In this document: positions 1 to 64,000 of the stretch, in pieces | Layout: each line of letters opens with the position of its first letter | How positions within the stretch are numbered: the stretch's first letter is position 1 | Origin: Streptomyces seoulensis | Lineage (GTDB): Bacteria; Actinomycetota; Actinomycetes; Streptomycetales; Streptomycetaceae | Direction: 5' to 3' | Assembly (NCBI RefSeq): GCF_022846655.1 | Contig: NZ_AP025667.1 | Location: 3,137,001-3,201,000 of the forward strand | Length of the DNA: 64,000 bases | Made by a program: the position numbers and the translations under genes | Notes under the pieces: generated by a model | Databases searched by the model: none | The model's input: the letters and a program-made list of their open reading frames with translations, nothing else | Told to the model about the DNA's origin: nothing

Positions 1-1997
1 CCACCAAGCGCGTCATCAAGGTCGCCTCCACCGCCCCGGCCCTGACCAAGGCGGCCGCCGAGTCCAAGGCGCTGAAGACGGCCAAGGCGCTCGACGCGGG
101 CAAGCCCGCCACCGACAGCGCCCGCAAGGTGATCTGGGCGGGCGACGGCACCCCGGTCCTCGCCTGGGAGACCGTGGTCGGCGGCTTCCAGGACGACGGC
201 ACCCCCAGCAAGCTGCACGTCGTCACCGACGCCACCACCGGCAAGGAGCTCCACCGCTACCAGGCGGTGCAGACCGGCACCGGCAAGACCCAGTACAACG
301 GCACGGTCACGCTGAACACCACGCTGTCCGGTTCGACGTACCAGCTCTACGACACCACGCGCGGCGGCCACAAGACGTACAACCTGAACAAGGGGACCTC
401 CGGCACCGGAACCCTGTTCACCGACGCCGACGACGTGTGGGGCACCGGCGCGGGCTCCGACCCGCAGACCGCGGCCGCCGACGCCGCCTACGGCGCCCAG
501 GAGACCTGGGACTTCTACAAGAACACCTTCGGCCGCAGCGGTATACGCAACGACGGTGTAGCCGCCTACAGCCGCGTCCACTACAGCAACGCCTACGTGA
601 ACGCGTTCTGGGACGACTCCTGCTTCTGCATGACCTACGGCGACGGCTCCGGCAACACCCACGCCCTCACCTCGCTGGACGTCGCCGGCCACGAGATGAG
701 CCACGGCGTCACCTCCAACACCGCCGGACTCAACTACTCCGGTGAGTCGGGCGGCCTCAACGAGGCGACCTCCGACATCTTCGGCACCGGCGTGGAGTTC
801 TACTCCAACACCGCCACCGACCCCGGTGACTACCTCATCGGCGAGAAGATTGACATCAACGGCGACGGCAGCCCGCTGCGCTACATGGACAAGCCGAGCA
901 AGGACGGCGCCTCCAAGGACAGTTGGTACTCCGGTATCGGCAACCTCGACGTGCACTACTCCTCGGGCCCGGCGAACCACATGTTCTACCTGCTCTCCGA
1001 GGGCAGCGGCACCAAGGTCGTCAACGGCGTCACCTACAACAGCCCGACCGCCGACGGCGTCGCCGTCACCGGCATCGGCCGGGCCGCGGCCCTGCAGATC
1101 TGGTACAAGGCGCTGACGACGTACATGACGTCGACGACCAACTACGCCGGTGCCCGCACCGCCGCCCTCAACGCCGCCGCCGCGCTCTACGGCACCAACT
1201 CGGCGCAGTACGCGGGCGTCGGCAACGCCTTCGCCGGGATCGCGGTCGGCGGCCACATCAACCCGCCGGCCGACGGCGTGACCGTCACCAACCCCGGCAG
1301 CCAGTCCGCCACCGTGGGCAAGGCGGTCAGCCTCCAGATCCAGGCATCCAGCACCAACAGCGGCGCGCTGAGCTACAGCGCCACCGGGCTCCCGGCCGGG
1401 CTCTCGATCAACGCCTCCACCGGCCTGATCTCCGGCACGCCCACCACCGCGGGCTCCTCCAGCACCACGGTCACCGTCACCGACTCCACGGGGAAGACCG
1501 GCACAGCCGCCTTCTCCTGGACGGTCAGCACCACCGGCGGCGGCTGCTCGGCGACCCAGTTGCTGGCCAACCCCGGCTTCGAGTCGGGCAACACCGGCTG
1601 GACCGCGAGCAGCGGCGTCATCACCAGCGACAGCGGGCAGGCCGCGCACGGCGGATCGTACAAGGCGTGGCTCGACGGCTACGGCTCCGCGCACACCGAC
1701 ACGCTGTCCCAGTCGGTGACGATCCCCGCGGGCTGCAAGGCGACCCTGACCTTCTACCTGCACGTCGACTCGGCCGAGACCACCACCAGCACCCAGTACG
1801 ACAAGCTGACGCTGGCGGCCGGCTCGACCACCCTGGCGACCTACTCGAACCTCAACAAGGCCACCGGGTACGCCCAGAAGTCCTTCGACCTGTCCTCGCT
1901 GGCGGGCTCGACGGTCACCCTGAAGTTCACCGGGGTCGAGGACTCCTCGCTCCAGACCAGCTTCGTCGTGGACGACACCGCCCTGACGACCGGCTGA
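1..1997 (+). CDS. M4 (thermolysin-like) neutral metalloprotease, 5' end outside window
   Basis: Secreted zinc endopeptidase. The reading frame is open from base 3, so the signal peptide and most of the propeptide lie upstream; the visible start is the end of an FTP/PepSY-like propeptide. The zinc motif HEMSH is encoded at 690-704 and the third ligand lies in GGLNEATSD about 20 residues later. The catalytic His follows in GPANHMFYLL. After the catalytic domain comes a putative-Ig (He_PIG-like) domain at about 1270-1530 with the phrase GLPAGLSINASTGLISGTP, then a beta-sandwich binding domain at about 1550-1990 beginning LLANPGFESGNTGW. The two C-terminal domains are typical of Streptomyces extracellular proteases and probably bind polymer or surface. 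A strong bidirectional hairpin follows. The family call is firm; the true start is unknown. Confidence 0.93.
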   Translation, partial: TKRVIKVASTAPALTKAAAESKALKTAKALDAGKPATDSARKVIWAGDGTPVLAWETVVGGFQDDGTPSKLHVVTDATTGKELHRYQAVQTGTGKTQYNGTVTLNTTLSGSTYQLYDTTRGGHKTYNLNKGTSGTGTLFTDADDVWGTGAGSDPQTAAADAAYGAQETWDFYKNTFGRSGIRNDGVAAYSRVHYSNAYVNAFWDDSCFCMTYGDGSGNTHALTSLDVAGHEMSHGVTSNTAGLNYSGESGGLNEATSDIFGTGVEFYSNTATDPGDYLIGEKIDINGDGSPLRYMDKPSKDGASKDSWYSGIGNLDVHYSSGPANHMFYLLSEGSGTKVVNGVTYNSPTADGVAVTGIGRAAALQIWYKALTTYMTSTTNYAGARTAALNAAAALYGTNSAQYAGVGNAFAGIAVGGHINPPADGVTVTNPGSQSATVGKAVSLQIQASSTNSGALSYSATGLPAGLSINASTGLISGTPTTAGSSSTTVTVTDSTGKTGTAAFSWTVSTTGGGCSATQLLANPGFESGNTGWTASSGVITSDSGQAAHGGSYKAWLDGYGSAHTDTLSQSVTIPAGCKATLTFYLHVDSAETTTSTQYDKLTLAAGSTTLATYSNLNKATGYAQKSFDLSSLAGSTVTLKFTGVEDSSLQTSFVVDDTALTTG

Positions 1998-2015
1998 TCG
2001 CTCCCCGCACACACC

Positions 2016-2048
2016 GGGACCCCGCACGCTTCTCGCGTGCGGGGTCCC
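2016..2048. terminator. bidirectional terminator hairpin
   Basis: A perfect 14-bp stem (2016-2029 with 2035-2048) around a 5-nt loop lies between the convergent M4 protease and GH64 genes and can serve both. Confidence 0.85.
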
Positions 2049-2064
2049 GTCCGTGCGTCCGCCG

Positions 2065-3261
2065 TCAGTTCAGCGGGTCCAGCGTGAGATACGCCTGCTG
2101 CGGGTTGCCGTCGTTGACCAGCGACTCGTGGGCACCGACGTCGTCGAAGGCGAAGGCGTACGCCTTGCCGTCGGCCATCTGCGCGTGGATGGCCTTCGCG
2201 TACTGGTTGGTGACCCCGTCCTGGTAGAAACCGGCGTCCGAGCTGTCCGGCTGGTTGGGGTTGCTCAGCAGCGTCGAGCGGTTGTAACCGGCGCACAGGG
2301 TACGGGAGATGGGGCCGCGTACCTGGTCGTTGGGCGCGTCCAGCAGCTTGTGGCAGCCGAAGATGCTGGAGGCGTCCGGCTTCTGGAAGCTGGTGACGAC
2401 CGCGCCGGAGGAGTTGGTGAAGTTCATGACGTTGCCCGACACCCGGCCGAAGTACTTGGTGTTCGGCTGGTCGGTGAACGGCGTCACGGTCAGGGTCTGC
2501 GAGGAGTACTTCGACCAGACCCGGTTGACGTAGTCGTCCATCACGTTCGCGGGCAGCGCCCCCGTCTCCACGCCGTACAGCGGGGACAGGGCGCGCAGCA
2601 CGGTGCCGTCCGAGCGGGTCTGGACGAGGCCGGACCAGCCCGACTTGGCGCGCAGCGAGTTGAGGACGGCCGAGTAGCCGCCGGACTTGAGGTGCCCGGT
2701 GGTGGCGACCTGGCCGTTGCCCCGCTTCACGCCGACCGCGTAGGGCGCCGAGAACATGTCGACCTGGGTGCTGTTGAGCCAGAGCCCGGCGTCGTTGAGC
2801 GTGTACTCGGACCAACTGAACAGGATGTCCCGGTTCGGGTCCGACGGGTTCTGCACGGCCGGCTGCACCAGACCGCCGGTGGTCAGGCGGAAGTCCAGCT
2901 TGCGGCCGTAGGAGAAGTAGATCCGGCCGGAGAACTTCGGTATCCGGATCGTCGTCGACTGGCCCGGACCGGGCCCGGCGATAGCCGCGTCCGGCGCCGG
3001 GGTCGGCGGGTTGCCGCCCGCGGGCCAGGCGTGGAAGGTGCCGCCCGCGTCGGCCCAGCCCTGGCGTCCGGAGGACAACTGGGTGCCGAGGTCGTAGATG
3101 TACACCGGCTCGGAGCGGCCCGAGTTGTTGGTGATCTGGAGCGGGATCGTGTCCGGCACCGCGGCGACCGCCTGGCCGGCGGCGCCGAGGGTGAGGACCG
3201 AGCCGACCAGGGCGGCCGTGGCCGTGGCCGACAGTGCGGAACGAGCGATTCTTCGAGTCAA
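2065..3261 (-). CDS. glycoside hydrolase family 64 beta-1,3-glucanase, secreted
   Basis: Extracellular enzyme expected to cut beta-1,3-glucan (laminarin, fungal wall), releasing oligosaccharides. The 398-residue product has an N-terminal signal peptide (hydrophobic stretch ending AGQAVAA), then a GH64 domain over the rest. Recognisable family phrases are VYIYDLGTQLSSG, GRIYFSYG, QVDMFSAPYAVGV and the C-terminal AKAIHAQMADGKAYAFAFDD. I chose the TTG at 3261 because GGAGG lies 7 nt before it and the signal peptide then begins MTRRIARSALS; a longer frame to 3357 would start inside the promoter. No carbohydrate-binding module is present. The second GH64 gene at 32722 is a diverged paralogue. A perfect -35 box and a LacI-type palindrome lie upstream, so it is probably repressed until glucan is available. 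Confidence 0.9.
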   Translation of the reverse strand: MTRRIARSALSATATAALVGSVLTLGAAGQAVAAVPDTIPLQITNNSGRSEPVYIYDLGTQLSSGRQGWADAGGTFHAWPAGGNPPTPAPDAAIAGPGPGQSTTIRIPKFSGRIYFSYGRKLDFRLTTGGLVQPAVQNPSDPNRDILFSWSEYTLNDAGLWLNSTQVDMFSAPYAVGVKRGNGQVATTGHLKSGGYSAVLNSLRAKSGWSGLVQTRSDGTVLRALSPLYGVETGALPANVMDDYVNRVWSKYSSQTLTVTPFTDQPNTKYFGRVSGNVMNFTNSSGAVVTSFQKPDASSIFGCHKLLDAPNDQVRGPISRTLCAGYNRSTLLSNPNQPDSSDAGFYQDGVTNQYAKAIHAQMADGKAYAFAFDDVGAHESLVNDGNPQQAYLTLDPLN

Positions 3262-3315
3262 CTCTCCACCTCCGTGTGGGGTTCGGGGTGGTACGGATAC
3301 TGGTCCGGACCTTTT

Positions 3316-3329
3316 TGAGAGCGCTCTCA
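3316..3329. promoter_or_regulatory. LacI/CebR-type operator palindrome
   Basis: The 14-bp perfect palindrome TGAGAGCGCTCTCA lies 55 bp before the GH64 start and touches the predicted -10. The same 14 bp recur at 31629-31642 before the GH16-GH64 pair. It resembles the CebR/CelR operator of actinomycetes (TGGGAGCGCTCCCA), differing at two symmetric positions. No LacI-family gene is in the window, so the repressor is unidentified. Confidence 0.8.
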
Positions 3330-3357
3330 GCGTGCTTGTGTGTCGCGGACGTGTCAA
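3329..3357 (-). promoter_or_regulatory. predicted promoter of the GH64 gene
   Basis: On the minus strand a perfect TTGACA at 3357-3352 is followed after 17 nt by CACGCT at 3334-3329. The -10 is weak but abuts the operator palindrome, the arrangement expected for repression at the start site. Confidence 0.5.
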
Positions 3358-3395
3358 TCAGTTGAACCGAACACGTTCCGTGAGGTGAGCCGACG

Positions 3396-4151
3396 TCAGA
3401 AAGTGCGCCTCAGAAGGGACTTGAGCGCCTCCCAATGGCGTTCCTCGGCCGCCGCGTCGTAGGAGGAGGTGTCCTTCTGGGTGTAGCCGTGCGGCGCGCC
3501 CTCGTAGACCTCGCTGGTGTGGCGCACCCCCGCGGCCGTGAGCGCGTCCTCCAGCCTGCGCCTCTGCTCCTCGGGCAGCGAGGGGTCCTGGTCGGCGTGG
3601 CCGAAGTACAGCTCGGCCGTGATGTGGCCGGCGCCCAGGTGCGGGCTGTCCGGCTCCTCGGTGGCCAAGTTGCCGCCGTGGAACCCGGCGGCCGCCGCCA
3701 CCCGGCCGGGATGCGTGGCCGCCGTGCGCAGCGCGAGCCGGGCACCCATGCAGTACCCGGTCACCGCGACGGGACCGTCCGCGACCAGCGGGGACCGCGC
3801 CATCCAGCCCAGGTACGCGTCCGCGTCCCGCTCCGCCTGCTCCGGCGTGATCGAGTGCACCAGCGGGCCGAGCCGCTCCCAGATCGTCGGATCGGACGGC
3901 GGGTCGATGAACTCGGGCAGCTCCACCACGGGGGCCGGGCCCCGCCGGTAGAACACGTTGGGCACCAGCACCGTGTAGCCCTCGGCGGCGAGCCGGTCGG
4001 CCATCCCGTTCAGCCAGGGCCGCAGCCCGTAGGCGTCCTGGTAGAAGAGGACACCGGGATGCGGCTTCCCGTCGGCGGGGTGGGTGAGGTACGCGTCGGC
4101 GTCACCGTCCCCCGTGGGGATGGTGACGGTCGTTCCCTGTACGTCGGTCAT
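3396..4151 (-). CDS. dienelactone hydrolase family protein
   Basis: Cytoplasmic alpha/beta hydrolase of 251 residues covering a single DLH domain. The nucleophile elbow is GYCMGAR (Cys rather than Ser, as usual for dienelactone hydrolases); the acid is probably the Asp in YFGHADQDPS and the catalytic His is in GAPHGYTQ. Such enzymes open cyclic esters or cleave related carboxylic esters; the real substrate cannot be read. I use the ATG at 4151 because GGGAG lies 10 nt before it; the in-frame TTG three codons upstream is too close to that site. It lies 19 bp after the YciO-type gene on the same strand, so the two are probably one operon. The family is clear, the physiological role is not. Confidence 0.85.
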   Translation of the reverse strand: MTDVQGTTVTIPTGDGDADAYLTHPADGKPHPGVLFYQDAYGLRPWLNGMADRLAAEGYTVLVPNVFYRRGPAPVVELPEFIDPPSDPTIWERLGPLVHSITPEQAERDADAYLGWMARSPLVADGPVAVTGYCMGARLALRTAATHPGRVAAAAGFHGGNLATEEPDSPHLGAGHITAELYFGHADQDPSLPEEQRRRLEDALTAAGVRHTSEVYEGAPHGYTQKDTSSYDAAAEERHWEALKSLLRRTF

Positions 4152-4170
4152 GACGGGCAAGCTCCCTTTC

Positions 4171-4791
4171 CTACTCGAACCGCGCGGGGTCTCCGGCGCC
4201 CACCCGCACGATCTCCGCCTCGCCGCTGGAGAAGTCCACCACCGTCGTCGGCTCGGTGCCGCACTCCCCGGAGTCCACGACCGCGTCCACCACGTGGTCC
4301 AGCCGGTCCTTGATCTCCCAGCCCTGGGTCAGCGGCTCCTCCTCGTCGGGGAGCAGCAGCGTGCTGGACACCAGCGGCTCGCCCAGCTCGGCGAGCAGTG
4401 CCTGGGTCGCCACATGGTCGGGGATGCGCACGCCCACCGTCCGCTTCTTCGGGTGCAGCAGCATGCGCGGGACCTCACGGGTGGCCGGGAGGATGAAGGT
4501 GTAGTTGCCGGGCGTCGCCGCCTTCACCGCCCGGAACACGTCGTTGTCGACGCGTACGAACTGCCCGAGCTGCGCGAAGTTCTGGCACATCAGCGTGAAG
4601 TGGTGCCGGTCGTCCAGCCGGCGGATGGACCGGATGCGCTCCATGCCCTCCTTGCTGCCCAGCCGGCAGCCCAGGGCGTAACAGGAATCGGTGGGGTAGG
4701 CGATCAGCGATCCCGACCGGACGGCGTCCGCGATCTGCGCCACGGCGCGGGGCTGCGGGTTGTCGGGGTGCACGTCGAAGTACTTGGCCAT
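4171..4791 (-). CDS. Sua5/YciO/YrdC/YwlC family protein (YciO type)
   Basis: A 206-residue single-domain YrdC-fold protein. Members bind ATP, threonine and bicarbonate or RNA; TsaC/Sua5 enzymes make threonylcarbamoyl-AMP for tRNA t6A, whereas the YciO branch has a less certain role. The N-terminal phrase LIAYPTDSCYALGCRLGSKE matches the YrdC substrate-binding strand, and KKRTVGVRIPDH and STLLLPDEEEP follow in order. It lacks the extra C-terminal Sua5 domain, which points to YciO or TsaC rather than Sua5. It is the first gene of a probable two-gene operon with the dienelactone hydrolase and is divergent from the PucR-type regulator. Confidence 0.87.
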   Translation of the reverse strand: MAKYFDVHPDNPQPRAVAQIADAVRSGSLIAYPTDSCYALGCRLGSKEGMERIRSIRRLDDRHHFTLMCQNFAQLGQFVRVDNDVFRAVKAATPGNYTFILPATREVPRMLLHPKKRTVGVRIPDHVATQALLAELGEPLVSSTLLLPDEEEPLTQGWEIKDRLDHVVDAVVDSGECGTEPTTVVDFSSGEAEIVRVGAGDPARFE

Positions 4792-4920
4792 CCGCCGAGC
4801 TTAAGCCGTCACCGTCCCCCGCCCGCGTACCCCCACCCCGCCAGGCGTAGGACGCGGCGAGCGGGGCATCCGCACACCGAGGCACCCGGAGCACACCCCC
4901 CCCGCTCCGGGCCCCGCCGT

Positions 4921-4959
4921 CTCCGCCGGTGGCCAACGCCCCCCAGGCCACCGGCGGAG
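4921..4959. repeat. perfect inverted repeat in a divergent intergenic region
   Basis: A 14-bp perfect stem (4921-4934 with 4946-4959) and an 11-nt loop lie about 97 bp before the PucR-type regulator and 130 bp before the divergent YciO-type gene. A terminator here would serve neither coding region's end, so it may be a 5' leader hairpin or an operator. A run of nine C residues lies just upstream. Confidence 0.6.
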
Positions 4960-5055
4960 CCCTGCCCGCGCTCACCCGGCGACGCGCGCAGGGGGCGTCG
5001 GGTAACGTCGCTCGTCTAACGCAGAGGCCGAGACGGGGACGAGGAGAAGCACGAC

Positions 5056-6552
5056 GTGGCCGCCCGATCCGACGAGGGCACCCACGCCCCACCGCCGCAC
5101 GACACCGCCGACAACTGGGCGGAACAGCTCCTCGACCAACTGCGCCCCGCCGTCCGGCATCCCCGCCGGGCCGTCGCCTGGCTCGCCCGTACCGTCCACG
5201 CCGCCGTCGGCCTGGAGGGCGCCGACGGCCGGCTCCTGGCCGGTGAGCACCTCCCCGTGGACGCCGCCGTCCACGCCGACGTGGCCACCGGCCGGATCTC
5301 CGCCGCCGCCCTGGAGGACGACGGACGCCATGTCCACCTGGTCGGCATCCGCCATCCCGAACCCCGCCGCGCGGCGGGCGCCGTGCTGACCGTGGCCCGG
5401 TCCGAGCCCTTCGACCGGCGCGCCGCCGAGATCGTCCACCGCACGGCCGGTGTCCTCGGCCTGCTGCTCAGGGAGGGCGAACTCGCCCGCTCAGCAAGGC
5501 GGTTGCGCCGCGCCTCCGCCGATCTGCGCCTGGCCATCCTGCAACTGCTCATGGTCGAGGACGTGGTCTCCGCCCGCCGGGTCGCCGCCGGACTCTGGCC
5601 CGGCCTGCTCGAACAGGACACCGCCTGCGTCTACGTCGTCGAGGGCTCGCCCGCCGGACGCGACGCCCTCGCCGAGGAGTGCGCCGACCTCACCGAGGGC
5701 CGCGCGCTCGTCGTGCGCTGCCCCGCCATGGACGGCCACGTCATCGTCGTCAGCCCCGCCCCGGCGCCGGGGGAGCGCCTGCGCACCCTCGTCGCCGACC
5801 GCCCGGGCATCTACCTCGGCGGCAGCCTCCACCAGCGCCTCGCCCGCACGGCCACCGCGTACGGACAGGCCGTCAGCGCGCTCGCCGTCGCCCGGTTCAG
5901 CCCCGGCCGCAGCGCCGTCTACGCCGAACGCACCCACCCCGAACGCCTGCTGGACCCGGCCGCGCTGCGCACCTGGGCCGCCCGGACCCTTCGCCCGCTG
6001 GACACCCTGCCCCACCACACCCGCGCCGAATTGCTGGCCACCACCCGGCTGGGGCTGGAGTTCACCGCCGTCAGCGCCGCCAAGGTGCTCGGCGTCAGCC
6101 GCAACACCGTCCGCGCCCGCATGGACCGCCTCCAGACCCTGCTGGACACCGACCTGACCGACCTCACCACCCGCACCGCCGTCCGCCTCGCCCTGCTCAC
6201 CGAGGCCGCGCACGGCCCCTACGACCCCGCCACCGCCCCGCACCCGCACGCCGGGGTCCGCTTCACCGACCTGCTCGACTCGGCCGGGCTGCGCGACTGG
6301 GCCGGGGATCTGCTGGGCAGGCTGGACGGCGACGGCCGCGACCTGCGCGGCACCCTGCGCGCCTGGATCTCGGCCGGCGCCAACGCCGAACGCGCCGCCA
6401 GACAGCGGGGCGTGCACGCCCAGACGGTCCGCGAACACGTCCGCGCCGCCGAACCCGTACTGGAACGCCAGCTCCTGGCGGGCGGCAGCGACCTGTACGA
6501 GGTGGTCCTCGCCCATCTCGCGGACGGCACGCTCGCCGCGCCGGAGGCCTGA
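5056..6552 (+). CDS. PucR/CdaR-type helix-turn-helix transcriptional regulator
   Basis: A 498-residue DNA-binding regulator. The N-terminal part (about 20-150) looks like a GAF-type sensor (GRLLAGEHLPV, HVHLVGIRHPE, RSEPFDRRAAEIVHRTAGVL). The middle carries the PucR-style HTH: LLATTRLGLEFTAVSAAKVL then GVSRNTVRARMDRLQ at about 325-365. A second HTH-like unit follows near 440-485 (NAERAARQRGVHAQTVREHV), so the DNA-binding region is doubled. The GTG at 5056 has GAGGAG about 9 nt before it. The ligand and targets are unknown; such regulators usually control metabolism genes. It is transcribed away from the YciO gene, and its leader contains the 4921-4959 hairpin. Confidence 0.8.
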   Translation: MAARSDEGTHAPPPHDTADNWAEQLLDQLRPAVRHPRRAVAWLARTVHAAVGLEGADGRLLAGEHLPVDAAVHADVATGRISAAALEDDGRHVHLVGIRHPEPRRAAGAVLTVARSEPFDRRAAEIVHRTAGVLGLLLREGELARSARRLRRASADLRLAILQLLMVEDVVSARRVAAGLWPGLLEQDTACVYVVEGSPAGRDALAEECADLTEGRALVVRCPAMDGHVIVVSPAPAPGERLRTLVADRPGIYLGGSLHQRLARTATAYGQAVSALAVARFSPGRSAVYAERTHPERLLDPAALRTWAARTLRPLDTLPHHTRAELLATTRLGLEFTAVSAAKVLGVSRNTVRARMDRLQTLLDTDLTDLTTRTAVRLALLTEAAHGPYDPATAPHPHAGVRFTDLLDSAGLRDWAGDLLGRLDGDGRDLRGTLRAWISAGANAERAARQRGVHAQTVREHVRAAEPVLERQLLAGGSDLYEVVLAHLADGTLAAPEA

Positions 6553-6665
6553 GCGAACGGGGACCAAGCGGACGCACCTGTGCACGGGTGAGTGCTCACC
6601 GGCCCCGACCGGGCACCGCTGCGATGGCCACGCCCCGGTCCCACCGTTAAGTTCACAAGTCCGAC

Positions 6666-6702
6666 GGGGGTACGACCGGAGCGGGGGACCGGTCGTACCC
6701 CC
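6666..6702. terminator. bidirectional terminator hairpin
   Basis: A 14-bp perfect stem (6666-6679 with 6689-6702) lies between the convergent PucR-type regulator and serine hydrolase genes. Confidence 0.85.
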
Positions 6703-6720
6703 TCACGTGTGGCCCGGCGG

Positions 6721-7953
6721 CTAATGGCCGGTGTGCTGCGCGGGCAGCTCGTAGACGTGGTCCGGGGAGACGACCTCGGTGACGGCCTTCCCGAACAGGG
6801 TGCTCGGCTCCTCGCCGTCGTGCGCGATGTCGGTGTTCAGCAGGATCACCAGCGAGGTCCGCGCCGAGGGCAGATACACCGTCAGCGACTCGTACCCCGG
6901 CAGCGAGCCGTTGTGGCCGATCCAGCCGTGCACGTCGAAGATGCCCAGGCCGTAGCCGGCGCCGGGGTACCCGGTCGGCGGGGTCGTCAGGCGCTCCCGC
7001 TGGGTGGCGGGGGAGACCATCCGCTCCCCGTCCGGGAACCGGCCGGTGGCCACCGTGCGGGACCACGTCCGCAGATCCTCCAGGTCGGAGATCATCGCAC
7101 CGGCCGCCCAGCCCCAGGACGGGTTCCAGCCGGCCGTCTCGGCGACCTTCCCGTCCGCCGTCTGGTCGGTGTACCCCTGCGCGTGCGGCTTCGGGAACTC
7201 CGCGCCCTCGGGGAACGACGTACGGGTCATCCCGGCCGGGTCCAGCACATGCTCCTGGATGTAGTCCCCGAGGCTCTGCCCGCTGCGCTGCTCCACGAGC
7301 AGGCCGAGCAGGATCAGGTTGGTGTTGCAGTACGAGAACTTCGCGCCCGGCTGGAACTGCACCGGATGCTTGAAGGAGTAGTCCAGCAACTGCTGCGGGG
7401 TGAAGGGGCGTTCGGGGTCCGAGGTGAGCGCCTTGAAGAAGTCCGGGTCCTCGGAGTAGTTGAAGAGACCGCTGCGCATGTCGGCGAGCTGACGCAGCGT
7501 GATCCTGTCACCGTTCGGTACGCCGTCGATGTACTCGCCGATCGGGTCGTCCAGGCCCACCTTGCCCTGGTCGACCAGTTGCAGCAGCGCGGTGACCGTG
7601 AACGTCTTGGTCTCGCTGCCGATCCGCATGTACAGATCCGGGGACATCGCGCGCCGGTCGCTCTTGTCGGCGACGCCGAAGGAGCGGACGTAGTCGCCCT
7701 TGTCCGGGGTCCAGATCCCGACCGTGACACCGGGGACACCGGTCTCGCGCATCACGCGCCGCACTGCGTCGTCGATCTGACGGGTCATCTCGGGGGTGAG
7801 GGCGTGCACATCGGGGCCCGAGGGGGAGGGGCTCGGCGAACCCGCGGTGAGCGGCGCCGACAGGGAGGGGGCGGCGGCCAGCGGGACGGCGAGTGCGCCG
7901 AGCGCGGCGGCGACGGCGACCCCCCGGCGCAGGCGTGCTGAGGAACGGGGCAT
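6721..7953 (-). CDS. secreted serine hydrolase, beta-lactamase class C / DD-carboxypeptidase family
   Basis: A 410-residue exported penicillin-binding-protein-like hydrolase. A signal peptide (RLRRGVAVAAALGALAVPLAAA) is followed by a Ser/Pro-rich linker. The active-site triad of the family is visible: SxxK in GSETKTFT at about residue 110, YxN in SYCNTN at about 210 and HxG in IGHNGSLPG at about 345. Such enzymes act on D-Ala peptides or other amides and esters; sequence alone does not show whether it trims peptidoglycan or degrades a drug or ester. The ATG at 7953 is kept because it gives a complete signal peptide. It stands alone between a terminator and the PP2C gene. Confidence 0.87.
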   Translation of the reverse strand: MPRSSARLRRGVAVAAALGALAVPLAAAPSLSAPLTAGSPSPSPSGPDVHALTPEMTRQIDDAVRRVMRETGVPGVTVGIWTPDKGDYVRSFGVADKSDRRAMSPDLYMRIGSETKTFTVTALLQLVDQGKVGLDDPIGEYIDGVPNGDRITLRQLADMRSGLFNYSEDPDFFKALTSDPERPFTPQQLLDYSFKHPVQFQPGAKFSYCNTNLILLGLLVEQRSGQSLGDYIQEHVLDPAGMTRTSFPEGAEFPKPHAQGYTDQTADGKVAETAGWNPSWGWAAGAMISDLEDLRTWSRTVATGRFPDGERMVSPATQRERLTTPPTGYPGAGYGLGIFDVHGWIGHNGSLPGYESLTVYLPSARTSLVILLNTDIAHDGEEPSTLFGKAVTEVVSPDHVYELPAQHTGH

Positions 7954-8073
7954 GGGCTGACTCCAAGCACATGAGAGCCGGACCTGCGGCGGGCCTGACG
8001 TCGAAGCCCTGGGCTCTCAGCATAGGAGCGCTTCCTCCGCCCCGCCCGTCGGCCGTTCGGGTGAGCGCCCGGC

Positions 8074-9180
8074 TCAGCGGGACGGCTGCTCCGGGGCCAG
8101 GACCAGCACGCTGGCGTCGTCGTCCACCTGGTGGCCCAGGCGCCGTACGTCCTCCCACAGCGCGTCCGGCAGCCCGGCGGTCCCCGTGTCCGCGAGCGCG
8201 GCCAGCCGCTCGGGCAGCGGATAGAAGCGGCCGGACGCGTCCCGCGCCTCCCACAGTCCGTCCGAGGCGATCAGCAGCCGGTCCCGCGGGTCCAGAGTCA
8301 CCGTGACCTCCTTCGGCGGATCGGCACCGAGGAACCCGATGCCCAGCGGCGGACATGAGGACACCGTCAGCTCCCGGGCCCGCCCGGCGCGCAGCAGGAC
8401 CGGCGGCGGATGCCCGCAGGCCACCACGCGCACCGTGCGGGTGTCCGCGGAGAACTCCAGCAGCACCGCCGTGGCGAACAGCTCCGCGTGCCGGACCCCG
8501 GAGGAGTCCACCACCAGCCTGCGGTCCATCCGGGCGGCCACCGCCTCCAGCGCCCGCTGGTCCAGCGCCGCCTCACGGAACGCGCCCAGCAGCGCCACCA
8601 CCGTCCGCACCGCCGACAGCCCGTGCCCCTGTACGTCCCCCATCACCGCCCGCACCCCGTGGGGGCCGTCCCGTACGTCGAAGAAGTCCCCGCCCAGCAG
8701 CGTCCCGTCCTGCGCGGCCCGGCTGAACCCCACGCACCGGATGCCGCCGACGCGCTCCGGCAGCGGCGGCATCACCGCGCGCTGCACCGCCTCGCCGATC
8801 GCCCGTTCCGTGTCCAACTGGGCATCGCGGCGGCTGCGCACGAAGGACACGAACACGCTCAGCAGGGACACGAACGCGATGGTCAGCAGGTCGGTGTCGC
8901 CCGGCCGGTCGAGATGGGTCACCGGCACGAGCAGCGACACGATCACCAGCGCGCCCAGCGCCGCCGTCGCCAGCGGCCCGTAGGACAGCACCGCGAGCGG
9001 CGGGATCGCGCCGAGCAGGAAACCTAGGTCGCTCGCGTGCGGGGTGACGAGCGTGGCCAGGGTGACCGCGATCAGCAGCAGGATCGGGAGCACGCGCACC
9101 CACCGGGGCGGCGGAGCACCGCGGAGCCAGCCGCGCCGCTCCCGCGTTCGGCCCGGTGACCAGCCACGCAGCGATCTCAC
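8074..9180 (-). CDS. membrane-anchored PP2C (SpoIIE-type) serine/threonine phosphatase
   Basis: A 368-residue protein with four or so hydrophobic segments at about 28-120 (VRVLPILLLIAVTLATLV, LGFLLGAIPPLAVLSYG, LLTIAFVSLLSVFVSF) and a cytoplasmic SpoIIE/PP2C domain from about 135 to the end. Metal-binding motifs are LGGDFFDV, MGDVQGHGLSA, ASDGLWEA and DDDASVLVL. Such phosphatases usually dephosphorylate anti-anti-sigma factors. There is no N-terminal PAS or GAF sensor. The GTG at 9180 has no Shine-Dalgarno sequence, but TAGCGT ends 6 nt upstream, which fits a leaderless transcript. No partner anti-sigma gene is adjacent. Confidence 0.87.
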   Translation of the reverse strand: MRSLRGWSPGRTRERRGWLRGAPPPRWVRVLPILLLIAVTLATLVTPHASDLGFLLGAIPPLAVLSYGPLATAALGALVIVSLLVPVTHLDRPGDTDLLTIAFVSLLSVFVSFVRSRRDAQLDTERAIGEAVQRAVMPPLPERVGGIRCVGFSRAAQDGTLLGGDFFDVRDGPHGVRAVMGDVQGHGLSAVRTVVALLGAFREAALDQRALEAVAARMDRRLVVDSSGVRHAELFATAVLLEFSADTRTVRVVACGHPPPVLLRAGRARELTVSSCPPLGIGFLGADPPKEVTVTLDPRDRLLIASDGLWEARDASGRFYPLPERLAALADTGTAGLPDALWEDVRRLGHQVDDDASVLVLAPEQPSR

Positions 9181-9231
9181 ACGCCCACGCTACGCCGCGC
9201 CCGCCCCCGCCGCCCGCCCCGCGAAAACCCC

Positions 9232-9260
9232 TGGACGCCCCCTCGGGATCGCCCTAGTGT
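9232..9260 (+). promoter_or_regulatory. predicted promoter of the leader ORF and GNAT gene
   Basis: TGGACG at 9232-9237 and TAGTGT at 9255-9260 are spaced by 17 nt and point at the small ORF starting at 9305. The match to the housekeeping consensus is fair. Confidence 0.45.
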
Positions 9261-9304
9261 TGCCGCAGCACGCCCCGAGACGGACCGGAAAGGAGGCGAG
9301 CGTC

Positions 9305-9364
9305 ATGCACACCGCACCGAACGCGCGCTCCCTCCCCTCCGTCATCCGGGTGTGCCACGCCTGA
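9305..9364 (+). CDS. short ORF, possible leader peptide (19 aa)
   Basis: An ATG ORF encoding MHTAPNARSLPSVIRVCHA, preceded by AAAGGAGG at ideal distance, one of the best ribosome-binding sites in the window. It ends 50 bp before the TTG of the GNAT gene on the same strand and lies just after a predicted promoter. Size, position and strong translation signal fit an upstream leader whose translation affects the next gene; a Cys-His pair sits next to the end. No strong attenuator hairpin is visible, only a small AGCC/GGCT stem near 9388. It may equally be a free small peptide. Nothing is known of its function. Confidence 0.5.
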   Translation: MHTAPNARSLPSVIRVCHA

Positions 9365-9414
9365 CCGGACCGGGAGCGCCTCGAAAGCCGAAGGCTCATC
9401 TCCCGGAGGACACC

Positions 9415-10323
9415 TTGACCGCACCGGTCATCCGCACGCTCGACCAGAGCAGTGCCCATCTGTTCGACACCCTGCCCGACCCGCTCGGCCTGAGCGAGCG
9501 GCACCGCACCACCCGCTACCGCCCCGACTGGCAGCGCGTCGCCCTGCGTGACGGACGCCCCGTGGCCCGCGCCGCCTGGTGGGCCCGCGCCGAGGACCCC
9601 AGCCCGCTGCTGATCAACTGGTTCGACGTGGCCGAGGGCGAGGAGGAGGCGGGCGCCGAACTGCTGCGCACCGCGCCCTGGACGACCCCGGAACTCGAAC
9701 TCGACCTGCCCTCCGGCTGGCGGGACGACCCGGCCCTGAGCGCCGCCGTGGCCACCCGCACCGCCGCCGCCCGCCTCGCCGGGTACGAGCCGCTCGTGGA
9801 GCGCTTCCTCTACCGCTGGACCCCCGACCTGGGCCTGCCCGGACAGCCCGGCCGCCTGGAGTTCGCCCCGGAACCGGACGACACCGTCTTCCTCGACGCC
9901 CTGCGCCGCATCCACTCCGCCACTCTGGACGCCCACGCCCTCCGTGCCATCGAGCGGGGCGGGATCGAGCTGGCCGCCCAGGAGGAGCTGGACTTCTTCC
10001 ACTGGTTCCCCTCGCCCAGGAACTGGTGGCGCCTCGCCCGCACCCCCGAGGGCGAGACCGTCGGCATCCACATCCCGGCCCGCAACCCCTCCGGACCCTG
10101 CGTCGGCTTCATCGGCGTCGTGCCCGAGCAGCGCGGGCACGGCTACGCCTACGACCTCCTGGCCGACTGCACCCGCTTCCTCGCCGCCGAGGGCGCCGAG
10201 TTCGTCGCGGCCGCCACCGACCAGGGCAACTTCCCCATGGCCGCCAACTTCACCCGGGCCGGCTACCCCGTCGTACGCGAACGCGTCAACTTCCGGGCCG
10301 ACGGGGAACCAGCCGCCGGCTAG
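9415..10323 (+). CDS. GNAT family N-acetyltransferase
   Basis: A 302-residue acyl-CoA-dependent acyltransferase candidate. The C-terminal half (about 140-295) has the GNAT core: CVGFIGVVPEQRGHGYAYDL corresponds to strand beta4 and the acetyl-CoA-binding motif A (Q/RxxGxG/A), followed by LLADCTRFLAAEGAEFVAA and TDQGNFPMAANFTRAGY (motif B, with the common Asn contact). The N-terminal half is less conserved and may be a degenerate second GNAT domain. The TTG at 9415 is chosen because GGAGGA lies just before it; upstream frame overlaps the leader ORF. Its stop overlaps the convergent oxidoreductase stop by 4 bp. The substrate is unknown. Confidence 0.8.
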   Translation: MTAPVIRTLDQSSAHLFDTLPDPLGLSERHRTTRYRPDWQRVALRDGRPVARAAWWARAEDPSPLLINWFDVAEGEEEAGAELLRTAPWTTPELELDLPSGWRDDPALSAAVATRTAAARLAGYEPLVERFLYRWTPDLGLPGQPGRLEFAPEPDDTVFLDALRRIHSATLDAHALRAIERGGIELAAQEELDFFHWFPSPRNWWRLARTPEGETVGIHIPARNPSGPCVGFIGVVPEQRGHGYAYDLLADCTRFLAAEGAEFVAAATDQGNFPMAANFTRAGYPVVRERVNFRADGEPAAG

Positions 10324-11210
10324 TCGACCGGTTCGGCGCCGAGGCGCTCCTGCGCCGCCGCGAGGATCTCGGTCACCCGCAGACCGAACGCGGCGTCGCA
10401 GGCGTGCCGGCGGCCGGTGCGGGCGGCGGTCGCCAGCGCGTCCGCCGCCCGGGCCAGCGCGGGCACCGCGCCCTCCGAACTCCTCGGCAGCAGCGCCACC
10501 CCCGACTCGCCCCGCAGCTCGACATCGGCCCCGGCCGCCGAGGGCGGCGCCGACAGACTCAGCGTCAGCGTGCTGGAGGCGCCGGTGGCATGGTCGAGCA
10601 CCAGGTGCACGGTGTCCGCTGGCCCGTGCGCCGCCGCCAGCACCTGCCGTACGTCACCCAGCACCGGCAGCAGGACGGACAGCGCGTGCGGGCCCACGTC
10701 CCACAGCGCGCCCTTCTCCCGCCGCCACGCCGAGGCCGCGAACGGGCTGTCGCTGGTGAACACCGAGCCCAGCCACTGCGCCCTGGCCGTGAACCAGCCC
10801 GCCTCGGCGGCCTGTTCCTCGATCCACGCCTCCGGCTCCTTCTGGAAACGGGTGGTGAAGAACACCACCGACGCCACCTGGGCCCGCTCCGCAGCCTCGG
10901 CCACCGCCCGCGCCTCGGCCACACCGAGCGCCAGGGGCTTGTCCAGCAGCAGATGCCGGCCTGCCCGCGCCGCGCGCACCGCCAGTTCCGCCTGCAGGGA
11001 CGGCGGCAGCGCGATTGCCACCGCCTCCACATCGGCCAGCAGCGCGTCCACGTCCGGATAGGCGCGCACCCCGTACTCCCCGGCCAGCGCGGCCGCCGCC
11101 TCAGGCCGGCGCCCCCACACCCCGGCGAAGTCCACGCCCGCGTGGCCGGCCAGCGCCGGCGCGTGTGCGGTACGTGCCCAGGGGCCGGTTCCCAGCAGTC
11201 CGATGCGCAT
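10320..11210 (-). CDS. Gfo/Idh/MocA family NAD(P)-dependent oxidoreductase
   Basis: A 296-residue dehydrogenase with the N-terminal Rossmann fold starting MRIGLLGTGPWARTAHAPAL and the conserved lysine motif in LLLDKPLALGVAEARA at about residue 90, the catalytic EKP-like element (here DKP). The C-terminal half is the alpha/beta substrate domain. Family members oxidise or reduce sugars, inositols and related polyols. The ATG at 11210 has GGGAG upstream; a longer frame to 11246 has no such signal. It lies 35 bp after the ATP-grasp gene on the same strand and could be read through from the graspetide operon, but nothing ties it to RiPP chemistry. Confidence 0.85.
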   Translation of the reverse strand: MRIGLLGTGPWARTAHAPALAGHAGVDFAGVWGRRPEAAAALAGEYGVRAYPDVDALLADVEAVAIALPPSLQAELAVRAARAGRHLLLDKPLALGVAEARAVAEAAERAQVASVVFFTTRFQKEPEAWIEEQAAEAGWFTARAQWLGSVFTSDSPFAASAWRREKGALWDVGPHALSVLLPVLGDVRQVLAAAHGPADTVHLVLDHATGASSTLTLSLSAPPSAAGADVELRGESGVALLPRSSEGAVPALARAADALATAARTGRRHACDAAFGLRVTEILAAAQERLGAEPVD

Positions 11211-11245
11211 CGAGCGCTCCCTTCTCCCGGCCGCTCTCCACGGCA

Positions 11246-12229
11246 TCAGGGCACCCTGCCCCTCTCGTCATGGGTATACGGCTCCACCGGCCCGTCGTCT
11301 CCGGCCAGCCAGTGCGCGATCGTCTCCGCGATCGGCTGACCGGTCTCCAGCTCGACGAAACCGAACTGGCCCGACTGGTTGCACTCCAGGAACCACCAGG
11401 TCCCCTCCGCGTCCTCCGCGAAGTCGAACGCGCCGTAAGCCAGTTCGGCGCCCCTCAGATAGCGGCGGACCGACGCCGCCACGCGCGGGGGCACCTCGGT
11501 GGCGAGCCAGGGGGAGACGGACGGGGCGAAACGGACGTCCACGTGGTCGGGGTGGGCGTCCGGATCGGCCGGTTTGCGCGCCGCCAGCAGCCGGTCACCG
11601 ACCGCCGTGAGCCGGATGTCGGCCCGCTTGTGCACGCGCCGCTGCAGCAGCGTCGGCCCGAAGGCCACGGCGCTGAAGTCGGTGCCCGGCGCGATCCGGC
11701 TGGTCGGCACCGCGCGCGGCGGCTCCTGCGGATGCGCGCCGGAGACCGGCTTGACCACCACGTCCCGGTGCCGCTCGGCGAACTCCCGCGCGGCGTCCGG
11801 GAACGTGGTGATCAGGGTGGCCGGGACCGGCAGCCCGCTGCGCTGGGCGAGCCGCAGCTGCCACGGCTTGTGCCGGGCTCTGCGGGCCGCGTCCGGATGG
11901 TTCATCCAGCGGGCGTCGCTGCACCGCAGCATGCCGTACAGCGCCTGCGCCGACTCCTGGGTCAGCCAGGACGACGGCTGGGCGGCGCGGGCGGCCGCGT
12001 CGCCCGGTCTGCGCACCCAGACGGAGCGCAGACCGCTCATCGGGACCAGGCGCCCGCCGACGGACAACTGGCCGCCCAGAGCGTCCCCCGTGTACTCGCC
12101 GGTGAGCGCCACCCCGTTGGTGAGATCGGCGGGGTCGAACCGGACCACGGGCACGCCCGCCTCGCCCAGCCGCAGGACCACCATGTCCGCCGTGACGTCC
12201 TCGTCACTGGTCAGGATGAGCACGGTCAT
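11246..12229 (-). CDS. tgmB: ATP-grasp ribosomal peptide maturase (graspetide ligase, TgmB family)
   Basis: A 327-residue ligase expected to use ATP to form side-chain ester or amide bonds between Thr/Ser/Lys donors and Asp/Glu acceptors in the adjacent precursor. The N-terminus (MTVLILTSDEDVTADMVVLR) and the segment LRSVWVRRPG match the pre-ATP-grasp domain of this family. The ATP-grasp core follows: RHRDVVVKPVSGAHP (ATP-binding lysine), LLQRRVHKRADIRLTAVGDR and the metal-binding end AYGAFDFAEDAEGTWWFLECN. It lies 16 bp after the precursor gene. Unlike many such loci, no methyltransferase gene (tgmC) is next to it. The family is clear; the ring pattern must be found by experiment. Confidence 0.92.
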   Translation of the reverse strand: MTVLILTSDEDVTADMVVLRLGEAGVPVVRFDPADLTNGVALTGEYTGDALGGQLSVGGRLVPMSGLRSVWVRRPGDAAARAAQPSSWLTQESAQALYGMLRCSDARWMNHPDAARRARHKPWQLRLAQRSGLPVPATLITTFPDAAREFAERHRDVVVKPVSGAHPQEPPRAVPTSRIAPGTDFSAVAFGPTLLQRRVHKRADIRLTAVGDRLLAARKPADPDAHPDHVDVRFAPSVSPWLATEVPPRVAASVRRYLRGAELAYGAFDFAEDAEGTWWFLECNQSGQFGFVELETGQPIAETIAHWLAGDDGPVEPYTHDERGRVP

Positions 12230-12245
12230 CGTCCGGGGCCCGCGA

Positions 12246-12437
12246 TCAGTCGTCGAAGTGCGTCTTGGAGCCTGCCGTGGAGGTGGTCGTCCCCAGGGCG
12301 AGCAGGATCGCGTGGTCGGTGGCGGCGATCCGCCCGTCCGGCAGGACGTTCAACTGCAGTGCGGAGTCGTACGCGTACGGTGCGGTGACATCCAACTGCC
12401 CAGCGGGTCGCGCGTAGTTGAGCGTGAACGGTTGCAT
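12246..12437 (-). CDS. tgmA: graspetide (ATP-grasp-modified RiPP) precursor peptide, TgmA family
   Basis: A 63-residue precursor. The leader begins MQPFTLNYARPAGQ, matching the conserved PFxLNYARPA recognition element of this family, followed by YDSALQLNVLPDGR. The C-terminal core ends TTTSTAGSKTHFDD: hydroxyl donors (Thr, Ser), one Lys and two terminal Asp acceptors suited to macrolactone or macrolactam formation by the next gene's ligase. The start at 12437 has GGGGAGAG before it, and TATAAG at 12472-12467 could be a -10 box with no good -35. Core length and the HFDD ending are typical. Compared with many Streptomyces loci the methyltransferase is missing nearby. Confidence 0.9.
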   Translation of the reverse strand: MQPFTLNYARPAGQLDVTAPYAYDSALQLNVLPDGRIAATDHAILLALGTTTSTAGSKTHFDD

Positions 12438-12649
12438 GGTCTCTCCCCTGTTTCGTCCTTCACGTCCTTATACGAATCGAACGATTGGTTGGTTTCCTCA
12501 CACTCCGTGACCAGAGCCCGGAGGGAGGCACCATGAGCCGGTGGGTCAGCAGGAAGGACGCCGCGCGGGGCGCGGTGGCTGCGTTCCACCGCACATTCGT
12601 CCGGCGGATCCGCCTGCCGTGCCCCGGAAGCGTCCTCCGCGGCCCCGGT

Positions 12650-13516
12650 TCACCCGGCCGGCAGGGCGCGGGCGGCGGCCAGGGCCTGTTCGGCGTACCC
12701 CCGGCCGAACAGCACCGCGTGCACCAGCAGGGGGAAGAGCTGATGCAGTCCGACCCGCTCCCGCCACCCCTCGGCGAGCGGGTTCGTCTCCTCGTACCCC
12801 GCCAGTACCCGTTCCAGGTGGGGACAGCCGAACAGCCGGAGCATCGCCAGGTCGGTCTCCCGGTGGCCGCCGTGCGCGGCCGGGTCGATCACGCGGACCT
12901 CGCCGTCGGCGCCCCACAGGACATTGCCCTGCCACAGGTCGCCGTGCAGCCGCGCGGGCGGCTCGGCGGGGCCTGCGAGCGCGGGCAACCGCTCGCAGGC
13001 CGCCTCGATCATCGCGGCCTCGCCCGGCCGGACCGTCCCCGCGTCGACCGCGGCGCGCAGGTACGGCAGCACCCGGTGCTCGGCGTACCAGGAAGCCCAG
13101 TCGTCGCCCCGTACGTTGCGCATCGGCGCGCGGCCGATGTACGCCTCCTCGGGCCCGTCCGGTGGCGCGGCGCCGAAGGCGGGGGCGCCGGCCGCGTGCA
13201 GGACGGCGAGCGCACGGCCGAAACGCACCGCCGCCCCGGGGTCGGGGCTGCCGGTCGGCACCCGCTCGCTGACCAGCGACCACTCGTCCTGCCCGAGCAC
13301 CTCGGGCACCCTGACCGCACGCGCGGCACCGATCCAGCGCAGCCCGGCCGCCTCGGCGCGCACCGCGCCGGGGCCGTCCCCGCGCTTGACCATCACCGCC
13401 GTGCCGTCCTCGAGGGTCACCTCGGCGGGCGAACCCTGTGCCACCGGTCCGCCCGTGACCCGGCGTCCGGTGAGCCGGGACGCCGTCAGCCCTGGATCTT
13501 CGACTCGCTCGACCAC
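12650..13516 (-). CDS. fructosamine kinase family protein
   Basis: A 288-residue aminoglycoside-phosphotransferase-like kinase. The Brenner-type catalytic loop is ARLHGDLWQGNVLWG at about residue 190 and the DFG-equivalent is VIDPAAHGGHRETDLAML about 25 residues on, the signature of fructosamine-3-kinases, which phosphorylate ketosamines on glycated proteins to start their repair. EEAYIGRAPMRN and the C-terminal LHQLFPLLVHAVLFG are also family phrases. The GTG at 13516 has no ribosome-binding site, but TACTCT ends 6 nt upstream, fitting leaderless expression. The opposite strand is also open across it; that frame is a shadow. Confidence 0.88.
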   Translation of the reverse strand: MVERVEDPGLTASRLTGRRVTGGPVAQGSPAEVTLEDGTAVMVKRGDGPGAVRAEAAGLRWIGAARAVRVPEVLGQDEWSLVSERVPTGSPDPGAAVRFGRALAVLHAAGAPAFGAAPPDGPEEAYIGRAPMRNVRGDDWASWYAEHRVLPYLRAAVDAGTVRPGEAAMIEAACERLPALAGPAEPPARLHGDLWQGNVLWGADGEVRVIDPAAHGGHRETDLAMLRLFGCPHLERVLAGYEETNPLAEGWRERVGLHQLFPLLVHAVLFGRGYAEQALAAARALPAG

Positions 13517-13854
13517 GGGCCCAGAGTACGACCAGCAAAAGCCCGGCCACGCCCGTTACTTCGAGCATTACTACGACGGTTTTCGGCCAAGTTTGCCCGG
13601 AATGCCGGGCGATGCTCCCCGCCGACTGCCGGAGGCCGGACCCGAGGCCCGGGCGGGCCCGCCGGACGGGTAATCGGCTGACCCGTTCGGGGGTCGTACC
13701 GGCGTGTCGCTGCGACAGACGGGTGGAGAGCTGACCCGGCTGGACGGCCTGGATGGTGCGCGGCGACGGCCTGTCCGACGGTGGATCATGTCGAGGCCGG
13801 GTCATGTCAGCCGATGAGGAATCCGCTGCCCGGCCACGGCGGAAGGACACCGAT
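13517..13854. other. 338-bp divergent intergenic region
   Basis: It separates the fructosamine kinase from the surface-protein gene. A leaderless-type -10 (TACTCT, minus strand, 13528-13523) lies at its left end. The centre, about 13530-13600, is relatively AT-rich for this genome. I see no convincing small gene. Confidence 0.5.
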
Positions 13855-14418
13855 ATGCGCTCTGCCCGCATTCTTCTCGCCACGGCGGCCGCATCCGCCG
13901 CCCTCGCCATCGCCACCCCCGGCACCGCGCTCGCCGCGGACGACGGAGGCCGGGACGACTCCTCCTACAACAAGGAGCACGACAGCGACTCCGACCGGGA
14001 CAAGGGTTCCGGTGACAAGGAGTCCGGTGGAAAGGACTCCGGCGGCAAGGACTCCGGCCGCGACTCCTACGACTCCGACAGCGACGGGCCGCGCGGTGGC
14101 GTGCACACGGGCGGCGGCGCCCTCGCCGCCGTCGGCAGCGACGACTGGAGCTCCGACTCCGGTGACGACAGCCGCTTCGACCCCGAGAGCTACAAGGACA
14201 AGGGCGACGGCGGTGGCAGTGGCGGCGGCGGCAAGGACAGCGGCGGAAAGGACGACTCCGACTCCGACAGCGACGGGCCGCGCGGCGGCATGCACACCGG
14301 CGGCGGCGGCCTCGCCGACTCCGGTGGCGTGACCACGGGTGGCGTCGCCGTCCTCGCCGCCGGTGCCGTGGGCGCCTACGCGCTGCGCCGCAAGAAGGCC
14401 GCCGGGCCGGCGTCCTGA
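13855..14418 (+). CDS. secreted low-complexity surface protein with C-terminal membrane anchor
   Basis: A 187-residue exported protein of unknown function. It has a signal peptide (ILLATAAASAALAIATPGTALA), then a Ser/Asp/Gly/Lys-rich region built around two 19-residue near-identical blocks, DSDSDGPRGGVHTGGGALA and DSDSDGPRGGMHTGGGGLA. The C-terminus has a Gly/Thr linker, a hydrophobic segment VAVLAAGAVGAYAL and the positive tail RRKKAA. This signal-repeat-membrane-positive-tail plan is that of a sortase substrate; the only pentapeptide before the membrane segment that resembles a sorting signal is LADSG, a poor match to LPxTG/LAxTG. A class F sortase lies 111 bp downstream, which supports the idea. 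The ATG at 13855 has GGAAGG upstream. Confidence 0.72.
   Translation: MRSARILLATAAASAALAIATPGTALAADDGGRDDSSYNKEHDSDSDRDKGSGDKESGGKDSGGKDSGRDSYDSDSDGPRGGVHTGGGALAAVGSDDWSSDSGDDSRFDPESYKDKGDGGGSGGGGKDSGGKDDSDSDSDGPRGGMHTGGGGLADSGGVTTGGVAVLAAGAVGAYALRRKKAAGPAS
14071..14316 (+). repeat. two in-frame coding repeats in the surface protein
   Basis: Units at 14071-14127 and 14260-14316 (57 bp each) encode the DSDSDGPRGG-HTGGG-LA block and differ at few bases. The DNA-level similarity suggests recent duplication or gene conversion. Confidence 0.7.
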
Positions 14419-14529
14419 CCGTCCCCGCGCATCAGGGGCCGTGGCCGCCGTCGACGCCGCGTCGCGTCGGCGGCCCGCGCCCCCCGACCCCGATCCCTGT
14501 GCTGCCGTGCCCGAGCGAGGTGGTGTCCG

Positions 14530-15162
14530 ATGGCAGCAGACCCTTCCGCCGGTGACAACGCGGGCCGGGGAGGCCGGCTGACGCTGTGGGGGGTGGCCAT
14601 CGCCATCCTCGCGCTCAGCGTCTTCGGCGGCCATCACGGCACGGGCACCGGCACCGACGCCACCCGCGCCAAGAGCGCGACGGCGGGCGCGGTCCAGGCG
14701 GGCGGTGGGTTGCCCCGCTCGGCGCCGACCCGGCTGCGCATCGCGAAGATCGGCGTGGACGCGCCCTTCACCGCCCTGGTGCTCGCCTCCAACGGCCAAC
14801 TGGAGCCGCCGCCCGCGAACAACACCAACCTCGTCGGCTGGTACAGCAAGGGCGCCTCGCCCGGCGAGAAGGGCACCTCGGTCATCGCCGGGCACGTGGA
14901 CACGACCACCTCGGCGGCGGTCTTCGCCGACCTCGACGAACTCGCGCCCGGCGACCGCTTCTCGGTGGAGCGCGCCGACGGCAGCACGGCGAACTTCGTC
15001 GTGGACAGCGCCGACACCTTCGCCAAGGACGACTTCCCCAGCAAGCGGGTGTACGCGAACGCCGCCCGCCCCGAGGTCCGGCTCATCACCTGCGCCGGGG
15101 ACTACGACCACTCGGCCAAGGACTACACGGAGAACCTGGTCGTCTTCGGCCACCTCGTCTGA
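14530..15162 (+). CDS. class F sortase
   Basis: A 210-residue membrane transpeptidase. One N-terminal transmembrane helix (LTLWGVAIAILALSVFGG) is followed by a linker and the sortase beta-barrel from about residue 65. Catalytic residues are His in SVIAGHVDTTTS at about 120 and Cys in VRLITCAGDYDH at about 185. Class F sortases are small, single-TM enzymes found in actinobacteria; substrates are poorly known. After the Cys the sequence reads KDYTENLVVFGHLV, without an Arg at the place often seen in sortases, so the catalytic Arg may be supplied elsewhere or absent. It follows the repeat-bearing surface protein on the same strand, its likely substrate or partner. Its stop is 3 bp from the convergent esterase stop. 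Confidence 0.88.
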   Translation: MAADPSAGDNAGRGGRLTLWGVAIAILALSVFGGHHGTGTGTDATRAKSATAGAVQAGGGLPRSAPTRLRIAKIGVDAPFTALVLASNGQLEPPPANNTNLVGWYSKGASPGEKGTSVIAGHVDTTTSAAVFADLDELAPGDRFSVERADGSTANFVVDSADTFAKDDFPSKRVYANAARPEVRLITCAGDYDHSAKDYTENLVVFGHLV

Positions 15163-15165
15163 GGC

Positions 15166-16344
15166 TCACCGGCCGCGGGGTGCCAGCGGGCCGCCGGAGG
15201 CGAAGGCGAACTCGGCGAAACGCTCGCCGATGCGCCGGTGCGCGGCGCCGTCCGGGTGGAGCCCGTCGGGCAGTGGCAGCTCCGCGAAGTCGGCCCGGCC
15301 GTACAGCTCGCGCCCGTCGAGCAGGTGCAGGTGCGGGTCCTCGGGGGAGCGCTGCGCCACGATCTTGGCCAGCTCCTCGCGTACGGCGTTCAGGGTCAGT
15401 TTGCCCTGGGCGCGCTCCGCCGGGTCCCCGGCCGCCAGGAACGCGAGGCGGCCCTCGCTCAGCGCGGAGAAGTCGGGCATCGTGGGGCCGGGGGTGTCCT
15501 CGTGCATCGGGCACAGGATGGGCGAGACCACGAGCAGCGGCGTGTCGGGGTGGCCCTCGCGGACCGTGTCGAGGAACCCGTGCACGGCGGGCCCGAAGGC
15601 GCGCAGCCGCATCAGGTCGGTGTTGACCAGGTTGATGCCCAGCTTGACGCTGATCACGTCGGCCGGGGTGTCGCGCAGCGCGCGGGCGGTGAACGGGTCC
15701 AGCAGGGCGCTGCCGCCCAGCCCCAGGTTGATCAGCTCGACCCCGCCGAGCGAGGCGGCGACGGCGGGCCAGATCCCGGTCGGACGTGCGGCGTCCGAGC
15801 CGTGGCTGATGGAGCTGCCGTGATGCAGCCACACCGGGCGCCCCGGCGCGGACGAGGGTTCCACAGGCGCGTCGGTGCGCAGGGCGACCAGCTCGGTGGT
15901 CTCGTTGTGCGGCAGCCAGATCTCCACGGCCTTGTCCTCGGCGGACAGTCCCGTGAAGCGTGCGGTGCCCACCGGGCCGGGGGTGCGCTCGGCGGCACCC
16001 GTGGACATGTCGATCGTCAGCGTGTCGCCGCCGGTCACCGACGTGCTGCCGGCCGGGCGTCCGTCCACGAGCAGGTCGTAGACACCGTCCGGGCGCGGCG
16101 GCGCGCCGGTGTAGGACCGCTTGGTCGGCAGCGTGTCCAGCTCGATCGCGGTGGCACGGGTGCGGAACACCAGCCGTACGCCGGAGGGCTGGGACTCCAC
16201 CAGGTGCAGTTGCGGGTCCGCGCACTGGGCGCGCGCCCGCGCGGGCAGCCGGTGCGGGAGCAGGCCCCGCCCGGTGGGCTCCAGTTCCAGGGCGCCGCGG
16301 ACGAGTTCGGCGGTGAGGGGGGTGGTGATCCAGGCGGTGGTCAT
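15166..16344 (-). CDS. SGNH/GDSL-type hydrolase (carbohydrate esterase-like)
   Basis: A 392-residue two-domain protein without a signal peptide. Residues 1-170 form a beta-rich domain with RTRATAIELDTLPTKRSYTG; residues 175-390 form the SGNH hydrolase. Block I with the nucleophile is HHGSSISHG, the oxyanion Gly lies in LGLGGSALLD, the Asn-like element is in VKLGINLVN, and the catalytic Asp-His pair is PDGLHPDG. Such proteins remove acyl groups from sugars or lipids; the substrate is not evident. It lies 15 bp after the TetR gene and is co-transcribed with it from the operator-bearing promoter at 16972-17003, so it is likely induced by a small-molecule ligand of that regulator. Confidence 0.85.
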   Translation of the reverse strand: MTTAWITTPLTAELVRGALELEPTGRGLLPHRLPARARAQCADPQLHLVESQPSGVRLVFRTRATAIELDTLPTKRSYTGAPPRPDGVYDLLVDGRPAGSTSVTGGDTLTIDMSTGAAERTPGPVGTARFTGLSAEDKAVEIWLPHNETTELVALRTDAPVEPSSAPGRPVWLHHGSSISHGSDAARPTGIWPAVAASLGGVELINLGLGGSALLDPFTARALRDTPADVISVKLGINLVNTDLMRLRAFGPAVHGFLDTVREGHPDTPLLVVSPILCPMHEDTPGPTMPDFSALSEGRLAFLAAGDPAERAQGKLTLNAVREELAKIVAQRSPEDPHLHLLDGRELYGRADFAELPLPDGLHPDGAAHRRIGERFAEFAFASGGPLAPRGR

Positions 16345-16359
16345 CGGTGGCCTGTCGGG

Positions 16360-16944
16360 TCAGGGGGCGGGCGGGGGAGTGGTGGGCCAGTTGCGCAGGA
16401 GGGCGTCGAGCGCGTCGAGCGCGCGCTCCCAGGACTCCTGCGAGGCGGGGGCGCTGTGGTCGAAGCCGCCCGCAGACTCCAGGCCGACGTAGCCGCTGAA
16501 GACGCTGCCCAGCAGTCGTACGGCATGGGTCTGGTCCGGCTCGGCGAGGTCGTAGCCGCGCAGGATCGCCCGGGTCATCTGGGAGTGCCGGACGCCCGCG
16601 CTCGCGGCGGCGGTCTCCGGGTCCAGCCGGTAACGGGCCGCCTCGAAGCGGCCGGGGTGCTCGCGGGCGTAGTCGCGGTAGGCGTTGGCGAACGCCGCCA
16701 GGGCGTCCTTGCCCGCCCGGCCCGCCAGTGCCTCGGCTGCCCGGTCGGCGAGCTCCTCCAGGGCGAGCAGCGCGATCCGGGTGCGCAGGTCGTGGGAGTT
16801 GCGCAGATGCGAGTACAGGCTCGCCGTCTTGACGTCGAACCGCCGGGCCAGCGCGGACACGGTCACCTGCTCGAACCCGGCCTCGTCGGCCAGCTCCGCC
16901 CCGGCCCGGACCAGCCGTTCCGTACTCAGACCCGCGCGCACCAT
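16360..16944 (-). CDS. TetR/AcrR family transcriptional repressor
   Basis: A 194-residue regulator. The N-terminal HTH spans about residues 8-55: LSTERLVRAGAELADEAGF, VTVSALARRFDVKTASLYSH (recognition helix with the TetR-typical SLYxH). The C-terminal ligand domain is of the WHG/TetR_C type (GRFEAARYRLDPET, GSVFSGYVGLESAGGF). The ATG at 16944 has GAGAGGTGG upstream. The gene heads an operon with the SGNH hydrolase, and an 11-bp inverted repeat 35 bp before the start overlaps its promoter, so self-repression is very likely. The nearest divergent gene starts 380 bp further and may or may not share control. Confidence 0.88.
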   Translation of the reverse strand: MVRAGLSTERLVRAGAELADEAGFEQVTVSALARRFDVKTASLYSHLRNSHDLRTRIALLALEELADRAAEALAGRAGKDALAAFANAYRDYAREHPGRFEAARYRLDPETAAASAGVRHSQMTRAILRGYDLAEPDQTHAVRLLGSVFSGYVGLESAGGFDHSAPASQESWERALDALDALLRNWPTTPPPAP

Positions 16945-16971
16945 GGGACCACCTCTCGAAGAACCTGACCG

Positions 16972-17003
16972 ATTATGTATTTGCCTAAAGGGTTTAGGCA
17001 AAT
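16972..17003 (-). promoter_or_regulatory. TetR promoter with overlapping operator
   Basis: A perfect inverted repeat has half-sites ATTTGCCTAAA (16979-16989) and its complement (16993-17003), separated by GGG. On the minus strand TTGCCT (17001-16996) and CATAAT (16977-16972) form a -35/-10 pair spaced by 18 nt, so the palindrome fills the spacer and -35. Its AT-richness stands out. Confidence 0.8.
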
Positions 17004-17380
17004 GACGGTCAGATGTAGCCAGCGACGGTGGTCCGGACACGCGGACGGCCGCCGACCGGAGCGCGGTCGGTCACTTGTTCACCGAGTCGGTCGCACAGCG
17101 AGACAGCGAGACAGCGAGACCGGTCCAGGTCGCCGCGGCACCCGATTCGACCGGCGGGCCGCGAGGGTGCGCAGGGCACTGCTCGACCTGGAGCACTGAA
17201 GGTGCTGGTACGGCCGTGAGTGACCCGGAGGCCATCGCCGTGCCGGCCTGTGCGGGTGGCCGGGGCTCACACAGATACCGCTGAAGGAGGGCGCGTTGAT
17301 GCCATCTACCCGACCGACATCGCGGCACATACCCTCATTAAGTCCTGAAAGTCCTCACGTCGCACCGAAAGGTCTCTGTG
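17004..17380. other. 377-bp intergenic region
   Basis: Between the TetR operator and the aldo/keto reductase. It holds three tandem copies of ACAGCGAG-like sequence near 17097-17120 and a short direct repeat of AGTCCT near 17341-17354. No convincing gene or strong promoter is seen. Confidence 0.4.
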
Positions 17381-18262
17381 ATGCAGACCCTCACCCTCAA
17401 CAACGGCGTCCCGATGCCGGCCCTGGGGCTCGGTGTCTTCCAGACGCCACCGGACGAGACACGGGGCGCCGTCACGGCCGCACTCGACCTCGGCTACCGG
17501 CACATCGACACGGCCGCCGTGTACGGCAACGAACGTGAAGTCGGCCAGGCCATCCGCGAGTCCGCGGTCCCCCGCGAGGAGATCTTCGTCGAGACGAAGA
17601 CCTGGATCAGCGACTACGGCTACGACGAGACCCTGCGCAGCTTCGACAAGAGCGCCGCCAAGCTCGGCCTCGACCAGATCGACCTGCTCATCCTGCACCA
17701 GGCCCTCCCGGCGGACTTCGACAAGACCCTCGCCGCCTACCGCGCCCTGGAGAAGCTCCTCGCCGAGGGCAAGGTCCGTGCCATCGGCGTCAGCAACTTC
17801 ATGGTCGACCACCTGACCGCTCTGCTCGACGCCACCACCGTCGTCCCCGCCGTCAACCAGCTCGAGATCCACCCCTACTTCCAGCAGCGCGCGGTCCTCG
17901 ACTTCGACGACCGGCACGGCATCGTCAACCAGGCGTGGTCCCCCATCGGCGGCATCACCTTCTACACGGGCGAGGGCCGCCAGAGCGTCCTGGACGACCC
18001 GGCGGTCACCGCGATCGCCGGGGTGCACGGCAAGAGCCCCGCCCAGGTGCTGCTCCGCTGGGGCATCCAGCAGGGCCGCTCGGTGATCCCCAAGTCGACC
18101 AGGCCTCACCGCATCGCCGAGAACATCGACGTCTTCGACTTCACGCTCGACGCGGACGAGGTGAAGTCCCTCGACGCCCTGGAGTCCGGACGCCGAGGCG
18201 GCCCCGAACCGGAGAACGTCACCCTCGCCGCCTACGGGCACATCCTCATCCCCGAAGCCTGA
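17381..18262 (+). CDS. aldo/keto reductase (2,5-diketo-D-gluconate reductase-like)
   Basis: A 293-residue NADPH-dependent carbonyl reductase with the AKR barrel. The catalytic tetrad is visible: Asp and Tyr in HIDTAAVYGNEREVG, Lys in VETKTWISDYG and His in LLILHQALP. The cofactor-binding loop at the C-terminal side is SVIPKSTRPHRIAENIDVFD, whose Lys-Ser-x-Arg pattern prefers NADP. It belongs to the AKR3/AKR5-like branch used for sugar or small keto compounds; the natural substrate is unknown. I use the ATG at 17381 (AAAGG 8 nt upstream) rather than the GTG directly before it. A strong bidirectional terminator separates it from GAPDH. Confidence 0.9.
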   Translation: MQTLTLNNGVPMPALGLGVFQTPPDETRGAVTAALDLGYRHIDTAAVYGNEREVGQAIRESAVPREEIFVETKTWISDYGYDETLRSFDKSAAKLGLDQIDLLILHQALPADFDKTLAAYRALEKLLAEGKVRAIGVSNFMVDHLTALLDATTVVPAVNQLEIHPYFQQRAVLDFDDRHGIVNQAWSPIGGITFYTGEGRQSVLDDPAVTAIAGVHGKSPAQVLLRWGIQQGRSVIPKSTRPHRIAENIDVFDFTLDADEVKSLDALESGRRGGPEPENVTLAAYGHILIPEA

Positions 18263-18420
18263 CTTCACCTCAGCAGGCGGCCGCCCAGCCCTGGCTCGTA
18301 AGAGCAAGACCCAGACCCCGCGCCGCACCGAGAACACGGCAGCGACCGGCGAGCCCGTCGAACGAGCGAAGCATCGCGTTCGGGGCTCGCCCCTCAATCC
18401 ACACATGGACGACGACCGGA

Positions 18421-18460
18421 ACCGAGGGCCGCCACCCCTGGTCGGGTGGCGGCCCTCGGT
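18421..18460. terminator. bidirectional terminator hairpin
   Basis: A perfect 17-bp stem (18421-18437 with 18444-18460) with a 6-nt loop lies between the convergent aldo/keto reductase and GAPDH genes. Confidence 0.9.
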
Positions 18461-18488
18461 GAACGTGCTGATGCGGCGAGCGGGTCTG

Positions 18489-19943
18489 TCAGACCTCCGG
18501 CGCCGGGTACGTGGGGTATTCCACGCCCGAGACGTGCTGGACGACGCGGACGACCTGGCAGGAGTAGCCGAACTCGTTGTCGTACCAGAGGTAGAGGATC
18601 GCGTTGTCGCCGTCGACCTTCAGGGCGCCGCCGTCGACGATCGAGGCGTTGCGGGAGCCTATGAAGTCGCTGGAGACCGCGTCGGGCGCCGTGGTGAAGT
18701 CGATCTGGCGCTTGAGCGGGGAGGTCAGCGACACCTCGCGCAGGTAGTCGTGCACCTCTTCGCGGGTGGTCTCGCGGCCGAGCCGGAGGTTGAGGATGGC
18801 GATCGAGACGTCCGGCACCGGCACCCGGATGGAGCTGCCGGTGATCGGCGCCTTCAGGTCCGGCAGCGCCTTCGACACGGCGGACGCGGCACCGGTCTCG
18901 GTGATCACCATGTTGAGCGGCGCGGACCGGCCCCGGCGCTCGGCCTTGTGGTAATTGTCCAGCAGGTTCTGGTCGTTGGTGAACGAGTGGACCGTCTCCA
19001 CGTGGCCGCGCAGCACCCCGTACTCGTCGTCCATCGCCTTCAGCGGCGGGACGATCGCGTTGGTGGTGCAGGACGCGCAGGACAGGATCTGCTCGTCCGG
19101 CTTGATCGTGTCGTGGTTGACGCCGTGCACGATGTTCGGCACGTCGCCCTTGCCGGGCGCGGTCAGGACGACCTTGTCGATGCCGGGCCGCAGATGCTGC
19201 GACAGGCCCGCGCGGTCACGCCAGTTGCCGGTGTTGTCGATGAGGATGGCGTTGTGGATGCCGTACTCGGTGTAGTCCACGGACGACGGGTCGGCGGCGT
19301 AGATCACCTTGATCTCGTTGCCGTTGGCGATGATCGTGCTGTTGTCCTCGTCCACCGTGATGGTGCCCTGGAACTGGCCGTGGATCGAGTCGCGGCGCAG
19401 CAGCGAGGCCCGCTTGACCAGGTCACCGGCGGACTTGGCGCCACCGCCGCGGACGACGACGGCACGCAGCCGCAGGCCGTTGCCCGACCCGGCCTTCTCG
19501 ATCAGCAGCCGGGCGACCAGCCGGCCGATGCGGCCGAAGCCGTAGAGCACGACGTCACGCGGCTCGCGGCGCTCGATCTTCTCGTCGCCCGTGGCCCCGG
19601 CGACCGCCTCGGCGGTGAACTCCGCGACGCTCAGTCCCCGGTCGTCGGCCTTGTAGGTGGCGGCCAGCATGCCGAGATCGATCTGGGAAGGGCCGAGGTC
19701 GAGGGCGGTCAGCGCCTTCAGGAACGGCATCGTCTCGGTGACCGACAGCTCCGCGCCCGCGATCTGCCGGGCGAAGCGGTGGGTCTTGAGGATGCTGACC
19801 ACCGACTTGTTCACCAGGGAGCGGCTGTGCAGCAGGACGGTCACGTCCCGCTCGCGGTGCAGCTTCCCGATGATCGGGATCATCGACTCCGCGATCTCCT
19901 CGCGGTGCTTCCAGTTCGTGAACGAGTCGTCATTGACAGTCAC
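18489..19943 (-). CDS. gap: glyceraldehyde-3-phosphate dehydrogenase, long form
   Basis: A 484-residue GAPDH. The NAD-binding domain starts near residue 128 (VVLYGFGRIGRLVARLL), and the active-site Cys lies in SCASCTTNAIVPP at about 290. GSSIRVPVPDVSIAIL and WYDNEFGYSCQVV complete the catalytic domain. About 125 extra N-terminal residues (HREEIAESMIPIIGKLHRER onward) set it apart from the usual 335-residue glycolytic enzyme; this long type occurs in actinobacteria and many marine bacteria. Whether it works in glycolysis or the reverse direction is not evident. The GTG at 19943 is the first plausible start. An inverted repeat at 19978-19992 lies in its promoter region. Confidence 0.92.
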   Translation of the reverse strand: MTVNDDSFTNWKHREEIAESMIPIIGKLHRERDVTVLLHSRSLVNKSVVSILKTHRFARQIAGAELSVTETMPFLKALTALDLGPSQIDLGMLAATYKADDRGLSVAEFTAEAVAGATGDEKIERREPRDVVLYGFGRIGRLVARLLIEKAGSGNGLRLRAVVVRGGGAKSAGDLVKRASLLRRDSIHGQFQGTITVDEDNSTIIANGNEIKVIYAADPSSVDYTEYGIHNAILIDNTGNWRDRAGLSQHLRPGIDKVVLTAPGKGDVPNIVHGVNHDTIKPDEQILSCASCTTNAIVPPLKAMDDEYGVLRGHVETVHSFTNDQNLLDNYHKAERRGRSAPLNMVITETGAASAVSKALPDLKAPITGSSIRVPVPDVSIAILNLRLGRETTREEVHDYLREVSLTSPLKRQIDFTTAPDAVSSDFIGSRNASIVDGGALKVDGDNAILYLWYDNEFGYSCQVVRVVQHVSGVEYPTYPAPEV

Positions 19944-19977
19944 AGATCTATCTTTCGAGCTAGGCGGCGCTCATATG

Positions 19978-19992
19978 GTAGGCACACCCTAC
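19978..19992. promoter_or_regulatory. inverted repeat upstream of GAPDH
   Basis: GTAGG-CACAC-CCTAC, a 5-bp inverted repeat 35 bp before the GAPDH start. With flanks it loosely resembles the DtxR/DmdR iron box of actinomycetes (TTAGGTTAGGCTCACCTAA), but the match is partial. Confidence 0.3.
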
Positions 19993-20115
19993 TTTGATCA
20001 CCAGAGCCCCCTGTCAGGGGGTCCGTCGAAGCGTCGTTCCTGAATCAGGGTGGAAGAGCGCGCGACACCCTGCGCCCGCATTGCACCGCACACGCTCCGT
20101 GACCATGGTCGGAGC

Positions 20116-21324
20116 GTGATCACGTCTTCCGCCCCCCGGCCCGGAGCGGCCGCCCCCGCCCGTCCCCCGCGCCGTCGCGCGCTGCCCCGGATGGTCCGCC
20201 ACCGCGCACCGCACGGTGCCCTCCTCGCCCTCGCGCTGTTCGCCGCGGTCCGCGCGGCGGGCATCGCCGCCGTGATCGCCACCAACGCACTGGCCGACCG
20301 CCCCCTGGTGCGCAGCCTCGCCCACTCCTGGGACTCGCGCTGGTACCTGAACATCGCCGCCCACGGCTACGGCCGCCTCATCTGGATCACCCCCACCGGG
20401 GGAGTGCAGAGCGACTGGGCGTTCTTCCCGCTCTATCCCGCGCTCGTCCGCGCCACCACCCTCGTCCTCCCGCTCAGCCTCGCGGCGGCGGCCATGCTGA
20501 TCGCCTGGACGGCCGCCGCCGTCGCCGCGTACGGCGTCTACCTGATCGGCCACCGCCTGTACGGCCGCGCCACCGCCACCGCCCTGGTCGCGCTGTGGGC
20601 CGTGCTGCCGCACGCGGTGGAACTGACCATCGCCTACACCGAGTCCCTCTTCGCGGCCCTGGCCGCCTGGTCCCTGTACAGCGTGCTCAGAAGCCGCTGG
20701 CTCTGGGCCGGCTCCCTCGCCCTGGCGGCGGGGCTCGCCCGGCCCACCGGCTTCGCCGTGGCCGTCGCCGTCATCGCAGCCGCCGCACAGCAGATCTGGC
20801 TACGGCGCGGACAGGTCACCCCCGGCGTGTGGGCGGGCGCCGCGATCGCCCCGCTCGGCTGGCTCGGCTACGTCCTCTGGGTCGGCCGGTGCACCGGCGA
20901 CCTGACGGGCGGCTACTTCGCGGTACAGGGCGCCTGGGGCTCCCGCGTCGACTTCGGTGCCGGAGCCGCCCGCTTCGTCCGCGCGCTCCTCGCCCACGGC
21001 GGCCAGGTCATCTATCCCGTCGCCCTCGCCATCGTCCTGGTCGGCCTGCTGCTGTTCGCGCTGCTCTGCCTGGAGCGACCCCCACTGGCCCTCGTGGTCT
21101 TCACCGGCGTCCTGGTCCTGCTGGTGATCTTCGGCTCGGGCTCCTTCTCCTCCAAGCCGCGCTTCCTGCTGCCGGCCTTCCCGCTCCTCATCCCGGCCGC
21201 CCTCGCCCTCACCCGCACCTGGCGCACCCGCCCCGCCGCGGCCCTCCTCGTCGGCGGCGCCCTGGCCCTCGTCTCCGTGCTGTACGGCGCCTACGTGACG
21301 GTGCTCGTCCACTCGCCGCTGTGA
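20116..21324 (+). CDS. PIG-V/mannosyltransferase-family integral membrane protein
   Basis: A roughly 402-residue polytopic membrane protein with about nine hydrophobic segments. The first external loop has the GT-C-like signature SLAHSWDSRWYLNIAAHGYG, with the acidic residue expected to activate a polyprenyl-phosphate sugar, and DWAFFPLYPALVR follows, both typical of PIG-V/mannosyltransferase-like proteins. The C-terminus has GSFSSKPRFLLPAFPLLIPA, also a family phrase. It probably transfers a sugar from a lipid carrier to a cell-envelope acceptor. The start is uncertain: GTG 20116 has GGAG immediately upstream, while GTG 20050 and ATG 20191 are alternatives. No other envelope genes surround it. 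Confidence 0.75.
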   Translation: MITSSAPRPGAAAPARPPRRRALPRMVRHRAPHGALLALALFAAVRAAGIAAVIATNALADRPLVRSLAHSWDSRWYLNIAAHGYGRLIWITPTGGVQSDWAFFPLYPALVRATTLVLPLSLAAAAMLIAWTAAAVAAYGVYLIGHRLYGRATATALVALWAVLPHAVELTIAYTESLFAALAAWSLYSVLRSRWLWAGSLALAAGLARPTGFAVAVAVIAAAAQQIWLRRGQVTPGVWAGAAIAPLGWLGYVLWVGRCTGDLTGGYFAVQGAWGSRVDFGAGAARFVRALLAHGGQVIYPVALAIVLVGLLLFALLCLERPPLALVVFTGVLVLLVIFGSGSFSSKPRFLLPAFPLLIPAALALTRTWRTRPAAALLVGGALALVSVLYGAYVTVLVHSPL

Positions 21325-21383
21325 AGGCACCGGTGCGAAGACCGGGAAAGCGGGTAGGCGGGGGCTTCGAGGAAAGGACGACC

Positions 21384-21704
21384 ATGACGACCTACGTGAT
21401 CACCGTGCCGGGCACCTTCACCGCGGACATCGAGGCCGACACCCGCGCACGGCTCGGCCGCGCCCTGCGGCCCGCCGACCCGCACGGCACCGACCTGGGC
21501 AGCGCCGAGGACCTCGACACCCTCAACGTCAACGACGACGGCACCTTCACCCTGCACCTCACCGTGGAGGCCGACAGCAACAAGCACGCCGAGCAGGAGG
21601 CCCGCCGTCTCGCCGACGACGCCCTGCGGACGGCCGGACTGGACGAGAACACCGCGCCGCTCGGGCCCGCCGTGATCACCGGCATCGACTCCCAGGTGCG
21701 CTGA
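21384..21704 (+). CDS. conserved small protein of unknown function
   Basis: A 106-residue soluble protein, MTTYVITVPGTF onward, that I do not recognise as a named family. It has no signal peptide or membrane segment. Alternating strands (YVITVPGTF, TFTLHLTVEAD, PAVITGIDSQVR) and one amphipathic helix (KHAEQEARRLADDALRTAG) suggest a small alpha/beta fold. The ATG has AAAGG well placed upstream. It lies 59 bp after the mannosyltransferase-like gene on the same strand and may be co-transcribed. Codon use is typical of the window, so it is likely real. Confidence 0.7.
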   Translation: MTTYVITVPGTFTADIEADTRARLGRALRPADPHGTDLGSAEDLDTLNVNDDGTFTLHLTVEADSNKHAEQEARRLADDALRTAGLDENTAPLGPAVITGIDSQVR

Positions 21705-21750
21705 CGGGCCATGGCGGGCCGGCTCAGGACGCCGGATGCGCCGGAAAAGG

Positions 21751-21756
21751 TAAAAT
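21751..21756 (+). promoter_or_regulatory. possible -10 box before the PP2C gene
   Basis: TAAAAT at 21751-21756 is a near-consensus -10, 45 bp before the phosphatase start; the -35 is not clear. Confidence 0.35.
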
Positions 21757-21800
21757 CCGGACAACGGCCCGCCAGGTTCACCGCCCACCGGAAGTGAACG

Positions 21801-22658
21801 ATGTTCCGCAAGCGCTCCACGGACGAAGGTGACGAGCTGCTGGCCAGACTCGGCTCGCTCACCGCCCAGGCGCGTGAGCGCGCGGAACAGCAGCGCAGCC
21901 AGGTCGAGCTGGCCATCGCCCTCCAGCGGGGCATGCTCCCGCGCGACCTGCCCAGCAGGCCCGGCCTCCATCTCGCGGTGCGCTACGCCCCCGCCAACCA
22001 GGGCCTGAACGTCGGCGGCGACTGGTACGACGCCTTCGCCATGCCGGACGGCAAGATCGGCCTGACCATCGGCGACGTCCAGGGGCACAACATCGAGGCC
22101 GCCGCCTTCATGGGCCAGGTCCGGGCCGCGCTGCGCGCGCTGGCCTCCGTCACCAGCGAACCCGGCGAACTCCTCGCCCGCACCAACGACCTGCTGCTCA
22201 CCCTCGGCAGCGATCTCTTCGCCACCTGCACCTTCCTCCGGCTCGACCCCGTCACGGGCGTGCTGGAGAGCGCGCGGGCCGGGCACATCCCGTTCGTCTG
22301 GGCCACGGCCGACGGCAAGTCCGGCGTCGTCCACGACATGGGCGGCCCGCCCCTGGGCATCCAGCCCGGCATGGAGTACCGCGTCACCCGCCACCGGCTC
22401 TCCACCGGCGGCGTCTTCGTGCTGCTCACCGACGGCGTGGTGGAAGGCCCCTCGCTGCACGTCGAGGACGGCCTCGCCCAGGTGGTCCGCCTCGCGGGCA
22501 TCGCCGCCGTCGCCGGCCTGAAGGTGCACGCGCTCGCCGCGGCCGTGATCAAGGGCGCCGACAACGTGGGCCACGACGACGACGCGGCCGTCCTCGTCGT
22601 CGGCCACGACGGCCCGCACACCCCGCCACCGCCCGCCCAGCCCCGCGTTAGGCCATAG
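21801..22658 (+). CDS. soluble PP2C (SpoIIE-type) phosphatase
   Basis: A 285-residue cytoplasmic phosphatase. A short coiled-coil (AQARERAEQQRSQVELAIAL) leads into the SpoIIE domain: QRGMLPRDLPSRPGL, GGDWYDAF (metal Asp), IGDVQGHNIEAAAFMGQ, ARAGHIPFVW, LLTDGVVEGP and HDDDAAVLVVGH. It should dephosphorylate a STAS-domain anti-anti-sigma factor and so release a sigma factor. A MASE1 sensor-like membrane protein follows 48 bp downstream, and a HATPase kinase-like gene lies beyond it on the other strand, so this looks like a partner-switching neighbourhood without a visible sigma gene. Confidence 0.88.
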   Translation: MFRKRSTDEGDELLARLGSLTAQARERAEQQRSQVELAIALQRGMLPRDLPSRPGLHLAVRYAPANQGLNVGGDWYDAFAMPDGKIGLTIGDVQGHNIEAAAFMGQVRAALRALASVTSEPGELLARTNDLLLTLGSDLFATCTFLRLDPVTGVLESARAGHIPFVWATADGKSGVVHDMGGPPLGIQPGMEYRVTRHRLSTGGVFVLLTDGVVEGPSLHVEDGLAQVVRLAGIAAVAGLKVHALAAAVIKGADNVGHDDDAAVLVVGHDGPHTPPPPAQPRVRP

Positions 22659-22706
22659 GCGCCGTTCGCCTCGCCGCGGCCGCCCGACCGGTGTGAGAGT
22701 TGCCGG

Positions 22707-23729
22707 GTGGTGGCCTTCCCAGAAGCGCGTCGGCCGGGCGGCCATGCCGCCCTGGTCCTGGCCGTCGCGGTCTGCTACTTCGCGGCCGGTCGGCTCGGCC
22801 TGCTGTGCAAGCTCACCGTCGACGGCGCGGTCGTCACCCCCATCTGGCCGCCGACCGGAGTCGCCGTCGCCGCGCTGCTCATCCTCGGGGTGCGGTACTG
22901 GCCCGGCGTCACCCTCGGCGCGTACTTCATCGTCCTGTCGCTGGACACGCCGGTGCTCTACTCGCTCGGCTACCTCGTCGGCAACACCCTGGCCCCGGTG
23001 GTCGCGGTGATCTTGATGCGCCGGGCCGGGTTCCGCACCGACCTCGGGCGGCTGCGCGACGGGCTCGCCCTGGTGTTCCCGGGTGCACTGGGGGCCATGC
23101 TGATCAGCTCGACCCTGGGCGTCGCCCTCCTCGTCGTCACCGACCGGATGCCGGCGCACACCTTCTGGACGGTGTGGCTCGCCTGGTGGGTGGGCGACGC
23201 CATGGGCGTCCTGCTCGTCACCCCGCTCCTGCTGCTGCTGAGCCACGCCCGCGGATTCCTGCCCACGCCGCGCCGGTGGGAGGCCGCGGCGCTGGCGCTG
23301 GTCGCCGCCTGCGTCATTCCGCCCGCCGTGTTCAGCGACTTCAGCCTGCTGTTCCTGGTGTACCCGCTGATCATCTGGGGCGCCCTGCGCTTCGAGCTGG
23401 TCGGCAGCATGCTCTGCGCGCTGGCCACCTCCGTGTTGGCCGCGCTCGCGGCCAACGACGGGACCGGCGCCTTCCGCGGGCTGAGCCGCGTCGAGATCAT
23501 GGCCAAGCTCCAGGGTTTCAACGGCACCATGGCGCTGACCGCGCTGCTGCTGTCCGCGGTGATCACCGAGCAGCGGCACACCCGGCGCTCGGTGGAGCAG
23601 GCGTGCGAGGAACTGGTCGAGGTGCTGGAACACCTCACCGCGGGCGAGGCCCCGCCGCCCCGCCCCGCGCCCGAGGACGCCGACCCCCTGCTGAGACCGG
23701 GCGACGACGCGCGCCCGCCCGGCCGTTAG
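22707..23729 (+). CDS. MASE1 domain membrane protein without output domain
   Basis: A 340-residue integral membrane protein of eight or so helices. TPIWPPTGVAVAALLILGVR is the MASE1 hallmark, and TVWLAWWVGDAMGVLLVTPL and FSLLFLVYPLIIWGALRFEL also match. MASE1 is usually the input module of histidine kinases or diguanylate cyclases; here only a short helical tail (EQACEELVEVLEHLT) and a Pro-rich end follow. It probably works with the phosphatase encoded 48 bp upstream, the two together making a sensor-phosphatase pair. Tandem GTG codons at 22707 and 22710 are both possible starts. Its stop overlaps the convergent kinase-like gene's stop by 4 bp. Confidence 0.8.
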   Translation: MVAFPEARRPGGHAALVLAVAVCYFAAGRLGLLCKLTVDGAVVTPIWPPTGVAVAALLILGVRYWPGVTLGAYFIVLSLDTPVLYSLGYLVGNTLAPVVAVILMRRAGFRTDLGRLRDGLALVFPGALGAMLISSTLGVALLVVTDRMPAHTFWTVWLAWWVGDAMGVLLVTPLLLLLSHARGFLPTPRRWEAAALALVAACVIPPAVFSDFSLLFLVYPLIIWGALRFELVGSMLCALATSVLAALAANDGTGAFRGLSRVEIMAKLQGFNGTMALTALLLSAVITEQRHTRRSVEQACEELVEVLEHLTAGEAPPPRPAPEDADPLLRPGDDARPPGR

Positions 23730-24160
23730 TCCAGTGCGACGGTCGCGGTCACCCGCTTGCCCCGGCCCAGGGGAGTGACCTCCAGGGCGCCGCAGAGCAG
23801 GTTCACCAGACGCAGTCCGTGGCCGCCCACCCGCTCGGGGTCCGGCGGCCGGTGCCGGGGCGGCTCGGGCGAGGCGTCCGTGACGCTGATCCGCAGCCCC
23901 GCCGGGTCCGGCACCACCTCCAGAAGCAGGGTGAACGGCCCGGGCGCGTGCTTGAGCGCGTTGGTGACCAGCTCGCTGGCGACCAACTGGGCGTCCTGCA
24001 CCGTGTGCGAGGCCGGTGTGGGGCGGACCCGTGAGAGCAGGTCGGCGACCGCGGTCCGGGCATCGGGGAGGGACGCGGTGTCGGCGTCCCAGTCACGGCT
24101 GTAAGGCGATGGAACCGAGGTGGTCCGCGTCGGTGCGTCTGCCATGAGGGGGAGGTCCAT
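23726..24160 (-). CDS. HATPase_c anti-sigma factor/serine kinase-like protein
   Basis: A 144-residue GHKL ATPase of the RsbW/SpoIIAB type common in Streptomyces. The N-box is ASELVTNALKHA, G1 is ISVTDASPEPP and G2 is VGGHGLRLVNLLCGALEV. Such proteins bind sigma factors or phosphorylate anti-anti-sigma proteins. The ATG at 24160 has GAAGGG upstream; a longer frame to 24346 runs into the terminator of the next gene. It lies opposite the phosphatase-MASE1 pair, and the CsbD stress gene follows, which supports a stress-signalling role. A similar gene occurs at 37871. Confidence 0.83.
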   Translation of the reverse strand: MDLPLMADAPTRTTSVPSPYSRDWDADTASLPDARTAVADLLSRVRPTPASHTVQDAQLVASELVTNALKHAPGPFTLLLEVVPDPAGLRISVTDASPEPPRHRPPDPERVGGHGLRLVNLLCGALEVTPLGRGKRVTATVALD

Positions 24161-24328
24161 GCGGAATCGCCCTTCTCCCGTGGTGGCCGGTTCAGGCCCT
24201 TTCGTGCGATCGCGGAGGATCGTCCCTTCTCTGCACCGGCTACCCACTGGTGCGCCGATCAAGGGGCGCCGGTTCGTGAATCCCCCGGACGCGTGAGGGC
24301 GTACGCGAAAAATCCCCGGCACAAAGCG

Positions 24329-24367
24329 GCGGGCCCGGAAATCCACGAAATGGATTTGCGGGCCCGC
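24329..24367 (-). terminator. terminator of the csbD-like gene
   Basis: A 17-bp stem with one mismatch (24329-24345 with 24351-24367) and loop CGAAA lies 22 bp after the CsbD stop on the minus strand. Confidence 0.8.
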
Positions 24368-24388
24368 CCGGTACGGAAACGCACCGAC

Positions 24389-24562
24389 TCAGTGTTTGAA
24401 GACGTCCTTGGCCTTTTCCTTGGCCTCGCGGGCATCGCCCTTCGCTCCTCCGGCGCGCCCCTCGGCCTCCATCTGCTCGTTGCCGACGGCCTTGCCCATG
24501 GTCTCCTTGACCTTGCCCTTGAGCTGCTCCGCCTTGGCCTTGCCCTTCTGGTCACCAGCCAT
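24389..24562 (-). CDS. CsbD family stress protein
   Basis: A 57-residue, Lys/Glu/Ala/Gly-rich hydrophilic protein beginning MAGDQKGKAKAEQLKGKVKE, the classic CsbD motif, followed by EAEGRAGGAKGDAREAKEKA. CsbD proteins are general-stress (SigB-type) products of unknown biochemical role and are predicted to be natively helical. I use the ATG at 24562, which starts the conserved motif; longer frames add unrelated sequence. It has its own terminator. Neighbouring partner-switching genes suggest that it belongs to their output. Confidence 0.88.
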   Translation of the reverse strand: MAGDQKGKAKAEQLKGKVKETMGKAVGNEQMEAEGRAGGAKGDAREAKEKAKDVFKH

Positions 24563-24647
24563 GGGGTATTCACATCCCAACGTTATCGGTGCGTGGTCGA
24601 CATCCGGATATCCCCCTGACCGCCGCCCAAACCGGAAAAGCCGAAAT

Positions 24648-25286
24648 TCATGAACCGGCTTCGGTCCCGCGTGCCCGCCTGCGCCGCACCACATGCCGGA
24701 CGATCAAGGCCGCGACCAGCAATCCGGCGGCGATGAGCGCGTAACGCTGATAGCGGACGATCTCGTCGTACACCGTCGTGATGTGACTGCCCGCGAGATA
24801 GGCCAGGGCCGACCACAGACCCACCCACAGGGCCGCGCCGAGCGCGTTGAAGGCGAGGAAGCGGTGCCAGGCCATGCCCGTGGTGCCCGCGATGATCCCG
24901 TTCGCCTGGCGCAGCCCCTCCACGAAGCGCGCCACCGTGACGATCTTGCCGCCGTGCCGCTGGAAGAACGCCTCCGCCGCCTCGAAGCGCTTCGGGGTCA
25001 GCAGGATGTACTTGCCCCAGCGCTCCACGAACGCCCGGCCGCCGGTGCGGCCGATCACGTATCCCACGTTGTCGCCGATCACCGCCGCCGCGAACGCGAT
25101 GGCCGCCACGGCGACGATGTCGAGCTCGCCCGCACCGGCGTAGACCCCGGCGGCCAGCAGGATCGTCTCGCCCGGCGCGGGCACCCCGAAGTCCTCCAGG
25201 AAGACGACCGCGCCGACGGCCCAGTAGCCGTACTGGCCGAGCAGCGGGGCGAGCGGCGCCAGCGGGCCGGGCAGGGGAGGCGGCAT
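24648..25286 (-). CDS. DedA family membrane protein
   Basis: A 212-residue inner-membrane protein with the SNARE-associated/DedA domain. Key phrases are VVFLEDFGVPAPGETILLAA, with the conserved acidic and Pro residues of the first re-entrant helix, IGDNVGYVIGRTGG, and FFQRHGGKIVTVARFVEGLR, with the essential Arg pair. Family members act as lipid scramblases or proton-linked undecaprenyl-phosphate or phospholipid carriers. The C-terminus ends with a membrane helix and a basic tail (RHVVRRRRARG). It is a single gene; no lipid-metabolism partner lies beside it. Confidence 0.9.
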   Translation of the reverse strand: MPPPLPGPLAPLAPLLGQYGYWAVGAVVFLEDFGVPAPGETILLAAGVYAGAGELDIVAVAAIAFAAAVIGDNVGYVIGRTGGRAFVERWGKYILLTPKRFEAAEAFFQRHGGKIVTVARFVEGLRQANGIIAGTTGMAWHRFLAFNALGAALWVGLWSALAYLAGSHITTVYDEIVRYQRYALIAAGLLVAALIVRHVVRRRRARGTEAGS

Positions 25287-25346
25287 GGCATCACCGTACG
25301 CCGCGCCGCACCCCCGCCCCCGTCGTGACCTGCGGTAAGGACGGCC

Positions 25347-26591
25347 TCAGGGGCGGCCGACCGCGTCCTGGTCGCGCACCGTCGCCGGGGCGGCCGGCTC
25401 CTCGGCGGGCAGGGCCGGCGTGGTGCGGGCGCGGCGCCACTTGGTGATCCCCATGGCGACCTGGTCGGTGTAGCGGGCGGTCAGCGGCCCGACGACCACC
25501 AGAATCAGCACGTACGCCGTGGCCAGCGGGCCCAGCCGGGGCTCGATGCCCGAGGTGACCGCGAGACCGGCGATGACCACCGAGAACTCGCCGCGCGCCA
25601 CCAGTGTGCCGCCGGCCCGCCAGCGGCCCCGCACCGAGACACCCGCGCGCCGCGCCGCCCAGTAGCCGGTGGCGATCTTGGTGAGCGCGGTGACGACCGC
25701 CAGGGCCAGCGCCGGCAGCAGCACCGGCGGGATGCTCGCCGGGTCGGTGTGCAGGCCGAAGAACACGAAGAACACGGCCGCGAACAGGTCCCGCAGCGGC
25801 GCCAGCAGATTGTGCGCGCCCTCGGCGACCTCGCCGGACAGCGCGATGCCCACCAGGAAGGCGCCGACGGCCGCCGATACCTGGAGCTGCTGGGCGAGCC
25901 CGGCCACCAGCAGGGTCAGCCCCAGCACCACCAGCAGCAGCTTCTCCGGGTCGTCGCTGGAGACGAAGCGGGAGATGACCCGCCCGAAGCGCACCGCCAG
26001 CAGCAGCACCAGACCGGCCACGCCGAGCGCGATGGCGAGCGTGATGCCGCCCGCGACGAAGCCCGTACCGGCCAGCAGGGCGGTGACCAGGGGAAGGTAG
26101 ACCGCCATCGACAGGTCCTCCAGCACCAGGATGCTGAGGATCACCGGGGTCTCCCGGTTGCCGATCCGGCCCAGGTCGCCGAGGACCTTGGCGATGACGC
26201 CGGAGGAGGAGATCCAGGTGATGCCCGCGAGCACCACGGCGGCGATGGGGCCCCAGCCCAGCAGCAGCGCCATCACCGCGCCCGGCACCGCGTTGAGCGC
26301 GAAGTCCACCAGGCCGGCCGGGTACTGCGTCTTCAGGTTGGAGACGAGGTCACCGGCGGTGTACTCCAGGCCCAGCATGAGCAGCAGCAGGATCACGCCG
26401 ATCTCGGCGCCGATCGCCACGAACTCCTCGCTGGCTCCCAGCGGCAGCAGCCCGCCCTCGCCGAAGGCCAGACCGGCGAGCAGATACAGCGGGATGGGGG
26501 AGAAGCTGAGCCGGGCGGCGAGCCGGCCGAGCAGGCCGAGGGCCAGGATGATGGCGCCGAACTCGATGAGGAAGACCGCGGAGGAATGCAT
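25347..26591 (-). CDS. cation:proton antiporter, CPA2 (KefB-type) family
   Basis: A 414-residue polytopic membrane protein of the Na+/H+ exchanger fold with 11-13 helices. LEYTAGDLVSNLKTQYPAGL and VILSILVLEDLSMAVYLPL are CPA2 family regions; the acidic pair LED in the middle helix is the usual ion-binding site. It lacks a C-terminal TrkA-N domain; that regulatory role is taken by the separate TrkA-C protein encoded directly upstream. The ATG at 26591 follows GGGAG by 8 nt, and the upstream stop lies within that spacing, indicating translational coupling. The pair resembles KhtTU/AmhMT systems for K+ or NH4+ efflux. Confidence 0.9.
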   Translation of the reverse strand: MHSSAVFLIEFGAIILALGLLGRLAARLSFSPIPLYLLAGLAFGEGGLLPLGASEEFVAIGAEIGVILLLLMLGLEYTAGDLVSNLKTQYPAGLVDFALNAVPGAVMALLLGWGPIAAVVLAGITWISSSGVIAKVLGDLGRIGNRETPVILSILVLEDLSMAVYLPLVTALLAGTGFVAGGITLAIALGVAGLVLLLAVRFGRVISRFVSSDDPEKLLLVVLGLTLLVAGLAQQLQVSAAVGAFLVGIALSGEVAEGAHNLLAPLRDLFAAVFFVFFGLHTDPASIPPVLLPALALAVVTALTKIATGYWAARRAGVSVRGRWRAGGTLVARGEFSVVIAGLAVTSGIEPRLGPLATAYVLILVVVGPLTARYTDQVAMGITKWRRARTTPALPAEEPAAPATVRDQDAVGRP

Positions 26592-26596
26592 CCGGA

Positions 26597-27082
26597 TCAC
26601 TCCCTGCCGAGGATGGCGGCGGCCGCGTCGACGCCCTCGCGGGTGCCGATCACGATGAGCGTGTCACCGCCCGCGAGCCGGAAGCCCGGACCGGGGGAGG
26701 GGATGGCGTCGGCACGGCGGAGCACGGCCACGATCGACACGCCGGTCTCGGTGCGCATCCGGGTGTCCCCGAGGAGCCGTCCGTTCCAGTGCGAGGTGGA
26801 GGACAGCGAGACGCGTTCGGCCACCAGGCCCAGCTCGGTCGTGGAGAGCAGGCTGGGGCTCTGGTGCGTCGGCTTGAGCGCCCCCGCGAGCGCGTCCGCC
26901 TCGCCGCCGGTCAACTGCACCGACAGTGCGCACGCGTCGGGGTCGTCCTCGCGGTAGGCGCTCAGCGTCCGTGAACCGTCGCGGTGGGCCACCACCGACA
27001 GCCGGCGGTGTTCGCGGGTGGTGAGGTCGTACCGGACGCCGATGCCCGGCAACGGCGTCCTACTCGTGCGTGCGGTGCCCAT
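26597..27082 (-). CDS. TrkA-C domain regulatory subunit of the antiporter (KhtT-like)
   Basis: A 161-residue cytoplasmic protein. Residues 1-80 form a small domain beginning GIGVRYDLTTREHRRLSVVA; residues 95-160 form an RCK_C/TrkA-C ligand-binding domain (VSIVAVLRRADAIPSPGPGF, LAGGDTLIVIGTREGVDAAA). Proteins like KhtT gate the antiporter in response to nucleotides or pH; the ligand here is unknown. The ATG at 27082 is preceded by AGGGGG. Its stop lies within the ribosome-binding region of the antiporter gene, so both subunits are made from one mRNA. Confidence 0.87.
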   Translation of the reverse strand: MGTARTSRTPLPGIGVRYDLTTREHRRLSVVAHRDGSRTLSAYREDDPDACALSVQLTGGEADALAGALKPTHQSPSLLSTTELGLVAERVSLSSTSHWNGRLLGDTRMRTETGVSIVAVLRRADAIPSPGPGFRLAGGDTLIVIGTREGVDAAAAILGRE

Positions 27083-27261
27083 GGCAACCCCCCTGACTCT
27101 TTTGACTGTTTCTTGGTGCAACCATTACCGACACCCTAGCTTGACGGTGCATGGCCACACGGAGATTTTGTCTGGTCAGGGAGGTTATGCCGGACTTATT
27201 AAGGTGTTTTCAGCAGTACATGTCACGGAGCGTCATCCATGCCCCGTTCGCCACCGCTTGG

Positions 27262-28308
27262 TCAGCCGCCGAGGTTGCCCTGCCGGGCGTCGCGCCAGAG
27301 GTCGACCCCACCGTCCGTGGCGTACTTGTCGATCTCGGCCAGCTCCTCGGCGCTGAACTCCAGGTTCTCCAGGGCCGCGACGTTCTGCTCCAGTTGCTCG
27401 GTGCGCGAGGCGCCGATCACCAGCGAGGTCACCCGCTCGTCGCGCAGCGCCCAGGCCAGCGCCATCTGGGCCAGGCTCTGGCCGCGCCGGGCCGCGATGT
27501 CGTTCAGGGCGCGCAGCCGGCCGCGCATGTCCTCGGTCAGCCAGGACTGGTCGAACGACTTGCCCGCGGCCGCGCGCGAGTCCTGCGGCACGCCGTCCAG
27601 GTAGCGACCGGTCAGCAGGCCCTGGGCCAGCGCCGTGAAGCCGATGACGCCGAACCCCTCCTCCTCGGCCACGTCCAGCAGGCCCTCGGTCTCGATCCAG
27701 CGGTTGAGCATGTTGTACGACGGCTGGTGGATCAGCATCGGAGTGCCCAGCTCGCGCAGGATGGCTGCGGCCTGCCGGGTGCGCTCGGCGTCGTAGGAGG
27801 AGATGCCGACGTAGAGCGCCTTGCCCTGGCGTACGGCGGTGTCGAGCGCGCCCATCGTCTCCTCCAGCGGCGTGCTCGCGTCCAGCCGGTGGGAGTAGAA
27901 GATGTCCACATAGTCCAGGCCCATACGCTTCAGCGACTGGTCCAGGGAGGCGAGCACATACTTGCGCGAGCCGCCGCCCTGGCCGTAGGGGCCGGGCCAC
28001 ATGTCCCAGCCCGCCTTGGTGGAGACCACCAGCTCGTCCCGGTAGGGCGCGAGGTCCTGCTTCATCAGCCGGCCGAAGTTGATCTCCGCCGAGCCGTACG
28101 GCGGGCCGTAGTTGTTCGCCAGGTCGTGGTGCGTGATCCCCAGGTCGAAGGCGCGCAGCGCGATCTCGCGCTGGTTCTCGAAGGGCCGGTCGTCGCCGAA
28201 GTTGTGCCAGTAGCCCAGCGATAGCAGGGGCAGGTCGAGCCCCGAGCGGCCGGTGCGCCGGTAGCGCATGGTGCCGTCGTAACGAGCGGGGTCCGCGACG
28301 TGGTTCAT
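27262..28308 (-). CDS. aldo/keto reductase, L-glyceraldehyde 3-phosphate reductase (YghZ) type
   Basis: A 348-residue NADPH-dependent reductase of the AKR14/YghZ branch. Family features are GLDLPLLSLGYWHNFGDD at the N-terminus, HHDLANNYGPPYGSAEINFG with the catalytic Asp and Tyr, VVSTKAGWDMWPGPYGQGG with the Lys, and DIFYSHRLDASTPLEETM with the His. The C-terminal cofactor loop is LVIGASRTEQLEQNVAAL. These enzymes reduce L-glyceraldehyde 3-phosphate and methylglyoxal, a detoxifying role. The ATG at 28308 has GGAG upstream. It is a single gene, divergent from the ProP-type transporter. Confidence 0.9.
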   Translation of the reverse strand: MNHVADPARYDGTMRYRRTGRSGLDLPLLSLGYWHNFGDDRPFENQREIALRAFDLGITHHDLANNYGPPYGSAEINFGRLMKQDLAPYRDELVVSTKAGWDMWPGPYGQGGGSRKYVLASLDQSLKRMGLDYVDIFYSHRLDASTPLEETMGALDTAVRQGKALYVGISSYDAERTRQAAAILRELGTPMLIHQPSYNMLNRWIETEGLLDVAEEEGFGVIGFTALAQGLLTGRYLDGVPQDSRAAAGKSFDQSWLTEDMRGRLRALNDIAARRGQSLAQMALAWALRDERVTSLVIGASRTEQLEQNVAALENLEFSAEELAEIDKYATDGGVDLWRDARQGNLGG

Positions 28309-28578
28309 CGGGTGATCTCCGGGTGATGCCGTAGGGGTGCCCCCGGAAACGGGGCTGATCCACCCTGCGCCCTCGGCACGGCGAAGTCCAACCGTCGTCC
28401 GTCATGGCATTGAGCTGTCGTGTTTCTGAATCACCCCGCCGCTGACCTCGGCATTCGCCCATGTGCACGTGGCCGGTGTGACGTGTGGGGTGTTGGGCAG
28501 CAGGATGGGACACGGGGCTGATGCCCGGTGCGGCCGGAAATGAGCGCATCCGGTGAACCGACGGCGAAAGGAGCGGCA

Positions 28579-30123
28579 GTGAGCGATGCTCTGTCCGACG
28601 GAGAGCGGCCCTCCGGCATGAAGGCGAAGGCATCCAAGGCCGTGACGGACCTGCCCCACCAGGTCCGCGAGGAACTGACCAGCAGACTGAGGCGCAATCG
28701 GGGCGCCTTCCGCAAGGACGACGTCCAGGTGGTCGAATCCCCGCTGCTCAAGCGGGCCGTCGGCGCGTCGGCGCTCGGCAACTGCATGGAGTGGTTCGAC
28801 TTCGGTGTCTACAGCTATCTGGCCGCCACCCTGGGCAAGGTGTTCTTCCCCGGCGCGTCGCCGGGCGCCCAGGTGATCTCGTCCTTCGCCACCTTCGCCG
28901 CCGCCTTCGTGGTGCGCCCGCTGGGCGGACTGGTCTTCGGACCGCTCGGCGACCGGCTCGGCCGGCAGAAGGTACTGGCCACCACCATGATCATGATGGC
29001 CATCGGCACCTTCGCCATCGGCGTGATCCCCGGCTACTCCACCATCGGCATCGCGGCACCCATCCTGCTGCTGGTCGCCCGTATGGTGCAGGGCTTCTCC
29101 ACCGGCGGAGAGTACGGCGGCGCGACCACCTTCGTCGCCGAGTACTCACCCGACCGGCGGCGCGGCTTCCTCTCCAGTTGGCTCGACTTCGGCACCTTCG
29201 TCGGCTACGCGCTCGGCTCCGCCCTGGTCACCGTGCTGAACCTGCTGCTGTCGGACGCCGAGATGCTCTCCTGGGGCTGGCGTATCCCGTTCCTGGTCGC
29301 GGGCCCGCTCGGTGTGATCGGCCTCTACATGCGGCTGAAACTCGAGGAGTCCCCGGCCTTCCAGCAGCAACTGGACGAGCACGAGAAGAGCCTGGCGCAG
29401 GAGTCGGCGGGCAGTGAGTTCAAGGACATCATCAAGAACCACTGGGCCGCGCTGCTCATCTGCATGGGCCTGGTGCTGCTGTACAACGTCACCAACTACA
29501 TGGTCACGGGGTATCTGCCGACCTACCAGACCGAGACCCTGCACCGGTCGAGCAGTTCGGCCGATGTGCTGGTACTCATCGGCATGGTGTGGATCGTCAT
29601 CCTGATCACCTTCCTCGGCCGGCTCAGCGACCGCGTCGGCAGGCGCCCGCTGTACGGCTGGGCCGCCGCCGCGATGATCGTGCTGGCGATCCCGGCGTTC
29701 CTGCTGATCAAGGCGGAGGGCACCTGGGCGCCGATCCTCGGCGTGCTGATCCTGTCCACCCTGCTGGCCTTCTTCGCCGCGCCGAGCGCGGCCACGCTGC
29801 CGGCCCTGTTCCCGACCGCCGTCCGCTACGCGGCCATGGGCATCGGCTTCAACTTCGCGGTCGCCGCCTTCGGTGGTACGACCCCGCTGGTGACCGCCGC
29901 GCTGGTGGACATCACCGGGGACGACCTGATGCCCGCTTACTACCTGATGCTGGCCGGCGTCATCGGTCTGATCACGGTGAAGTTCCTCCCCGAGAGCGCC
30001 CAGGTTCCCCTGCGCGGCTCCCAGCCGATGGTCGGCTCCCAGGAGGAGCGGCGTGAGCTGATCACCACCTCCAAGGAGCTGTACGCCCTGGCGAAGGACC
30101 GCCCTGCGGCGGACCGGGGCTAG
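28579..30123 (+). CDS. MFS transporter, metabolite:H+ symporter family (ProP-like)
   Basis: A 514-residue permease of 12 predicted helices with a long hydrophilic N-terminus. The MHS signature GNCMEWFDFGVYSYLAATLG occurs near residue 75, followed by RPLGGLVFGPLGDRLGRQKV and ARMVQGFSTGGEYGGATTFV. The two-half MFS loop recurs at FLGRLSDRVGRRPLYG. Members such as ProP carry proline, glycine betaine or other compatible solutes, so osmoprotectant uptake is the best guess; dicarboxylate transport is possible. The GTG at 28579 has AAAGGAG upstream. A good terminator follows. Confidence 0.88.
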   Translation: MSDALSDGERPSGMKAKASKAVTDLPHQVREELTSRLRRNRGAFRKDDVQVVESPLLKRAVGASALGNCMEWFDFGVYSYLAATLGKVFFPGASPGAQVISSFATFAAAFVVRPLGGLVFGPLGDRLGRQKVLATTMIMMAIGTFAIGVIPGYSTIGIAAPILLLVARMVQGFSTGGEYGGATTFVAEYSPDRRRGFLSSWLDFGTFVGYALGSALVTVLNLLLSDAEMLSWGWRIPFLVAGPLGVIGLYMRLKLEESPAFQQQLDEHEKSLAQESAGSEFKDIIKNHWAALLICMGLVLLYNVTNYMVTGYLPTYQTETLHRSSSSADVLVLIGMVWIVILITFLGRLSDRVGRRPLYGWAAAAMIVLAIPAFLLIKAEGTWAPILGVLILSTLLAFFAAPSAATLPALFPTAVRYAAMGIGFNFAVAAFGGTTPLVTAALVDITGDDLMPAYYLMLAGVIGLITVKFLPESAQVPLRGSQPMVGSQEERRELITTSKELYALAKDRPAADRG

Positions 30124-30140
30124 ACCCCCGAGACACCGGG

Positions 30141-30175
30141 AGACCCCTCGTGGCCTTTGTGGCCGCGGGGGGTCT
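30141..30175 (+). terminator. terminator of the ProP-like gene
   Basis: A 15-bp stem with two G-U pairs (30141-30155 with 30161-30175) and loop TTTGT lies 18 bp after the stop codon. Confidence 0.8.
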
Positions 30176-30301
30176 TGGCGTGCGGAGAGGGGTCGTCCGG
30201 CACACCGGGAGCGTGGCGACCCGCTGCCCGACGCCCTCATCCAGGGGCTGTTGCCGCTGGTGGGCGAGTTCCGGACATGATGGTCCTCGGCGGGGGCTGA
30301 C

Positions 30302-30892
30302 ATGAGAGGACGGGTGCGGCGGATGTCCGGGGGCGCACAGATGGTCTTGACCGAGTTGTGGCAGCGGCACTGGCCCGACTGCCCTCCGGTCGGTCACAAG
30401 CTCCGCGACCCGTACCGGGATCGCTGGGTGCGCTTCCACAGCCTGCCTGGGTCGAAGCGGTACGCGGAGGGCGAGAGCGAATACGCGGTCGTCCTTGAGC
30501 GGTACAACACCGTCCTCGATGAGCTGTTCGCCGGCGAGGACGTCTATGTGATCACCCCGGTCTGGGCGACCGAGGCCGAGGTCCCGCCGTCCCGCCCAGA
30601 CGCCGACCACTGGCAGAGCCTGCTGGTGGAGGACGACCCCGACCCGGATTTCCGCACCTACTGCCACCTCTTCGCCGCCCTCCGGCCCTGGCGGCACGGC
30701 TGCCTCGACGAGCTGCTTCGTGACATCGCCGACGACAAGGTAGGAGGAGTCCTCGTCACCGACACTCAGGCGCGGCGCATTTACCACCCCTATGACGGCG
30801 GCGCGGACGTCTTCCTCGCCACGCCTGCGGAACGGGATCGAACGCGCGACCGGCATGCCGACTGGCTCTCCGGTCACCCGTCGGGTCTCTGA
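30302..30892 (+). CDS. DUF3885 domain-containing protein
   Basis: A 196-residue cytoplasmic protein. The phrase LRDPYRDRWVRFHSLPGSKR with YAEGESEYAVVLERYNTVL is the core of DUF3885, a family of unknown function often found near polymorphic-toxin immunity or accessory genes. The rest is an alpha/beta domain with many acidic and aromatic residues, consistent with an immunity or binding protein, but this is only a guess. The start is uncertain: ATG 30302 has GGGGG upstream; ATG 30323 or 30341 could also serve. It overwrites the expected end of the adjacent oxidoreductase pseudogene on the other strand, suggesting insertion after decay. Confidence 0.7.
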   Translation: MRGRVRRMSGGAQMVLTELWQRHWPDCPPVGHKLRDPYRDRWVRFHSLPGSKRYAEGESEYAVVLERYNTVLDELFAGEDVYVITPVWATEAEVPPSRPDADHWQSLLVEDDPDPDFRTYCHLFAALRPWRHGCLDELLRDIADDKVGGVLVTDTQARRIYHPYDGGADVFLATPAERDRTRDRHADWLSGHPSGL

Positions 30893-31419
30893 CGGGGCAG
30901 ACGCCGAGGCCGACCGGTTCGCGACGGCGGCCGCGGACATCGCGACCAAGGCCCACGCGAAGCGGTCGGGGCCAGGCGGGCGGGGTCCACGAGGAGGTCG
31001 CCGGTGTCCAGCGGCATGTGGTGAGCCGGCGGCCGACGCCGCTCGCGTGGGTGATCGCCCGGCGGCCTCGGCCGGACCCAGCACGCGCGCCGCCAGCCCG
31101 AGTCGGGCCCCGTGCTCCACGTCGTGGTACGCCCGCTCCAGCCGTTCCGGGCCGGTGGCCACCTCCAGCTAGCCGACCTGCCGGGGCAGCGCGCCGTACC
31201 GGGCGACGCTGTCCTGGGCCGGCGCGCTCAACTCCGCACTGGCGCTGAGCTGTCCCACGAAGCCGGGGGCCGGTCCCGTCGAGCCGCGTAGCTCCACGCG
31301 TCGAGCACCACCACGTCGTCATGGCCCGGCCGGGTCAGAGGGCACGCGACCGATGCACCCACCACTCCGGCACCGACGACGACCACCCGCTCGGACACCC
31401 GCTGTGCACCGCTCATCAC
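30893..31419 (-). pseudogene. FAD-dependent dimethylglycine/sarcosine oxidase-like gene, broken
   Basis: The minus strand starts with a dinucleotide-binding motif, RVVVVGAGVVGASVACPL, typical of the DAO superfamily, then loses frame after about 60 codons. A second frame carries GSTGPAPGFVGQLSASAELS and, past an in-frame TAG near 31170, LEVATGPERLERAYHDVEHG and GLAARVLGPAEA, all in the order found in dimethylglycine dehydrogenase-type enzymes. A further fragment, HMPLDTGDLLVDPARLA, lies near 31020. At least one frameshift, one stop and loss of about three quarters of the gene make it non-functional. The remnant ends at the DUF3885 gene. Confidence 0.75.
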
Positions 31420-31755
31420 GTACGCGATCCTTCCTCGCTCACCGGAGGCCCAGCACCCTCGGCCGGGACTTAAGGGGAGGTTAATCGAGGATTAAACATC
31501 GCTGGACGAGGCTGTTGTTTGTTCAGATACCCGCTGCTCATGGGCGTTTTGACGGGTTGTCGGGGTGGTTGGAGCCGCTGGGGGCGCGGCGTATGGTCGG
31601 GGCTTGCCGGAGGTGCTCGCCGTTCGTGTGAGAGCGCTCTCAGACCCAAGGTCCGGTGTGTGCGGTGTGCTCCTTCGGCGCTCGTCCCTTCCCCCACGGT
31701 CGAGGGCGTGCCCCGTACGTCCCCCCCCCCACAGAGAACAGGGTGTGTTCTGGTC
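31420..31755. other. regulatory region before the GH16-GH64 pair
   Basis: A 336-bp stretch without a gene. It holds a LacI-type palindrome at 31629-31642, a possible -35 (TTGCCG, 31604-31609) and a run of ten C at 31721-31730 between operator and start codon. Confidence 0.6.
31629..31642. promoter_or_regulatory. LacI/CebR-type operator palindrome, second copy
   Basis: TGAGAGCGCTCTCA, identical to the site at 3316-3329, lies 113 bp before the GH16 start and about 19 bp after a possible -35. Identity over all 14 bases across 28 kb, in front of the same class of gene, argues for one repressor. Confidence 0.8.
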
Positions 31756-32628
31756 ATGGCTGGTCATCGTTTACGTCGCTGGTCCGTCCGCGGTCTCGTC
31801 TGCGGGAGCGCCGCCGCGCTCGCCGCGGGCGTGCTCATCAACACCACCGGACTCGGCGTCCACCGCGCCGACGCCGCCCCGGCGGCGCTCAGTTGGTCCG
31901 ACGACTTCGACGGCGCCGCGGGCAGCGCGCCCGACAGCTCCCGCTGGACCCTGGAGACGGGCGGCGGAGGCAACGGCAACCACGAGCTGCAGTACTACAC
32001 GAACAGCACCGACAACGCCGCCCTCGACGGCAACGGCAATCTGGTCATCACCGCCCGCAAGAACACCGACCCCAACCTGAACTGCTGGAACGGGCCCTGT
32101 CAGTTCACCTCCGCACGGCTGAACACCGCGAAGACCTTCACGCAGAAGTACGGCCGCTTCGAGGCCCGCATCAAGATCCCGCGCGGCCAGGGCATCTGGC
32201 CCGCCTTCTGGATGCTGGGCGACGACCTCGGCAGCACGGGCTGGCCGGGCAGCGGCGAGATCGACATCATGGAGAACGTCGGCAAGGAGCCCGCCACCGT
32301 CCACGGCACCATCCACGGTCCCGGTTACTCCGGCGCGGGCGGCCTCGGAGCCGCGTACAACCTCCCCGACGGCAGGCCGTTCGCCGACGACTTCCACACC
32401 TTCGCGGTCGACTGGAGCCCGTCCGGCATCACCTGGTCGGTCGACGGCCAGAACTACCAGACCCGCACCCCGGCCGACGTGGGCGGCAACAAGTGGGTCT
32501 ACGACCACCCCTTCTTCGTCATCCTCAACCTGGCGGTCGGCGGTGACTGGCCCGGCAGCCCCGACGCCGGTACGTCCTTCCCGCAGACGATGACCGTGGA
32601 CTACGTCCACGTCTCCGCCCAGAACTGA
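31756..32628 (+). CDS. glycoside hydrolase family 16 endo-beta-1,3-glucanase, secreted
   Basis: A 290-residue extracellular laminarinase-type enzyme. The N-terminus (GHRLRRWSVRGLVCGSAAAL to GVHRADA) is a signal peptide; the mature enzyme is a single GH16 jelly-roll domain. The catalytic motif is SGEIDIMENVG, with the two Glu acting as nucleophile and acid/base, and IWPAFWMLGDDLGS precedes it as in family beta-1,3-glucanases. FFVILNLAVGGDWPG is a further family block. No carbohydrate-binding module is attached, unlike many Streptomyces homologues. The ATG at 31756 lacks a strong ribosome-binding site. A GH64 gene follows 93 bp downstream, and together they should convert long beta-1,3-glucans to oligosaccharides. 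Confidence 0.92.
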   Translation: MAGHRLRRWSVRGLVCGSAAALAAGVLINTTGLGVHRADAAPAALSWSDDFDGAAGSAPDSSRWTLETGGGGNGNHELQYYTNSTDNAALDGNGNLVITARKNTDPNLNCWNGPCQFTSARLNTAKTFTQKYGRFEARIKIPRGQGIWPAFWMLGDDLGSTGWPGSGEIDIMENVGKEPATVHGTIHGPGYSGAGGLGAAYNLPDGRPFADDFHTFAVDWSPSGITWSVDGQNYQTRTPADVGGNKWVYDHPFFVILNLAVGGDWPGSPDAGTSFPQTMTVDYVHVSAQN

Positions 32629-32634
32629 GGCCCA

Positions 32635-32659
32635 GGGGGCGGGACCTGACCCCGCCCCC
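32635..32659 (+). terminator. hairpin between GH16 and GH64 genes
   Basis: A 9-bp GC-only stem (32635-32643 with 32651-32659) may attenuate transcription into the GH64 gene or stabilise the upstream mRNA. Confidence 0.55.
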
Positions 32660-32721
32660 GCATCTTCCCGTGTTGTCCCGGCTCCGGCCGGGTGCGTCCC
32701 CCACTGCAAGGAGTTCACCGC

Positions 32722-33933
32722 ATGTCGCCTCGTCACCAGCGCAACCTGACCCGCCGTAAGCTGATGTTCGCCCTGGGCGGCGCGGCCGTGGCCATCCCCG
32801 CGGCGGCCGCCATCGCCCCCTTCGCGCTCGCCGACCAGCCGGGTGACAGCGGCGGCAACAAGACCCGCGCGGCGTCGGGTTCGCTTCCGGTGACCGTCGT
32901 CAACAACAGCGGCTCGTTCGACAACGGGTCCGTGAACGTCTACGTGGTCGGCAACGTCGACGGCAAGCAGGTCCGCCTCAAGCAGGACGGCACCCTCGCG
33001 CCCATCGCGGTCTCCGACAACGGCGCCGACGGCTTCACCGACTACGCGATACCGCTGGCGGGCAGCGGCGAGACCAAGCTGTCCCTGCCGTTCATGTCGG
33101 GCCGTATCTACGTCTCGCTCGGCGACAAGCTGAAGATGAAGGCCGTCACCGACGGCAACGGCAACGCGGCCCTGCAGTTCCCGGCCGGCTGGGTGGAGTC
33201 CGACCCGAACTTCGGTGTGCTGCACGACTGCGCGGAGTTCACGTACAACGCCTCCGGCATGTTCTGCAACACCACGATGGTCGACATGTTCAGCGTCCCG
33301 ATGAGCATCCGCCTCACCGGTGAGAAGGACCAGACGACCGGCAGCATCCGCGACGGCGGCCGCGCGGCCGCGTTCGCCGCGGTCAAGGAGGTCGCGGAGT
33401 TCTCCAAGCTCGTCGTGGACGACAAGCGGATCATCGCGCCCGGCCACGGCCTGGACGCGGGCCTGTTCGCCAAGGACTACTTCGCCCCGTACATCGACGA
33501 GGTGTGGTCCACCTTCACCGGCAAGGACCTGAAGATCACCACGAACGCCGGCACGTTCACCGGCCGGGTCCGCGGCGACCGCTTCACCTTCGACGGCCCG
33601 GCCTCGGTGTCCTTCGCCAAGCCCTCCACCCGTGACGTCCTCTTCTGCGACGGCAACCTCGCCGCCCCGAACGACGGCACCACCGGCCCCGTGGCGGCCG
33701 TCCTCGGCGCGGGCTTCAACCGCTCGACGCTGCTCACCGACACGGCCCAGCCGAGCACCGACCCGGCCGCCTTCTACCAGGGCGAGCTGACCAACCACTA
33801 CTCCAAGGCCATCCACACGGCCACCAAGGACGGCAAGGCGTACGGCTTCGCCTTCGACGACGTCGCCGACTTCGCCTCCTTCATCCAGGACACGGCCCCC
33901 TCGGGCTTCACCCTGACGCTGACGTCGTTCTGA
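32722..33933 (+). CDS. glycoside hydrolase family 64 protein, Tat-exported
   Basis: A 403-residue secreted glucanase. The signal NLTRRKLMFALGGAAVAIPA carries the twin-arginine motif, so export as a folded protein is likely. GH64 phrases include LPVTVVNNSG, GRIYVSLGDKLKMK, TTMVDMFSVPMSIRLTGE, GAGFNRSTLL and the C-terminal HYSKAIHTATKDGKAYGFAF, and it is a diverged paralogue of the 2065 gene. The ATG at 32722 has AAGGAG upstream. It lies 93 bp after GH16 with no operator of its own, so it is probably controlled by the 31629 site. A strong terminator follows. Confidence 0.9.
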   Translation: MSPRHQRNLTRRKLMFALGGAAVAIPAAAAIAPFALADQPGDSGGNKTRAASGSLPVTVVNNSGSFDNGSVNVYVVGNVDGKQVRLKQDGTLAPIAVSDNGADGFTDYAIPLAGSGETKLSLPFMSGRIYVSLGDKLKMKAVTDGNGNAALQFPAGWVESDPNFGVLHDCAEFTYNASGMFCNTTMVDMFSVPMSIRLTGEKDQTTGSIRDGGRAAAFAAVKEVAEFSKLVVDDKRIIAPGHGLDAGLFAKDYFAPYIDEVWSTFTGKDLKITTNAGTFTGRVRGDRFTFDGPASVSFAKPSTRDVLFCDGNLAAPNDGTTGPVAAVLGAGFNRSTLLTDTAQPSTDPAAFYQGELTNHYSKAIHTATKDGKAYGFAFDDVADFASFIQDTAPSGFTLTLTSF

Positions 33934-33943
33934 CCCACCCCGT

Positions 33944-33988
33944 ACGGCACTGCTCCCCGTCTCGGCCCGAGGCGGGGAGCAGTGCCGT
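33944..33988. terminator. bidirectional terminator hairpin
   Basis: A 16-bp perfect stem (33944-33959 with 33973-33988) lies between the convergent GH64 and inhibitor-like genes. Confidence 0.9.
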
Positions 33989-33999
33989 CTGCCGGTCGG

Positions 34000-34452
34000 T
34001 CAGCAGGGCCGGATGTGCCAGACCGGTGTCCAGGACGCCGTCCCGCTCTGCGGCGCCCGGCTGCTCCACCGCTCGGTGCCGTTCTCGTTGTAGAAGCGGG
34101 CCACGGTGCCGCTGGACTGGTTGTTGTTGAAGTAGCCGTCCCCGATGCCGTAGAAGTCGTAGTAGCCGCAGTAGTAGTAGTCGTAGAGCTTGCCGTTCCC
34201 GTCCTGGATGCACAGGTGCCCGGAGCCGCAGCTGATCGCGGCCGAGCGGGGAGCGGCGAACGTCACCGTGCCACCGGGCATGGTCGCCTTGTCTGCGGCG
34301 GTCTGCTTCTCGCCGGGGTGGGCGGCCAGGTAGCTGTCGACCTGGCCCTGGACTCCGGCCGCCGGCGCGGCCGACGCGCTGCCGGCCAGCAACTGGCTCC
34401 CCGCCAGCGCGACAGCGGCGGCCGTCACGGCAAGGACTTTGCGCAAGCTCAT
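34000..34452 (-). CDS. secreted peptidase-inhibitor-like protein (family I36, SMPI type)
   Basis: A 150-residue exported protein with a clear signal peptide (VLAVTAAAVALAGSQLLAGS, cleavage after ASA). The mature part has CGSGHLCIQDGNGKLYDYYY and FYNENGTERW, the crystallin-like Cys/Tyr/Asn-rich pattern of Streptomyces metalloproteinase inhibitors and related I36 proteins. Four Cys in the mature chain could form two disulfides. SMPI blocks thermolysin-type (M4) proteases such as the one at the left edge of this window, but that link is speculative; many I36-like proteins have no tested inhibitory activity. The ATG at 34452 has AGGGGGA upstream. Confidence 0.78.
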   Translation of the reverse strand: MSLRKVLAVTAAAVALAGSQLLAGSASAAPAAGVQGQVDSYLAAHPGEKQTAADKATMPGGTVTFAAPRSAAISCGSGHLCIQDGNGKLYDYYYCGYYDFYGIGDGYFNNNQSSGTVARFYNENGTERWSSRAPQSGTASWTPVWHIRPC

Positions 34453-34897
34453 GCTGAAATTCCCCCTGGTCCCGCACTCCGGCTGTCGCCATGGACGACG
34501 GCAGTCCCGGAGGCTTGATCCATCGTGCCGAGGGCGCGAGCCGCCCTTGAAGGGTTAATCAGGTCATTTGGTGCGCCGGGGGTTCCACCAGGGGCGTACG
34601 TGTACAGGAGCGAGCGGGTCTTTGCACCTCGAACCGTTTCGGCAGTGTGAACCCGGAAGTTGCTCCGCAAATCCGGGTGAACGACTCCCGCCCCCCTGTC
34701 ACCTCCCGTGCCTCACAACCGGCCTCCCCGGCTGACCGGTTGACGCCGTCGGCGCGGGGGAGGAGACGTGACGGACCCGAGGGCGGACCCGGCGGGAAGG
34801 GAAGCGGAATTGCCGGTGTGCCGCTGACCGGATCGTTCCGGGCGTGGCCCCGATCGTGTCTGTCGGGCGGGTGTCCGGCCAGGTCAGACTGGGGGAC
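34453..34897. other. 445-bp divergent intergenic region
   Basis: Between the inhibitor-like gene and the isochorismatase operon. A 7-bp inverted repeat, ACCCGGA/TCCGGGT (34651-34657 and 34672-34678), is the only clear structure. The part near 34555-34680 is less GC-rich than its surroundings and probably holds promoters; no gene is supported. Confidence 0.45.
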
Positions 34898-35437
34898 ATG
34901 AAGAGAGCGCTGATCGTCATCGATGTCCAGGAGTCCTTCCGTGCCCGGCCGCTGTGGGAGCGGATCAGCAACCCGGAGATCGCCGAGCCGGTGAACCGGC
35001 TGGTGCGTACCGCGCGGGACCAGGGGGACCTCGTGGTCTGGGTGCTGCACACCGAGCCCGGCAGCGGTGACGTGTTCGACCCGGAACTGGGGCACGTCCG
35101 CCTGCTGGCGGAGCTGGAGCAGCCGCTGCCCGGCGAGCCGGTGCTGCGCAAGACCTCGCACAACGCGTTCACCACCACCAACCTCCAGCAACTGCTGACC
35201 GAGGCGGGCGTGGGGGAGCTGTGGGTGTGCGGCATCCGCACCGAGCAGTGCGTGGAGACCACCGCCCGGCTCGGCAGCGACCTCGGGTACGACGTCGTCT
35301 TCGTCGCCGACGCCACCGCCACCGACCCGATCGGCGACCTCAGCGCCGAGGCGGTCATCGAACGCACCCAGGCCGTACTGCGCGACCGCTTCGCCCGCAT
35401 CGCCACCGTCGCCGAACTGGCGCCAGCGCGGGCATGA
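34898..35437 (+). CDS. isochorismatase-family cysteine hydrolase
   Basis: A 179-residue cytoplasmic hydrolase. The catalytic triad is Asp in ALIVIDVQESF, Lys in VLRKTSHNAFTT and Cys in GIRTEQCVETTARLG, so it is an amide-cleaving member (nicotinamidase, ureidosuccinate or carbamoylsarcosine hydrolase-like) rather than the Cys-less isochorismatase. The ATG at 34898 has GGGGG upstream. Its stop overlaps the start of the GlxA-type regulator gene (ATGA), so both are translated together; the regulator probably senses a metabolite made or removed by this enzyme. Confidence 0.85.
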   Translation: MKRALIVIDVQESFRARPLWERISNPEIAEPVNRLVRTARDQGDLVVWVLHTEPGSGDVFDPELGHVRLLAELEQPLPGEPVLRKTSHNAFTTTNLQQLLTEAGVGELWVCGIRTEQCVETTARLGSDLGYDVVFVADATATDPIGDLSAEAVIERTQAVLRDRFARIATVAELAPARA

Positions 35438-36369
35438 CCCGCGTCGTCTTCGTCCTGCTGCCCGGGGTCCACCTGCTCGACCTGGCCGGACCGGCCCAGG
35501 TCTTCTCCACCGCGGCGGACCTCGGGCAGCCGTACGCCCTCGACTACGTCGCCGGACAGCCGCAGGTCCTCAGTGCCCAGGGACTCCCGCTGACCGCCCG
35601 CACCCACTGGCCCGACCTCGGCCCCGACGACCTCGTCGTGGTACCCGGCTGGCGCGCCCGCACCCTGCGCACCGGCCCCGCGCTCACCCCCGGCACCCTC
35701 GACCGGCTGCGCGCCCACCACGCCAGCGGCGGCACCGTCGCCAGCGTGTGCGCCGGAGCCGAGGCCCTCGGCCGCGCCGGGCTGCTCGACGGCCGCCGCT
35801 GCACCACCCACCACCAGCTCCAGGACGAACTGGCCGCCCGCCACCCGGAGGCGACCGTCGTCAAGGACGTCCTGTTCACCACCGACGACCGGGTCGTCAC
35901 CTCGGCCGGCATCGCCAGCGGCATCGACCTCGCCCTGCACCTGCTCGCCGTACGACACGGCCCCGCCCTCGCCGCCCAGGTGGCGCGCGAGATGGTGATC
36001 TACGCCCGCCGCAACGGCGGCGAACCCCAGGCCAGCGCCATGCTCCGGCACCGCGGCCACCTTGACGACACGACCCACCGGGTCCAGGACCTCATCGACA
36101 CCCGCTACGCCGAGCCGCTGCCCCTGGCCCGCCTCGCCGCCCACGCCGGCGTCAGCGCCCGTACCCTGACCCGGCTGTTCACCAGGGCCACCGGCGGCCT
36201 CACCCCGCTGCGCTACCAGCAGGCGCTCCGGCTCGAACGCGCCGAACACCTCGTCAGCCATGGCGCGACCGCCGAGTCCGCGGCCCGGGAGGTCGGCTTC
36301 GAGGACGCCCGTATGCTCCGCCGTCTCAGACGGGAGGCGGCCGGCCACTCGGCCGAATCGCCCCGCTGA
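35434..36369 (+). CDS. GlxA-type regulator: DJ-1/PfpI domain fused to AraC HTH
   Basis: A 311-residue transcription factor. Residues 1-170 form a DJ-1/PfpI-like sensor (VVFVLLPGVHLLDLAGPAQV, GGTVASVCAGAEALGRAGLL, with the nucleophile-elbow Cys in VCAGA). Residues 205-305 form an AraC double HTH: LPLARLAAHAGVSARTLTRL and RAEHLVSHGATAESAAREVG, ending in FEDARMLRRLRR. Such proteins respond to small amides, amino acids or quaternary amines. The ATG overlaps the upstream stop by 4 bp, so it works with the isochorismatase-type hydrolase. A sugar porter follows 81 bp downstream and may be under its control. Confidence 0.88.
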   Translation: MTRVVFVLLPGVHLLDLAGPAQVFSTAADLGQPYALDYVAGQPQVLSAQGLPLTARTHWPDLGPDDLVVVPGWRARTLRTGPALTPGTLDRLRAHHASGGTVASVCAGAEALGRAGLLDGRRCTTHHQLQDELAARHPEATVVKDVLFTTDDRVVTSAGIASGIDLALHLLAVRHGPALAAQVAREMVIYARRNGGEPQASAMLRHRGHLDDTTHRVQDLIDTRYAEPLPLARLAAHAGVSARTLTRLFTRATGGLTPLRYQQALRLERAEHLVSHGATAESAAREVGFEDARMLRRLRREAAGHSAESPR

Positions 36370-36450
36370 AGCGAGCCGTCCGGGCTGCGGGACCCCTTGC
36401 GACGTACGGTTTCGACCGGCGGGAACGGTCGACGTCGCCTCGGAGGAACC

Positions 36451-37863
36451 ATGACGCAAGCCGCGGGCCAGGCGCCCCGCACCAAGGGCCTGAACGGTCA
36501 CATGCTGATGGCGGCCGTGGTGTCCGCGATCAGCGGCCTGCTGTACGGCTACGACACGGGCATCATCTCCGGCGCGCTGCTCCAGATCTCCGAGGAGTTC
36601 CACATCGGGAACACCATGAAGGAGTCCATCGCCGCCGGAATCCTGCTGGGCGCCGTCATCGGCTCCCTGAGCTGCAGCCTCCTGTGCGAGCGCTTCGGCC
36701 GGCACCGCACCATTCTGCTGATCTGCTGTGTGTTCATCGCGGGCAGTCTGACCTGCGCGGTCGCCCCCTCCGCCGTCGGCCTGGCCCTCGCCCGCGTACT
36801 GCTGGGGTTCGCGGTCGGCGGCGCCACCCAGACGGTGCCGATGTACGTGGCCGAGCTGGCTCCCAAGTCGATCCGGGGGCGGCTGGTGCTCTGCTTCCAG
36901 CTCGCCATCGGCGTCGGCATCGTCATCGCCACGATCGTCGGCGCGAGCGAGGCGGTGTCCTGGCGGGTGTCGATCGGCGCGGCCGCCGCACCGGCGCTGG
37001 TGATGCTGCTGGGCCAGTTGCGGCTGCCCGAGAGCCCCCGGTGGCTGATCCTGCGCAAGGGCGACGTGGAGGGGGCGGAGGAGGTGCTGAAGGAGGTACG
37101 CCCCGAGGGGTACGACATCCGCTCCGAGCTGGACGAGATCACGGCCCTGGCCCGCCGTCAGCAGCGCACCGACCGGAGTCATCAGGGCTGGCGCGGGCTG
37201 CGGCAGGCGTGGGTGCGTCCGGCGCTGGTCGTCGGCTGCGGCATCGCCGTCTTCACGCAGCTCTCCGGCATCGAGATGATCATCTACTACGCCCCGACCA
37301 TCCTCACCGACAACGGCTTCTCCCGGTCCGACGCGCTCCGGGTCAGCGTCGCCCTCGGTGTGGTCTACCTGGTGATGATGATCGTCGGCCTGTGGATCGT
37401 GGACAAGGTCGGCCGCCGCAGGCTCACTCTCGTGATGGTGCCCGGCGCGGCCGTCAGCCTGTTCGTCCTCGGCGGCTTCTACATCACCGGCCACGGCACC
37501 CGTGCCTACATCCCGGCCATCGTGGCCTGTCTGCTGGCCTTCATGTTCTTCAACGCCGGCGGTCTCCAGCTCATGGGCTGGCTCACCGGGTCCGAGATCT
37601 ACCCCCTGTCGGTGCGTGCCGCCGCCACCAGCGTGCAGTCGGCCACCCTGTGGAGCACCAACCTGCTGATCACCCTCACCCTGCTCACCATGATCAGCGC
37701 CTTCGGCGTGGGCCAGGTGTTCTGGATCTACGCCTTCTTCAACGTCGCCGCCTGGCTGTTCGTGTGGTGGAAGATGCCGGAACTCACCGGCCACAGCCTC
37801 GAGGACATCGAACAGCATCTGAAGGACCACGAGTTCGAGCCGGAGGACTTCGCCCGCTCCTGA
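36451..37863 (+). CDS. MFS sugar porter family transporter
   Basis: A 470-residue, 12-helix permease. Sugar-porter signatures are GYDTGIISGALL in helix 1, ERFGRHRTI in loop 2-3, PMYVAELAPKSIRGRL after helix 4, LPESPRWLILRKGD at the central loop, QLSGIEMIIYYAPTI in helix 7 and DKVGRRRLTL in loop 8-9. The C-terminal loop after helix 12 is PELTGHSLEDIEQHL (PETKGxxLE-like). It probably imports a monosaccharide or inositol with protons. The ATG at 36451 has GGAGGA upstream. It is convergent with the anti-sigma kinase gene, with 7 bp between them. Confidence 0.9.
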   Translation: MTQAAGQAPRTKGLNGHMLMAAVVSAISGLLYGYDTGIISGALLQISEEFHIGNTMKESIAAGILLGAVIGSLSCSLLCERFGRHRTILLICCVFIAGSLTCAVAPSAVGLALARVLLGFAVGGATQTVPMYVAELAPKSIRGRLVLCFQLAIGVGIVIATIVGASEAVSWRVSIGAAAAPALVMLLGQLRLPESPRWLILRKGDVEGAEEVLKEVRPEGYDIRSELDEITALARRQQRTDRSHQGWRGLRQAWVRPALVVGCGIAVFTQLSGIEMIIYYAPTILTDNGFSRSDALRVSVALGVVYLVMMIVGLWIVDKVGRRRLTLVMVPGAAVSLFVLGGFYITGHGTRAYIPAIVACLLAFMFFNAGGLQLMGWLTGSEIYPLSVRAAATSVQSATLWSTNLLITLTLLTMISAFGVGQVFWIYAFFNVAAWLFVWWKMPELTGHSLEDIEQHLKDHEFEPEDFARS

Positions 37864-37870
37864 GCGGCCC

Positions 37871-38296
37871 TCAACGCGACGGCCGGAAGCAGGCGGTGAC
37901 CTCCTTGCCGCGCGGGCACGGGTAGGCCCCCCAACTGTCGGCCAGAGCGTCCACCAGGATCATGCCCCGGCCGCCGGTGGAGCCGCTGGTCGGCCGGCGC
38001 TGCTCGGGCAGCTCCGGCGAGGCGTCGTGCACGGTGACATGCAGACACTCGCTGTCCCAGGTCAGTACGAGCTGCGCGGTGGCCCGGGCGTGGACATGCG
38101 CGTTGGTGACCAGCTCGGACACGGTCAGCAGTACCGCGTCCACGGTCTCCGGCGCGCTCCGCGCCCAGCCCAGCGTCTCCACATGCCCGCGCGTCCAGTC
38201 CCGCGCCGCCTTCACCCCGCTGCTGACGGGCAACGACCGCGCCCATCCCACGGCTCGCAAAGAGGATTCACCCGGAGAAGTTCCGTCCACGTTCAT
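37871..38296 (-). CDS. HATPase_c anti-sigma/serine kinase-like protein
   Basis: A 141-residue GHKL-fold ATPase like the one at 23726. The N-box is LLTVSELVTNAHVHA, G1 is VTVHDASPELPEQR and the ATP lid is TGGRGMILVDALADSWG. Streptomyces genomes contain many such orphan genes of the RsbW-like type; partners are usually elsewhere. The ATG at 38296 begins MNVDGTSPGESSLR; longer frames run through the divergent SDR promoter. The position of the Trp near the end (ADSWGAYPCPRGKEV) is typical of this subgroup. Confidence 0.82.
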   Translation of the reverse strand: MNVDGTSPGESSLRAVGWARSLPVSSGVKAARDWTRGHVETLGWARSAPETVDAVLLTVSELVTNAHVHARATAQLVLTWDSECLHVTVHDASPELPEQRRPTSGSTGGRGMILVDALADSWGAYPCPRGKEVTACFRPSR

Positions 38297-38404
38297 GACA
38301 TCCGCCTTCCCCGCGATCGGCCCGGCACCCGCCCGGGCGGTTGACTTCGTGAGCACTCCAAGTGATGGGGTCACCGGTGTCCACGAACATCGAGGGAGAT
38401 GACC

Positions 38405-39106
38405 ATGAACGACTCTCCGGTCGCGCTCATCACGGGCGGCGGCAGCGGCATCGGCGCGGCCGTCGCCCGGCAACTGCTGGACGCGGGCCACCGGGTCACC
38501 GTCACCGGACGCGGCAAGGACCGGCTCCGGGAGTTCGCCGAGAGTGTGGGCGAGCCCGGGGAACTGCTGACCGTACCCGGCAGCGCGTCCTCCTACGACG
38601 ACGTCCGGGACGCCGTGGACCGCACGCTCGAGACGTACGGCCGGCTGGACACGGTCATCGCCAACGCCGGTGTCGCCACGCACGACTCCGTCGCCGAGGG
38701 TGACCCGTCGGGCTGGAGCGAGATGGTCCTGACGAACGTCCTCGGTCCGGCCCTCCTCGTCCGGGCCTCCGTCGACGCGCTCAAGGAGACCCGCGGCCGG
38801 ATCGTCCTCATCGGCAGCGTCGCCGGGTTCGTGAACACCCCGGGCAACCTCTACGGGGCGACCAAGTGGGCCGTCACCGGCCTCGCCGAGAACACCCGGC
38901 GCCAGGTCACCGAGTACGGCATCGGCGTGACCCTGGTCGCCCCCGGCCGGGTGGAGACCCCGTTCTGGGACGGCTACGGCAGCCTGCCGCCGGGGCCGCT
39001 GCTGACCGCCGGCCAGATCGCCGACTCGGTGGTCTGGGCGATCCGGCAGCCGGCCGGGGTCGACGTCAACACCGTCGTCGTACGGCCGCTGGGGCAGCCC
39101 AACTGA
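38405..39106 (+). CDS. short-chain dehydrogenase/reductase (SDR)
   Basis: A 233-residue NAD(P)-dependent oxidoreductase with the classical SDR set: cofactor motif ITGGGSGIGAAVARQL, structural NAGVATHDSV, catalytic Ser in VLIGSVAGFVN and YxxxK in YGATKWAVTGLAEN. After the active site it has VAPGRVETPFWDGYGSLP. The Arg in VTGRGKDRLREF soon after strand 2 favours NADP. The ATG at 38405 lies 6 nt after GGGAG; the ATG two codons earlier is too close. The substrate is unknown. A bidirectional terminator follows. Confidence 0.9.
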   Translation: MNDSPVALITGGGSGIGAAVARQLLDAGHRVTVTGRGKDRLREFAESVGEPGELLTVPGSASSYDDVRDAVDRTLETYGRLDTVIANAGVATHDSVAEGDPSGWSEMVLTNVLGPALLVRASVDALKETRGRIVLIGSVAGFVNTPGNLYGATKWAVTGLAENTRRQVTEYGIGVTLVAPGRVETPFWDGYGSLPPGPLLTAGQIADSVVWAIRQPAGVDVNTVVVRPLGQPN

Positions 39107-39125
39107 CCCGCCGCGGGCGACGAAA

Positions 39126-39164
39126 CGGGCCCTGGCCGGGAGAGTTCCGCCCGGCCGGGGCCCG
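39126..39164. terminator. bidirectional terminator hairpin
   Basis: A 15-bp stem with one G-U pair (39126-39140 with 39150-39164) lies between the convergent SDR and DUF3618 genes. Confidence 0.85.
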
Positions 39165-39182
39165 CTTCACACCGCGGACGCG

Positions 39183-39566
39183 TCAGCGCCGCTTCCGGCG
39201 GCTCAGCAGCGTCAGCGCGAGCACCGCGACCGCACCGGCGACCAGGAGCCCCCGCTTGTCGCGGACCTGCTCGGGAGCGCGGTCCTGCCAGAGCTGCTCG
39301 GCCTGCCCGGCCTTGGCCCGCACCTGCGTCGCCGCCGTGGCGGCCTTGTCCTTGACCGGGTCGGGCAGCTTCTCCCGCAGCTTCTGCGCGGTCTCGGCGG
39401 TCTGCACCTTGAGCTCGGCCGCCTTCTGCTGGGCACGCGCCTTGACGTCGGCCTTGTCGGTCAGCGCCTCCACGGTCTCCCCGAGCTCGTGGCGGGTCCG
39501 CTCGACCTGTTCCCGCAGCTCCTGCGGGCTCGCGGAGGCGGACTCCTCGAAGGGCTGCTGTGTCAT
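39183..39566 (-). CDS. DUF3618 domain-containing membrane protein
   Basis: A 127-residue protein with a long helical N-terminus starting SPQELREQVERTRHELGETV, the DUF3618 signature, a helical Ala/Lys-rich middle, then one C-terminal membrane helix (GLLVAGAVAVLALTLL) and the positive tail SRRKRR. Its topology is a cytoplasmic coiled coil on a tail anchor. Its start overlaps the holin-X gene's stop by 4 bp. The same pair is common in Streptomyces; its role is thought to be envelope or stress related but is not established. Confidence 0.87.
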   Translation of the reverse strand: MTQQPFEESASASPQELREQVERTRHELGETVEALTDKADVKARAQQKAAELKVQTAETAQKLREKLPDPVKDKAATAATQVRAKAGQAEQLWQDRAPEQVRDKRGLLVAGAVAVLALTLLSRRKRR

Positions 39567-39979
39567 CGCTTGGCACTCTCCTTGATCTCGGCCACATCGG
39601 CCTTCACACTGTCGATGGTCTGCTCCGGAGCGGGCGGGGCGGCCATGCCGACCTCCTTCTTGCCGGTCAGGGCGAGGACCGCCGTGACCGCGCCGAGGAC
39701 GCCGGTGACGATGAGCGCGGCGGCCCAGACCGGAAGCGGTACGGCCAGGCCGGCGATCGCCGTGGCCACCAGGGCCTGGAGCGTGAGGAAACCGGTGAGC
39801 CCGGCTCCTCCGAACAGCGAGCCGCCCTTGCCGTAGCGCTTGCCCTTCTCCTTCATCTCCGCCTGGGCAAGACGGAGTTCGCCCCGCACCAGCTCGGTGA
39901 GCTGCTGCGAGGCGCGTTGCACCAGTTCACCGACCGGCTCCTCACGGCCCAGTGCCGGTTCACGGTCGGGTTCGAACAT
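39563..39979 (-). CDS. phage holin family protein (actinobacterial holin-X, PF07332 type)
   Basis: A 138-residue protein with an amphipathic N-terminus (VQRASQQLTELVRGELRLAQ) followed by two membrane helices (FLTLQALVATAIAGLAVPLP, AALIVTGVLGAVTAVLAL) and a short tail. The phrase LTELVRGELRLAQAEMKEKG is the hallmark of this chromosomal family, which is not of phage origin here. ATG 39979 or 39985 could be the start; AGGAGG lies upstream of both. Downstream is DUF3618, translationally coupled by a 4-bp overlap. Confidence 0.85.
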   Translation of the reverse strand: MFEPDREPALGREEPVGELVQRASQQLTELVRGELRLAQAEMKEKGKRYGKGGSLFGGAGLTGFLTLQALVATAIAGLAVPLPVWAAALIVTGVLGAVTAVLALTGKKEVGMAAPPAPEQTIDSVKADVAEIKESAKR

Positions 39980-40109
39980 GACCATCACCCCTCCTGCGTA
40001 TCCGGCAGTCCGGATGCCCCGCATACGCGGAGGGACGCCTGCCCCGGCCCTGTTCCACAGGGCCCTCACACGGAGGGCACCGACATGGACGAGGCCGGGG
40101 CGTCAGGAG

Positions 40110-41135
40110 TCACGGCTGTGGCCAGCGGTCCGCCTCGCGGGGTGCCGGCTCGTCCGTCTCGAAGGCGGTGGCCGGGCCGGTGGGGTCGAGGATCTCGTCG
40201 CCGAACAGGTCCTGCAGCCAGTTCGTCTGGTAGACGGTGTCGAGGTAGCGCTCGCCGAGGTCCGGCGCGATGGCCACCGCCGTCAGGTCGCGGGTGTCGT
40301 GGCGGGCCAGCCAGTTCGCCGCGCCGCTGACCACCGTGCCCGTCGACCCGCCGAACAGGAAACCCCGCCGGGCCATCCGGTGGCAGGCGCGGATGGTCTC
40401 CGCCTCCTCCACCCGGATGACCTCGTCGACGTAGGACTCGTCGAGCAGCGGCGGCCGCATGCTCATGCCGAGGCCGGGGATCATCCGGCGGCCCGGTTCC
40501 CCGCCGAACGCGACCGAGCCCACGCTGTCCACCGCGACGATCCGCACCGGCCGGTGCCATTCGCGGAAGTAGCGGGCGCACCCCATGAGCGTCCCCGCGG
40601 TGCCCGTGCCGACGAACAGCACGTCCAGGCTGGGGAACTGACGGGCGATCTGCTGCGCGGTCGTGCGGTAGTGGGCCTGCCAGTTGCCGGGGTTGGTGTA
40701 CTGACTGAGCCACACGTACCGGTCGTCGGAGGCGCACAGCGAGCGGACGTACTCGATCCGCGTGCCCAGGAACCCGCCGTTCTCGTCCAGGTCGGCCACG
40801 ATGTGCACCTGGCTGCCGAGGGCCTCCATCAGCAGCCGGGTCGACAGGTTGCAGCGCGAGTCCGTCACGCACAGGAACTGGTAGCCCTTGCTCGCGGCGA
40901 TCATGCTGAGCGCCACGCCGAGATTCCCGGACGAGGACTCGACGATGACGGAGTCCGGCTTGAGGATGCCCTCCCGCTCGGCGCCCTCCACCATCTCGTT
41001 CGCGGCCTTCAGCTTGATGGAGCCGGCGAAGTTGAAGCCCTCGCACTTCAGGTAGAGGGGACATCCGAGGATCGACTTGAGGTCGACGAAGAGATGGCCT
41101 TCGTTGAAGTCATGGGGAGCGGATATGACGGGCAC
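40110..41135 (-). CDS. sbnA: SbnA-like 2,3-diaminopropionate biosynthesis enzyme (PLP-dependent)
   Basis: A 341-residue cysteine-synthase-fold enzyme. In staphyloferrin B biosynthesis SbnA joins O-phospho-L-serine and glutamate to give N-(1-amino-1-carboxy-2-ethyl)-glutamate, the precursor of L-Dap. The PLP Lys is in NFAGSIKLKAANEMV, the Asn/Ser loop is VIVESSSGNLGVALS, the phosphate-binding Gly loop is FVGTGTAGTLMGCARYF and the C-terminal Ser is in LFGGSTGTVVSGAANW. The sequence VWLSQYTNPGNWQAHYRTTA matches SbnA rather than CysK/CysM. The GTG at 41135 has AGGAGG upstream. It is the last gene of the five-gene operon, 35 bp after sbnB. Confidence 0.9.
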   Translation of the reverse strand: MPVISAPHDFNEGHLFVDLKSILGCPLYLKCEGFNFAGSIKLKAANEMVEGAEREGILKPDSVIVESSSGNLGVALSMIAASKGYQFLCVTDSRCNLSTRLLMEALGSQVHIVADLDENGGFLGTRIEYVRSLCASDDRYVWLSQYTNPGNWQAHYRTTAQQIARQFPSLDVLFVGTGTAGTLMGCARYFREWHRPVRIVAVDSVGSVAFGGEPGRRMIPGLGMSMRPPLLDESYVDEVIRVEEAETIRACHRMARRGFLFGGSTGTVVSGAANWLARHDTRDLTAVAIAPDLGERYLDTVYQTNWLQDLFGDEILDPTGPATAFETDEPAPREADRWPQP

Positions 41136-41170
41136 GATGGGCCTCCTGGTGCCGGGGAAGGGCAGCGCTG

Positions 41171-42241
41171 TCAGCCGTACCGGCGCAGGTCGTGGAAGAA
41201 GTTGTCGATGACGCCGAGGTTTCCCGCCCTGGCCGTCTCGTCGTGGACGTACTTGCCGACGGCGAGGTCGAGGACGCCCAGCCCGAAGGGCGAGAAGACG
41301 ATCGGCCGGTCGGGCGGTGGAGCGGAGCGGCCGAGCATCACGTCGTAGAGCGTGCCGTTGAGGAAGTCCCGGTTCCCGGTGCGCTGTTCGACCAGGTGCG
41401 GCGAGGTGTCGGCCTTGAGGCAGTGCTCCACGTCGTCGACGAAGTTCGCCGATGCCATGAGGACTTCCGGGGCCAGGTCGCGCAGTGAGACGTGCAGGAC
41501 CAGGGGGTTGTGGGAGAACAGGGAGGCGTCGGTGACGTGGGGAGCTCCCGCGACGGTGGCGAAGACGACCAGGTCGCTGGAGCGGATGAGGTCCGCGGCG
41601 GTGTCGTGCACCGTGACCTCGGCGCTCGTCCCGCTCTGCCGCAGGTAGTCGCGGAACCCGGCGGCGCTGTCCGCGGCCGTGTCGTGCACGCCGACCGTCT
41701 CGAACTCCCAGCCGGTGCCCGCGAGGAAGGTGTGGATGTAGCGGGCGATCAGCCCGGTGCCGAAGAACCCGACGCGGGTCGGGCGCGGCCGGGAGCGGCT
41801 GAACCAGTCGGCGGCCAGCGCGGCGGACGCCGCCGTCCTGGTCGCGCTGATGATGGAGCTCTCCAGACAGGCGAACGGGTAGCCGGTCTCGGGGTCGTTG
41901 AGGATCAGGACCGCCGAGGCGCGGGGGAGCCCGGAGCGCACGTTGTCCGGGAAGCTGGAGATCCACTTGACGCCGTCGACCCCCATGGAGCCGCCGATCG
42001 ACGCCGGCAGCGCGATGATCCGCGAGCTGGGCCGGTCGGGGAACCGCAGGAAGTAGGACGGCGGGTTGACCGAGTCACCGGCGCCGTGCAACCGGTAGGT
42101 CGCCTCGACCAGTTCCACGATCTCCTTCTCGCGCCCGGCGAGAGCCTTGTGCACCTGCTCACCGGAGATCACCGCGAACGACGGCGACGGAGCCGCCTCG
42201 GGTGCGGCCGGCTGTGCGGGGGTGGGCAACAGATCGGTCAT
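41171..42241 (-). CDS. sbnB: SbnB-like 2,3-diaminopropionate biosynthesis enzyme (ornithine cyclodeaminase fold)
   Basis: A 356-residue NAD-dependent dehydrogenase of the ornithine cyclodeaminase/mu-crystallin family. SbnB oxidises the SbnA product to release L-2,3-diaminopropionate and 2-oxoglutarate. The cofactor fold is at TRVGFFGTGLIARYIHTFLA; MGVDGVKWISSFPDNV and LNDPETGYPFACLESSIISA are typical of the SbnB branch. The start overlaps the stop of the oxygenase gene (ATGA, 4 bp), so they are coupled. With SbnA it makes a complete two-enzyme Dap route, and the released 2-oxoglutarate is also the co-substrate of the neighbouring oxygenase. Confidence 0.92.
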   Translation of the reverse strand: MTDLLPTPAQPAAPEAAPSPSFAVISGEQVHKALAGREKEIVELVEATYRLHGAGDSVNPPSYFLRFPDRPSSRIIALPASIGGSMGVDGVKWISSFPDNVRSGLPRASAVLILNDPETGYPFACLESSIISATRTAASAALAADWFSRSRPRPTRVGFFGTGLIARYIHTFLAGTGWEFETVGVHDTAADSAAGFRDYLRQSGTSAEVTVHDTAADLIRSSDLVVFATVAGAPHVTDASLFSHNPLVLHVSLRDLAPEVLMASANFVDDVEHCLKADTSPHLVEQRTGNRDFLNGTLYDVMLGRSAPPPDRPIVFSPFGLGVLDLAVGKYVHDETARAGNLGVIDNFFHDLRRYG

Positions 42242-43242
42242 CGCTCGCTCGCCTCCGAGTTCGTCTCCCCGGCGGCCAGGCGGCGCGGATCGGCCATGCC
42301 GACCAGCACCTGCCTGTCCCCGGTGTAGGGCTCCCTGCTGTGCGCGGTCCGGACGTTGTCGACGAGCAGCAGGTCACCGGCCTGCCACGGCTCGCGCCTG
42401 GTGTGCTTCTCGTACGTCGCGTTGAGCAGCTCGACGACGTCCTCCCCGATCGGAGTGCCGTCACCGAAGCGGGTGTTGAACGGCAGACCGTCCGCGCCGT
42501 AGATGTCCACGAGGTACTCGCGCACCTCCGGGGCGAGCGTCCACTCGTTGAGGAAGGCGATCTGGTTGAACCAGCACGCCTCACCCGTGACGGGGTGCCG
42601 GACCACGGCCGGGCGGCGCTGGGTGGTCCGCAGGGAACCGTCCGGCTGCCAGGCGAAGTCGATGCCGTGCGCCCGGCAGTAGCTCTCGACCCCGGCGCGG
42701 TCGGCGGTCCCGAACGACTCCTCCAGGGACGCCCCGATCTCGTCGTTGTAGGACCGGGTGAGCATCCAGCCCTCCTTCTCGAAGCGCGTCCGCACCTCGG
42801 GGGGCAGCTCCCGGAGCACCTCCGCCGCGTCGGCCACCGCCGTCGCCCCGCCGTCCTCGGGCGCCGTCAGGCAGGCGAACAGCATCAGCGTGGGCGGGTC
42901 CTGCGTGTAACTCAGCTCGTGGTGCATGCACATGGGCTGGTTGGCCGGCCAGGTCGTGGAGACGTACAGCCCCGCACCGAAGGTCTCGCGCGGTGCGAAG
43001 GACTCCCGCTCCGTCATCAGGCCGCCGGTCAGCCGGGAGAAGACGGCACCGACCTGCTCCGGGTCGCGCAGCCCCAGGCCCCGGACCAGCAGGGAGCCGT
43101 GCTCGGTGACCTGGGCGCGCAGCACGTCGCGGTACTGGGCCGCCCAGCCCGGTACATCGGCCGGGGCGTCGATACGGGCCACCGGCGGTCTGCCCGGCCG
43201 CAGCTCCACGTCGAGCGGGGCTGCCAGGGATGAGGTCGACAT
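42238..43242 (-). CDS. TauD/TfdA-type Fe(II)/2-oxoglutarate oxygenase, SyrP-like
   Basis: A 334-residue non-haem iron oxygenase. The facial triad is the HxE in QPMCMHHELSYTQDP (Glu instead of Asp, as in SyrP and clavaminate synthase) and the distal His in VRTAHSREPYTGDRQV; the Arg of the latter motif should bind 2-oxoglutarate. SyrP hydroxylates aspartate on a carrier protein; this enzyme may hydroxylate Dap, free or tethered to a T domain, at its beta position. It sits between the synthetase and sbnB: 44 bp after the former, overlapping the latter by 4 bp. A free amino acid substrate or another oxidation cannot be excluded. Confidence 0.85.
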   Translation of the reverse strand: MSTSSLAAPLDVELRPGRPPVARIDAPADVPGWAAQYRDVLRAQVTEHGSLLVRGLGLRDPEQVGAVFSRLTGGLMTERESFAPRETFGAGLYVSTTWPANQPMCMHHELSYTQDPPTLMLFACLTAPEDGGATAVADAAEVLRELPPEVRTRFEKEGWMLTRSYNDEIGASLEESFGTADRAGVESYCRAHGIDFAWQPDGSLRTTQRRPAVVRHPVTGEACWFNQIAFLNEWTLAPEVREYLVDIYGADGLPFNTRFGDGTPIGEDVVELLNATYEKHTRREPWQAGDLLLVDNVRTAHSREPYTGDRQVLVGMADPRRLAAGETNSEASER

Positions 43243-43286
43243 CTCGGTTTTCCTTTCGGTCGCCCGTCATCGGGCTGGGGCAGGGG

Positions 43287-46200
43287 TCAGGAGGAGGCCA
43301 GCGGCTCGGCGGCGGCCAGCACGGCCTTCGCCGCCTCGGTGGGGCGCAGGCGCGGGAAGTAGTGCCCGCCGTCGGGGAGTTCGTGCAGGTCCACGTGGTC
43401 GGCCAGCAGCAGCCAGTCCCCGTGGGAGCCGGTGTACCCGGCCGTGTACGGGTCGTCGGCAGCCACCACCACCGACACCGGGGCCGACAGCCGCGCCGCC
43501 GGCGGGTTCTCCAGCGCGTCGCGGAAGTACCGGTGGGCGGACAGGCAGTCGTGCCGGTAGGCGGCTCCCACGCGCTCGGAGTGCCGCGCGGTCAGCTCCG
43601 CCAGTTCGACGTAGCCGCCCTCCTCGGCCAGCCGCGCGGCGATCTCGGCGTCGTCGCGGACCGACAGCGCCTCCGCGGCGGCCCGTCGCTCGGCGGCCGT
43701 GCCGAGCAGTTGGGCGCCGACGAACAGCCGCGTCACCTCGACCCCGCGCTCGGCGAGCCTGCGGGCCGTCTCCACGGCCGGCGCCGCGCCCGACGAGTGG
43801 CCCCACAGCATGACCCGGGTCAGACCACGCGCGGTGATCTCGGCCGCGACCCGCTCCGCCACCTCGGCGATCGAGCCGAACGCTTCCTGCCGTCCGGCGA
43901 GGTCATGACCGGGCAGCTCGACCGCGAGCACCGACATCCCGCCGCCCGCCAACGCGCTCGCCATCGGCTGGAAGTTGACCGCGTTGCCGCCCGCGTACGG
44001 GAAGCACACGAGCGCGCACTCCGGCGTCCCGTCCGCCTCCGCCAGCGGCTGGAGCAGCTCCCCGCTCTGCTCGGCCGCACCCTCCAGGAGGGCCGCCAGG
44101 TCGGCGAGTACCGGGTTGCGGGTGATGTCTTTGAGGGACACCGCGCGGTCGAGCGCGATCGTCAGCTTCACCGCCGTCAGGGAGGTGCCGCCGGAGTCGA
44201 AGAAGTGGTCCCTGCGGCCGATCCGCTCCTCGGGCACCCCCAGCAGCACCGCCCAGGCGGCCGCCAGCCGCCGCTCGGCCGGGGTACGCGGCTCCCGGTC
44301 CCCGCCGTCGGCCGGGGTCGCGGGCGCGCTCCGCCCGGCCAGCACGGTGAGCGCCTTGCGGTCGGTCTTGCCGTTGGCCGTCAGCGGCAGCGCCTGGTGC
44401 CAGTGGAAGGCCGCCGGGACCATGTACGCCGGGAGAGCCGCGCCCAGCGCGTCGCGCAGTTCCTCCACCGGCAACTCGCGCCCGGCGTAGAAGGCGACCA
44501 ACTGAGGCCCCTGTCCGCTTCGTTCGGCCACGACCACCGCGCCGTCCCGCACCCCCGGAACCCGCAGCAGCGTGTTCTCGATCTCGCCGATCTCGATGCG
44601 GAAGCCCCGGATCTTGACCTGGTTGTCCCGGCGCCCCAGGAACTCCAGCTTGCCGCCGGCGTGCCAGCGCCCCCAGTCACCGCCCAGGTAGAGCCGCTCG
44701 CCCGGCCGGTAGGGGTCCTCCAGGTACGCCTCACGGGTCCGCTCGGGGTCGTTGACGTAGCCCCGGCCCACACAGACCCCGGAGAAGGCGATCAGCCCCG
44801 GCGCGCCCAGCGGCACCAGCTCCAGCCGCTCGTCCACGACCAGGACGCGCACGTTGTTCACGGCACGTCCCAGCAGGACGCGGTCGCACACCCCGTCGAT
44901 GATCTCGTGGTTGGTGTCGTCCGAAGTCTCGGTCAGGCCATAGGCGTTGACCAGCTTGATGCCGGGCTGGACGGCGAACCAGCGCTGGACCAGCTCCGGT
45001 TTGAGCGCCTCACCGGTCACGGACACGAAGCGCAGGTCCGGGAAGTCGCGCGGGTGCCGCTCCAGGTAGGAGACCAGGACCTCCAGATACGAGGGCACGA
45101 GCTGGGTCACCCCGACCCGGCCGCCCACGAGCGTGTCGGCGAACCGCTCCACGTCCATGAGCACGTCCTGCTCCACCAGCAGCGTCCGTCCGCCCACCAG
45201 CAGCGCGGAGATCAACTGCCACAGCGAGATGTCGAAGCACTGCGGTGCCGTCTGCGCCACCACACCGCCCTCGCCGACACCCAGGTCGTCGATCTTGGCG
45301 AAGAGATGGTTGAGCATCCCCGCGTGCTCGCACATCGCCCCCTTCGGCTCGCCGGTGGAGCCGGAGGTGAAGTAGATGTAGGCGAGCTGACCGGGGTCCA
45401 CCGCCACACCGAGGTCGTCGTCCGCGTGGCCTTCGGCGTACGCGTCCTCGACGAGCAGCCTCTCGGCCCCGGGAACGTCGGCCAGCGCCTGGTCGAGTGT
45501 GTCGGTACTGCCCGACTCGGTCAGCACCAGCCGGCACCCGGCCCGCGAGAGGGTGGCCGCGATGCGGCCGGGCGGGAAGTGCGGCTCGATCGGCAGGTAG
45601 ACGCCGCCCGCCTTGAACACGGCCAGCGTCGCGGCCAGCCAGTCGAGATCGCGCTCGGTGACCACGGCCACCACGCCCTCGCGCTCCAGCCCGCGTGCCA
45701 GCAGGGCCCGCGCCAGCCGGTTGGCCCGGCGGTCGAGTTCGCCGTACGTCCACTGCCGGCCGCCGTGCACCGCCGCCACCGCGTCCGGGTGCTCGCGTAC
45801 GCGCCGCTCGAACAGTTCGTGCGCCCGCAAGTCCGGCAGCTCCCGCGCGGGACCGGCGAGCCCCTCCAACTGCTCGTGCCGCTCCTCGGCCGACAGCAGG
45901 CGCGCCGCCGTGTGCCCGGCGTCCGGGTCGGCCGCCATCAGCTCCAGGGCCCGCACGTGGTAGCCCGCGATCCGGGCCGCGCTCGCGGTGTCCAGGACGT
46001 CGGTCCGGTACCGCAGGACCAGCCGTCCGTCCTCGGAGCCGTGCACGTGCAGGACACGGTCACCGGTCAGCGGGCTCAAGGGACCGAAGACCACCTCGAA
46101 CGGCGGCTCAGTGAGACCCAGTTCGCGTCGCAGCCCGTCCAGCGGGACGTCCCGGTGCGCCATCACCTCGGCCGCCGCGCGGTGAGCCGTCGACACCAGC

Positions 46201-46511
46201 TCGCGCCAGGTGCCGGGGGAGACGGCGAGGCGGCACGGCAGGGGCTCGCCGTCCCCGTCGGCGGCGTACCCCGTCACCACGTCCTGCTCACCGCAGAGGG
46301 CGGACAGCACCTTGGCGTGCGCCGCCAGGAGCACGGCGTCGGCCGGTACTTCCAGCCGTCGCGCCAGTTCGCCCACGGCCCGGGGCACCGGCACCTCGTG
46401 CTCCGCCGTACCGGGCGCCGGCACCTCGGCCCACCGCGGTACCGCGGTGAGTCCACCGGCGGTGAGCACACCGCTCCAGAACTCCCGGTCCGCCTGCACA
46501 CGCGTTCCCAT
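43287..46511 (-). CDS. nonribosomal peptide synthetase: truncated C, A, T, TE
   Basis: A 1074-residue single-module synthetase. Residues 1-210 look like the C-terminal half of a condensation domain; no HHxxxDG motif is present, so it cannot condense normally. The A domain spans about 235-715: A3 YFTSGSTGEPKGA, A4 FDISLWQL, A5 NAYGLTETSDD, A8 GRRDNQVKIRGFRIEIGEIE, A10 NGKTDRKAL. By eye the specificity residues read D-I-W-Q-S-T-A-D-D-K; two Asp at the bottom of the pocket fit a basic side chain, and with sbnA/sbnB beside it Dap is the likely substrate. The T domain has FFDSGGTSLTAVKL at about 770. The TE (FPYAGG, GHSSGA at about 902, DGGHYF) resembles GrsT-type editing thioesterases. The start ATG has GAGGGAG upstream and lies 11 bp after the Pls-like gene. 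Confidence 0.92.
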   Translation of the reverse strand: MGTRVQADREFWSGVLTAGGLTAVPRWAEVPAPGTAEHEVPVPRAVGELARRLEVPADAVLLAAHAKVLSALCGEQDVVTGYAADGDGEPLPCRLAVSPGTWRELVSTAHRAAAEVMAHRDVPLDGLRRELGLTEPPFEVVFGPLSPLTGDRVLHVHGSEDGRLVLRYRTDVLDTASAARIAGYHVRALELMAADPDAGHTAARLLSAEERHEQLEGLAGPARELPDLRAHELFERRVREHPDAVAAVHGGRQWTYGELDRRANRLARALLARGLEREGVVAVVTERDLDWLAATLAVFKAGGVYLPIEPHFPPGRIAATLSRAGCRLVLTESGSTDTLDQALADVPGAERLLVEDAYAEGHADDDLGVAVDPGQLAYIYFTSGSTGEPKGAMCEHAGMLNHLFAKIDDLGVGEGGVVAQTAPQCFDISLWQLISALLVGGRTLLVEQDVLMDVERFADTLVGGRVGVTQLVPSYLEVLVSYLERHPRDFPDLRFVSVTGEALKPELVQRWFAVQPGIKLVNAYGLTETSDDTNHEIIDGVCDRVLLGRAVNNVRVLVVDERLELVPLGAPGLIAFSGVCVGRGYVNDPERTREAYLEDPYRPGERLYLGGDWGRWHAGGKLEFLGRRDNQVKIRGFRIEIGEIENTLLRVPGVRDGAVVVAERSGQGPQLVAFYAGRELPVEELRDALGAALPAYMVPAAFHWHQALPLTANGKTDRKALTVLAGRSAPATPADGGDREPRTPAERRLAAAWAVLLGVPEERIGRRDHFFDSGGTSLTAVKLTIALDRAVSLKDITRNPVLADLAALLEGAAEQSGELLQPLAEADGTPECALVCFPYAGGNAVNFQPMASALAGGGMSVLAVELPGHDLAGRQEAFGSIAEVAERVAAEITARGLTRVMLWGHSSGAAPAVETARRLAERGVEVTRLFVGAQLLGTAAERRAAAEALSVRDDAEIAARLAEEGGYVELAELTARHSERVGAAYRHDCLSAHRYFRDALENPPAARLSAPVSVVVAADDPYTAGYTGSHGDWLLLADHVDLHELPDGGHYFPRLRPTEAAKAVLAAAEPLASS

Positions 46512-46522
46512 CGAATGCTCCC

Positions 46523-49117
46523 TCAACTCACGGACGCCGCAGGGGCGCTGTCCACGGACGGTGGGGTCCTGCGGCCGGTACCGACGGGCCGCACCACGGC
46601 CTCCGGCATCTCCACGGCGGGGTTGCCGCCCCAGCGCGCGTGCGCGGGGACCTCCTCGCCCTTCATGAGGAAGGAGTCGGGCGCCAGCCGCGCGCCCTCG
46701 CCCATCGTCACGCCGTAGTGCACGTGCGAGCCGACGCCCAGGGTGCAGCCGGCGCCGAGCGTGGTGTCGTCGGACTTGAACGTGCCGTCCTCCTGCGAGT
46801 GGCACTGGACCTTGCTGCCGGCGTTCAGGGTGCAGTCGTCGCCGATGGTGGCGAGCGTGCGGTCCGTCATGTAGCAGCCGTCGTCGAACACCCTGCGGCC
46901 GATGCGGACACCCATCAGGCGCCAGACCAGGGCCTTGAAGGGGGTTCCGTTGAAGATGTTCAGGTGCCGGTCCGGCACCTTCCACAGACGCTCCTGCGCC
47001 CAGAAGGCGGGGTCGTAGATGGAGCACAGCATGGGGCGCAGCCGGCGGAAGCGGGTGAGGCAGCGCTCCAGCAGCACGTAGTAGAGGGTGGTCAGGGCCA
47101 GGGTCAGCGCCATGTAGGTGGCGATCACGACGTGACCGAGCACGCCGTACAGCTCCACGGTGGCCAGGGCCAGGATCGTGAGCGCGAGGACGTGCAGCCA
47201 GCGCACGAACAGCATGAAGGCCATCGAGCGCAGGTTGAAACGATTCTTCGCGGAGAGGCTCCGGTTCAGCGCGTCCCCGGTCCGCAGGCCGTCGAACCGG
47301 GCGTCGCGCTCCACCGACCTCGGGATCTCGAAGCTCGGTGAACCGAGCAGCCCGACCCCCTCACGGATCTCCCCGTCGAGCGGCACCATCACCTTCGTCG
47401 CCAGCAGGCAGTTCTCGCCCGTCCGGCCGCCGATGGGATAGGCGATGTTGTTGCCCAGGAAGTTGCGCGCCCCGATCGTCGCCCGCGACACCCGGAACGA
47501 CGTGGCCGAGTAGTCCGCGTTGATCACCGAGAGCCCGTCGGCCACCATCGTGCCGCTGCCCACCGAGACCAGCAGCGGAGTCTCGTGCTGCAGCTCGGTG
47601 CCGAAGTTGGACCCGGTCTGCTCGACGTGGGAGAGGTCGTACCCGATGCCGCGCAGGTAGTTCACGATGTACGAGCTGTCCCCGAAGAGCCAGGCGAAGA
47701 ACTTGATGTTCGTCGTCCGCGCCGTCGCCCGGTGCACCGCGTACCGGAACCCGTAGAGCGGGAACACCCGGTCCGCCGGGACCACGAGGCTCAGCAGGCG
47801 CGGCAGGGTGCGCAGGAGGATCAGGCCCAGGACGATGAAGCCGACGAACAGCACCAGGGAGAGGACCACCGCGTCGGTCAACAGCTCCCGCAGTGGCAGA
47901 GCCGTCTCGGGGTCGAGCCGTCTGCGGACCGCGGGCACCGCGTTGAACAGCATGTACAGACCACCCACGCCCAGCGGGATGTACAGCAGGAACAACTGGA
48001 GCAGCGAGGCGAGCCCGAACCAGGCCCGGCGGGCGGTGCCGCACCGGGCCGGCGCGACCCGCAGGTAGTCGACATCGGTCGGCTGCGCGGGGGACCCGTG
48101 CCAGTGCTCGCCGTCCGGGACGGCCTGGCCGCGGTGCATCGACGAGGAGTGCCCGAGCTGGGCGCCGTCACCCATCGACGTGTCGATGTCCAGGATGGTC
48201 TTCTCCCCGATGTACACGTCCCGGCCGATGCTGATCCGGCCGGTCTGGATACGCCCGGCGTGCGCCCGGTAGCCGAGGAAGAACGTGTCCTTGCGGATCA
48301 CCGTGCCCGAGCCGATCGTCAGCAGGTCGGTGCAGACGGGGACGGAGTGGGAGAGGATCGTGACCCCCTTGCCGATCCGCGCGCCCAGTGCCCGCAGATA
48401 CAGCACGTACAGGGGATTGCCGATGAAGAGGATCATCGGATTGGCGTGCAGCAGGGCCTTGACGACCCAGAAGCGCAGGTAGGCAAGGCCCCAGACCGGG
48501 AATTCACCGGCCTTCCAGCGCCCCACCAGCACCCATTTGGCGACGACCGGGAAGGCGCACAGCGCCACGAATCCGATACCGCCGAAGACCAGGGACCGCA
48601 GATATACGTCGAGCTCGCCCGAGCCGCCTGCCACCCATTCATAACCGCTCGCGGTGACGAAACCGGCCACCAGCGAATATCCCAGGAAGATCAGCAACTG
48701 TGCCGTGCCGCAAAGGGTGTGCGCGAGCGTGCTCGCGCGAGTGACCGGTTCCGGCGGCGACACCGGAGCGGCGGGCGCCAGGGCGTCCGGGGAGCCGGCG
48801 GAAGCGGGGGCGGATTCGGCGAGAGCGGCCGCGAGGGCGCTGATCGTGGGGTACCGGTAGATGTCCTTCATGGACGGGGAGGGCAGATCCTCCCGCTTCC
48901 GGACCCGTGCGCAGAACTGCGCCATGACCAGGGAGTTGGCACCGAGGCCGTCGAAGAAGTGCGCATCGGCCGCAACGCTGTCCACGCCCATGACGTCGGC
49001 CAGCGCATCCGCCAGCCGCGTTCCGGTATCCACCACCGCCTGGACCGGACCGGGCCGGCCGACGACGGTTTTCGCGTCCGTTCCTTCTATATGGACGTCC
49101 GAGGACTGTTCCACCAT
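46523..49117 (-). CDS. carrier-domain membrane protein with three left-handed beta-helix domains (Pls/PosA C-terminal type)
   Basis: An 864-residue protein and the first gene of the operon. Residues 30-100 are a carrier domain with the phosphopantetheine Ser in HFFDGLGANSLVMAQF (Ser62). Six membrane helices follow in pairs near 137-206, 367-450 and 640-700. Between and after them lie three hexapeptide-repeat domains: about 254-350 (IGSGTVIRKDTFFLG, IGRDVYIGEKTILDIDTSMG), 475-600 and 735-840 (TLGAGCTLGVGSHVHYGV). This is the layout of the T-TM-C1-C2-C3 part of epsilon-poly-L-lysine synthetase, but the A domain that should precede the carrier is missing. The A domain of the next gene may load it in trans. 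AGGAG precedes the ATG. It is probably a membrane assembly platform that polymerises or transfers the carrier-bound amino acid. Confidence 0.85.
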   Translation of the reverse strand: MVEQSSDVHIEGTDAKTVVGRPGPVQAVVDTGTRLADALADVMGVDSVAADAHFFDGLGANSLVMAQFCARVRKREDLPSPSMKDIYRYPTISALAAALAESAPASAGSPDALAPAAPVSPPEPVTRASTLAHTLCGTAQLLIFLGYSLVAGFVTASGYEWVAGGSGELDVYLRSLVFGGIGFVALCAFPVVAKWVLVGRWKAGEFPVWGLAYLRFWVVKALLHANPMILFIGNPLYVLYLRALGARIGKGVTILSHSVPVCTDLLTIGSGTVIRKDTFFLGYRAHAGRIQTGRISIGRDVYIGEKTILDIDTSMGDGAQLGHSSSMHRGQAVPDGEHWHGSPAQPTDVDYLRVAPARCGTARRAWFGLASLLQLFLLYIPLGVGGLYMLFNAVPAVRRRLDPETALPLRELLTDAVVLSLVLFVGFIVLGLILLRTLPRLLSLVVPADRVFPLYGFRYAVHRATARTTNIKFFAWLFGDSSYIVNYLRGIGYDLSHVEQTGSNFGTELQHETPLLVSVGSGTMVADGLSVINADYSATSFRVSRATIGARNFLGNNIAYPIGGRTGENCLLATKVMVPLDGEIREGVGLLGSPSFEIPRSVERDARFDGLRTGDALNRSLSAKNRFNLRSMAFMLFVRWLHVLALTILALATVELYGVLGHVVIATYMALTLALTTLYYVLLERCLTRFRRLRPMLCSIYDPAFWAQERLWKVPDRHLNIFNGTPFKALVWRLMGVRIGRRVFDDGCYMTDRTLATIGDDCTLNAGSKVQCHSQEDGTFKSDDTTLGAGCTLGVGSHVHYGVTMGEGARLAPDSFLMKGEEVPAHARWGGNPAVEMPEAVVRPVGTGRRTPPSVDSAPAASVS

Positions 49118-49441
49118 GTGATCTCCTGGAGATCGTCTGGATCGCTTGCTCGGCCACGTGCTCTTCTCTGAATCACGAACTGCCGCTTCAGTTTCGGCCC
49201 GCCTTCGTCAGGCTGCCACTTCGAATCGATCACCCCGCGAGCCGGAAAATGCCCGGCGGGCCCGTGATTTCTGGGCAGCCGCAGCCGTACGGCACCTCAG
49301 GGATCACCTGAATGGCCGACCTTCCGGCTCCGACGCCGGTGGCGGACCGCCGTACGGTGTCCGATGCTGGACTGGCCGGATTCGCCCCGCTACGCACCGC
49401 CCTGCCTGCGTTTCCCCGCAGGCCGCTCACCGGGAGAGGCC
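49118..49441. other. 324-bp divergent intergenic region before the NRPS operon
   Basis: It should contain the promoters of the minus-strand peptide synthetase operon and of the Dyp peroxidase. The palindrome GATCTCC-T-GGAGATC at 49120-49134 includes the ribosome-binding site of the Pls-like gene. No iron box or other known operator is obvious, and no gene is supported. Confidence 0.5.
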
Positions 49442-50401
49442 ATGGATCAGACCGCCGCCGCCAAGCACGCCCTGAAGACCGAGCCGCAGTACATCGACGC
49501 GCCGATGACCGCGGCGGCCGCCTTCCTGGTGCTGACCATCAACAGCGGCGAGGAAGCCATGGACAAGGCGCGGTCCGTGGTGGCGAGCATCGAGGACCTG
49601 GTCAAGGACATCAAGATCCAGGTGAACACCGGCGTGTTCACCTGCAATCTCGGTATCTCGCACCACGCCTGGGAACCGCTGACGCGCAAACCGCTGCCGA
49701 AGGAACTCAAGCCCTTCCAGGAGATCCGCGGCGCCCAGCACACCGCGGTCGCCACGGAGGGTGACCTCCTCTACCACATTCGTGCGGATTCGGTCGATCT
49801 CGTCGTCGAGTTCGAGAAGATCCTCCTCGAGGCGTTCGGTGATTCCGTGACCGCCGTGGACGACGTCACCGGATTCCGGTACTACAACGGCCGCGATCTC
49901 CTGGAATTCGTGGACGGCACCGCCAACCCGATCGGCCTCTCCCTGCCGGCCTCCACCCTGGTCGGCGAGGAGGACCCGGCGTACGAGGGCGGGAGCTACG
50001 TGGTCATCCAGAAGTACCTGCACGACCTCAAGGACTGGCGGGCCCAGACCACCGAGACGCAGGAACAGGTCATCGGGCGCACCAAGTTCGACAACATCGA
50101 GCTGCCCGACGCGACCGAGGGGCAGAAGTCGCACAAGACCCTGTGCACCATCCAGGACGCCGAGGGCGAGCACGACATCCTCCGCGACAACATGCCGTTC
50201 GCCACGCCCGGCAAGGGCGAGTACGGCACCTACTTCATCGGCTACTCCCGCCACCTGTGGGTCACCGAGAAGATGCTGGAGCGCATGTTCATCGGCGACC
50301 CGCCGCCCCTGCACGACCGCATCCTCGACTACTCGCGGGCGGTCACCGGGGTCACCTTCTTCTGTCCCGCCCGGAAGTTCCTGGTCGACCTCGCGGACTG
50401 A
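49442..50401 (+). CDS. Dyp-type haem peroxidase
   Basis: A 319-residue dye-decolourising peroxidase of the YfeX-like (cytoplasmic) branch, without a signal peptide. The family motif GXXDG appears as LLEFVDGTANPIGLS, with the catalytic Asp; the distal Arg is probably in VIGRTKFDN, and proximal His candidates lie in the C-terminal half, e.g. GYSRHLWVTEKMLE. DDVTGFRYYNGRDLLE is also characteristic. The ATG at 49442 has GGGAGAGG upstream. Dyp enzymes oxidise phenols, dyes or porphyrins with peroxide. No encapsulin gene or cargo-loading tail is seen. It is divergent from the NRPS operon; no functional link is implied. Confidence 0.88.
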   Translation: MDQTAAAKHALKTEPQYIDAPMTAAAAFLVLTINSGEEAMDKARSVVASIEDLVKDIKIQVNTGVFTCNLGISHHAWEPLTRKPLPKELKPFQEIRGAQHTAVATEGDLLYHIRADSVDLVVEFEKILLEAFGDSVTAVDDVTGFRYYNGRDLLEFVDGTANPIGLSLPASTLVGEEDPAYEGGSYVVIQKYLHDLKDWRAQTTETQEQVIGRTKFDNIELPDATEGQKSHKTLCTIQDAEGEHDILRDNMPFATPGKGEYGTYFIGYSRHLWVTEKMLERMFIGDPPPLHDRILDYSRAVTGVTFFCPARKFLVDLAD

Positions 50402-50474
50402 TCCCCGCGAAGACCGCCGACTGAATCGGGCGGCCCGGGACAGTCGCAGGGGAGGCGACTTTCTGGGAGGAAGC

Positions 50475-50867
50475 ATGACGCTGGTCAAAGCGGGCGTGGT
50501 GGTACTCGACTGTGCCGAGCCGGAGAAACTGGCCTCGTTCTACGAGGAGTTCCTGGACGGCGAGCAGACCGTCGCCTCCGCCAACCTGGTGCAGATGCGG
50601 GGTGCGGACGGCTTCCGTATCGCCTTCCGCCGTGATGTGAACGCCACGCCCCCGAGCTGGCCCCGCCCGGAGAACTCCCTCCAGGCCCATGTCGAGTTCA
50701 TGGTGGACGACCTGGACGCCGCCGAGCGGCGGATCGTCTCGCTCGGGGGCAGGCCCATCGAGACCCGGGACGCGGTCGGCCCGCACGAGGAGCGCGGTTA
50801 CTCCGATCCGGCGGGCCACTCCTTCACAGTGCGGCTCGTCCCGCCCACCGCGCCCAAGCAGGGCTGA
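50475..50867 (+). CDS. VOC (glyoxalase/bleomycin-resistance) family protein
   Basis: A 130-residue protein with the paired beta-alpha-beta-beta-beta modules of the vicinal oxygen chelate fold: GVVVLDCAEPEKLASFYEEF starts module one, and LQAHVEFMVDDLDAAERRIV starts module two with the usual His and acidic residues. GHSFTVRLVPP ends the fold. Such proteins bind metal and act in isomerisation, dioxygenation or drug binding; this one cannot be assigned. A clear ribosome-binding site (GGGAGG) precedes the ATG. It lies 73 bp after the Dyp gene on the same strand, possibly co-transcribed, and is closed by a very strong terminator. Confidence 0.85.
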   Translation: MTLVKAGVVVLDCAEPEKLASFYEEFLDGEQTVASANLVQMRGADGFRIAFRRDVNATPPSWPRPENSLQAHVEFMVDDLDAAERRIVSLGGRPIETRDAVGPHEERGYSDPAGHSFTVRLVPPTAPKQG

Positions 50868-50874
50868 GCCGGAG

Positions 50875-50928
50875 ACGAGGACCGGGGGTGGCCGGCCCGA
50901 CACGGCGCCCGCCACCCCCGGTCCTCGT
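50875..50928. terminator. bidirectional terminator hairpin
   Basis: An 18-bp perfect stem (50875-50892 with 50911-50928) between convergent VOC and DUF4235 genes, the longest in the window. Confidence 0.9.
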
Positions 50929-50932
50929 GCGC

Positions 50933-51238
50933 TCAGTCCCGGCCGCCCTTCTCGGCCACCGGCCAGACACCCGTCGACCGCTCGATGGCCTTGGCCCCGG
51001 TACGGTCCACGGCGCTGCGGACCACCGCGAAGATCGCGCCCTGCACGGCGGCCGCGAACAGTACCTCGCCCCAGCCGCGGTCCCGGTCCAGGGCGTCGGG
51101 CGCGTCCTCCTCGTGCCGTATCGCCATCCACGCCTTGCGGAAGGCCAGTCCGGCCAGCGCACCGCCGGCCCAGCTCATCACGAAGCCGACCGGCTTGTAG
51201 GTGAGCGAGAGTTTCCTCTTGGTCTTGTTCTTCGCCAT
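50933..51238 (-). CDS. DUF4235 domain-containing membrane protein
   Basis: A 101-residue protein with two membrane helices, around VGFVMSWAGGALAGLAF and EVLFAAAVQGAIFAVVRSAV, the DUF4235 pattern, preceded by a basic start (MAKNKTKRKLSLTYKP). The C-terminus has DRTGAKAIERSTGVWP, also conserved. The family is common in actinobacteria next to DUF3618 and holin-X genes, whose function is unknown. The following strand context (28 bp from the GST-like gene) suggests co-transcription with it. Confidence 0.85.
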   Translation of the reverse strand: MAKNKTKRKLSLTYKPVGFVMSWAGGALAGLAFRKAWMAIRHEEDAPDALDRDRGWGEVLFAAAVQGAIFAVVRSAVDRTGAKAIERSTGVWPVAEKGGRD

Positions 51239-51266
51239 GTCACGCTTCTTCCTCGTCCTGCCGCCC

Positions 51267-52283
51267 TCATGCAGGCAGACCTCGCGGCCCCACCCGCTCG
51301 TGCGGTGTCACCGGGCCCGGAGGCGTCCCCTCGCCGAACGGCCGGCCGCCCAACTCCTCGCGGTGGTGCGGGCTCAGCCAGCCCGAGAGATCCGGGCCGA
51401 GCGGCACGATGCCGGTCGGATTGATCCCGGAGTGCACCTGGTAGTAGTGCCGCTTGATGTGGTCGAAGTCGACCGTGTCCCCGAAGCCCGGCGTCTGGAA
51501 CAGGTCCCGCGCGTACGCCCACAGCACCGGGTTCTCCGTGAGCTTCCACAGATTGCACTTGAAGTGGCCGTGGTAGACCGGGTCGAAGCGGACCAGCGTG
51601 GTGAACAGCCGGATGTCCGCCTCGGTGATCGTGTCCCCGACCAGATAGCGCTGCCCCGCCAGCCGCTCGGCCAGCGCCTCCAGCCGCTGGAACACCCCGG
51701 CGCACGCCTTGTCGTACTGCTCCTGGTCCGAGGCGAACCCGGCGCGGTACACCCCGTTGTTGACGTCCCTGTAGACCTCGGCCATCACCTCGTCGATCTC
51801 GTCCCGCAGCCCCTCCGGATACAGGTCCGGCGCACCCTCGCGGTGCAGGGCCGTCCACTCGGTGGCCAGGTCCAGGGTGAGCTGCTGGTAGTCGTTGGTG
51901 ACCAGCTCACCGCTGGGCACGTCCACGATCGCCGGCACGCTCACCCCGCCGGGCGCGCCCGGCTCCCGCTTCTCGTACGCCTCGGCGAGGTACCGGATGC
52001 CGAGCACCGGGTCCCGGCCGCCGGGGTCCAGGGTGAACCGCCAGCTCCGGTCGTCCTGGACCGGGTCGGTCACCGCCATGGGCAGCGCCCGCTCCAGCCC
52101 CAGCAGACGGCGCGAGATCACCGCCCGGCTCGCCCACGGACAGGCCCGCGAGACCACCAGCCGGTAACGGCCGGACTCCACCGGCCACCCGTCGCGCCCG
52201 TCGGCGGTGATCCGGTCCGTGAAGTGGCTCCTGGACCGGTTGAACTTCTTGTGGCCGTAGGCACTGTTGCCGTCGCCACCCAT
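51267..52283 (-). CDS. glutathione S-transferase family protein, glutathionyl-hydroquinone reductase type
   Basis: A 338-residue protein of the YqjG/ECM4 branch (Xi-class GST). The catalytic Cys is in RLVVSRACPWASRAVISRR, followed by IVDVPSGELVTNDYQQ in the thioredoxin fold and the helical domain ending TITEADIRLFTTLVRFDPV and KRHYYQVHSGINPTGIVPLG. These reductases remove a thiol from glutathionyl-hydroquinones; streptomycetes use mycothiol, so the thiol partner is uncertain. The ATG at 52283 has GAGGAGG upstream, and I prefer it to the 27-bp longer frame. Confidence 0.88.
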   Translation of the reverse strand: MGGDGNSAYGHKKFNRSRSHFTDRITADGRDGWPVESGRYRLVVSRACPWASRAVISRRLLGLERALPMAVTDPVQDDRSWRFTLDPGGRDPVLGIRYLAEAYEKREPGAPGGVSVPAIVDVPSGELVTNDYQQLTLDLATEWTALHREGAPDLYPEGLRDEIDEVMAEVYRDVNNGVYRAGFASDQEQYDKACAGVFQRLEALAERLAGQRYLVGDTITEADIRLFTTLVRFDPVYHGHFKCNLWKLTENPVLWAYARDLFQTPGFGDTVDFDHIKRHYYQVHSGINPTGIVPLGPDLSGWLSPHHREELGGRPFGEGTPPGPVTPHERVGPRGLPA

Positions 52284-52413
52284 GTCGCCTCCTCGCCGCA
52301 CGGCACTCACCCGCGCGATGTCCCCGCCGGGCCCGCCCGCTCCCGCGCGAGCGGCCCTTTCCGTTCCGCCTGACGCGTTCCCCCTTTTCGCCGGGAGACC
52401 CGTGCCACGGCTC

Positions 52414-54285
52414 TCACCTGTCCTGGGACAGGCGCAGCAGGCCGGCGAAGGTGCCCCCGGCGTGGACGAGGTCGTCGTACGTGCCCTGCTCGGTGATCCG
52501 GCCCCGGTCCATGACGACGACGCGGTCGGCGATCCTGGTGTTCTCCAGGCGGTGGGTGATGACGATCGTGATCCGGTCGGCGGAGATGGCCTTGATGTGC
52601 TCGAAGATGGCGTGTTCGCCGTGCGGGTCCATCTGGGACGTGGGCTCGTCCAGGATCAGCAGGGGCGGGCGGCGGTACAGCGCCCGGGAGCAGGCGAGCC
52701 GCTGCCACTGGCCCCCGGAGAGTTCGGTGCCGCCGAAGATCTCGCGGGCGAGGAGGGTGTCCAGACCGGCGGGCAGCTCCTCCACGGTCTCGCGCATGCC
52801 GACCGCCTCGACCGCGTCCCGGACCGGGCCGTCGTCATGGCTGCGGGGCTGGCCGAGGGTGACGTTCTCCCGGACCCGCAGCGGCCACTGCGCGAAGATC
52901 TGCGGCACCAGACCGGTGCTGTCCCAGACGGTCGCCGGATCTGCGCCGGCGAGATCCGTGCCGTTCCAGACCACCCGGCCCTTGTCCGCCAGGTAGATGC
53001 CGGTGATCAGCCTGGTCAGGGTGCTCTTGCCGGAGCCGTTGACACCGACGACCGCGAGGATCTCGCCGCGCCGCAGCGTCAGGGAGACCCCGTCCACGGC
53101 CGGGCGGTCCTTGCCCGGATACCGGTAGCTGACCTCGTCCAGCCGGATCTCCTCCACCGGCGCCTGGACGACCGCGCCGCCCCGCCTCGGCGCGCGCTCG
53201 GCGGCGTGGTCGAAGAACGCCTGCATGTCACCGAGGTAGAGGCTCGTGTGGAAGACGGCCGCGCCCTCCACGACGAGCTGGGACAGCGCGGACAGCGTGG
53301 TCTGCACCGCGACGACGGCGGTGGCGGCGACGGGCGGCGCGACCCGGCCGGTGACGGCCAGCCAGGCGAGCATCCCCCAGGTCGCGGTGAGGAAGACACC
53401 GCCGGCGAAGGAGGAGAGGAGCGCGATCCGCAGTGTCCTCGGGGCCGCGGCGAGGGTGCGCCGGTCCACCCGTTCGGACAGGGCCCGGTACCAGTACAGG
53501 AGGTAGTCGGTCATGCCGTTGGCGCGGACCTCGTCGCCGTACTTCGGGGTGGTCGCCCACCAGCGGGTCATGCCCCGGACGTTGCGGTCCGCGATGTTGG
53601 CGTAGTGGATGTCGTAGTCCACCCGCGCGGTCAGGACGGCCCCGACGGCGGCCGGGGCGACGGCCAGCAGGAGCAGCGGCAGCACCAGCGGGTTGAGCAC
53701 GGTGACGACCGCGCCCGCGGTGACCATCCTGATCAGGGCCGACACGAAGCGCTGGGCGTCCATCACCATGACCTGCGTACGCGTCACGCCCATCTCGGCG
53801 GCTTCCTGCCGGTCGGAGAAGCCGTCCACCGCACAGGCGGCCGCCTCCACCCGGCAGACGGCCTCGACCAGAGCGGTGTCCGTGGCGGTCGTCAGCCGGG
53901 GAGTGATGCGGCGTTCGGCATAGCGGGCGACGGCCAGCGCGGTCCGGGCCGTGGCGCTCGCGCAGGCGACGACGAGCAGCGCGGGCAGGGCCGCCCGCAG
54001 CCGGTCCGCCATCGCGCCCGCACCGAGGAGCGGGGTCATGGCCCTGGCCGTGGCGGTCAGCAGTACGGCGGCCGCCACACCGGTCGCCACCTGGCAGGCG
54101 AGCAGCAGCAGGACGGCACGGCGGTCGATGGCCCACGCCATGGCCGTGATCCGGCCCAGCACACGCGGGAGTTGGGCGCACAGGCCGCGGAAGCTGGCCT
54201 CGCCGAGCGGGTTGACGGAGTAGTGCCCGGAGTAGGTGATCTCCGCCGGGGCGGGCGGTGGGACGGTACGGGACGATGTGCTCAA
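52414..54285 (-). CDS. ABC exporter, fused permease and ATPase
   Basis: A 623-residue half-transporter. Residues about 50-345 hold six membrane helices (RRAVLLLLACQVATGVAAAV, LVLPLLLLAVAPAAVGAVL, VAATAVVAVQTTLSALSQLV); residues about 375-610 are the ATPase: Walker A VGVNGSGKSTLTRLI, Q-loop LVPQIFAQWPLRV, signature TELSGGQWQRLACSRALYRR, Walker B LLILDEPTSQMD and H-loop VITHRLEN. It must dimerise to work. No peptidase domain is fused. It resembles exporters of peptides or lipids; the substrate is unknown, and the NRPS operon 3 kb away is not linked by operon structure. The TTG at 54285 has GGGAG 8 nt upstream. Confidence 0.87.
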   Translation of the reverse strand: MSTSSRTVPPPAPAEITYSGHYSVNPLGEASFRGLCAQLPRVLGRITAMAWAIDRRAVLLLLACQVATGVAAAVLLTATARAMTPLLGAGAMADRLRAALPALLVVACASATARTALAVARYAERRITPRLTTATDTALVEAVCRVEAAACAVDGFSDRQEAAEMGVTRTQVMVMDAQRFVSALIRMVTAGAVVTVLNPLVLPLLLLAVAPAAVGAVLTARVDYDIHYANIADRNVRGMTRWWATTPKYGDEVRANGMTDYLLYWYRALSERVDRRTLAAAPRTLRIALLSSFAGGVFLTATWGMLAWLAVTGRVAPPVAATAVVAVQTTLSALSQLVVEGAAVFHTSLYLGDMQAFFDHAAERAPRRGGAVVQAPVEEIRLDEVSYRYPGKDRPAVDGVSLTLRRGEILAVVGVNGSGKSTLTRLITGIYLADKGRVVWNGTDLAGADPATVWDSTGLVPQIFAQWPLRVRENVTLGQPRSHDDGPVRDAVEAVGMRETVEELPAGLDTLLAREIFGGTELSGGQWQRLACSRALYRRPPLLILDEPTSQMDPHGEHAIFEHIKAISADRITIVITHRLENTRIADRVVVMDRGRITEQGTYDDLVHAGGTFAGLLRLSQDR

Positions 54286-54509
54286 CTGCGCGTCTCCCTG
54301 CGTGACGGAATCCGGTGGACGATGCGGCACCGGGGTCAACGACAGGGAGACGGATATCGAACACACGTGTTTCGGCCGCAGCGGAGTCCGTATCGCGAGG
54401 CGTGATTCCGGGAGACCGGGAAACGCGCCGCAGGACTCACCGCGTCGGGCCCTCGCGTGGCACTGGCCGAATCGCCGCGGCCGATACGCGTGTGACGGAC
54501 GGGTTCCGC

Positions 54510-55298
54510 TCAGCTCTTGAGGCGCTCGCGGTCGCCCATGATCACGACCGGGTGGTCGGCGGGGTCGAGGGTGCGCAGCAGGGTCTTCATGCCTGCCTCC
54601 GGAACGGTCACGCAGGCCGACGTGCCGTCACCGTGGTCCAGGTGCAGCCAGATGCCGCCGCCCTTCTCCACGCCCTCGGGACGGCTCCAGTCATAGGGCG
54701 GGGTGCCCTTGAGCCGGTTGTAGTTGATGGCAATGACGTAGTCGAAGTCGTGGGCGTGGGCCTCGTCGTCCTGGTTCACCGAAGCGGCGTAGGCGTTGTC
54801 GTCGTACCAGTACGGCAGCTTGCTGCCCGGGCTGCGCAGCGTGCCTCCGGCGTCGGTGAGGCTGAAGACGCCGACGGGACTGCGCTCGTCGTCGAGCTGA
54901 TGGTCCGTCGTCCAGCCCCGGCGGCCGTTGTGCGACGGCCAGCTCGCGGACTGCTTCCACTGGGCGCCCTGCTTCTCGTACAGCACCGCGAGGCCCTCGG
55001 CGGAGTCCCGGTCGTCGCCGTAGACGACCACGAGCTGCCGGGTGGCGGACGGTATCTGCTCGCCCATCCGCGCCCCGACGCCGGGGACGCCGGTGCCGGT
55101 CGCCGGACTGGAGGAGCCGGACACGGCGGGGTTGCCGTTGCCCGCGGCGCCGCCGGAGCGCGCCCGCCCGTCGGTGTCCCCGCAGGACGTGGCCACCGCG
55201 AGCAGGACACCGCAGACGGCCGCCGCGGATATGGCATGCCGGGCACCACCGCGCCGCGCATACCGGGGACAGGACGGAGTGTCAGTGGAGTTCCGCAT
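54510..55298 (-). CDS. L,D-transpeptidase (YkuD/ErfK)-family lipoprotein
   Basis: A 262-residue exported protein. The N-terminus has a hydrophobic segment ending LLAVATSCGDTDG, a plausible lipobox, then a Gly/Ser-rich linker. The C-terminal YkuD-like domain (about 90-262) reads RSPVGVFSLTDAGG, FDYVIAINYNRLKG and GIWLHLDHGDGTSACVTVPE, with the catalytic Cys in TSACVTVP and a His eight or nine residues earlier. Typical enzymes of this COG3786-like branch have AGCV here, so the Gly before Cys is replaced by Ala. It is likely to cross-link peptidoglycan or attach a surface molecule. The ATG at 55298 is divergent from the kinase gene. Confidence 0.82.
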   Translation of the reverse strand: MRNSTDTPSCPRYARRGGARHAISAAAVCGVLLAVATSCGDTDGRARSGGAAGNGNPAVSGSSSPATGTGVPGVGARMGEQIPSATRQLVVVYGDDRDSAEGLAVLYEKQGAQWKQSASWPSHNGRRGWTTDHQLDDERSPVGVFSLTDAGGTLRSPGSKLPYWYDDNAYAASVNQDDEAHAHDFDYVIAINYNRLKGTPPYDWSRPEGVEKGGGIWLHLDHGDGTSACVTVPEAGMKTLLRTLDPADHPVVIMGDRERLKS

Positions 55299-55380
55299 GA
55301 TCCAAATCCTGTGGCGCGACCCGCGGGGCGCGCATCCCGGACCGGCATCCGGCCTAAGCGTGCCGCTACCGTGTCTCCCC

Positions 55381-56289
55381 ATGACAGTCACCGGGACGGA
55401 CATCACGGCGGACCTGATCCGGGATCTGCTGCGCGAGCAGCACCCCGACCTGGCGGACCGCCCCCTGAAGCTCGGAGCGCTCGGCTGGGACAACCAGGTG
55501 TGGCGGCTCGGCGACGACCTCGCCGTCCGCATGCCCTGGGCGACGGAGTCGGCGGACGCGCTGCTGCGCAAGGAACACACCTGGCTGCCGCTCCTCGCGA
55601 CCGGCCTCCCCCTCCCGATCCCCGTCCCGCAGCGCCTGGGTGAGCCCACCGCGCGCTTCCCCCGGCCCTGGCTCGTCACCACCTGGGTACCGGGCGAGCC
55701 CGCCGACCGCGCCCCCGCGACCCGCCCCGCCGAGGCGGCCGACACCCTCGCCGCCTTCCTGACCGCCTTTCACCGCCCCGCCCCCGACGAGGCGCCCACG
55801 GGAAGGGACCGCGGCGGCCGACTGGCCGACACCGCCGAAGGCTTGGACCGCGCGCTCGCCTCGGCCGCCGGACCGGGACTCGTCCACGACCCGGACGCCG
55901 TCCGCGCGGTCTGGGAGGACGCCGCCGCGCCCGAATGGACAGGCCCCCGCCTCTGGCTCCACGGCGACCTGCACCCCGCCAACATCCTCACCACCGACGG
56001 CACCTTCTCCGGCGTCATCGACTTCGGCGACCTCTTCGCCGGTGACCCGGCCTTCGACCTCGCCTCCGCCTGGCTCCTCCTGCCCGACGGAGCCCTCGAC
56101 CGCTTCCACACCGCCTACCACCCCACCCCGGACCCCTCGACCCTGCGCCGTGCCCGGGGCTGGGCGGTCCTCCGTGCCCTCGCCGGCATCCACATCGGCC
56201 ACGCGGGCGATCAGGGCCGCCCGGGAGGCAAGCCGACGTGGGGCCCACCGGGACAGGCGGCGTTGCGGCGGCTCACGGCGTCGCTCTGA
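55381..56289 (+). CDS. aminoglycoside phosphotransferase (APH) family kinase
   Basis: A 302-residue kinase-fold protein. The N-lobe has VWRLGDDLAVRMPWATESAD with the ATP-binding segment; the catalytic loop is LWLHGDLHPANILTTDGT and the DFG-like motif is VIDFGDLFAGDPAFDLAS. Such enzymes phosphorylate aminoglycosides, macrolides, amino alcohols or sugars; similar Streptomyces genes are often not resistance factors. The ATG at 55381 has no ribosome-binding site, but TACCGT ends 8 nt upstream, suggesting leaderless mRNA. It is convergent with the MATE gene. Confidence 0.86.
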   Translation: MTVTGTDITADLIRDLLREQHPDLADRPLKLGALGWDNQVWRLGDDLAVRMPWATESADALLRKEHTWLPLLATGLPLPIPVPQRLGEPTARFPRPWLVTTWVPGEPADRAPATRPAEAADTLAAFLTAFHRPAPDEAPTGRDRGGRLADTAEGLDRALASAAGPGLVHDPDAVRAVWEDAAAPEWTGPRLWLHGDLHPANILTTDGTFSGVIDFGDLFAGDPAFDLASAWLLLPDGALDRFHTAYHPTPDPSTLRRARGWAVLRALAGIHIGHAGDQGRPGGKPTWGPPGQAALRRLTASL

Positions 56290-56297
56290 CCGCTCTG

Positions 56298-57680
56298 TCA
56301 GCCCGGAGGCGCTGGGCGCCGAGAGCGGAGCGCGGCGCCGTCCGGCACGGTGCCGTCCTCGGTGAACGCGCTGTGCCTGCGGAAGGAGTACGCCTTGCCG
56401 GCAGCCTGGAGGAAGTTGGCGAGAGCGAGAGCCGTCCACAGGGCGGCCAGACCCCTGGCGCGGGCGACCGGTACGGCGACGGCGGCCAGGACTCCGTAGC
56501 AGAGGAAGGTCGACACGAAACTCGGCACCGTCCGCTTGAGCCCGATGAGGCCGAACCCGACGACCGCCTGCAGCGCGTCGGTGACGACCACAGCCAGCAC
56601 CAGCGGCAGAAGGTCCGTGATCCGTGGCCGCACCTCGGCGTCCGCGGTGAACAGCGGAACGACCCATCGGCTGAGGACGATTAACGCCCCCGCGACGGCC
56701 CCGGTCACGGCCAGTGCCAGCCCGGTCCCGGCCCGGACGCCGCGGCGGACACTCGCGCTGTCACGCTTCTCCGCATGGTCGGAGACCAGCGGGACGGTGG
56801 CCTGGCCGACCGCCACCGCGGCCGTGAAGACGAGATTGACCAGCGTGATGCCCACGCTGTGCACCGCCGCGCTGTCCGTCCCGGTCCGGGCCGCGGCGAA
56901 GGTCAGTACGCCCAGGACGGCGAACTTGACGAGTACCGTGACGGCCAGCGGAATCCCCACGGCGCCCAGCTTCCAGACCCGCTTCACATCCGGCCTGCCC
57001 GGGCGAAGGGAGCTGCCGGTCAGCACGGTGGCGTGGCGGAGGGCCAGTTGGGCGGCCACCGCGCTGATCACGCTGGAGGTGAGCATGGCGACGCCCGCCC
57101 CTGTGAGCCCGTGACTCGGCAGTGGTCCCGGTCCACCCACGAGGAGGACCGACAGCGTGACGGACGCGGCGGTGCCGAGGAACCCGGCCCGCATCACCAG
57201 CTTCGAGTGGCCCAGCGCGACCAGGACGGACGTGGCCGACGAGCCGACCGCGACGGCGAGAACGCTGCCGGCCAGCAGGACGGGGAAGATCCCCAGCTCG
57301 TCGAGGGCGGCACGGGGTACTCCGGTGGCTTCCCCGATCAGCGGAACCGCCGCGACCGCCGCTGCCGCGAGGGAACCGACCACGACCGCCAGCCACGTCC
57401 CGCCGCGCACCACGGACAGCAGCCGCTCAGGCTGCTCTCTGCACGCCGTGACGAACGGCATCACGCCACGCAGCGCGCCCGCCACCGTGGCCGTCGCAGG
57501 GCTGAACACGGCCATGGCGACGGCGAACGCCGCGAGCGTCGCGGTGGAGTGGTTGCCGAGCAGCGCGGTGTCGACCAGGGCCCCCGCCGAGGCGGCGAGC
57601 ATCGCCAGGTAGAGGGGGAGAGCTGCTGCCGCTATCCCTCTCCACCCGACGCTTTCGGCCGGTCCGGGTCCTTTGGTCAC
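56298..57680 (-). CDS. MATE family efflux transporter
   Basis: A 460-residue membrane protein of about 12 helices. It starts as a typical MATE protein (IAAAALPLYLAMLAASAGAL, VDTALLGNHSTATLAAFAVA), and the second half repeats the pattern (AVGIPLAVTVLVKFAVLGVL, AVHSVGITLVNLVFTAAVAV, GQATVPLVSDHAE). MATE carriers expel cationic drugs or metabolites using protons or sodium. The GTG at 57680 is the best start, giving a short N-terminus before helix 1; a frame to 57767 adds a poorly coded stretch. Its substrate is not evident. Confidence 0.88.
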   Translation of the reverse strand: MTKGPGPAESVGWRGIAAAALPLYLAMLAASAGALVDTALLGNHSTATLAAFAVAMAVFSPATATVAGALRGVMPFVTACREQPERLLSVVRGGTWLAVVVGSLAAAAVAAVPLIGEATGVPRAALDELGIFPVLLAGSVLAVAVGSSATSVLVALGHSKLVMRAGFLGTAASVTLSVLLVGGPGPLPSHGLTGAGVAMLTSSVISAVAAQLALRHATVLTGSSLRPGRPDVKRVWKLGAVGIPLAVTVLVKFAVLGVLTFAAARTGTDSAAVHSVGITLVNLVFTAAVAVGQATVPLVSDHAEKRDSASVRRGVRAGTGLALAVTGAVAGALIVLSRWVVPLFTADAEVRPRITDLLPLVLAVVVTDALQAVVGFGLIGLKRTVPSFVSTFLCYGVLAAVAVPVARARGLAALWTALALANFLQAAGKAYSFRRHSAFTEDGTVPDGAALRSRRPAPPG

Positions 57681-57746
57681 GGATCGATCATCACACCGGG
57701 GGAGGGGGCGGATCAGCGGAAGTGGCCAACTCCCAGGGGAAGTCAG

Positions 57747-57772
57747 GGCCGGTGCCACGAGCGGCACCGGCC
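57747..57772. terminator. terminator hairpin after the phosphoesterase gene
   Basis: A 10-bp stem (57747-57756 with 57763-57772) lies 15 bp after the phosphoesterase stop on the minus strand and before the MATE start. Confidence 0.65.
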
Positions 57773-57786
57773 TCTCAGGCCGGACC

Positions 57787-59214
57787 TCACAGGTGCGGCC
57801 GCCTCCCGTGTTCCTGGCGTGGGAAGGTCTGGTCCGCCCCCGGTAGCGTCGGCTTGGGAAGTGTGGCCACCTCCTCCTTCGCCTTCTCGAGCTGCTCCGC
57901 CGTGTCGTCCGGCAGGCGCGGCGGGCGTGGGCGGGCCGAGCGGAAGCGGAAGGCGCTGGTGAGGTCGCCGAAGGTGCTGCGGCGCCAGTCGCTGATGTTG
58001 GGCTCCTCCACCCCGGTGACGTGCTCCAGGAACTGCAGCGCCGAGGTGTGGTCGAAGGCTTCCGTGGCGACCCAGCCGCCCACCGTCCAGGGCGAGATCA
58101 CGATCGCCGGCACCCGGAAGCCGCCCCCGATGGGCAACCCCTGCACGAACTCGTCCGGCGTCCCGGCGGGCGGCACCGGCGGCGGTACATGGTCGAACAG
58201 GCCGTCGTTCTCGTCGTAGTTGAGGATGAACGCGGTCTTGCGCCACACCTTCGGGTTGGACGCGATGGCCTCGATCTTCGAGGCGACGAAGTCCGCGCCG
58301 GCCGCCGGGAGATAGTCCGGGTGCTCCGACTGGAAGCTGGTCGGCATGATCCAGGACACCGCCGGGAGGCGGTCGTTGCGCGCGTCGTCCTCGAAGGTGC
58401 CCTCGGGCTGCGGGCGCACCCCGCGCTCGTACAGCTCCGAGCCAGGGACGGCGTTCTTGAACGTGGCGAACTGCTCCAGCATGTTGCAGCCGTAGTCGTC
58501 GTCCTGCTGGTACACCTTCCAGCTCACCCCGGCCGCCTGGAGCCGCTCGGCGTAGGTGGTCCACTGGTACGGCTTGGGCGCCGAGTTCTTGATGACCGGG
58601 CCGCCCTGCGTGCCGCCGGGGTCGAGCGAACCGGTCATCCACATCAGCCGGTTGGGCCAGGTCGGCCCGAACACCGAGCAGAAGTAGTTGTCGCAGACGG
58701 TGAAGGTCTCGGCGAGCGCGAACTGGAACGGGATGTCCTCGCGCGTGTAGTAGCCCATCACGTACGGGCCGTTGACACCGTCGGCGGCGCGATGGGCGGG
58801 CAGCCACTGGTCCATCTTGCCGCCGTTCCATGCCTGGTGCTGCACGGACCAGGCATGGCTGGTGGACGGGATGGCCTGGGCGCTGGAGGAGTGGGTGTCG
58901 AGGTGGAAGGGCAGCAGGTAGCCCTTGGGGTTCTGCGCGTCGGGCTGGTAGAAGACGCTGCGTCCGCTGTCCAGCTCAAGGGCCTGGGGGTCGGCGAAGC
59001 CGCGGACACCGGAGAGGGTGCCGAAGTAGTGGTCGAACGACCGGTTCTCCTGCATCAGCAGGACGACGTGCTCGATGTCGCGCGGCGAACCGCCCGCGGG
59101 CGGCCCCGCGGCGACGGCCTTCTGGACGCTCGGCGGAAGCAGGGACAAGGCCGCGGCGCCACCCAGCGCACCCGCGGCCGACCCCAGGACTCTACGACGG
59201 GTCAACTCGCCCAT
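57787..59214 (-). CDS. Tat-exported phosphoesterase (phospholipase C/acid phosphatase family)
   Basis: A 475-residue secreted hydrolase. The twin-arginine signal is TRRRVLGSAAGALGGAAALS. The mature enzyme belongs to the phosphoesterase/PLC family: VVLLMQENRSFDHYFGTLSG has the metal-binding and nucleophile residues, AFILNYDENDGLFDHVPPPV supplies further metal ligands, and VPAIVISPWTVGGWV follows. It lacks the long C-terminal domain of phosphocholine-specific PLCs, so it may be a nonspecific phospholipase or a phosphatase. The ATG at 59214 has GAAGGGA upstream. A phosphate (Pho) box is not obvious in its promoter. Confidence 0.87.
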   Translation of the reverse strand: MGELTRRRVLGSAAGALGGAAALSLLPPSVQKAVAAGPPAGGSPRDIEHVVLLMQENRSFDHYFGTLSGVRGFADPQALELDSGRSVFYQPDAQNPKGYLLPFHLDTHSSSAQAIPSTSHAWSVQHQAWNGGKMDQWLPAHRAADGVNGPYVMGYYTREDIPFQFALAETFTVCDNYFCSVFGPTWPNRLMWMTGSLDPGGTQGGPVIKNSAPKPYQWTTYAERLQAAGVSWKVYQQDDDYGCNMLEQFATFKNAVPGSELYERGVRPQPEGTFEDDARNDRLPAVSWIMPTSFQSEHPDYLPAAGADFVASKIEAIASNPKVWRKTAFILNYDENDGLFDHVPPPVPPAGTPDEFVQGLPIGGGFRVPAIVISPWTVGGWVATEAFDHTSALQFLEHVTGVEEPNISDWRRSTFGDLTSAFRFRSARPRPPRLPDDTAEQLEKAKEEVATLPKPTLPGADQTFPRQEHGRRPHL

Positions 59215-59424
59215 TGCTGTCCCTTCTCGAGCGCGAGACGCGCTCCTGCGGAGTGTCGGTCGACCCGGCCGAGAGGCCGGGCCGCCGATCACTCTCCGCC
59301 CATCCTGGCGGGACGCGTCAGGGGAAGGCGGTGAACATGTGGCCAACGCGCGGGAACGGCTTGACCAGGTCATTACCGTGAATGCCGTTACGCCGCACGG
59401 GAGTTGCCGGGTGTTCAGAGAAGA

Positions 59425-59452
59425 GGCCCCCACCGCCGGTGCGGTGAGGGCC
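59425..59452 (-). terminator. terminator of the sugar-oxidation operon
   Basis: An imperfect stem (6 bp plus 5 bp around one mismatch, loop CGGT) lies 17 bp after the DUF1080 gene stop. Confidence 0.6.
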
Positions 59453-59468
59453 CTCGCTCTCCCGTCGC

Positions 59469-61664
59469 CTACAACTCCTTGATGCGGATGTCGCGGTACG
59501 AGATCACGTCCGTCGTGCTGTGCACCTGGAGCCCGATGTACCCCGTCGCGTAGCGCCGGCCGTCGGTGCCGGGGTCACCCGCGCGGGGCGGGGTGAAGAC
59601 CTGGCCGCCGACGTTGTCGAACTCGTTGATCACGGCACCGTTGCGCAGGATCGTGAAGTGCTGGCCCTCCGCGCGGATCTCGTAGTCGTTCCAGGTGCCC
59701 TTCGGGGTGACCCCCGCGCCGCCCAGGCCCACGCGGTCGAAGCCGTAGACCGAGCCCGTCTTGTACATGTCGCCGGTGGGGCTGTCGAGGATCTGGATCT
59801 CGTGCCCGTAGTTGATGGCGACCCACTCGGGGCGGGACTCCTCGGGGTGGTCGTGGACGTTCGGGAACCGGATGAAGACACCGCCGTTGGCGTTGCCCGT
59901 GCCCGGCGCGTCGTCGCGGAACCGGAGCTTGAGCGAGAAGTCGCCGTACTTGCGCTCCGGGAACCACAGCATGCCCATGCCCGCCACCGTCGTACTGCTG
60001 GTGATGGCACCGTCGCCGGTCAGGGCGAACCGGCCGCCGCCGACCTGCTCCCACTTGGACAGGGAAGCCTCCGTGCCGTCGAACAGGTCACGGTAGCCCT
60101 GCGTCTGGCCGGGCTTGCCGATCTTCGACTGCTTGGCGGCCTTGGTGATCTTGGTGAACTCGCGCTGGTCGATGACGCCGTCCGTCAGGAGCCCGTCGAG
60201 CACCTTGTCGACGTGCTTGAGGAACAGGGCCTGCGACGACCAGTCCTTCTCGTCCTCGATCAGTTCGTTGATCGTGCACCGGCTGCGGGTCAGCCGGTTC
60301 GGCACGCCCGTGTCGACGGTGCCCACGATGACCGTCAGCCGCTCGTCGTACTCGGGGCATGAGGGCGCCGGGACGCCACCGCCCTGCGCGACGGTGAAGG
60401 TGACGGACTTGGCCGCGGAGGTGTTCCCCGCCTTGTCCGTCGCCCGGTACGCCACCGTGTGGAAGCCGAGCCGGTCCACGACGACGGCGGACGAGTACTC
60501 CAGGTACGGGCCCCCGTCGAGCGAGTACTCGACACGGGCCACCCCGGACGCGGAGTCCGAGGCGGTGACCGTGACCTTGGCGCTCGTCACGTACGCGCCG
60601 TTGGAGTTCTTGGTGCCGCTCACCACGGCCGAGGTCTCCGGCGCGGCCGTGTCCTCGGCGGGCGGCTCCACGACGGTGAAGGTCACGGACTTCGCGGCCG
60701 CCGCGTTCCCCGCCTTGTCGGTCGCCCGGTAGCGGACGGTGTGCCGGCCCACCTGGTGCACCATGACCGGCGCGGTGTACGGCTGCCAGGCTGCGTCCGC
60801 GCCGAGCGCGTACTCGATGGTGTTGACCCCCGACCCGGTGTCGGAGGCGGTGACGGTGACGGTCGCCATCGTGAGGTAGTCGCCCTCGGCGTCCTTCTCG
60901 CCGCTCACCGTCGCGGAGGTCTCCGGCGCGGTGGTGTCGTCCGTCGGCGGGGCGACCACGCCGAAGGTCACGGACTTCGCGGCCGCCACGTTGCCCGCCT
61001 GGTCGGTGGCGCGGTAGCGCAGGGTGTGCGATCCGACCTGGTCGACGACGACAGGCGCGGTGTACGCCTGCCACGGGCCGTCCTCGCCGACCGCGTACTC
61101 GATCGACTTCACGCCGGACGCGTCGTCCGAGGCGGACACCGTCACCGTGGCCGAGCCGACGTAGGCCCCGTCGGCGTTCTTCTGCCCCTCGACCTTGGCC
61201 GAGGCCGTCGGCGCGGTGGTGTCCTCGCCGCCCGGCTCGGTCACCGTCAGGATGCCCTGCATCTGCCCGTGACCGGGGATGCTGCAGAAGAAGCGGTAGC
61301 GGCCGGGCGTCAGCGTCACGTCGACGGTGTGCTTGCCGCCGCTGTCGTCGCCGGGGTTGGCCAGGATGTTCACCGGGACGTCGTGGTTGTACTCGGGGTC
61401 CGACACGTCGAAGGTCAACGTGTGCGGCATGCCGATGTCGTTGCCGGTGGCGGCGCTGTTCTCGAACACGAGCGTGGTCGGGCCGGCCACCGCCGTCGTC
61501 GGGAAACTGGCGTACTGGTCGGTGCGTGAACTCGCGGTCCACGTCAGCGTCTGGGCCGCCGCACGGTCACCGTCACGTCCGTAGGCGGCCGTCGAGGTGA
61601 GCCCCAGCATCAGCAGCAGCGCGCCCAGCAGCGCGGTGTACAGGCGCAGAGGTCGATGTCTCAC
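59469..61664 (-). CDS. secreted cupredoxin - Ig-like repeats - DUF1080 protein
   Basis: A 731-residue exported multidomain protein. A signal peptide (LYTALLGALLLMLGLTSTAA) is followed at about 40-150 by a cupredoxin: the type 1 copper ligands are His in MPHTLTFDV and Cys-His-Met in FFCSIPGHGQM. Then three about 88-residue OmpL47-like Ig repeats (ATVTVSASDDASGVKSIEYA, ATVTVTASDTGSGVNTIEYA, AKVTVTASDSASGVARVEYS), each ending in YRATD-AGN. A linker (SRCTINELIEDEKDW) leads to a C-terminal DUF1080/LamG-like domain (GYRDLFDGTEASLSKWEQVG to VISYRDIRIKEL) that binds or cleaves sugars in relatives. The GTG at 61664 overlaps the upstream stop by 4 bp and has AGGAAGG before it. It probably acts with the ThuA-dehydrogenase as an extracellular sugar-oxidation pair. 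Confidence 0.85.
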   Translation of the reverse strand: MRHRPLRLYTALLGALLLMLGLTSTAAYGRDGDRAAAQTLTWTASSRTDQYASFPTTAVAGPTTLVFENSAATGNDIGMPHTLTFDVSDPEYNHDVPVNILANPGDDSGGKHTVDVTLTPGRYRFFCSIPGHGQMQGILTVTEPGGEDTTAPTASAKVEGQKNADGAYVGSATVTVSASDDASGVKSIEYAVGEDGPWQAYTAPVVVDQVGSHTLRYRATDQAGNVAAAKSVTFGVVAPPTDDTTAPETSATVSGEKDAEGDYLTMATVTVTASDTGSGVNTIEYALGADAAWQPYTAPVMVHQVGRHTVRYRATDKAGNAAAAKSVTFTVVEPPAEDTAAPETSAVVSGTKNSNGAYVTSAKVTVTASDSASGVARVEYSLDGGPYLEYSSAVVVDRLGFHTVAYRATDKAGNTSAAKSVTFTVAQGGGVPAPSCPEYDERLTVIVGTVDTGVPNRLTRSRCTINELIEDEKDWSSQALFLKHVDKVLDGLLTDGVIDQREFTKITKAAKQSKIGKPGQTQGYRDLFDGTEASLSKWEQVGGGRFALTGDGAITSSTTVAGMGMLWFPERKYGDFSLKLRFRDDAPGTGNANGGVFIRFPNVHDHPEESRPEWVAINYGHEIQILDSPTGDMYKTGSVYGFDRVGLGGAGVTPKGTWNDYEIRAEGQHFTILRNGAVINEFDNVGGQVFTPPRAGDPGTDGRRYATGYIGLQVHSTTDVISYRDIRIKEL

Positions 61665-64000
61665 TGTGCCGCCTTCCTGGCCAGATCCTTCGCGGCGGGG
61701 GTGGCCTCGCCGCCCTTGTACGTCACACGCCACAGCGCGGACTGGGAGTCGGAGGTGAAGAAGCCGCGGCCGTAGTCGAGGACGTAGAGCGAACCGTCGG
61801 GCGCGAACTTCCAGTCCATGAGATTGCGGATGCCGCCCTGCCCGACCGGGATGATCTTCTTCAGCGACTCCGCCGTGACGGGCAGCCCGCCCTTGCCGAC
61901 CGTCTTCGGGTCGGTGAGCACCGCGTGGCGCGGGTTGTCCGCGTCGTAGAAGTCACCGACGAACCACTTGCCGTCCCAGTACCTGGGCCACGCGTTCGCG
62001 CCGGCCGTCGCCGCGTCGTAGCGGTAGACCGGGCCGTCCATCGTGGCCTGGCCGCCGCCCTTGAGCCACGGCAGCAGGTAGGTGGCCTCCTCGTTCCTGT
62101 AGCTGGGCACGCCCGCGGCGTTGCGCGGGAAGTCGGGGGCGCCGCCTTGCGGGGAGTACCAGATGGTGTTGCCGGTGACGGGCGGCAGGTTCACCAGGCC
62201 GTCGTTGTTCGGGGACTCGTTCTTCGGCGCGGCGCAGTCGTACCAGCCCAGCGGCTTCGTCGGGTCCGGCAGGTTGCGGTCGCGGTAGGGCTGCTTGTTG
62301 CCCATGCAGAACGGCCAGCCGTGATTGCCCGCCTTGGTGATCGCCGCGAACGTGTCGTACTTCGCCGGTCCCCAGGTGGTGCTCGGCGCGCCCGCGTCGG
62401 GGCCGACCCAGCCCGCGTAGAGGATGTCGGTCTTCTTGTCGACGGAGATGCGCGCCGGGTTCCGTACGCCCATCACGTAGATCTCGCCGCGGGTCTTGCC
62501 GCCGCCCTCGTCCTGCTCCTCGCCGGTGAAGAGGTTCCCCTCGGGCAGCGTGTACGTGCCGTCCGGCTCCGGGTGGATGCGCAGGATCTTGCCGTTGAGG
62601 TTGTGGGTGTTGCCAGCGGTGCGGCGGGCGTCGGCGAAGGACAGGCCCTTGTAGTTGGGCTGCGGATTGTTGCCCGAGTAACCGTCGCTGAAGCCGGACG
62701 AGTTGTTGTCACCGGTGGCGATGTACAGGTTGCCCTTGGAGTCCCAGGCCATCCCGCCACCCGCGTGACAGCAACTGTGCACCTGTACGGGCCACTTCAG
62801 CAGGACCTTCTCCGAGGCCAGGTCGAGCTTGTCCGTCGCGCGGTCCAACGTGAAGCGGGAGACGCGGCGTTCGGCGATCTGCTTGTCACGGTCGAGGCCG
62901 GAGTGCGGGGTGTAGTGGAGGTACACCCAGCCGTTGGACTCGAAGCCGGGGTCCAGCTCGATGCCCAGCAACCCCTCCTCGACCTTGATCAGTTCGTCTC
63001 CGCCGCCCTTGTTGCCGAAGACGGTCAGCGCTCCCGCGAGCGTGACCTTCTTCGTCGCGGGGTCGTAGACGTGGATCTGGCCGATGCCCTTGCCGATGTC
63101 GGGATTGTTCCAGTCGGTGACGACGGGAGCGCCGTTCACGCCGCCGCCCCGGCCGATGTACAGCACCCGCCCGTCCGGCGCCACGACCATGCCGTGCGGC
63201 TCGCCGATCTGGTCCTGCTGGCCGGGCTGGTTCGGCTGGGTGACGCGTACGGCCGAGTAGTTGGCGTCGATGGTCGCCTTGCAGTCGGCGCGCGAGAGCC
63301 GGGTCGTCCACAGCAGCGCACCCCGGAGATGGTCGCGGAAGTCGGTCTCCGCGAACGACTCCACCGTGCCGCCCATCCCCGTGTAGAAGGACCGGCCGCC
63401 GGCGTAGTCCCGGCACCAGGAGACCGGGTGGTCCACGCCGTTGGCGCCGGCCCCCGGCTGGTAGCTGGCCTCCCTGACCTTGGCGACGGTGTGCACCTTG
63501 CCGGTCGGGTTGCTCGCCCAGTTGAACCACTTGTCGGGCCGCTTCCACTCCAGCGGCAGGTCCTTGGTGGCCGGATGGCTCCGGTCGGGGATCTCGACGG
63601 TGGCCCGCTGCACTGAGGCCGGGCTCGTGGTCGCGGGCCGGGCGCCGATCAGGCCGGTGAACCAGTCGGAGTACGGCTCCGTCCTGGCCGCGTCATGGAT
63701 GCCGAGGAAGCCGCCCCCGGCCGCCAGATACGCCTCCAGGCCGGCCTCCTGCTCGGGATCGAGGACGTCGCCGCCCCCGGTCAGGAAGACGACGGCGTTG
63801 AAGGTGCCCAGCCGCTTGTCATCGGTGAAGACCGAGGCGTCGTCCGTGGCCACGGTCTTGAAGCGCTGGTCGGCGGGACCGGACAGGCCGATCGCCTCGA
63901 CGGCCTCGATGCCCGCGTCGACGGTCGGCGACTCCTCGGTGGCCGAGGCGTGGAAGACGAGCACTTTGACGTGTCTGCCGCCCGGCGGCGACGGCAGCGC
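61661..64000 (-). CDS. ThuA domain - glucose/sorbosone dehydrogenase protein, 5' end outside window
   Basis: A secreted-type enzyme, 779 residues visible; the frame stays open to the right edge, so the start and signal peptide lie beyond it. Residues about 12-230 form a ThuA (trehalose-utilisation, GATase-like) domain: VLVFHASATEESPTVDAG, VVFLTGGGDVLDPEQEAGLE, GGGFLGIHDAARTEPYSDWF. Residues about 265-760 form a six-bladed GSDH propeller: EPHGMVVAPDGRVLYIGRGG, EEGLLGIELDPGFESNGWVY, CCHAGGGMAWDSKGNLYIAT, MGVRNPARISVDKKTDILYA, ending KFAPDGSLYVLDYGRGFF. Such dehydrogenases use PQQ to oxidise sugars. The stop overlaps the start of the cupredoxin-DUF1080 gene, so both proteins are made together and probably act together. 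Confidence 0.88.
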   Translation of the reverse strand, partial: ALPSPPGGRHVKVLVFHASATEESPTVDAGIEAVEAIGLSGPADQRFKTVATDDASVFTDDKRLGTFNAVVFLTGGGDVLDPEQEAGLEAYLAAGGGFLGIHDAARTEPYSDWFTGLIGARPATTSPASVQRATVEIPDRSHPATKDLPLEWKRPDKWFNWASNPTGKVHTVAKVREASYQPGAGANGVDHPVSWCRDYAGGRSFYTGMGGTVESFAETDFRDHLRGALLWTTRLSRADCKATIDANYSAVRVTQPNQPGQQDQIGEPHGMVVAPDGRVLYIGRGGGVNGAPVVTDWNNPDIGKGIGQIHVYDPATKKVTLAGALTVFGNKGGGDELIKVEEGLLGIELDPGFESNGWVYLHYTPHSGLDRDKQIAERRVSRFTLDRATDKLDLASEKVLLKWPVQVHSCCHAGGGMAWDSKGNLYIATGDNNSSGFSDGYSGNNPQPNYKGLSFADARRTAGNTHNLNGKILRIHPEPDGTYTLPEGNLFTGEEQDEGGGKTRGEIYVMGVRNPARISVDKKTDILYAGWVGPDAGAPSTTWGPAKYDTFAAITKAGNHGWPFCMGNKQPYRDRNLPDPTKPLGWYDCAAPKNESPNNDGLVNLPPVTGNTIWYSPQGGAPDFPRNAAGVPSYRNEEATYLLPWLKGGGQATMDGPVYRYDAATAGANAWPRYWDGKWFVGDFYDADNPRHAVLTDPKTVGKGGLPVTAESLKKIIPVGQGGIRNLMDWKFAPDGSLYVLDYGRGFFTSDSQSALWRVTYKGGEATPAAKDLARKAAQ

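Follow-up and report, generated by a model that had tools for sequence, protein, structure and literature searches.

Five-gene operon and its conservation

The window analyzed here is a 64,000-nucleotide stretch of the Streptomyces seoulensis genome, in which five genes form a single minus-strand run at 40110-49117. Gene calls placed gaps of 11, 44, -4, and 35 bp between them, in agreement with the operon described in the original prediction. The run and its upstream element comprise the following features:

49188..49220, minus strand: promoter-like element AGTGGCA-N21-ACTGA, upstream of the operon
46523..49117, minus strand: membrane polymerase half, 864 aa, with an N-terminal peptide, a T domain, and a TIGR02353 domain, and no A domain
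49088..49117, minus strand: N-terminal peptide MVEQSSDVHI of the membrane protein, which may serve to dock the separate A domain
48821..49018, minus strand: T (carrier) domain of the membrane protein, residues 34-99
46616..48715, minus strand: TIGR02353 polymerase domain, residues 135-834
43287..46511, minus strand: free-standing synthetase, 1074 aa, with a putative C-domain remnant and A, T, and TE domains
44367..45812, minus strand: A domain of the synthetase, residues 234-715, pocket D I W Q S T A D D
44085..44270, minus strand: T domain of the synthetase, residues 748-809, Ser777
43290..44012, minus strand: TE domain, type II-like, Ser906/Asp1020/His1050
42238..43242, minus strand: AmbC/SyrP/DdaC-like Fe(II)/2-oxoglutarate oxygenase (TauD fold family), 334 aa
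41171..42241, minus strand: sbnB, Dap biosynthesis, 356 aa
40110..41135, minus strand: sbnA, Dap biosynthesis, 341 aa, GTG start

The operon has a GC3 of 0.92-0.95 and no TTA codon. Both biosynthetic enzymes scored above curated equivalog cut-offs (SbnA: TIGR03945, 389.2 bits vs 349.95; SbnB: TIGR03944, 412 bits vs 326.9), which supports the L-2,3-diaminopropionate (Dap) pathway proposed in the original prediction.

Across the 80 closest loci, all from named Streptomyces genomes and the best 80 of 521 relatives, so that the count describes close relatives, 77 carried the same five genes in the same order and strand (median gaps 11, 42, -4, and 37 bp), while the remaining three were cut off by a contig edge. 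Because all five genes recur in order in 77 of these 80 loci, the set is a real unit and not a chance assembly. Among 246 Streptomyces genomes, 91 encode a relative of the membrane protein at E 1e-150 or better, and at least five of these have it in fused form. Among 32 further unfused loci, hand-picked from lists rather than sampled at random, 25 had all five functions (counting L221, where they are partly fused), the fetched stretch contained no Dap genes in five (L147, L148, L231, L232, and L233), and two (L227 and L228) had an oxygenase and an acyl-ligase in place of the Dap genes. One further locus (L019) had neither the oxygenase nor sbnB. The original prediction knew of no described system with this exact gene set, and none was found in the open-access papers searched.

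Conservation was largely confined to the five genes. No flanking gene family was present in more than 13 of 77 loci (78 sets), and a larger cluster around the operon was rejected on this basis. Upstream, the AGTGGCA-N21-ACTGA element recurred with fixed spacing at related loci; a search for a sigma-70 promoter returned none, and an RNA element was rejected, as the sole Rfam match scored below its gathering score. Downstream of several operons lacking the TE, we observed an AidB-like gene (537 aa, Pfam annotation from L136 only), which we take for local synteny.

Lineages of the membrane half and the A domain

The membrane protein matched TIGR02353 over the full model (1-695 of 695) at 815 bits, against a cut-off of 423.1, bearing out the earlier assignment to the polymerase half of the Pls/PosA family. 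Pfam gave no AMP-binding match across its 864 residues, and protein length was 840-946 aa in the 120 best of 4026 relatives. The T domain precedes the membrane domain and retains Ser62 in 80 of 81 aligned rows, the other row being a gap. In 53 of 76 loci the N-terminus shared at least five of the ten residues of MVEQSSDVHI, against a mean of 3.7 and a maximum of 36 in the shuffled reference, consistent with a docking role for this peptide. AlphaFold gave two low-quality models of the protein, with mean pLDDT of 37.7 and 44.9, which were unfit for comparing folds.

In the family tree, the membrane half joined a fused clade at 100/100, opposite the Pls-type half, with the branching order inside its own half partly unresolved. 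Identity was ~50% to the fused proteins of L215-L220 and ~25% to both the Pls-type group and Acinetobacter proteins. Within the fused clade, the genes directly upstream in L215 encode an aspartate kinase and a diaminobutyrate (Dab) transaminase, and in L220 a Dab transaminase gene follows directly downstream; ectB precedes a fused relative on a Skermanella plasmid. The arrangement pldA-dat-ask is the gene context of γ-poly-L-Dab synthetase, according to an excerpt of PMC8117764. PldA shares with the window protein a TIGR02353 polymerase from the same half of the tree, and its context is alike in that neighboring genes supply a short diamino acid (L215, L220); however, PldA-type proteins have a fused A domain of another lineage, with no oxygenase and no TE. 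The ε-poly-L-lysine synthetase Pls and PosA likewise combine a carrier with a TIGR02353 membrane domain, but their A domain is fused, whereas the window membrane protein has none.

A separate A domain, a carrier, and a membrane acyltransferase also make up a layout that resembles Dlt, and one could imagine the membrane protein moving a single Dap or oxidised Dap from the carrier to an envelope or lipid acceptor, with no polymer formed. Hexapeptide acyltransferase families indeed also match the membrane protein, DltA is among the family matches of the A domain, and the operon has no conserved exporter or resistance gene next to it. We nonetheless consider such a transfer unlikely, given the full-length TIGR02353 domain and its grouping with fused proteins in the context published for poly-Dab synthetase (PMC8117764, in the portion consulted).

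The A domain of the free-standing synthetase has a different history. In the A-domain tree, where long branches may explain why the two fused groups join, it fell among ordinary NRPS modules adjoining Dap genes, outside the polymer-synthetase lineage. Its ten best matches (at least 53% identity, the window itself among them) each lay near an SbnA-like enzyme in the fetched stretch, at 62% or more for nine and 32% for L021. Hence the two halves contrast: the membrane half groups with fused proteins beside Dab genes, the A domain with NRPS modules beside Dap genes. Because the A domain belongs elsewhere, the operon does not encode a polylysine-type synthetase divided into two proteins, and a simple split of a Pls-type gene was rejected. 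Activation in trans, as originally predicted, is retained, while the accompanying idea that the A domain had merely split off a Pls-type synthetase is abandoned.

All nine pocket residues (D I W Q S T A D D) were identical in 81 of 81 sequences, at positions numbered after GrsA. A pocket for a non-basic amino acid, which would have counted against the original prediction, was not seen by sequence: positions 330 and 331 are both Asp in 81 of 81. We regard it as very improbable that the A domain takes another amino acid with Dap used elsewhere. No solved or assayed A domain with exactly this pocket turned up, nor was a published Dap A-domain code found for comparison, the main text of one signature paper mentioning Dap codes without these letters; yet the pocket is invariant, holds two acidic residues, and recurs in both cassettes that have sbnA and sbnB without the membrane gene.

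Loading of Dap in trans has a precedent in capreomycin biosynthesis, where, according to part of PMC12400406, CmnA-A1 loads L-Dap onto CmnI, a T domain with an N-terminal extension. As in our proposal, one A domain serves a carrier with no A domain of its own; unlike it, that system, as far as this part describes it, uses a conventional condensation domain and makes no polymer. The poly-L-Dap synthetase of S. albulus PD-1, compared by description and outside our trees, shares the Dap monomer, an SbnA/SbnB-like pair, and a TIGR02353-type membrane part, but in the sections of PMC4668381 consulted it is a single 4,338-bp gene with a fused A domain, Dap genes elsewhere, and no oxygenase.

Oxygenase, thioesterase, and fused forms

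The oxygenase matched PF02668 (TauD) at 158 bits, and its HxE...H and Arg sites (H108, E109, H301, R303, R310) were intact in 78-79 of 79 sequences, with gaps accounting for the remainder. The motif MCMHHELS, containing the first His, was found in 73 of 78 oxygenases, the other five being unmatched by the pattern. Some sources name its close relatives AmbC. Both AmbC of the AMB pathway and DdaC of dapdiamide are, like the operon enzyme, 2-oxoglutarate oxygenases of NRPS pathways, and DdaC works on a carrier-bound Dap derivative (PMC12451424, in excerpt); their systems differ in having other partner genes and no membrane polymerase.

Two natural fusions bear on how the parts belong together. 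In L221, a single 2301-aa protein consists of membrane half, A, T, and oxygenase, followed by sbnB and sbnA; in L023, A-T is fused to the oxygenase. Because the first of these unites them in one genome, the polymerase, A domain, T domain, and oxygenase would be expected to act together, and the oxygenase sits directly behind a T domain in both genomes, an indirect sign that oxidation takes place on the carrier and not on free Dap. A free β-amine next to a new β-hydroxyl would be unstable, which makes the timing or type of this oxidation uncertain.

In the synthetase, the T-domain Ser was conserved in 79 of 81 rows, the rest being gaps. The N-terminal ~225 aa had no Pfam match at E 0.001, and we read them as the C-terminal part of a condensation domain. 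To our knowledge, a TE is unusual among polymer synthetases. Its triad was intact in 78 of 81 rows, with gaps in the other three, and such a TE would suit a scheme in which A-T-oxygenase-TE produces a small molecule, either an oxidised Dap amino acid or an antimetabolite, and sets it free, with the membrane protein serving only as anchor or exporter. AmbC does serve an antimetabolite pathway (PMC4357302, in the part consulted), and L023 and L024 carry the cassette without the membrane gene in other clusters. Yet in 17 of the 25 further operon loci the length of the synthetase leaves no room for a TE (no match extends past residue 817) and the membrane gene is kept, and one genome has everything fused in one protein; we therefore judge this scheme improbable.

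The dapdiamide cluster encodes enzymes for fumarate activation and amidation, along with ATP-grasp enzymes. A dapdiamide-like epoxide or a sulfazecin-like β-lactam formed on the synthetase would be in keeping with TE matches that include ObiF1 and the SulM TE, among others, and with the pairing of DdaD, carrier for a Dap derivative, with the carrier-dependent DdaC (PMC12451424, same excerpt). However, the TE nucleophile was Ser906 and not Cys in 78 of 78 readable rows, vs Cys in ObiF and SulM (PMC11298585, in part), and flanks are hardly common to the loci. The window proteins scanned, a subset of the window ORFs, included no further AMP-ligase and no ATP-grasp, sulfotransferase, or fumarate-ligase family. 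With Ser in place of Cys and the partner enzymes absent among the proteins scanned, the dapdiamide and monobactam pathways were rejected, and we give such a product hardly any weight.

Proposed pathway and significance

We consider it probable that the operon encodes a Dap polymerase that is loaded in trans and works with an oxygenase acting on the carrier, and that its product is a short, cationic isopeptide of Dap containing oxidised units. SbnA and SbnB would produce L-2,3-diaminopropionate, which the free-standing A domain would activate and load onto its own T domain and, in trans, onto that of the membrane protein. The oxygenase may then modify the carrier-bound residue, and the TIGR02353 membrane domain would link residues by isopeptide bonds into a short cationic oligomer and deliver it, with some of its units hydroxylated (+16) or desaturated (-2). 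The TE, where present, may clear stalled carriers.

More tentatively, and with somewhat less than even confidence, we suggest that a polymerase half descended from the poly-diaminobutyrate lineage no longer has its A domain, and that a Dap-specific NRPS module now charges it in trans, the oxygenase working on the carrier. The outcome would be a new natural polymer, a Dap isopeptide containing units that are hydroxylated, desaturated, or carry an aldehyde; a large share of Streptomyces would make it, and it would so far have gone unseen.

We know of no homopolymer synthetase that is not a single protein, whereas this operon holds activation and polymerization in separate proteins, so that monomer, carrier, and polymerase could each be assayed and exchanged singly. 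An on-carrier oxygenase, if true, would give this class of polymers its first tailoring step within the open-access literature searched. Given how often Streptomyces carries a relative of the membrane protein (91 of 246 genomes), a common product may have been overlooked.

Conservation of the five-gene operon

The 6.54-Mb single-contig genome that contains the window (G000:C1:3137001-3201000) encodes one TIGR02353 match, the operon's own membrane protein. The five-gene operon at 40110..49117 was recovered exactly as originally predicted in its positions, minus-strand orientation, gaps (11, 44, -4, and 35 bp), and gene families.

Features of the operon region, in window coordinates
46523-49117, minus strand: membrane protein, T (carrier) and TIGR02353 polymerase domains without an A domain (unfused form)
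43287-46511, minus strand: synthetase, presumed C-domain remnant, A, T, and TE domains
42238-43242, minus strand: AmbC/SyrP/DdaC-like oxygenase
41171-42241, minus strand: sbnB
40110-41135, minus strand: sbnA, acting with sbnB toward L-2,3-diaminopropionate (Dap)
49188-49220, upstream of the operon: AGTGGCA-N21-ACTGA element, kept in most loci

An alignment of ten membrane proteins, scanned against the named genomes, yielded 521 relatives, of which the best 80 were retained, all titled Streptomyces. All five genes kept the same order and strand in 77 of these 80 loci, the remaining three (L069, L091, L094) being interrupted by a contig end. When the 77 loci and the window were compared, the commonest flanking families reached only 13 loci, all of them downstream. 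Directly upstream of the operon, the window carries a divergent DyP-type peroxidase gene (49364-50401), a family found near the operon in just two other loci. Elsewhere in the window are two glycoside hydrolase family 64 beta-1,3-glucanase genes (2065-3357 and 32692-33933), the second adjoined by a family 16 gene (31519-32628).

Among 246 Streptomyces genomes drawn, 91 have a membrane-protein relative at E 1e-150 or better, and at least five of these (G076, G112, G166, G181, G257) have the fused form, i.e., with an A domain on the same chain. At the same threshold, a family-level draw gave relatives in 12 of 101 genomes and 4 of 17 genera. Six of 100 genomes drawn at the phylum level exceeded the family cut-off, and among these an unfused-size frame for the full-length match was found in the window only. 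The best 120 of 4026 protein-database relatives measure 840-946 aa, a length that leaves no room for a fused A domain. Overall, the operon is a real feature, ancient within Streptomyces.

Of 77 upstream regions compared (the window and 76 loci), 62 carry AGTGGCA, and in 54 of those 62 ACTG or ACTA/ACTC follows at a 21-base spacing. In the window the element lies at 49188-49220, where chance alone would give no match; the whole genome holds no second match, which says little by itself since a reversed control pattern also matches once. The element looks like a promoter of unassigned type.

Ancestry of the membrane protein and the A domain

A tree of 58 TIGR02353 domains resolved into two deep halves. 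The first comprises a fused group whose A domain is nearest the solved epsilon-polylysine synthetase (7wew, 665 bits), along with fused proteins from other families; the second unites the unfused proteins with a single fused clade (100/100; loci L215-L220), whose members are 49-52% identical to the window membrane protein. Neighbors of this clade were examined at L215, L216, L217, L218, and L220. An aspartate kinase and a diaminobutyrate (Dab) transaminase lie directly upstream at L215, and a Dab transaminase directly downstream at L220, matching the pldA-dat-ask context described for gamma-poly-L-Dab synthetase (PMC8117764). The genes tested at the other loci were histidine kinases further out (L216, L217) and an ABC permease (L218), so these carry no weight either way for a Dab context. 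On a Skermanella plasmid, ectB is annotated immediately ahead of a fused relative.

In the A-domain tree, 17 domains from these operons formed one clade (96/87), nested in a group of 23 (100/100) with six A domains located beside Dap-type genes of other clusters, and the A domains of both fused groups joined elsewhere (100/98, with a long-branch warning on the joining). Since the membrane half and the A domain differ in ancestry, the operon is a chimera and not a cut gene: derivation by a simple cut of a fused Pls-type synthetase gene is rejected given the placement of its A domains in an NRPS group beside Dap genes, away from the fused groups. The predicted split synthetase thus holds in that the A domain occupies a separate chain, but not as a product of such a cut.

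Pseudonocardia plasmids may carry an intermediate form. In Pseudonocardia alni (L235:4664-9945), a fused protein, 47% like the window's across its membrane part, has a degenerate A-domain ATP-binding motif and then three T-domain motifs in a row, and is immediately followed by an oxygenase 54% like that of the window. The other plasmid encodes a separate AMP-binding frame, a membrane protein, an oxygenase, and a cysteine-synthase-like gene.

Membrane-protein relatives also occur without Dap genes nearby, on plasmids (L241, L245, L240) and at L147, L148, and L231-L233. On the plasmids of Streptomyces sp. CdTB01 and Arthrobacter FW305-BF8, relatives sit amid genes for metal transport or metal resistance; on pTC1, a relative shares a stretch with a DUF305 gene.

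Substrate pocket, thioesterase, and oxygenase

The A-domain pocket reads DIWQSTADD in all 81 cases (the window plus 80 loci). Identical residues occur at L023 and L024, where sbnB and sbnA are present and the membrane gene is absent from the fetched stretch. Other Dap-type clusters display variants (DIWQRLADD at L001 and L021, DIWQATCDD at L003, DIWELTADD at L002). The two pocket Asp residues are what we would expect for a basic side chain. Related Dap-like A domains lie in clusters L001, L003, and L021, where the annotation gives a kinase, a PLP enzyme, and a lyase or argininosuccinate-lyase-like gene; these may represent another way of making Dap.

The TE matched the ObiF1 TE, type II thioesterases, and the SulM TE. 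Its Ser triad is present in 78 of 81 rows, the other three being gaps from two cut loci and one early-stopping frame (L046). In 17 of 25 further operon loci, the synthetase, at 695-842 aa, is not long enough to include a TE, which makes this domain dispensable; we infer that this suits editing better than release.

The oxygenase conserves its metal and 2-oxoglutarate residues. At L221, a single 2301-aa protein joins the membrane part at residues 42-876, A at 971-1740, T at 1840-1947, and the oxygenase at 1953-2280, with sbnB and sbnA coming after it, and at L023 the oxygenase forms the end of an A-T protein. In both fusions it sits directly behind the T domain, as would be expected for carrier-bound oxidation by analogy with DdaC, which oxidises a substrate carried on DdaD (PMC12451424). 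Two loci count against a strict oxygenase-Dap tie, as Dap genes are absent from their 18-kb stretch.

Loci combining membrane protein, oxygenase, and an acyl-CoA-ligase-type gene of the exosortase-A-associated type
L227:5023-11078
L228:3223-9539

The ligase of L227, the one tested, scored 760 bits against TIGR03098 (cut-off 592). A beta-hydroxyl beside a free beta-amine should lose ammonia, hence either the beta-nitrogen would already be acylated, as in an isopeptide, or the oxygenase reaction would be a desaturation.

Proposed trans loading and the predicted product

We propose that the recruited A domain would load the membrane polymerase in trans, and that the oxygenase would work on the carrier. 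A precedent for trans loading of L-Dap is CmnA-A1 with CmnI, for which the carrier's N-terminal extension is needed for contact (PMC12400406); the operon's membrane protein has a short N-terminal peptide, MVEQSSDVHI, ahead of a variable linker. In 53 of 76 loci, 5 or more of these 10 positions agree (shuffled references average 3.7 loci, with one shuffle reaching 36), and we treat this candidate docking peptide simply as a lead. Two models of the membrane protein were poor (pLDDT 37.7 and 44.9) and give a hint of three helix pairs with short regular strands after each, the arrangement described for PosA (PMC10522769).

Known products include a comb-like Dap polymer and beta-poly-Dap (PMC9606270), and in Streptomyces scabies an SbnB homologue, whose gene lies close to an NRPS gene and a homologue of sbnA, was more abundant with potato tuber (PMC11479980). 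In line with the original prediction, which knew of no described system with this exact gene set, we found no published description of the five genes in our searches of open-access full texts. An A domain on the same chain is one defining feature of cationic polyamino-acid synthetases; here it lies on another, so we class the operon as a variant of these synthetases and not a plain member. The operon is likely a Dap polymer system, and its layout, with a putatively trans-loaded polymerase, a recruited A domain, and an oxygenase that would act on the carrier, is new to us.
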